From positions 1 through 19,484 of the forward strand of contig PWOI01000204.1 in NCBI GenBank assembly GCA_003557485.1: a DNA stretch of 19,484 nucleotides, given 5' to 3'. The position numbers and the translations under genes were made by a program. The notes below the pieces were generated by a model. It was not told the origin of the DNA, searched no databases, and worked only from the letters and a program-made list of their open reading frames with translations. The stretch's first letter is position 1. Every line of letters begins with the position of its first letter. The DNA comes from Elusimicrobiota bacterium. GTDB lineage: Bacteria > CG03 > SLGR01 > PWQF01. Positions 1-19,484 of this stretch are shown here, piece after piece.

Positions 1-47
1 AAAAGAGTGTTTTCATAAGAATAGAATCGGAAAAGGAACTTTACTAA

Positions 48-1118
48 ATGGCGCGTGATTTCAAAAAAGGCGTCATAGAAAGGTTCTCCTGTGTCCTTCC
101 GGTAACGGATAAAACGCCAGTAATTACACTGCAGGAAGGATCCACCCCTCTTATAGAAGCTTCTAATATTAAGAAAGAGCTGGGGGTAAATTTCAGAATA
201 TTTTTAAAATACGAAGGGATGAACCCAACAGGGTCTTTCAAAGACCGCGGTATGACGGTAGCTGTTTCAAAGGCTGTTGAAAAAGGAGCACACGCCGTTA
301 TATGCGCATCAACCGGGAACACTTCTGCTTCGGCCGCAGCCTATGCTGTAAAAGCCGGTATTAAATGTATGGTAGTCATACCTGAGGGCTCAATAGCGCT
401 GGGCAAACTCTCTCAGGCACTTATTCACGGGGCAAGCGTTGTTGCGGTAAAGGGGAATTTTGACAGGTGTCTTGAACTGGTCAGGGAGATATGCGAGAGC
501 TATAAAGTCGAGCTCGTCAATTCGCTTAACCCTTTTAGGATAGAAGGGCAGAAGACCGCCTCCTATGAAATAGCGGAGGCTCTGGGCCGCTCACCGGACT
601 ATCAGTTTATGCCTGTAGGCAATGCCGGCAACATAACAGCCTACTGGAAAGGATACTGCGAACTTAAGGAAAGCAGGGGTTACGCTCCTCCCAGAATGAT
701 GGGCTTTCAGGCTGCAGGCTCGGCGCCTATAGTTGAAGGTAAAAAAGTAGAAGATCCGCAGACCGTTGCAACCGCCATAAAGATAGGAAATCCCGCTTCG
801 TGGCAGCAGGCCGTTGAAGCCCGCGACTCTTCCGGCGGGGTTATAGACAGAGTTACGGATGAAGAAATAATCAAGTCCTGGCGTCAGCTGGCCGCCAAGG
901 AAGGAGTTTTTGTCGAACCGGCTTCCGCCGCTTCGCTTGCAGGACTCAGAAAATATTTAGAATTAGGGAAGATGGATCCGGCTTTTACCGGGGATGTAGT
1001 CCTTATACTAACCGGACACGGGCTGAAGGACCCGGATATTGCAGTGGAAACCGTAAGCAGGCCTCCCGTGGTTGAAGCGGATATAGAAGAGGTTGTGCGT
1101 ACTGCCGGAATCGAATGA
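48..1118 (+). CDS. thrC: Threonine synthase (short, PLP-dependent form)
   Basis: Converts O-phosphohomoserine to threonine and phosphate, the last step of threonine synthesis, in the cytoplasm. The 356 residues match the short threonine synthases of Bacillus/Thermus type, not the long form of about 430 residues. The PLP lysine is K65 in GSFKDRGM (62-69). A STGNTSASAAAYA segment follows as the cofactor/substrate loop, and a GNAGN segment should bind the PLP phosphate. The ATG at 48 has an AAGGAA ribosome site at 33-38. A short open frame ending at TAA 16-18 may be the tail of an upstream gene (homoserine dehydrogenase would be logical), but too little of it is visible to name. The last four bases overlap thrB (ATGA), which indicates translational coupling. 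The family call is secure from the motifs and the thrB neighbour. Confidence 0.96.
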   Translation: MARDFKKGVIERFSCVLPVTDKTPVITLQEGSTPLIEASNIKKELGVNFRIFLKYEGMNPTGSFKDRGMTVAVSKAVEKGAHAVICASTGNTSASAAAYAVKAGIKCMVVIPEGSIALGKLSQALIHGASVVAVKGNFDRCLELVREICESYKVELVNSLNPFRIEGQKTASYEIAEALGRSPDYQFMPVGNAGNITAYWKGYCELKESRGYAPPRMMGFQAAGSAPIVEGKKVEDPQTVATAIKIGNPASWQQAVEARDSSGGVIDRVTDEEIIKSWRQLAAKEGVFVEPASAASLAGLRKYLELGKMDPAFTGDVVLILTGHGLKDPDIAVETVSRPPVVEADIEEVVRTAGIE

Positions 1119-1993
1119 AAGAGTTTAAAGTAAAAGTTCCGGCTACGGTAGCCAACCTGGGCCCGGGTTTTGATGTTCTGGGTATGGCGGTGGAGATTTA
1201 TCTGACCGCATCGGTCAAGGAAAAAGAGGGCTTTGTAATAGAACCCGAAGAAGGGGATGCTCTTTCCGGTGCAGTTGTTTACATAGCGGATGAAAATAAA
1301 ATGCAGCTGCCGGTCAATATAACTATTGAGCAGGGTCCGGACGCTGTACCAAGGAAAAGCGGACTCGGTTCTTCCGCTGCCGCAAGGGTAGCAGGAATTA
1401 TGATTGCCGGAAAACTCCTGGGACTTGATCTCGACAGCCTTGATATAGCGCGCAAGGCGGCAGAACTTGAAGGCCATCCGGATAATGCCGTACCTGCCGC
1501 AGTAGGCGGTATAACCATATGCTATAAATCTGCTGAGGGTGTTGAGTACAAAAAAATAGACCCTGCGCCGGGTTTGAAAGTAGTTATAGCAGTGCCTAAG
1601 CTTCAGACTGATACAGAGGAGGCAAGAAAGCTTCTTCCTGAAAAAGTTTCGGTAGAAGACGCCGTTTATTCAGTTTCACGCGCATCACTTTTAATAAAAG
1701 CTCTTGTGGAAGGAGATTTTGATTCCCTTTCCGAAGCAATGAAAGACCGGCTTCATCAGCCATGCAGGAAGAAACTAATTCCCGGTTTTGACGAAATAGT
1801 AACTGAGAGCCTCAGGGCAGGCGCCTACGGAACAGCCATTTCAGGTTCCGGTCCTTGCGTTTTTTCTTTTGCCCCGGAAAAAACAGCCGCTAAAGCAGGT
1901 GAGGCAATGGTAAATGTTTTCAAAGATAAAGGAGTTGAGTCAGAATATATAGTGACAGAGATAGCAAAACAGGGAGCGCAGATAATTGAATAA
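1115..1993 (+). CDS. thrB: Homoserine kinase (GHMP kinase family)
   Basis: Phosphorylates homoserine with ATP to give O-phosphohomoserine, the substrate of the upstream ThrC. The 292 residues show the three GHMP-kinase signatures in order: an N-terminal substrate segment PATVANLGPGFDVLG (9-23), the ATP-binding GLGSSAA loop (83-89), and a C-terminal glycine-rich segment AISGSGPCVFSF near residue 240. Length is close to the usual 290-310. The ATG overlaps the thrC stop by four bases. The stop TAA at 1991-1993 lies inside the start of lysC, an 8-base overlap. Gene order thrC-thrB-lysC makes the aspartate-to-threonine assignment firm. Confidence 0.96.
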   Translation: MKEFKVKVPATVANLGPGFDVLGMAVEIYLTASVKEKEGFVIEPEEGDALSGAVVYIADENKMQLPVNITIEQGPDAVPRKSGLGSSAAARVAGIMIAGKLLGLDLDSLDIARKAAELEGHPDNAVPAAVGGITICYKSAEGVEYKKIDPAPGLKVVIAVPKLQTDTEEARKLLPEKVSVEDAVYSVSRASLLIKALVEGDFDSLSEAMKDRLHQPCRKKLIPGFDEIVTESLRAGAYGTAISGSGPCVFSFAPEKTAAKAGEAMVNVFKDKGVESEYIVTEIAKQGAQIIE

Positions 1994-3215
1994 CAGGATT
2001 GTGGTTCAGAAATATGGAGGAACTTCGGTTAGGGATGCTGACCGGATAAAGAATGTAGCCGGCAGGATAATAGAGACGGTTAAAGAAGGCAACAGTGTCG
2101 TGGCAGTTGTCTCGGCTCCCGGTGATACGACTGACCGGTTGATGGAAATGGCCTATTCCATAACACCGCAGCCCGATGAAAGAGAACTTGACGTCCTTCT
2201 TTCTACAGGGGAGCAGCAGGGTATATCCCTTGTGGCAATGGCTATAAAGCAGGCCGGTTTCACCGCCGTCTCCCTTACGGGCGCGCAGGTTGGCATAATC
2301 ACCGATAACGCGCACAGCAGGGCAAGAATAAAAAGCATAAACACAGAGAAGCTTAAAAAAGCCCTGGAAAAACACAACGTGGCTATTGTAGCCGGTTTTC
2401 AGGGTGTTTCCATGGAAGAGAATATAACCACTCTCGGGCGCGGAGGCAGCGATCTCTCCGCTGTTGCCCTGGCATCGGTCCTTAAAGCCGATGTCTGCGA
2501 GATATATACAGATGTAGACGGGGTATACAGTACAGACCCGTCAGTCGTGCCGCAGGCAAGAAAAATAGATGAGATAACTTACGACGAGATGCTTGAGATG
2601 GCTTCCGCCGGAGCGGGAATTATGCAGTCCCGGTCAATGGAAGTTGCCAAGAAGAATAATATAAAACTGCATATAAGGTCGTCATTAAAGGAAGATAATT
2701 TCAGAAGAGGAACAATAGTTATGGAAGAAACAAAAGATCTGGAACAGGTTGTAGTAAGGGGCGTAACGCTGGATACGGACCAGGTTAAAATGACAATAGT
2801 TGATGTGCCGGACGAGCCGGGTGTGGCCGCCAAGATTTTTGGATCCCTGGCGGAAGGCAATATTAACGTTGATATGATAGTACAGACTTCCCCTCACGAA
2901 AAGGGTGTGAACGATATTTCCTTCACAGTTGATAAGTCCCGCCTGAAAGATGCTGCTGATATGCTTGAGAAAGTAAGGGAAGAGATAGGCGCAGGCAGGA
3001 TACTTACCGATGAAAGCGTAGCCAAAGTATCAATAATAGGAGTAGGTATGCGCAGCCATGCCGGTGTTGCCGCAAGAATGTTTGAAGTTCTTGCCAAAAA
3101 TAGTATAAATATAGAGATGATATCTACATCGGAAATAAAGATTTCCTGTGTGGTGGAAGAAACCGAAGGAGAAAAAGCCGTTAAAGCGCTCCATAATGAA
3201 TTCTGCGAAGAATAA
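1986..3215 (+). CDS. lysC: Aspartate kinase with two ACT domains, TTG start
   Basis: Phosphorylates aspartate, the committed step for lysine, threonine and methionine. At 409 residues it is a monofunctional aspartokinase with no fused homoserine dehydrogenase. The kinase domain carries KYGGTS (9-14), STGEQQ (73-78), GRGGSD (151-156) and YTDVDGVYSTDP (174-185). Two ACT domains follow at about 265-340 and 345-405, the usual site of lysine and/or threonine feedback. The TTG start at 1986 is chosen because GGGAG (1972-1976) sits 9 bases upstream and the next candidate, GTG at 2001, would trim the conserved first strand. An internal ATG (codon 246) with its own ribosome site may give a separate regulatory subunit. 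The gene overlaps thrB by 8 bases and cimA by 20. Confidence 0.95.
   Translation: MNNRIVVQKYGGTSVRDADRIKNVAGRIIETVKEGNSVVAVVSAPGDTTDRLMEMAYSITPQPDERELDVLLSTGEQQGISLVAMAIKQAGFTAVSLTGAQVGIITDNAHSRARIKSINTEKLKKALEKHNVAIVAGFQGVSMEENITTLGRGGSDLSAVALASVLKADVCEIYTDVDGVYSTDPSVVPQARKIDEITYDEMLEMASAGAGIMQSRSMEVAKKNNIKLHIRSSLKEDNFRRGTIVMEETKDLEQVVVRGVTLDTDQVKMTIVDVPDEPGVAAKIFGSLAEGNINVDMIVQTSPHEKGVNDISFTVDKSRLKDAADMLEKVREEIGAGRILTDESVAKVSIIGVGMRSHAGVAARMFEVLAKNSINIEMISTSEIKISCVVEETEGEKAVKALHNEFCEE
2706..3215 (+). other. Possible internal translation unit: aspartokinase beta subunit
   Basis: Inside lysC, AGAGGAA (2706-2712) lies 8 bases before an in-frame ATG at 2721, which is codon 246. Starting there would give 164 residues covering both ACT domains. 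It is established for Bacillus and Corynebacterium aspartokinases that a beta subunit is made from an internal in-frame start at about this place, giving an alpha2-beta2 enzyme. The position and ribosome site here match that arrangement. Use of this start in this organism is inferred, not shown. Confidence 0.45.
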
Positions 3216-4776
3216 AAAGAAAATATATGTGCTTGATACTACCCTCAGGGATGGTACCCAGGCCGAAGGCATATCCCTTTCTGTAGACGATAAGCTTAAG
3301 ATAACTGAAAAACTTGATTATCTCGGAGTAGACTATATAGAAGGAGGCTGGCCGGGCTCAAACCCGAAAGATGTAGAATATTTTAAAAGGGTCAAGGACC
3401 TGAAGCTTAACCATTCTAAAGTAACCGGATTTACTTCCACGCGCCGTAAAAACATATCGCCCGAAAAAGATAAAATTCTTAATACCGTAGTTGAAGTTGC
3501 TCCTCAGGCCTGCTGTATATTCGGCAAGACCTGGGACCTCCATGTGGAAAAAGCGCTGGGTACCACTGGAGAAGAAAATCTTAAGATGATTACCGAATCG
3601 GTTGAATACCTGACCGGTAAAGGAATAGAAGTTGTCTTTGACGCCGAACATTTCTTTGACGGTTATTTCAACAATCCCGAGTACTCAGTTAAATGCCTTA
3701 AAGCTGCCGAAAAAGGCGGCGCGGTAAATATAACGCTCTGCGATACCAACGGGGGGAGGCTGCCCGACGAAATAGCAGCAGCCATTAAAGCTGTACAGAA
3801 AGAAGTCAAGGTTCCTCTGGGCATACACGCGCATAACGATTCTGAGGTAGCTGTAGCAAATACTGTCTCGGCAGTTGAAGCCGGATGCAATATGGTTCAC
3901 GGAACTATAAACGGATACGGCGAAAGGTGCGGGAACGCTAACCTATGCTCGATAATAGCCAACCTTCAGATTAAAAAAGGGTACCTGCTCATTCCTGAAA
4001 ACAATATGAAGCACCTGACGGAGGTTTCCAGGTACATTGATGAGATTGCCAATGTAATACCGGATCACAGGCAGCCCTTTGTCGGCCATTCGGCATTTGC
4101 CCACAAGGGAGGAATACACGTCAGCGCTGTCAAAAAAGATACGACGACCTACGAACATATACATCCCGAAGAAGTAGGAAACGAAAGACGGATCCTGCTT
4201 TCCGAACTTGCAGGAGCCAGCAATATAGGTTTCAAATCAGGGGAGTTTGGCGTAAAGGTGAGCAAGGAAGCTGAAAGAAAGCTTCTTGAAAAAGTTAAAA
4301 ACCTTGAAAAAGACGGTTACCAGTTTGAAGGAGCGGAAGGTTCTTTTGAACTTCTGATGAAAAAAGAAACAGGTGAGTATAAAAAGTTTTTTGACCTGGA
4401 AGGTTTCAGGGTTATCATCGAAAGCGACAGTTGCGGCCAGATGCGCTGCGAAGCCACAATAAAACTTCTGGTAGATGGTGAGGAAGAACATACTGCCGCG
4501 GAAGGGGACGGTCCTGTTAATGCGCTGGACAACGCTCTCAGAAAAGCCCTGGAAAATTTTTATCCCGAACTCAAAAAAGTTTCTCTCTCTGACTTTAAAG
4601 TCAGGGTTATAGATGCAAAACGCGGAACGGCCGCAAAAGTAAGGGTTTTGATTGAATCAAAGGACGGAGAACATACGTGGGGAACTATAGGGGTTTCGGA
4701 AAACCTTGTTGAAGCATCGTGGAAAGCCCTGGTTGACAGTATAGAATACAAACTTTTGAAGAGTCAGCAGAACTGA
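3196..4776 (+). CDS. cimA: (R)-citramalate synthase
   Basis: Condenses pyruvate with acetyl-CoA to (R)-citramalate, opening the threonine-independent route to isoleucine. It is the HMGL/LeuA-type enzyme, 526 residues from the ATG at 3196. The TIM barrel has DTTLRDGTQAEG (from D14; catalytic R18, metal ligand D19), the motif GWPGSNPKD typical of the long CimA group, and a metal-binding H211-A-H213 followed by ND. A LeuA-type dimerisation/allosteric domain occupies roughly 395-520. AEG in place of the SPG seen in the LeuA at 16207 separates it from isopropylmalate synthase. The reading frame also opens at GTG 3148, but that would overlap lysC by 68 bases and add a lysine-rich tail, so the ATG with a 20-base overlap is preferred. 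LeuCD downstream could carry out the next step. Homocitrate synthase is an unlikely alternative. Confidence 0.92.
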   Translation: MNSAKNKKKIYVLDTTLRDGTQAEGISLSVDDKLKITEKLDYLGVDYIEGGWPGSNPKDVEYFKRVKDLKLNHSKVTGFTSTRRKNISPEKDKILNTVVEVAPQACCIFGKTWDLHVEKALGTTGEENLKMITESVEYLTGKGIEVVFDAEHFFDGYFNNPEYSVKCLKAAEKGGAVNITLCDTNGGRLPDEIAAAIKAVQKEVKVPLGIHAHNDSEVAVANTVSAVEAGCNMVHGTINGYGERCGNANLCSIIANLQIKKGYLLIPENNMKHLTEVSRYIDEIANVIPDHRQPFVGHSAFAHKGGIHVSAVKKDTTTYEHIHPEEVGNERRILLSELAGASNIGFKSGEFGVKVSKEAERKLLEKVKNLEKDGYQFEGAEGSFELLMKKETGEYKKFFDLEGFRVIIESDSCGQMRCEATIKLLVDGEEEHTAAEGDGPVNALDNALRKALENFYPELKKVSLSDFKVRVIDAKRGTAAKVRVLIESKDGEHTWGTIGVSENLVEASWKALVDSIEYKLLKSQQN

Positions 4777-4777
4777 T

Positions 4778-5050
4778 ATGTTCGGTAAGAAAGAGACTCT
4801 TATCATTTTAGTCGCTTTTATAATCCTCACACCTGCAATCGCATTTCTTGCCCTAAACTGGGACAGAGAAGCAGAAGAAGCCAGAGAAGTAAAACAGATC
4901 CTGGAAGTTCCGGAGATAGATACCCCGGGTTTCATACGTACCCCGCCGCGTCCGCCAGCCGCACCTGCTCCCGCACAGCCCAGGGAAATAGAAATTCAAG
5001 AAGAAGAAAAAGAGGAAGAAGACACCAGCAGAACAATAGACTTGTTTTGA
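4778..5050 (+). CDS. Small single-pass membrane protein, proline-rich and acidic tail
   Basis: Function not recognised. The 90 residues have a short basic N-terminus, one hydrophobic segment at about 7-28, then a charged stretch, a proline/alanine-rich segment (49-68) and a glutamate-rich run (70-82). The likely topology is N-in, with the low-complexity tail outside the cytoplasm. The ATG lies one base after the cimA stop, with no strong ribosome site, so it is probably translated by coupling as the last gene of the operon. Its base composition resembles the biosynthetic genes more than the A+T-rich block that follows. There are no catalytic motifs. It could be a minor membrane adaptor or a fortuitous but translated frame. 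Confidence 0.6.
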   Translation: MFGKKETLIILVAFIILTPAIAFLALNWDREAEEAREVKQILEVPEIDTPGFIRTPPRPPAAPAPAQPREIEIQEEEKEEEDTSRTIDLF

Positions 5051-5078
5051 GAGAGAATAAATAATTAAAAAAATATAA

Positions 5079-6647
5079 TTGATTCACAGCAAAAAAACTA
5101 CTAATAATTATCGTAAAATATGCACTCGCATTATTAAGTTTTTTGTTTTTTTAGCAATCCTTGCTGTATTTAATTCCTCAGTTCCCTTATTTGCAACAAC
5201 GCATCCTGTCTTTAACGAAACAGTTAATCTTTCAACAACTCAAATAAAAGCTACTTTTTATGATTCACGGGAAAATTGTGCATTTATAAAAACGCACTGT
5301 AAAAAGAATATTATTATTAATGGCATAGAAGATAGAAGATCTGAATGGTATAGGGATATTCGGAATAACCTCAGGGAACCAATGAGAGTTTTCATTTTTT
5401 TTGAATCCAGCAGAATTGCTGATATAGATGCTGCTGTATTGACCTCTCCTTCCTATATAACTGCAATGCGTAGAATGGTAGATGACTTCAATGTGAGAAA
5501 AGTATATGTGCCGGATATTCCAGTTAAAGGATATTACAGAGCTTTTTTGGATTATCTTACTCTGAGGAATATTGGATTTGAATTTTTCAAAACAGGAGAC
5601 ATAATAAAATTAGGTTCAACTGAACTTGAGATATTAAAATGCTCCAACCGGGATAACGGGAGACCTATCGAAAGCATAGTAAGGTTTTCCTATAAAGAAA
5701 CTAAAATATTATTTGCCGGCAGAGCTAGTTTAACCTCCCAGAATTATCTTAGAGAAAAAGTGGGTGAAAATCTCATTAGTACTATTTTAAAACTTGTTAA
5801 TTATGGATATTCGCCTTTAGACTCAGAGTTTATTAAAAAAGTTAATCCCGGGTATACAATAATATTTGCCAATCCCGATAAAACCCGCCGGGAAAATATT
5901 AATTCAATAGTTAATAAGTGTGCTTACAATGGCAGTGAAGTTTTTCGCAGTGATTCATACAACATAATTACTATGGAAGGCGGAACACTTCAACAAACTT
6001 ATAATTCTACTATTAGAATAATATCAGACGGGTATAATTACAAAATAGTATCTCCAAAGAATTTGGATAAAATAAAAGAAGAGATCTTCCATCTTCAACC
6101 CCCGCAGATTGAATACTCCTACAACAGAATGTGCTGCAAACTCCTTGATACTAAAATAAAAGAGGAAACTCCTTATGTTGAAGTACTGCTTGACGGCGAT
6201 TATTTTCCAGCGGTAGCAAGAGAAATAGACCAGGCCGTCCACAGTATTTATATGGTAATGTTTTTTGTGAATATGGGCCAAAGAGATACAAATCCCGTAA
6301 ACATACTTATAGATAAACTTATACAGGCAAGGCAAAGGGGTGTAAAAGTTAAGGTCCTACTGGAAAAACCGCGTGAAAGAGATGAAGACGATTTCGATTT
6401 CCTTGATTACAATAACACCAAGGTTTACAGGTGGCTTGCAAATGCCGGCATTGATGCAAGAATGAGCCCGCCGGAAGAAAAAACACATCATAAATATATA
6501 GTCTTTGACAACGAATTTACAGTAATAGGTAACCATAACTGGTCGCAAACGGCCCTGGAAGGAACGCAGTATGAGGCGGCAGTGCTTATACAATCTGAAG
6601 CAGTAGCAAGAAGGTTTATAAACAACTACTATGACAGCCTTAATTAA
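5079..6647 (+). CDS. Exported fusion: degenerate ComEC-type MBL fold + HKD (PLD-like) domain
   Basis: The 522 residues begin with a signal peptide (hydrophobic core about 19-39, after a basic N-terminus). Residues 56-300 follow the strand pattern of the ComEC-type metallo-beta-lactamase domain, but each metal-binding motif is replaced: SPSYITA (123-129) where HxHADH is expected, GR (214-215) where GD is expected, and NYGYS (241-245) where GHHGS is expected. A linker leads to a PLD-like domain (366-522) with one HKD motif: H470, K472, D477, then GNHN (484-487). Single-HKD proteins of this family are usually nucleases or phosphodiesterases that act as dimers. The start is TTG 5079: a TAA lies directly before it (5076-5078) and the first ATG in frame is codon 102, after the signal peptide. 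No good ribosome site is visible. It overlaps the next HKD gene by 17 bases. Confidence 0.82.
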   Translation: MIHSKKTTNNYRKICTRIIKFFVFLAILAVFNSSVPLFATTHPVFNETVNLSTTQIKATFYDSRENCAFIKTHCKKNIIINGIEDRRSEWYRDIRNNLREPMRVFIFFESSRIADIDAAVLTSPSYITAMRRMVDDFNVRKVYVPDIPVKGYYRAFLDYLTLRNIGFEFFKTGDIIKLGSTELEILKCSNRDNGRPIESIVRFSYKETKILFAGRASLTSQNYLREKVGENLISTILKLVNYGYSPLDSEFIKKVNPGYTIIFANPDKTRRENINSIVNKCAYNGSEVFRSDSYNIITMEGGTLQQTYNSTIRIISDGYNYKIVSPKNLDKIKEEIFHLQPPQIEYSYNRMCCKLLDTKIKEETPYVEVLLDGDYFPAVAREIDQAVHSIYMVMFFVNMGQRDTNPVNILIDKLIQARQRGVKVKVLLEKPRERDEDDFDFLDYNNTKVYRWLANAGIDARMSPPEEKTHHKYIVFDNEFTVIGNHNWSQTALEGTQYEAAVLIQSEAVARRFINNYYDSLN

Positions 6648-7197
6648 AAAGAAATTCAAAATTAGCAGGATAATTCTTTTTAGTTTATTACTTGTAACAT
6701 TAACGGGCACTTATTCTTCAGGACATAGGGGCTATAAAGCCGATTTTGTTCAGCCTCTTTTCGAACGTGAATATGAAGAAACAGTAATGGAGTTATTAAG
6801 ACAAGCCCGTAAATCTATTTATGTTTCTATGTATTTTATTCAAATGTCGGAAATAGAGGTCCTTCCGGTTAATCAACTAGTCAATAGGCTTATTGAAGCG
6901 CACGAGAGAGGAGTCGAAGTATATGTTGTTCTTGAGGGGGGCAATCGTACCGAATTTATTAATCGTCTTAACAAAGAGGTTAAAAACAGGCTGGAAGATG
7001 TAGGTATTCGCGTAAGGATGAATAGTTCACGGACAATTAATCATGTTAAGTTAATTGTTGTTGATGATTTTATATCAGTTATAGGGTCTCATAACTGGAC
7101 ATTGACAGCATTCCGCAGAAACCAGGAATCATCGGTTATGATAAAATCGGCTGATGTTGCCAGAGACTTTAAGAGATATTTATTAAGGTTAAGATAA
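6631..7197 (+). CDS. Exported single-HKD phospholipase D-like/nuclease protein
   Basis: This 188-residue protein has a signal peptide (basic start, hydrophobic core about 13-27) followed by one PLD-like domain. The motif is H138, K140, D145 and GSHN (152-155), the intact HxK(x)4D...GSxN pattern. It is clearly paralogous to the C-terminal domain of the preceding gene: both share a PVN...LI-A-RGV-V-V-LE block before the HKD motif. Single-HKD members usually dimerise to build one active site; known activities are DNA/RNA phosphodiester or phospholipid hydrolysis. The ATG lies 17 bases inside the upstream gene without a proper ribosome site, so translation is probably coupled. That points to co-production of the two HKD proteins outside the cytoplasmic membrane. 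The substrate is unknown. Confidence 0.85.
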   Translation: MTALIKKKFKISRIILFSLLLVTLTGTYSSGHRGYKADFVQPLFEREYEETVMELLRQARKSIYVSMYFIQMSEIEVLPVNQLVNRLIEAHERGVEVYVVLEGGNRTEFINRLNKEVKNRLEDVGIRVRMNSSRTINHVKLIVVDDFISVIGSHNWTLTAFRRNQESSVMIKSADVARDFKRYLLRLR

Positions 7198-7559
7198 AGT
7201 ACATATTACATATTATTTATGTAGCTGTCTGATAAAAATTAAAGCATTAAAATTGGATCCGTATTTTTATTTTTGATAAAATGCCTTAATTGAGATTTAA
7301 GATATTAGTCAGAGATAAACATTCTGGATAAAAACACACTCTTTATACAGAATAGTATGATAATGGTTTATGTTTTGTCTGGTGGTTAGAAGTAGTATCA
7401 AGTAGATTTCTTTTAAAAAAAATTAGTAATTGATGTATAATTGTTTATAATATTAGAAAAGTGTCTTCGTTTCTTGTGTTGTCGATGCCGGCAATGTAGT
7501 GCCATTTTAGGGGAGGTATCCTCGAATTATATCGTATTTCTAATTGAGAGAAAGTATTT
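7198..7559 (+). other. A+T-rich intergenic region with possible promoter
   Basis: About 360 bases without a convincing gene on either strand. Two overlapping TATAAT hexamers occur at 7436-7441 and 7446-7451, each with only weak -35 matches. The stretch 7480-7525 is richer in G+C and holds TGCCGGCA and a purine-rich AGGGGAGGT at about 7510-7518, which resembles a ribosome site but has no start codon at a workable distance. A weak TACATA/TATGTA hairpin (7200-7223) follows the HKD gene but lacks a U tract, so no terminator is claimed. The region most likely holds the promoter and leader of the PKD-like gene. Confidence 0.35.
7436..7451 (+). promoter_or_regulatory. Candidate -10 elements for the PKD-like gene
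   Basis: Two TATAAT hexamers, 7436-7441 and 7446-7451, lie about 110 bases before the proposed start at 7560. The region around the expected -35 (such as TTAGTA at 7423) matches the consensus poorly, and the surroundings are so A+T-rich that chance matches are expected. Confidence 0.25.
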
Positions 7560-8090
7560 ATTAAAAAACAAAAAAGTTACAAAACATTAATAATTTATCT
7601 ATCAGTAATATGTACATCAGTTTTCTGTAGTATGTATATTTTTGCTGGCGATATTATTCCAATAGAACCGCCAATAGTTATTTCTGTAAATATTTCTCTT
7701 TATGTATCACCGAAAGAGGGATTTGCACCCCTTACGGTATTTGCATCTTATAGTATAGATAGAGAAGAGGCTTACGCTGAGAAAAAGGCACATAGGTATT
7801 CTGGTTCCGCTGGCTTCACAAAAGAAACCCTTACGAGGAATATTTTCGAAACAGGTGAAAGACAATATGGGTTTTTAAATCCCGGAACTTATCCGATAAG
7901 AATAGAAAAAACTTACGGGGAAATAACAGCTGTAGCTGAAAGAATAATTTCAGTTTTTGATGAGGAAAAACATACTGCTGATGACGAAGAAGAAAATGAG
8001 GGAAAGGGTAATCATGAGAGGATCGATATACCACCCGATGTGGGTTATAATCCCCCTCTAATAGTGCCTGTGCTTCCAGTGCTTTTTTAG
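7560..8090 (+). CDS. Exported PKD-like (Ig-fold) protein, probable ATT start
   Basis: The first ATG in this frame is at 7632 and gives 152 residues beginning MYIFAGD, in the middle of a hydrophobic run. The frame is open back to a TGA at 7545-7547, and those codons encode a textbook signal peptide: KKQKSYK, then about 20 hydrophobic residues ending IFA before GD. No ATG, GTG or TTG lies in the extension. An ATT at 7560, 9 bases after GAGAG (7546-7550), is the best initiator and gives 176 residues. Residues 42-133 resemble a PKD domain: SPKEGFAPLTVFAS at its start and PGTYPIRI followed by AERIISV at its end, although the usual WDFGDG centre is missing. An acidic stretch and a proline-rich C-terminus follow. 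Such domains are typical of surface or periplasmic binding proteins. If only ATG is used, the gene is 7632-8090 and the product would lack a signal peptide. Confidence 0.65.
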   Translation: MKKQKSYKTLIIYLSVICTSVFCSMYIFAGDIIPIEPPIVISVNISLYVSPKEGFAPLTVFASYSIDREEAYAEKKAHRYSGSAGFTKETLTRNIFETGERQYGFLNPGTYPIRIEKTYGEITAVAERIISVFDEEKHTADDEEENEGKGNHERIDIPPDVGYNPPLIVPVLPVLF

Positions 8091-8097
8091 GATAGTG

Positions 8098-8128
8098 TTG
8101 TGTTATACAGTTAAAACTGTGGTATTAT
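8098..8128 (+). promoter_or_regulatory. Candidate promoter with internal palindrome
   Basis: TTGTGT (8098-8103) and TATTAT (8123-8128) are separated by 19 bases. Between them lies the perfect inverted repeat ACAGTTAAAACTGT (8107-8120). A palindrome between -35 and -10 is a common place for a repressor site. It could equally be chance or a weak hairpin at the end of the PKD-like gene; there is no U tract. Confidence 0.3.
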
Positions 8129-8151
8129 ATGGAAGGAGACCGCTCTTACAA

Positions 8152-8207
8152 GTGTATAGAAAGGAGGTAATGTATATAATATAGAGTATTCAAAATATAC
8201 TCTTTTT
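8152..8207 (+). promoter_or_regulatory. Leader of the ankyrin gene: mini-ORF, strong SD-like site, hairpin
   Basis: AAGGAGGT (8161-8168) is one of the best ribosome-site matches in the window, yet the ankyrin ATG lies 52 bases further on with nothing similar close to it. A short frame GTG 8152 to TAG 8182-8184 (10 codons), also readable from ATG 8170, spans it and is in the same frame as the ankyrin gene. The TAG overlaps a perfect 7-bp stem, AGAGTAT/ATACTCT (8183-8189 and 8197-8203), followed by five T residues (8203-8207). TATAAT at 8175-8180 offers an alternative reading as a -10 element. Leader peptide, attenuator-like hairpin or a broken original start are all possible. Confidence 0.35.
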
Positions 8208-8220
8208 ATATGCGATAAAT

Positions 8221-9810
8221 ATGTGTTTCAGAAAAAAACCACTAATATGTTTCGGTGTACTAGCAATATTTATATTGTTGTTTTGTGGGTATATAAGAGG
8301 TAATTCACATTTAGATAGTATTAAAGAAGCGATATCAGTAGGAAATTATAATGAAGTTTCATTATGTGCAAAACTGAACTTAAAGGAAGATCCGGAATCT
8401 GCATTATCTAAGGCGATACTTACATATATTGATTACGAAGATTTAATGATTATTGAGGCTATGGAAAACGAAGATGTAGAGGCAGTAATCCTATTGCTTG
8501 AAACGGGGATTGAGTTAGATAAAAGAAGACCTGAAGACGGGAACACCGTTTTAATTCAAGCCGCACGAGCAGGATATATAAATATCGTGAAAAAGTTAGT
8601 TAAGGCAGGTGCAGATATAAATTTAGCAAGAAATGATGGAGGAACAGCTTTGTTGGGGGCTGCATATGAAGGACACAGAGATATAGTGAAATTTTTGTTG
8701 GAAGCAGGAGCGGATGTGAAAGCGCAAATGATAGATGGTACAACACCTTTGATATATGCGGCGTACAAAGGATTTACAGATATTGTGAAAGATTTGATTA
8801 TGGCAAAAGCTGATATCAATGCACAAACATATCACGGAAATACTGCATTAATGTATGCAATTTTTGCAGGACACATAGAAACAGCAAAAGTTTTAATTCA
8901 ATTAGAAATCGATGTAAATAAGAAAATGAATGATGGAACAACAGCTCTGCATATTGCTTCAGATAAGGGTTTTGAAAAAATAGTAGAAAAATTGATAGGA
9001 AAAGGAGCTAATATAAATGCAAGGACTAATGGGGGTGTTACCGCGTTAATGTATGCAGCCAGCAAGGGTTTTAAAAATATCGTGGAATATCTTATAAATG
9101 CGAAAGCTGATATTAACGCACAAAGTAATCAAGGTGGTACAGCATTAATTTCTGCGATAACGAGCGGACATTTTGAAATAACAAGAATTTTGTTAAAAGC
9201 AGGAGCCGATATAAATCATCAAATGGAGGATGGTGCAACAGCTTTAATAGTAGCGGCTGATAATGGTCATAAGAATGTAGTGGAAATTTTAATACGGGCC
9301 GGAGCTGACGTAAATATAAAAAGTGATATGGGAAATACTGCATTGATTCATGCGGCACGTCGTGGGCATGTTGATATAATGAATATATTATTAGAGGCTG
9401 GAGCTGACATAGATGAAACAAACAGGTATGGTTCTAATGCATTAGTTTTAGCCACGTTAGGTAACAACTTGGAGGCAGTTGAATATTTGTTGGATTCTGG
9501 AATTGATGTTAAACAGCATATGAAAGATGGCAATACGGCATTAATAATTGCTGTTGAGAATGGATACAATGAGATTGCAAAGGTTTTGGTGCGTGCCGGA
9601 GTGGATGTAAATGCGGAAAGGATTATTAGGACTAGGGCTTTAATGTATGCAGTTGAAAGAGGATGTAAGGAAATGGTAGTAATTCTTATAGAAGCCGGGG
9701 CTGATGTTAATGTGAAAGATGGCAAAGGAAGAACAGTTTTAATGATGGCTAAAGAAAACAACCGTAAGGAAATAGTAGAGATTTTGAAGAGGGCGGGAGC
9801 TAAACGTTGA
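8221..9810 (+). CDS. Membrane-anchored or exported ankyrin-repeat protein
   Basis: A 529-residue protein with a basic N-terminus and a hydrophobic segment at about 8-24 (signal peptide or anchor). The segment ends LLFC, which is not a proper lipobox. From about residue 73 to the end there are 14 consecutive ankyrin repeats of 33 residues with the usual G-TAL--AA--GH--IV--LL-AGAD-N pattern; the first acts as an N-cap and the last is shortened. There is no catalytic domain. The array would form a long solenoid for protein binding, probably outside the cytoplasm. The repeats show a higher-order period of three. The ATG at 8221 has no ribosome site directly upstream, but a strong SD-like site lies 52 bases away. 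It shares the A+T-rich composition of its neighbours. The binding partner is unknown. Confidence 0.88.
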   Translation: MCFRKKPLICFGVLAIFILLFCGYIRGNSHLDSIKEAISVGNYNEVSLCAKLNLKEDPESALSKAILTYIDYEDLMIIEAMENEDVEAVILLLETGIELDKRRPEDGNTVLIQAARAGYINIVKKLVKAGADINLARNDGGTALLGAAYEGHRDIVKFLLEAGADVKAQMIDGTTPLIYAAYKGFTDIVKDLIMAKADINAQTYHGNTALMYAIFAGHIETAKVLIQLEIDVNKKMNDGTTALHIASDKGFEKIVEKLIGKGANINARTNGGVTALMYAASKGFKNIVEYLINAKADINAQSNQGGTALISAITSGHFEITRILLKAGADINHQMEDGATALIVAADNGHKNVVEILIRAGADVNIKSDMGNTALIHAARRGHVDIMNILLEAGADIDETNRYGSNALVLATLGNNLEAVEYLLDSGIDVKQHMKDGNTALIIAVENGYNEIAKVLVRAGVDVNAERIIRTRALMYAVERGCKEMVVILIEAGADVNVKDGKGRTVLMMAKENNRKEIVEILKRAGAKR

Positions 9811-10148
9811 GTAGATTTTATAAACCCCTACATTGGAAAAAGACATTTGGGAAGTGTTAAGATATTGAAAATAGATAATTCATAGGGGGAGTCTCCATTA
9901 AATCACATTTAATAAGTTTTGGCCAAAAACCAAGCATACGCAATAATGGGAAGAGGAATGCGATATTATGCCTGATTCTTATTCCTCCCGGTGATTGGGA
10001 ATATGACCCTGACACAATGGAGATAAAGTCTGAATCCCACCCTGACTTGTAGTATTCTTTCCGATAGAATATGCTAATAGTTGGTGGGGCAATGACTTTT
10101 ACAGAGCATTCGAGATAGACTCATTGGTCAAGCAACGCATAGAGAAAA
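9811..10148 (+). other. Inter-gene region filled by decayed coding sequence
   Basis: There is no intact gene between the ankyrin and TPR genes. The first 65 bases show nothing recognisable. From about 9879 onwards an open frame with coding character continues, broken by a TAG and a frameshift (listed separately as a pseudogene). TTTTGGCCAAAA (9917-9928) is a perfect 12-base palindrome but lies inside that decayed frame. Confidence 0.4.
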
Positions 10149-10168
10149 TTGAGTATAAAAAACAATAA
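9897..10168 (+). pseudogene. Decayed gene remnant, copy 1 (family unknown)
   Basis: The frame from 9897, after a GGGGGAG run at 9885-9891, reads through LILIPPGDWEYDPDT and SHPDL, then meets TAG at 10050-10052. In the related copy downstream this codon is TGG, so a Trp-to-stop change is likely. The protein-like sequence resumes in another frame as EYANSWWGNDFYRAFEID and ends at TAA 10166-10168, overlapping the TPR gene start by 20 bases. Two disruptions and a matching second copy argue for a pseudogene rather than noise. The original left boundary and the function are not known. Confidence 0.5.
10038..10122 (+). repeat. Diverged direct repeat, copy 1
   Basis: These 85 bases align with 11135-11220 at about 65 of 86 positions by hand count. 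The best-conserved stretches are CACCCTGA, AGTTGGTGGGG and ATGACTTTTACAGA. The two copies flank the TPR gene and are decayed coding sequence in both places. Confidence 0.7.
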
Positions 10169-11090
10169 AACTATATTAAATCTATTGATAGGTTTGTTTC
10201 TAATTGCGAATTTAGTAATTGCCAGGGAAACAAATGATAAGCAGCTGAGGGAAACAATAGAAGATTGGGAAAGAAAATCTCTTGAGGCCTATTTTGAAGA
10301 AGATTTTAAAATTATAAAAGAAGCAAGAGATGAATATCTTGCAATAATTAATGAGTTTCCTGATAGTTCTTTTGCGTATTCAGCTCTGGCTGACGCGTAC
10401 TACTACCTGAGTGAGTATGAGAAATCTATTGAAAATGCTGAAAAAGCTCTGAAATTAAACCCGAATCATCGCCCGGCATATCCTACAATAGGGAGTTGCT
10501 ATATAGTAATAGGGTACAGATATGAAGAACAAAATAAAATGGAGGAGGCCAGAAGATATTATTTGAAGGCGAAAGAGAAGTTTGAAAAGGCCCTTGAATT
10601 TGAAACTACTGAGTTGCAGGAATCTATGGATAAGATGCATATTGCTAATTTAAGAAATGTTATTGAAAGAATTGATAGAGATATGGTGTATGAAACTATA
10701 GAAAATCTTAGAAAATTAGCACGGAAAGCAGCAGATGAGGAGGATTATATTTCTGCCGCCAGGTATTTAGAGAAGGTTTTGGAAATAGATCCCAGACCCG
10801 AATATGTAAAAAATACATTAAATTACTCCTATAGCAGAATTGGTCGATATTATAATGTTGGGAAAGATTACCATAATGCAGTCAAATATTTCAAAAAAAT
10901 ATTAGAAGAATTTCCTGATTATGAGCCGGAGACGACGCATAAGGAATTAGCAAATATTTATAGAGAATTGAAAGAATATGAAAGAGCAAAAGAACATTTT
11001 ATGGAGGTTTTAAATTTAAATCCGGAGAATAGGGGGGCAAAATGGGGGTTGGAAGAAGTAGGGCGGGAATTGCAAAGAAACGATAATTGA
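10149..11090 (+). CDS. Exported TPR-repeat protein, TTG start
   Basis: A 313-residue protein with a signal peptide (hydrophobic core about 8-24, cleavage probably near ARE at 25-27). The rest is helical TPR repeats at about 73-105, 109-152, 188-214, 221-255 and 262-295, with typical A--LA--Y---Y--A------AL-LNP patterns. TPR arrays are protein-interaction scaffolds, so a periplasmic or outer-surface assembly role is likely, but no partner can be named. TTG at 10149 is the only usual initiator that keeps the signal peptide: TAG lies in frame at 10140-10142 and the first in-frame ATG is deep inside. The ribosome site is weak (GAGA at 10142-10145), so the overlap with the upstream pseudogene may once have provided coupling. 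It is flanked by the two copies of a diverged repeat. Confidence 0.85.
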   Translation: MSIKNNKTILNLLIGLFLIANLVIARETNDKQLRETIEDWERKSLEAYFEEDFKIIKEARDEYLAIINEFPDSSFAYSALADAYYYLSEYEKSIENAEKALKLNPNHRPAYPTIGSCYIVIGYRYEEQNKMEEARRYYLKAKEKFEKALEFETTELQESMDKMHIANLRNVIERIDRDMVYETIENLRKLARKAADEEDYISAARYLEKVLEIDPRPEYVKNTLNYSYSRIGRYYNVGKDYHNAVKYFKKILEEFPDYEPETTHKELANIYRELKEYERAKEHFMEVLNLNPENRGAKWGLEEVGRELQRNDN

Positions 11091-11120
11091 TTGGAACTTG
11101 TTGAATTAGGAATATAAAAA

Positions 11121-11248
11121 ATAGTGAAAAATCTCACCCTGATTTGTGGTGTGGTCTCAAGTAGGATATGCGAAGAGTTGGTGGGGGTGATGACTTTTAC
11201 AGAACATTTTGGGTTGACTCTTTTTTTATTTGCTCCTCTGTTACATAG
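11121..11248 (+). pseudogene. Decayed gene remnant, copy 2
   Basis: One frame reads KSHPDLWCGLK, a TAG at 11162-11164, then GDDFYRTFWVDSFF and a TAG at 11246-11248. These peptides match copy 1 (SHPDL; NDFYRAFEIDSL). An extra base in the G run at about 11182-11188 relative to copy 1 indicates an indel. It is a fragment of the same unidentified gene, left between the TPR gene and ilvD. Confidence 0.45.
11135..11220 (+). repeat. Diverged direct repeat, copy 2
   Basis: The partner of 10038-10122, in the same orientation and 1,097 bases away. The matches concentrate in two blocks, CACCCTGA and the stretch from AGTTGG to ACAGA. It contains no terminal inverted repeats, so it does not look like an insertion-sequence end. 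Confidence 0.7.
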
Positions 11249-11250
11249 AA

Positions 11251-11273
11251 CCCAAATATTTGCGAATTTTGGG
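11251..11273 (+). promoter_or_regulatory. Hairpin upstream of ilvD
   Basis: CCCAAA pairs with TTTGGG, continued by ATT/AAT around a TGCG loop with one bulged T. No U tract follows, so it is not a convincing terminator. It overlaps the candidate ilvD -35 element and may be an operator or a chance structure. Confidence 0.3.
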
Positions 11274-11287
11274 AAAATTCTTATACT
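11260..11287 (+). promoter_or_regulatory. Candidate promoter of the ilv-leu operon
   Basis: TTGCGA (11260-11265) and TATACT (11282-11287) are 16 bases apart, a fair sigma-70-type match about 65 bases before the ilvD start. No leader peptide rich in Leu, Val or Ile codons and no T-box-like structure was seen between it and ilvD. Confidence 0.4.
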
Positions 11288-11353
11288 TATTCCAATGGAC
11301 AGTTGAGTTTCTGGCGGTGGAGAAAAAGAGGAAGCAAGTAAACGGGAGTAAAG

Positions 11354-13006
11354 ATGAGAAGTGACAGAGTTAAAAAAGGCCCGCAGAGAGCCCCATCAAG
11401 GGCTCTTCTTTATGCATGCGGGGTTGATAGTGAGGATATTTATAAAAAGCCGTTTATAGGGATAGCATCTAGCTACACCGATGTGGTGCCGGGCCATGTT
11501 CATATGGAAAGGCTTAAATCAGCCATTGAAAAAGGCATATACGCATCCGGCGGCATCTCTTTTACTTTCGGCACCCCTGCAATATGTGATGGTATTGCGA
11601 TGGGTCATAAGGGAATGAATTATTCCCTTCCTTCCCGGGAGATTATTGCCGACTGCGTTGAAACTATGGCTGAAGCGCACGGTTTTGACGGACTGGTTCT
11701 TCTGACCAGCTGCGATAAAATAACGCCGGGTATGCTTATGGCGGCAGCACGTTTGAATATACCTTCAATAGTTGTCACTGCAGGCCCTATGCTTGCCGGC
11801 AGAAAAGCTTCCAAGAGGCTTTCTCTTGTCAGGGATACTTTTGAGGCAGTGGGTAATTTTGAAGCAGGGAATATAAAAAAAGAAGAACTGGAAGAGCTGA
11901 CCCTGCGCGCCTGCCCGGGCGCGGGTTCCTGCCAGGGACTCTATACTGCCAATACGATGAACTGCCTTACCGAGGCAATGGGAATGAGCCTGCCTGGCGC
12001 GGGGACTGCTCCCGCTGTTTCGGCTAAGAAAGAACGCCTGGCATACCGCAGCGGCAAACGAGTGGTTGAACTGGTTAAAAAGAATATAAAACCCCGGGAT
12101 ATAATCAATAATGCTTCCATACACAACGCTGTTGTTGTTGATATGGCTACGGGTGGTTCTACCAATACAGTTCTTCATCTTCCGGCTGTGGCAAAGGAGG
12201 CCGGTTTAAAGATGGATCTTGGACTCTTTGACAGGATAGGAAGAAAAACTCCCCAGATTTTAAGTCTGAGGCCCGGCGGAGAATATTTTATGGAGGACCT
12301 TGAGTATGCCGGAGGAATAGGTGCGGTTCTAAACAGGTTGCAGAGTTTTATTAAAGATAATATAACAGTATCGGGGAAAAATATAAAAGCGATAGCTGCG
12401 GAAAGCGTTGTTGAAGATATTGAAGTAGTAAGATCAAAATCAAACCCCTATAGGCCTACAGGAGGTATTGCCATACTTTACGGCAACCTCTGCCCGTCAG
12501 GTGCTGTTGTAAAACAGTCCGCTATGGATAAGAAAAATATGGTAATGAAGGGCAAGGCAAAAGTTTTTAACAGCGAAGAGAGCGCAATGAAGGCCATACG
12601 CGGCCGGAAAATTAAAAAAGGGGATGTTATTGTCATCCGCTATGAAGGCCCGGCAGGCGGTCCCGGAATGAAGGAGATGCTTAACCCGACTTCGCTTATA
12701 TGCGGGATGGGGCTTGAGAAGGACGTTGCCCTAATTACGGATGGAAGGTTTTCCGGGGGTACCAGGGGTCCTTGCATAGGCCATGTTTCTCCGGAGGCTG
12801 CTGCAGGGGGCGCGATTGCCGCTCTCAAGGATGGAGATATAATAGAGATTAATATACCAGAGCGTTCACTTAATGTCCGTCTGACACAGCAGGACATTGA
12901 AATGAGAATGCTTAGGTGGAAAAAACCTGTAAAGAAACTTTCCGGGTGGCTTAAAAGGTATGCCCGAATGGTTACATCGGCCGACGAAGGGGCCGTTTTG
13001 AAATAA
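11354..13006 (+). CDS. ilvD: Dihydroxy-acid dehydratase
   Basis: Dehydrates 2,3-dihydroxy-isovalerate and 2,3-dihydroxy-3-methylvalerate to the keto acids of valine and isoleucine. The 550 residues are the usual length. Signatures are [17 protein letters not shown] (80-96), SCDKITPGM (119-127; C120), CPGAGSC (187-193), [22 protein letters not shown] and the C-terminal GRFSGGT. C120 and C187 are expected iron-sulfur ligands. Where [2Fe-2S] enzymes carry an extra Cys (PCN), this protein has VPGH as in E. coli IlvD, which points to the oxygen-sensitive [4Fe-4S] class. The ATG at 11354 has GGGAG at 11344-11348. First gene of the ilv-leu operon; ilvB starts 15 bases after its stop. Family members acting on sugar acids are an alternative, but the context makes ilvD firm. 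Confidence 0.96.
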
Positions 13007-13021
13007 AATAAGGAGGAAGAG

Positions 13022-14707
13022 ATGCGCGGTTCAAAAATACTGCTTGAAAGTCTGAAAAAAGAGGGAGTTGAAATAATGTTCGGTATCGGCGGCGGTTCGG
13101 TAATACCTCTTTTTGATGAGCTTCACGATGATAAAGATATTAAGTTTATGCTGACACGGCACGAACAGGCCGCTGCCCATATGGCGGACGGATATGCGCG
13201 GGCTACGGGCAAGGTCGGAGTCTGTGTGGCAACATCAGGCCCCGGGGCTACAAATCTTGTTACAGGCCTTGCTACGGCTCATCTGGATTCCATTCCGGTT
13301 GTTGCGATAACCGGTCAGGTTGCGACGCATCTTGTCGGGAATGACGCCTTTCAGGAGGCCGATACAACCGGTATAACCAGGCCTGTTACAAAGCATAATT
13401 ATCTTGTTACGGATGTTAAAGAACTCGCGCATACTATAAAAGAGGCGTTTCATATTGCAAGGTCTGGAAGGCCCGGCCCGGTCCTTATAGATCTTCCCGT
13501 TGACGTGCAGAAAGACGAGTGCAGGTTTTCTTACCCTAAAACAATATCTATCAGGGGTTATAATCCCAAGCTTACAGGGCATAAGAAACAGATAGAAGCG
13601 GCAGCCAAAGCAATAAACGCATCTGAGAAGCCTGTTATATATGCCGGTGGAGGAGTTATTACTTCCGATGCTTCGCAGGAACTGACAAAAATGGCTCAGA
13701 AAGGTAAAATACCTGTTACCGGAACTCTTATGGCTACCGGATCTTTCTCTGATTATTCACCGCTTTCTCTTGCTATGCTCGGTATGCATGGTACTTACTA
13801 TGCTAATCAGGCTATGCAGAAGGCAGATCTGATTATTGCCATCGGATCCCGTTTTGATGACCGGGTGACCGGGCGGCTTTCTAGTTTTGCCCCGGGCGCT
13901 AAGATTATTCACATTGATATAGACCCCACTTCTATATCCAAGACGGTTGCGGTTGATATTCCAATTGTTGGCGACTGTAAGAATGTTCTTAAGGTTCTTA
14001 CTCCCCTGATTGAGAAGAAAGAACGCAAGCCCTGGCATCAGCAGATTAAAGAGTGGAAAGATAAACATCCTATGACATACAGGAAGGACAATAAACTGCG
14101 TCCCCAATATGTTATAGAACAGCTTGATAAACTGTCAGGTGATAATACTATTATCGCTACCGAGGTTGGTCAGCACCAGATGTGGGCAAGGCAGTTTTAT
14201 AAATACAAAAAGCCTAGAACCTTTCTTACATCGGGCGGACTGGGAACAATGGGATACGGGTTCCCGGCGGCTATCGGTGCAAAGATGGGCAAAAAAAATA
14301 TGACGGTAATAGATGTTGCCGGAGACGGAAGCTTTCAGATGAATATTCAGGAACTGGCAACTGCTGTTATAAATGAAATACCGGTTATTGTTGCGGTCTT
14401 GAATAATAATTATCTGGGTATGGTGCGTCAGTGGCAGGAACTCTTCTTTGACAGGAGGTACAGCCAGGTCTGTTTGGGCGCATGTCACGAGAAACGTGTT
14501 CCGGATTTTGCCGCTATTGCCGAGGCCTATGGCGCTAAAGGAATAACTGTCAAGACAAAGAAGGAAGTTCCGGGCGCGATAAAGCAGGCTCTTAATTACA
14601 AGAAGGGTCCGGTAGTTATTGATTTCATTGTTGAAAAAGAAGAAAATGTCTACCCGATGGTTCCTGCCGGGGCGGCTCTTGATGAGATTCTGCTGGAAAT
14701 GGCTTAA
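13022..14707 (+). CDS. ilvB: Acetolactate synthase, large (catalytic) subunit
   Basis: A ThDP-, FAD- and Mg-dependent enzyme that joins two pyruvates to acetolactate, or pyruvate and 2-ketobutyrate to acetohydroxybutyrate. The 561 residues show the three-domain layout: an N-terminal pyrimidine-binding domain with catalytic Glu48 in RHEQAA and GPGATNLVTG; a central domain of the family with VTGTLMATG and GSRFDDRVTG; and a C-terminal ThDP/Mg domain with GDG (434-436) and the NNN run about 26 residues later. RQWQELFF is typical of acetolactate synthase rather than pyruvate oxidase. The ATG at 13022 has AGGAGG at 13011-13016. The small regulatory subunit is encoded directly downstream, which supports the biosynthetic rather than catabolic enzyme. 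Confidence 0.96.
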   Translation: MRGSKILLESLKKEGVEIMFGIGGGSVIPLFDELHDDKDIKFMLTRHEQAAAHMADGYARATGKVGVCVATSGPGATNLVTGLATAHLDSIPVVAITGQVATHLVGNDAFQEADTTGITRPVTKHNYLVTDVKELAHTIKEAFHIARSGRPGPVLIDLPVDVQKDECRFSYPKTISIRGYNPKLTGHKKQIEAAAKAINASEKPVIYAGGGVITSDASQELTKMAQKGKIPVTGTLMATGSFSDYSPLSLAMLGMHGTYYANQAMQKADLIIAIGSRFDDRVTGRLSSFAPGAKIIHIDIDPTSISKTVAVDIPIVGDCKNVLKVLTPLIEKKERKPWHQQIKEWKDKHPMTYRKDNKLRPQYVIEQLDKLSGDNTIIATEVGQHQMWARQFYKYKKPRTFLTSGGLGTMGYGFPAAIGAKMGKKNMTVIDVAGDGSFQMNIQELATAVINEIPVIVAVLNNNYLGMVRQWQELFFDRRYSQVCLGACHEKRVPDFAAIAEAYGAKGITVKTKKEVPGAIKQALNYKKGPVVIDFIVEKEENVYPMVPAGAALDEILLEMA

Positions 14708-14727
14708 AGTAAAAGGAGTTCAAATTG

Positions 14728-15207
14728 ATGAGACATACAATTTCAGTTTTAGTTGAGAACAAATTTGGTGTTCTGGCAAGGATATCCGGCCTTTTCAGCG
14801 CCCGGGGTTACAATATAGATTCACTTGCTGTCGGGGTAACTGAAGATCCGGGTATTTCCAGAATGACGATTGTAGTGGGAGGGGACGAGGCAGTACTCGA
14901 GCAGGTCACAAAACAGCTCAATAAACTTCCTGAAGTCATAAAAGTGAAAGATTTCCTTAATGTTGATTATATTGAGAGAGATCTTGTGCTTGTAAAGATA
15001 AAGGCTGCAAAGAATATAAGGCCCGAAATAATGCAGATAGCTTCTATATTCAGGGCAAAGGTTGTTGATGTCGGCCAGAGTACGCTGACTTTAGAGATGA
15101 CGGGCGACGAAGATAAAATAAGGGCTTTTGTGGAACTTATAAAACCTTATAATATCCAGGAACTGGCAAGGACCGGTACCATAGCGCTTGAACGAGGAGG
15201 AAAATAA
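14728..15207 (+). CDS. ilvN: Acetolactate synthase, small (regulatory) subunit
   Basis: Binds IlvB, raises its activity and normally confers valine feedback inhibition. The 159 residues comprise an N-terminal ACT domain (about 3-75) with [17 protein letters not shown] and [11 protein letters not shown], followed by the conserved ALS small-subunit C-terminal domain (about 80-158). Length matches the usual 155-170. A TTG lies just before the ATG; the ATG at 14728 is chosen because AAGGAG (14713-14718) is 9 bases upstream and the family usually begins a residue or two before the first strand. The stop shares its last base with the ilvC start (TAATG). This subunit is sometimes named ilvH; the sequence does not distinguish the two names. 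Confidence 0.95.
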
Positions 15208-16205
15208 TGAGTGCAAAAATTTACTATGAGAACGATGCGGATTTAAAAAATCTTGAAGGGATGAAGGTAGCCGTAATAGGATACGGCAGCCAGGGGCATG
15301 CCCAGGCGCTTAACATGAAAGATTCGGGTATTGATGTTATTGTTGCTGAAATGCATGGAACCGATAATTACCAGCAGGCAGTAAAAGACGGGTTTAATCC
15401 CGTAACTGCTTCCGAAGCAGCCGCCCAGGCTGACTGGATACAGTTGCTGGTGCCTGATACGGTTCAGTCTAAGGTCTTTGAAGAGATTAAGGATGTAATG
15501 GCCTCAAAAGATAAAGCGGTTCTTGGATTCTCACATGGTTTCAATATACGTTATGGAAAAATCGTTCCGCCGGAAAATTGTGATGTCGTTATGGTAGCCC
15601 CCAAGGGCCCGGGACATCTTGTAAGGCAGGTTTATAAGGAAGGAAACGGAGTACCGATGCTTGTTGCAGTTGAAAAGGATGCTTCAGGTAAAGCAATGCA
15701 GCTGGCTCTTGCTTATGCAAAGGCCTGCGGCGGCACCAGAGCCGGTGTTATAGAAACTACTTTTACTGAAGAGACCGAAACGGACCTTTTCGGTGAGCAG
15801 GTAGTTCTGTGCGGCGGAGTTGTTGAGCTTATGAAAAAAGGTTTTGAGACTCTTGTCGAAGCAGGATACCAGCCGGAAATCGCGTACTTTGAATGCTTGC
15901 ACGAAATGAAACTGATTATAGACCTGGTATATGCAAAGGGCATTTCTTATATGAACTACTCTATATCTGATACCGCAGAGTATGGTGAATATTCAAGGGG
16001 AGATAGAGTAATTACTTCAAAAACAAAAAAAGAGATGAAGAAGATACTAAAAGAAGTCCAGTCCGGAAAATTTGCCGAAGAGTGGATAAAGGAAAACGAA
16101 AACGGACTTCCGGTATTTAAAAAGAAACGCAAAGAGACTGAAGAGCATCTTATAGAGAAGACAGGTGCAAAATTAAGGGATATGATGGATTGGCTGAAAA
16201 AATAA
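15207..16205 (+). CDS. ilvC: Ketol-acid reductoisomerase, class I, possibly NADH-preferring
   Basis: Rearranges and reduces acetolactate and acetohydroxybutyrate to the dihydroxy acids used by IlvD. At 332 residues it is the short class I form. The nucleotide fold has GYGSQGHAQ (26-34). The catalytic domain has Mg ligands D193, E197, E229 and E233, and the substrate serine in SISDTAEYG (252-260). In the cofactor loop after strand two the usual LRxGSxSW is replaced by EMHGTDNY (48-55). The phosphate-binding Arg is missing and acidic residues E48 and D53 are present, which by analogy with characterised enzymes favours NADH over NADPH. The ATG has GAGGAGG at 15194-15200 and overlaps ilvN by one base. 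Confidence 0.96.
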
Positions 16206-16206
16206 A

Positions 16207-17739
16207 ATGAAAAAGCTGATCGTATTTGATACGACACTGCGCGACGGCGAACAATCGCCGGGCGCAAGCATGAATATGGCAGAAAAACTGCAAATAGCCC
16301 GGCAGCTGGAGGCTATGGGAGTTGATGTAATAGAGGCCGGGTTTCCGATAGCTTCAGAAGGAGATTTTGAAGCAGTGAGTATGATAGCTTCGGAAATGAA
16401 AAGGGCTTCCGTATGCGGCCTGGCCCGCGCTGTTGAAAAAGACATTGCAAGGTGCTGGGAAGCGGTCAAGAATGCCAAAAAGCCGCGTATACATACGTTT
16501 ATTGCAACCAGCCCCATACACCGCAAATCTAAGCTTAAAATGAGTAAAGAGCAGATACTTGCGAGTATAGAAAAAGCTGTAAAATATGCCAGGTCTCTAT
16601 GTGATGATGTTGAGTTTTCGGCTGAGGATGCGACCAGGACAGAAATTGAATTTCTGAAAGAAGCTGTCAGCACTGCAGCCCGCGCCGGGGCCTCTACTAT
16701 AAACATTCCCGATACGGTAGGTTATGCAATGCCTGCGGAATTTGGCCGTATTATATCCGAAGTAAAGGAAGCGCTTCCTGATGAAACGGTAATAAGTGTA
16801 CATTGCCACAATGACCTTGGGATGGCTTCGGCTAATTCACTTACAGCTATTCAGAATGGGGCGTCACAGGTTGAGTGCACTGTTAACGGCATAGGGGAAA
16901 GAGCCGGAAATGCTTCAATGGAAGAAATAGTGATGAGCATATATACGCGAAGGGATATTTTCGGACTTAAGCTCGGGATAGATACCACAAAAATATATCC
17001 CGTATCCAGCCTGGTATCAAGGCTCTGCGGAATCAGCGTTCAGAAAAACAAGGCCGTTGTCGGCGAAAACGCTTTCAGGCATGAAGCGGGGATACATCAG
17101 CACGGTGTCCTGCAGGATAAGCTTACTTATGAAATAATGACCCCGGAATCAATCGGGCGTAAAGTTGAATCTCTGGTTCTGGGAAAGCATTCTGGCCGCC
17201 ATGCCATAAAAGAGCGCCTGACCGCGTTGGGAGTTGATACGGAAAAGATTGATATGGATGACTTCTTTAACAGGTTTAAAAAAGTGGCAGATAAGAAAAA
17301 GCAGGTTTTCGATGATGAACTTCTTGCGCTGGTTGAAGACCAGATAGGTACGGTGAAGAAGTTTTTTGAAATAGATTACCTTAATGTTGTGTCGGGAACA
17401 AAGACACTTCCTACTGCAACAGTCAAACTTAAAATTACTGATGAAAAGGGTAAAGATAAAGTTTCCCAGGAAGCCGCCTGCGGAGATGGACCGGTAGATG
17501 CATGTTATAAAGCTATAAATAAGATTACAGGAATGACTCCAATACTTGTGGATTACCAGATAAAAGCAGTGACCAGCGGCGGTGATTCTATGGGAGAGGT
17601 GACTGTAAGTATAAAGGAAAAGGAATCCCGGCACGAGATACACGGCAGAGGAGCTTCTACAGATATTATAGAGGCCTCTGCCCGGGCCTATGTTGCCGCG
17701 ATTAACAGGTTGAAACTTCTTCAGGAAAGGAATAGATAG
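16207..17739 (+). CDS. leuA: 2-Isopropylmalate synthase
   Basis: Condenses acetyl-CoA with 2-ketoisovalerate, the committed step of leucine synthesis. It has 510 residues. The HMGL-type TIM barrel begins with DTTLRDGEQSPGASM (D8; catalytic R12, metal ligand D13), includes AGFP, and has the metal-binding H199-C-H201-ND followed by NGIGERAGNAS. A linker and a C-terminal LeuA dimer/regulatory domain (about 370-505) should give leucine feedback. GEQSPG and the HCHND form separate it from the citramalate synthase at 3196, which has GTQAEG. The start lies one base after the ilvC stop without a clear ribosome site, so coupling is likely. leuC follows after three bases. Confidence 0.95.
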   Translation: MKKLIVFDTTLRDGEQSPGASMNMAEKLQIARQLEAMGVDVIEAGFPIASEGDFEAVSMIASEMKRASVCGLARAVEKDIARCWEAVKNAKKPRIHTFIATSPIHRKSKLKMSKEQILASIEKAVKYARSLCDDVEFSAEDATRTEIEFLKEAVSTAARAGASTINIPDTVGYAMPAEFGRIISEVKEALPDETVISVHCHNDLGMASANSLTAIQNGASQVECTVNGIGERAGNASMEEIVMSIYTRRDIFGLKLGIDTTKIYPVSSLVSRLCGISVQKNKAVVGENAFRHEAGIHQHGVLQDKLTYEIMTPESIGRKVESLVLGKHSGRHAIKERLTALGVDTEKIDMDDFFNRFKKVADKKKQVFDDELLALVEDQIGTVKKFFEIDYLNVVSGTKTLPTATVKLKITDEKGKDKVSQEAACGDGPVDACYKAINKITGMTPILVDYQIKAVTSGGDSMGEVTVSIKEKESRHEIHGRGASTDIIEASARAYVAAINRLKLLQERNR

Positions 17740-17742
17740 AAA

Positions 17743-19011
17743 ATGAGCCTTGCAAGAAACATTTTTGCGGAAAAAACAGGTATAGACTCCAAAAAACTAT
17801 CCGCAGGCCAGTTTGTAGAAGCTGACGCTGATGTCATTCTTTCAAATGACATTACTACTCCGCTTGCCATAGATGCGTTTGAAAAACACTCGGAAGGGAG
17901 AATAGCTTATCCGGAGAGAGTAGTTCTGGTGGCTGATCATTTTACACCCAATAAGGACATAAACTCTGCCGAGCAGGTAAAGAAAGTAAGAAATTTTGCA
18001 AAAAGCCACGGAGTTAAATTTTTTGACGCAGGCTGCGGTATAGAACATGTATTACTTACCGAGCAGGGTCTTGTTGTTCCTATGGATATTGTAATAGGAG
18101 CCGATTCTCACACCGTAACATATGGCGCCCTGGGAGCTCTTGCCAGCGGTATGGGCTCTACGGATATAGCCGCAGCCTGGGTTACCGGTAAGGCATGGTT
18201 TAAGGTTCCAGAGGCTGTGAAAATAGTACTCAAGGGACAACTTGGAGAGTATGTTTCGGGTAAAGATATAATTCTTTATCTTATAGGTCAGATTGGAGTT
18301 GACGGAGCTCTTTACAAAGGATTGGAGTTTACAGGCGATGCTTTGAGTGAGCTTTCTCTTGATTCTCGTTTTACTATTGCGAATATGACTGTGGAGTGCG
18401 GCGCCAAATACGGGATTATGGAAGTGGACGATAAAGTAATAGATTATACCGAAAAAAGAGCGCAGCGTCCGTACAGTCCGCCGCCTGCGGGATATTCGAT
18501 AGAAACAGACAAAGATTTTGATGAAATTATGGAGATAGATTGTTCTCAGATTGATCCCCAGGTTGCTCTTCATGGTTCACCTGCAAATGCCCATTCTGTT
18601 AATGAAATTGAAAAGATAGGTATAGATCAGGTTGTCATAGGTTCCTGTACGAACGGACGCTGGGAGGATTATGTGCGCGCAGCAGAAATTATAAAAGGGA
18701 AAAAAGCTTCTCCGTCATTGAGGTTTATAGTGATACCTTCAACGGCATCTCTTTATTCACGTATGGTAAAAGAAGGGCTGGCTGAAGTATTTCTTGATGC
18801 GGGAGCGGTTATGTCTCCCCCGACCTGCGGGCCGTGTTTGGGAGGACATATGGGAATACTTGCATCCGGGGAGAAGGCACTTGCGACAACTAACCGGAAT
18901 TTCACGGGACGGATGGGGCATAAAGATTCTGAAGTCTATCTCTGCAACCCTGAAGTTGCGGCGGCTTCGGCAGTTTCGGGATATATAATTTCGCCGGGGG
19001 AAATAAAATGA
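17743..19011 (+). CDS. leuC: Isopropylmalate isomerase, large subunit
   Basis: Large [4Fe-4S] subunit of the LeuCD isomerase. At 422 residues it belongs to the shorter LeuC group common in archaea and many anaerobic bacteria, rather than the E. coli type of about 466. The cluster ligands are C302 in GSCTNGR, and C362 and C365 in PPTCGPCLGG. Other family segments are GADSHTVTYGALGA and NRNFTGRMGH. The substrate may be 2-isopropylmalate, citramalate (from CimA) or both; homoaconitase is a less likely reading given leuA directly upstream. AGGAAAGG (17722-17729) precedes the ATG. The end overlaps leuD by four bases (ATGA), as expected for subunits made in equal amounts. Confidence 0.95.
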   Translation: MSLARNIFAEKTGIDSKKLSAGQFVEADADVILSNDITTPLAIDAFEKHSEGRIAYPERVVLVADHFTPNKDINSAEQVKKVRNFAKSHGVKFFDAGCGIEHVLLTEQGLVVPMDIVIGADSHTVTYGALGALASGMGSTDIAAAWVTGKAWFKVPEAVKIVLKGQLGEYVSGKDIILYLIGQIGVDGALYKGLEFTGDALSELSLDSRFTIANMTVECGAKYGIMEVDDKVIDYTEKRAQRPYSPPPAGYSIETDKDFDEIMEIDCSQIDPQVALHGSPANAHSVNEIEKIGIDQVVIGSCTNGRWEDYVRAAEIIKGKKASPSLRFIVIPSTASLYSRMVKEGLAEVFLDAGAVMSPPTCGPCLGGHMGILASGEKALATTNRNFTGRMGHKDSEVYLCNPEVAAASAVSGYIISPGEIK

Positions 19012-19484
19012 AATCTGAAAATGATAAGTTTATAATAAAAGGTAAGGCTTTTAAGTTTGGAGAGAATATAGATACGGATCAAATTATTCCTGCAAGATAC
19101 CTTGATACATCTGATCCTGATGTGCTTGCCTGCCATGCCATGGCTGGTATAGACGAGGATTTTTCTAAAAAGATATCTCCCGGAGATATCATAGTAGCGG
19201 GGAGAAATTTTGGATGCGGATCTTCACGTGAACACGCTCCACTCTCAATTAAGGCAGCAGGAGTGGGAGCTGTTGTAGCGGAAAGTTTTGCCCGCATATT
19301 TTTTCGTAATGCCATAAATATAGGGCTTCCGATAATTGAGGTAAAGGATTTAACTGTACAATCGGGTGATGAGTTGGAGCTTGATTTGAAGAAGGGAAAA
19401 CTTAAGAATCTAACTGCCGGCGGCAAATACTCATTTCCCTCTTTTCCCGGGTTTTTGCAGAGTATTATAAAAGCCGCCGGCCTT
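19008..19484 (+). CDS. leuD: Isopropylmalate isomerase, small subunit (3' end beyond window)
   Basis: Small subunit of LeuCD, covering the substrate-recognition (swivelling) domain. The 159 codons visible run without a stop to the window edge; members of this short group have about 160-170 residues, so only a few are missing. Visible motifs are NIDTDQIIPARYLDT (20-34), the YLDT form matching short archaeal-type LeuD, and NFGCGSSREHAP (67-78, with C70 and R74), then ESFARIFFRNAINIGLP. The ATG overlaps the leuC stop by four bases. leuB would be the expected next gene but is not in view. Confidence 0.94.
   Translation, partial: MKSENDKFIIKGKAFKFGENIDTDQIIPARYLDTSDPDVLACHAMAGIDEDFSKKISPGDIIVAGRNFGCGSSREHAPLSIKAAGVGAVVAESFARIFFRNAINIGLPIIEVKDLTVQSGDELELDLKKGKLKNLTAGGKYSFPSFPGFLQSIIKAAGL

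Follow-up and report, generated by a model that had tools for sequence, protein, structure and literature searches.

A predicted exported protein from an Elusimicrobiota bacterium that joins a ComEC-type metallo-beta-lactamase fold lacking its classical metal ligands to a single HKD domain

The window analysed here, a stretch of 19,484 nucleotides from an Elusimicrobiota bacterium, carries on its forward strand a reading frame of 522 amino acids with a TTG start codon (5079–6647). Together with an orthologue described below, this frame defines a gene, termed pMBL-HKD, that encodes an export signal, a ComEC-type pseudo-metallo-beta-lactamase (pseudo-MBL) domain (residues 55–325; 5241–6053, forward strand) and a single HKD (PLDc_2) domain (residues 365–522; 6171–6644, forward strand). 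The signal peptide-like segment (5079–5201, forward strand) begins with basic residues, is hydrophobic up to approximately residue 33 and contains a cleavage-like site between LFA and T, and residues 8–33 form a helix in the structural model. On these grounds the protein is predicted to be exported, in agreement with a sequence-only reading of the locus. The motifs on which that reading was built were found where it had placed them, namely KNIIINGI (76–83), SPSYITA (123–129), GDIIKLG (173–179), KILFAGR (209–215), NYGYS (241–245), FIKKVNPGY (251–259) and the HKD residues H470, K472 and D477. The only Pfam domain above cut-off was PLDc_2 (PF13091, residues 381–515, E 1.2e-20), and Rfam matched nothing within the window.

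A second exported single-HKD gene encoding 188 amino acids (6631–7197, forward strand; PF13091 E 6.8e-25) starts 17 bp inside the end of pMBL-HKD, and its product matched the structures of Nuc (1byr, E 9.8e-8) and NucT (6ehi, E 1.4e-4). Downstream on the same strand lie a possible exported small protein with a SPKEGFAPLTVF segment (7632–8090), which matched no family and resembles downstream PKD-like proteins in genomes G005 and G006, an exported-looking ankyrin-repeat protein (8221–9810, Ank_2 E 3.1e-113) and an exported-looking TPR protein (10149–11090, TPR_2 E 3.6e-22). These genes, from 5079 to approximately 11100, form an island with a G+C content of 0.34–0.38 between flanks of 0.47; the related clusters in G005 and on contig C97 are low in G+C as well. 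HKD and TPR genes are common to the islands in G005, G006 and G000 contig C97, and PKD-like proteins occur in those of G005 and G006. The second HKD gene also adjoins pMBL-HKD in G005, where its frame contains an in-frame TAG.

When the window was compared by blastn with the corresponding locus (L018) of a same-genus genome, G001, the segment 5259–11253 was missing and the flanks aligned directly (window positions up to 5258 and from 11254). In G001 only 61 N-terminal residues of pMBL-HKD are left, and beyond them lies a dispersed repeat in inverted orientation, which probably represents the end of an insertion sequence. The repeat also lies between island genes in the window (10033–10125 and 11130–11223) and near the starts of G000 contigs C26, C109, C111 and C124 (approximately positions 76–123). 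HKD copies with in-frame stops were seen in related islands (L006 5334–5768; G005 contig C47, 7401–7607; G006 contig C283, 4083–4388), suggesting gene turnover or assembly errors. The overlapping HKD gene, the island and the remnant in G001 go beyond the sequence-only reading, as does the loss of HxHxDH from ComEC domains of the phylum described below.

Neither Pfam nor NCBIfam gave an accepted MBL match in the protein, and the MBL domain would therefore be missed by standard annotation. A phmmer search against PDB sequences nevertheless aligned residues 55–302 with the ComEC beta-lactamase-like domain 9ic4 (E 3.2e-4), a resemblance that, judged at the sequence level, is far above chance. An AlphaFold2 model built from seven input sequences had a mean pLDDT of 62, with values mostly between 70 and 93 across residues 110–290. 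Foldseek placed 9ic4 at the top of the matches to this model (E 3.2e-17), and VIA-align superposed it with a Z of 26.9 and an rmsd of 2.8 over 248 residues, ahead of the second-best fold, the teichoic acid phosphorylcholine esterase Pce (1wra and 2bib, Z 20.5 and 20.3). A second model, made with one additional HKD sequence, had 9ic4 and Nuc 1byr as its two top matches. Because the corresponding part of the orthologue matched ComEC structures by phmmer at E 2e-22, we regard the ComEC homology as settled. The protein thus has the alpha-beta-beta-alpha fold of the ComEC beta-lactamase-like and MBL superfamily; it is not a ComEC protein, the transmembrane Competence domain PF03772 being absent from the chain. 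The sequence-only reading had proposed an MBL-like fold over residues 56–300. Structure prediction and fold search bore out the fold and moved its end to approximately residue 325, at an ISDGYNYK strand that is the counterpart of the [IV]TDGKxY end in the secreted MBLs of the phylum.

Ligand positions were assigned by alignment with 17 intact secreted homologues from the phylum and four from Bacillota, used as reference. The window protein has other residues at every classical position (HxHxDH, the bridging Asp and HHGS), as the sequence-only reading had stated. The former motif II reads LTSPSYITA in place of LTHPHADH (5439–5465, forward strand), the former bridging-Asp motif KILFAGR in place of LFTGD (5703–5723, forward strand) and the former HHGS motif NYGYS, with NYGLV in the orthologue (5799–5813, forward strand). 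At HxHxDH the residues are S, a gap, S and Y; the bridging Asp has become R, the His pair N-Y and the last His E, leaving the early D of an FYD sequence as the sole survivor among the aligned positions. In the orthologue the same positions hold H, a gap, E and Q, then N, N-Y and Q, leaving the leading His of motif II as the one ligand kept. The window protein thus lacks the HxHxDH motif, bridging Asp and later His ligands that mark an active MBL. Migration of the ligands to other parts of the domain was considered: since residues 55–325 contain one histidine in 271 residues, the window protein cannot have a classical two-metal site based on histidines, an exclusion that does not extend to a site made of Asp, Glu or Cys.

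The HKD domain retains its catalytic motif, THHKYIVFD (6483–6509, forward strand), and H470, K472 and D477, together with the following G-x-H-N-W, are conserved across five island HKD domains. The motif is therefore intact, as had been read from the sequence, and with HxKx4D inside a PLDc_2 domain the protein belongs to the PLD/HKD superfamily. The nearest PDB sequences for this part were those of MitoPLD/Zucchini (9lkx, 4ggj) and Nuc (1byr), and Foldseek matched it to Nuc 1byr (E 1.3e-7) and Zucchini 4ggk; model confidence over this part was moderate only. The NCBIfam NucT model matched with an E of 2.6e-8 and a score of 34.1 bits, far below its equivalog cut-off of 211, indicating likeness to NucT rather than membership of that family. 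Assignment to the DISARM component DrmC was rejected (41.3 bits against a cut-off of 133), PADLOC matches being confined to the HKD part. In related genomes, paired PLDc_2 domains were seen inside very long open frames on G010 contig C25 (13,409 codons), G005 contig C75 (4,136) and G011 contig C42 (4,437).

A search for the same two-domain order in other genomes, which the sequence-only reading had suggested as a check, identified one orthologue, at locus L006 of Elusimicrobia bacterium HGW-Elusimicrobia-2 (G005), with identical domain order and 39% identity over residues 10–520 (E 7.9e-101 in a whole-genome search). As this relative belongs to a different family within the phylum, the pairing of the two domains is genuine, and pMBL-HKD is a new combination, in a narrow group of organisms, of two domain families that are known. 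No ATG, GTG or TTG lies near the start of the orthologous frame and an ATG occurs just upstream in a different frame, a sign of either an atypical start or a minor error in the assembly. The pattern search of GTDB contigs recovered L006 as the single relative spanning both domains, and an intact gene was present in two of 16 phylum genomes, across which the PF13091 profile recognised no additional HKD gene as this fusion. The fusion was not found among 299 Bacillota genomes, where matches were confined to the MBL region (the search was run twice on largely overlapping genomes), nor in IMG/VR, and no plasmid record covered 80% of the query. Wide sampling covered the protein's own phylum and Bacillota, and the narrow distribution is to be read within these two groups.

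In a tree of MBL domains the two fused pseudo-MBLs grouped together with support of 99/99, on which basis the fusion and the loss of ligands are dated before the split of the two lineages. This is the simplest history, parallel loss being the possible alternative. The branch of the window domain is very long (2.45 changes per site); when it was left out, the pseudo-MBL of the orthologue joined the secreted, metal-intact ComEC-type MBLs of the phylum (82/87), with weak support for a position inside one sub-group of them (74/57 only). An origin from type B ComEC did not appear in the best tree and was not rejected (p-AU 0.22). The nearest intact relatives are secreted ComEC-type MBLs from within the phylum.

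Alignment of the two orthologues gave 60.4% identity for the HKD part (154 aligned residues), against 28.8% for the pseudo-MBL (271 residues) and 33% for the linker. We see the HKD domain as the working unit mainly because of this difference, which points to constraint lying there. The same difference would also be expected if the pseudo-MBL were a structural remnant, the fusion having placed an HKD enzyme on an exported carrier whose dead domain has no ligand and is drifting. The length of the window branch fits such drift, as does the frequent decay of island genes (the 61-residue remnant in G001, the TAG in the second HKD gene of G005 and broken HKD genes in G005 and G006). Against it, the beta-lactamase fold is still well predicted over residues 110–290, both lineages have kept an open frame across 270 residues, and the domains have changed neither in length nor in order. 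We consider a remnant rather unlikely, though it deserves to be taken seriously.

The reading to which we give about even chances is that pMBL-HKD is an exported, HKD-catalysed nucleic-acid phosphodiesterase in which the dead ComEC-type domain binds the substrate or positions the HKD dimer. A single-HKD phosphodiesterase of the Nuc, NucT and Zucchini kind would act outside the cytoplasm, presumably on nucleic acid, and its N-terminal half, once a ComEC-type MBL nuclease, would have been retained after loss of the metal site as a non-catalytic module, contacting the nucleic-acid substrate, setting the geometry of the HKD dimer, or both. In single-HKD nucleases, which are dimeric, the active site lies where the two chains meet (PMC5714352), and because HKD active sites form in this way the protein would be expected either to dimerise with itself or to pair with the second HKD protein encoded at 6631–7197. 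NucT is a periplasmic dimeric endonuclease that prefers single-stranded nucleic acid (PMC5714352), and live nucleases with a dead MBL partner are known from CPSF100/CPSF73 and INTS9/INTS11 (PMC4819959). Binding of DNA, cell wall or lipid by the pseudo-MBL, as proposed in the sequence-only reading, is a putative function. With isoelectric points of 9.3 in the window protein and 8.3 in the orthologue, the pseudo-MBL is basic, less strongly so in the latter; the fused HKD half is acidic (5.2 and 5.9), unlike the second HKD protein, which is basic (9.0). The acidity of the fused HKD half and the lower isoelectric point of the orthologous pseudo-MBL count against the reading given here, as do the moderate model confidence over the HKD part and the fast divergence of the pseudo-MBL, which also fits relaxed constraint.

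HKD domains act on phospholipids too. The protein could then be an exported phospholipase or cell-wall phosphodiesterase, with the HKD domain cutting lipid or teichoic-acid-like phosphodiesters that the pseudo-MBL binds; the position of Pce as second closest fold and the PDB naming of MitoPLD as a cardiolipin hydrolase agree with this. The ComEC fold is, however, clearly closer (Z 26.9) and the nearest single-HKD relatives with solved structures are mostly nucleases, and we judge such an activity improbable.

The likeness to ComEC also raises a part in DNA uptake, with the fused HKD domain degrading the non-transforming strand or otherwise processing incoming DNA in place of a dead ComEC domain. 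ComEC (PF03772) is present in 15 of the 16 phylum genomes, that of the window's genome lying on a separate contig (C88). Where motif II of its C-terminal domain is readable it takes forms such as VHPPFSG, IHPSYGK, LSSSIYH, SNPLPEN and SNLKPEN and never HxHxDH, so that these domains are judged to be catalytically dead. Such domains occur in ComEC types of approximately 700 and 980 amino acids (L029, L031, L030, L028, L037 and L041–L043). In Streptococcus pneumoniae a probably dead ComEC domain accompanies EndA, and the ComEC of Helicobacter pylori has no such domain (PMC12455585); for NucT, the HKD nuclease that H. pylori exports, a mild transformation phenotype is described (PMC5714352). The intact pMBL-HKD gene is nevertheless found in two of 16 genomes against 15 with ComEC, in a low-GC, variable island and outside the comEC operon, where several genomes already encode an intact secreted MBL. 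On account of the gene's distribution and its position outside the operon, a competence role seems quite improbable to us. A similarly slim chance is given to the broader proposal that, in this phylum, a live HKD nuclease acquired a dead ComEC-type domain in cis as its DNA-guiding part and took the place of the MBL in strand processing during uptake or in handling of extracellular DNA.

G001, G012, G015 and, in part, the window's genome carry gene runs in which a secreted MBL accompanies an SLBB/ComEA-like protein and ComEC. The MBL genes concerned are L076 (3709–4689, reverse strand), L082 (3725–4711, reverse strand) and L084 (858–1823, forward strand), all metal-intact, and L075 (3975–4553, reverse strand), a copy that ends at a contig edge. 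The run also holds a small membrane protein, and its ComEC has a dead domain of its own; the operon-encoded secreted MBL looks like a nuclease provided in trans. On G005 contig C80 a free-standing, exported-looking MBL-like gene with the dead motifs LTSPAENFCGG and IYAGN (L079, 6141–7193, reverse strand) lies between two ComEC genes, beside a 584-amino-acid frame. How the non-transforming strand is handled where ComEC has no active domain has been stated to be open (PMC8579336). The ComEC motifs of this phylum and its operon-encoded secreted MBLs are reason to ask whether dead ComEC-type domains are linked to separate nucleases, and if the dead domain of pMBL-HKD guides DNA, the protein would offer a soluble, testable model for the role of catalytically dead ComEC domains.

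In comparison with known systems, pMBL-HKD appears as a natural case in which a nuclease fold has become the passenger or binding module of an unrelated nuclease that follows it. It shares with the C-terminal domain of Moorella ComEC (9ic4) the fold over residues 53–327 (Z 26.9) and detectable sequence homology, but lacks metal ligands, transmembrane channel and OB domain and is followed by an HKD domain. With NucT and Nuc it has in common an export signal, one HKD motif per chain and similarity to the NucT-type profile, whereas those proteins consist of the HKD domain alone and pMBL-HKD has a pseudo-MBL of 270 residues in front. The secreted ComEC-type MBLs of the phylum (for example L089 and L085), the closest intact relatives of the orthologous pseudo-MBL at 37% identity, also have a signal sequence and the TDG end motif, yet their metal motifs are intact and no HKD domain follows. 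CPSF100/CPSF73 and INTS9/INTS11 likewise keep an MBL fold without HxHxDH beside a live nuclease; in these eukaryotic pairs the live partner has an MBL fold as well and acts on RNA, whereas in pMBL-HKD the putative live partner is an HKD domain, joined in cis and predicted to be exported.
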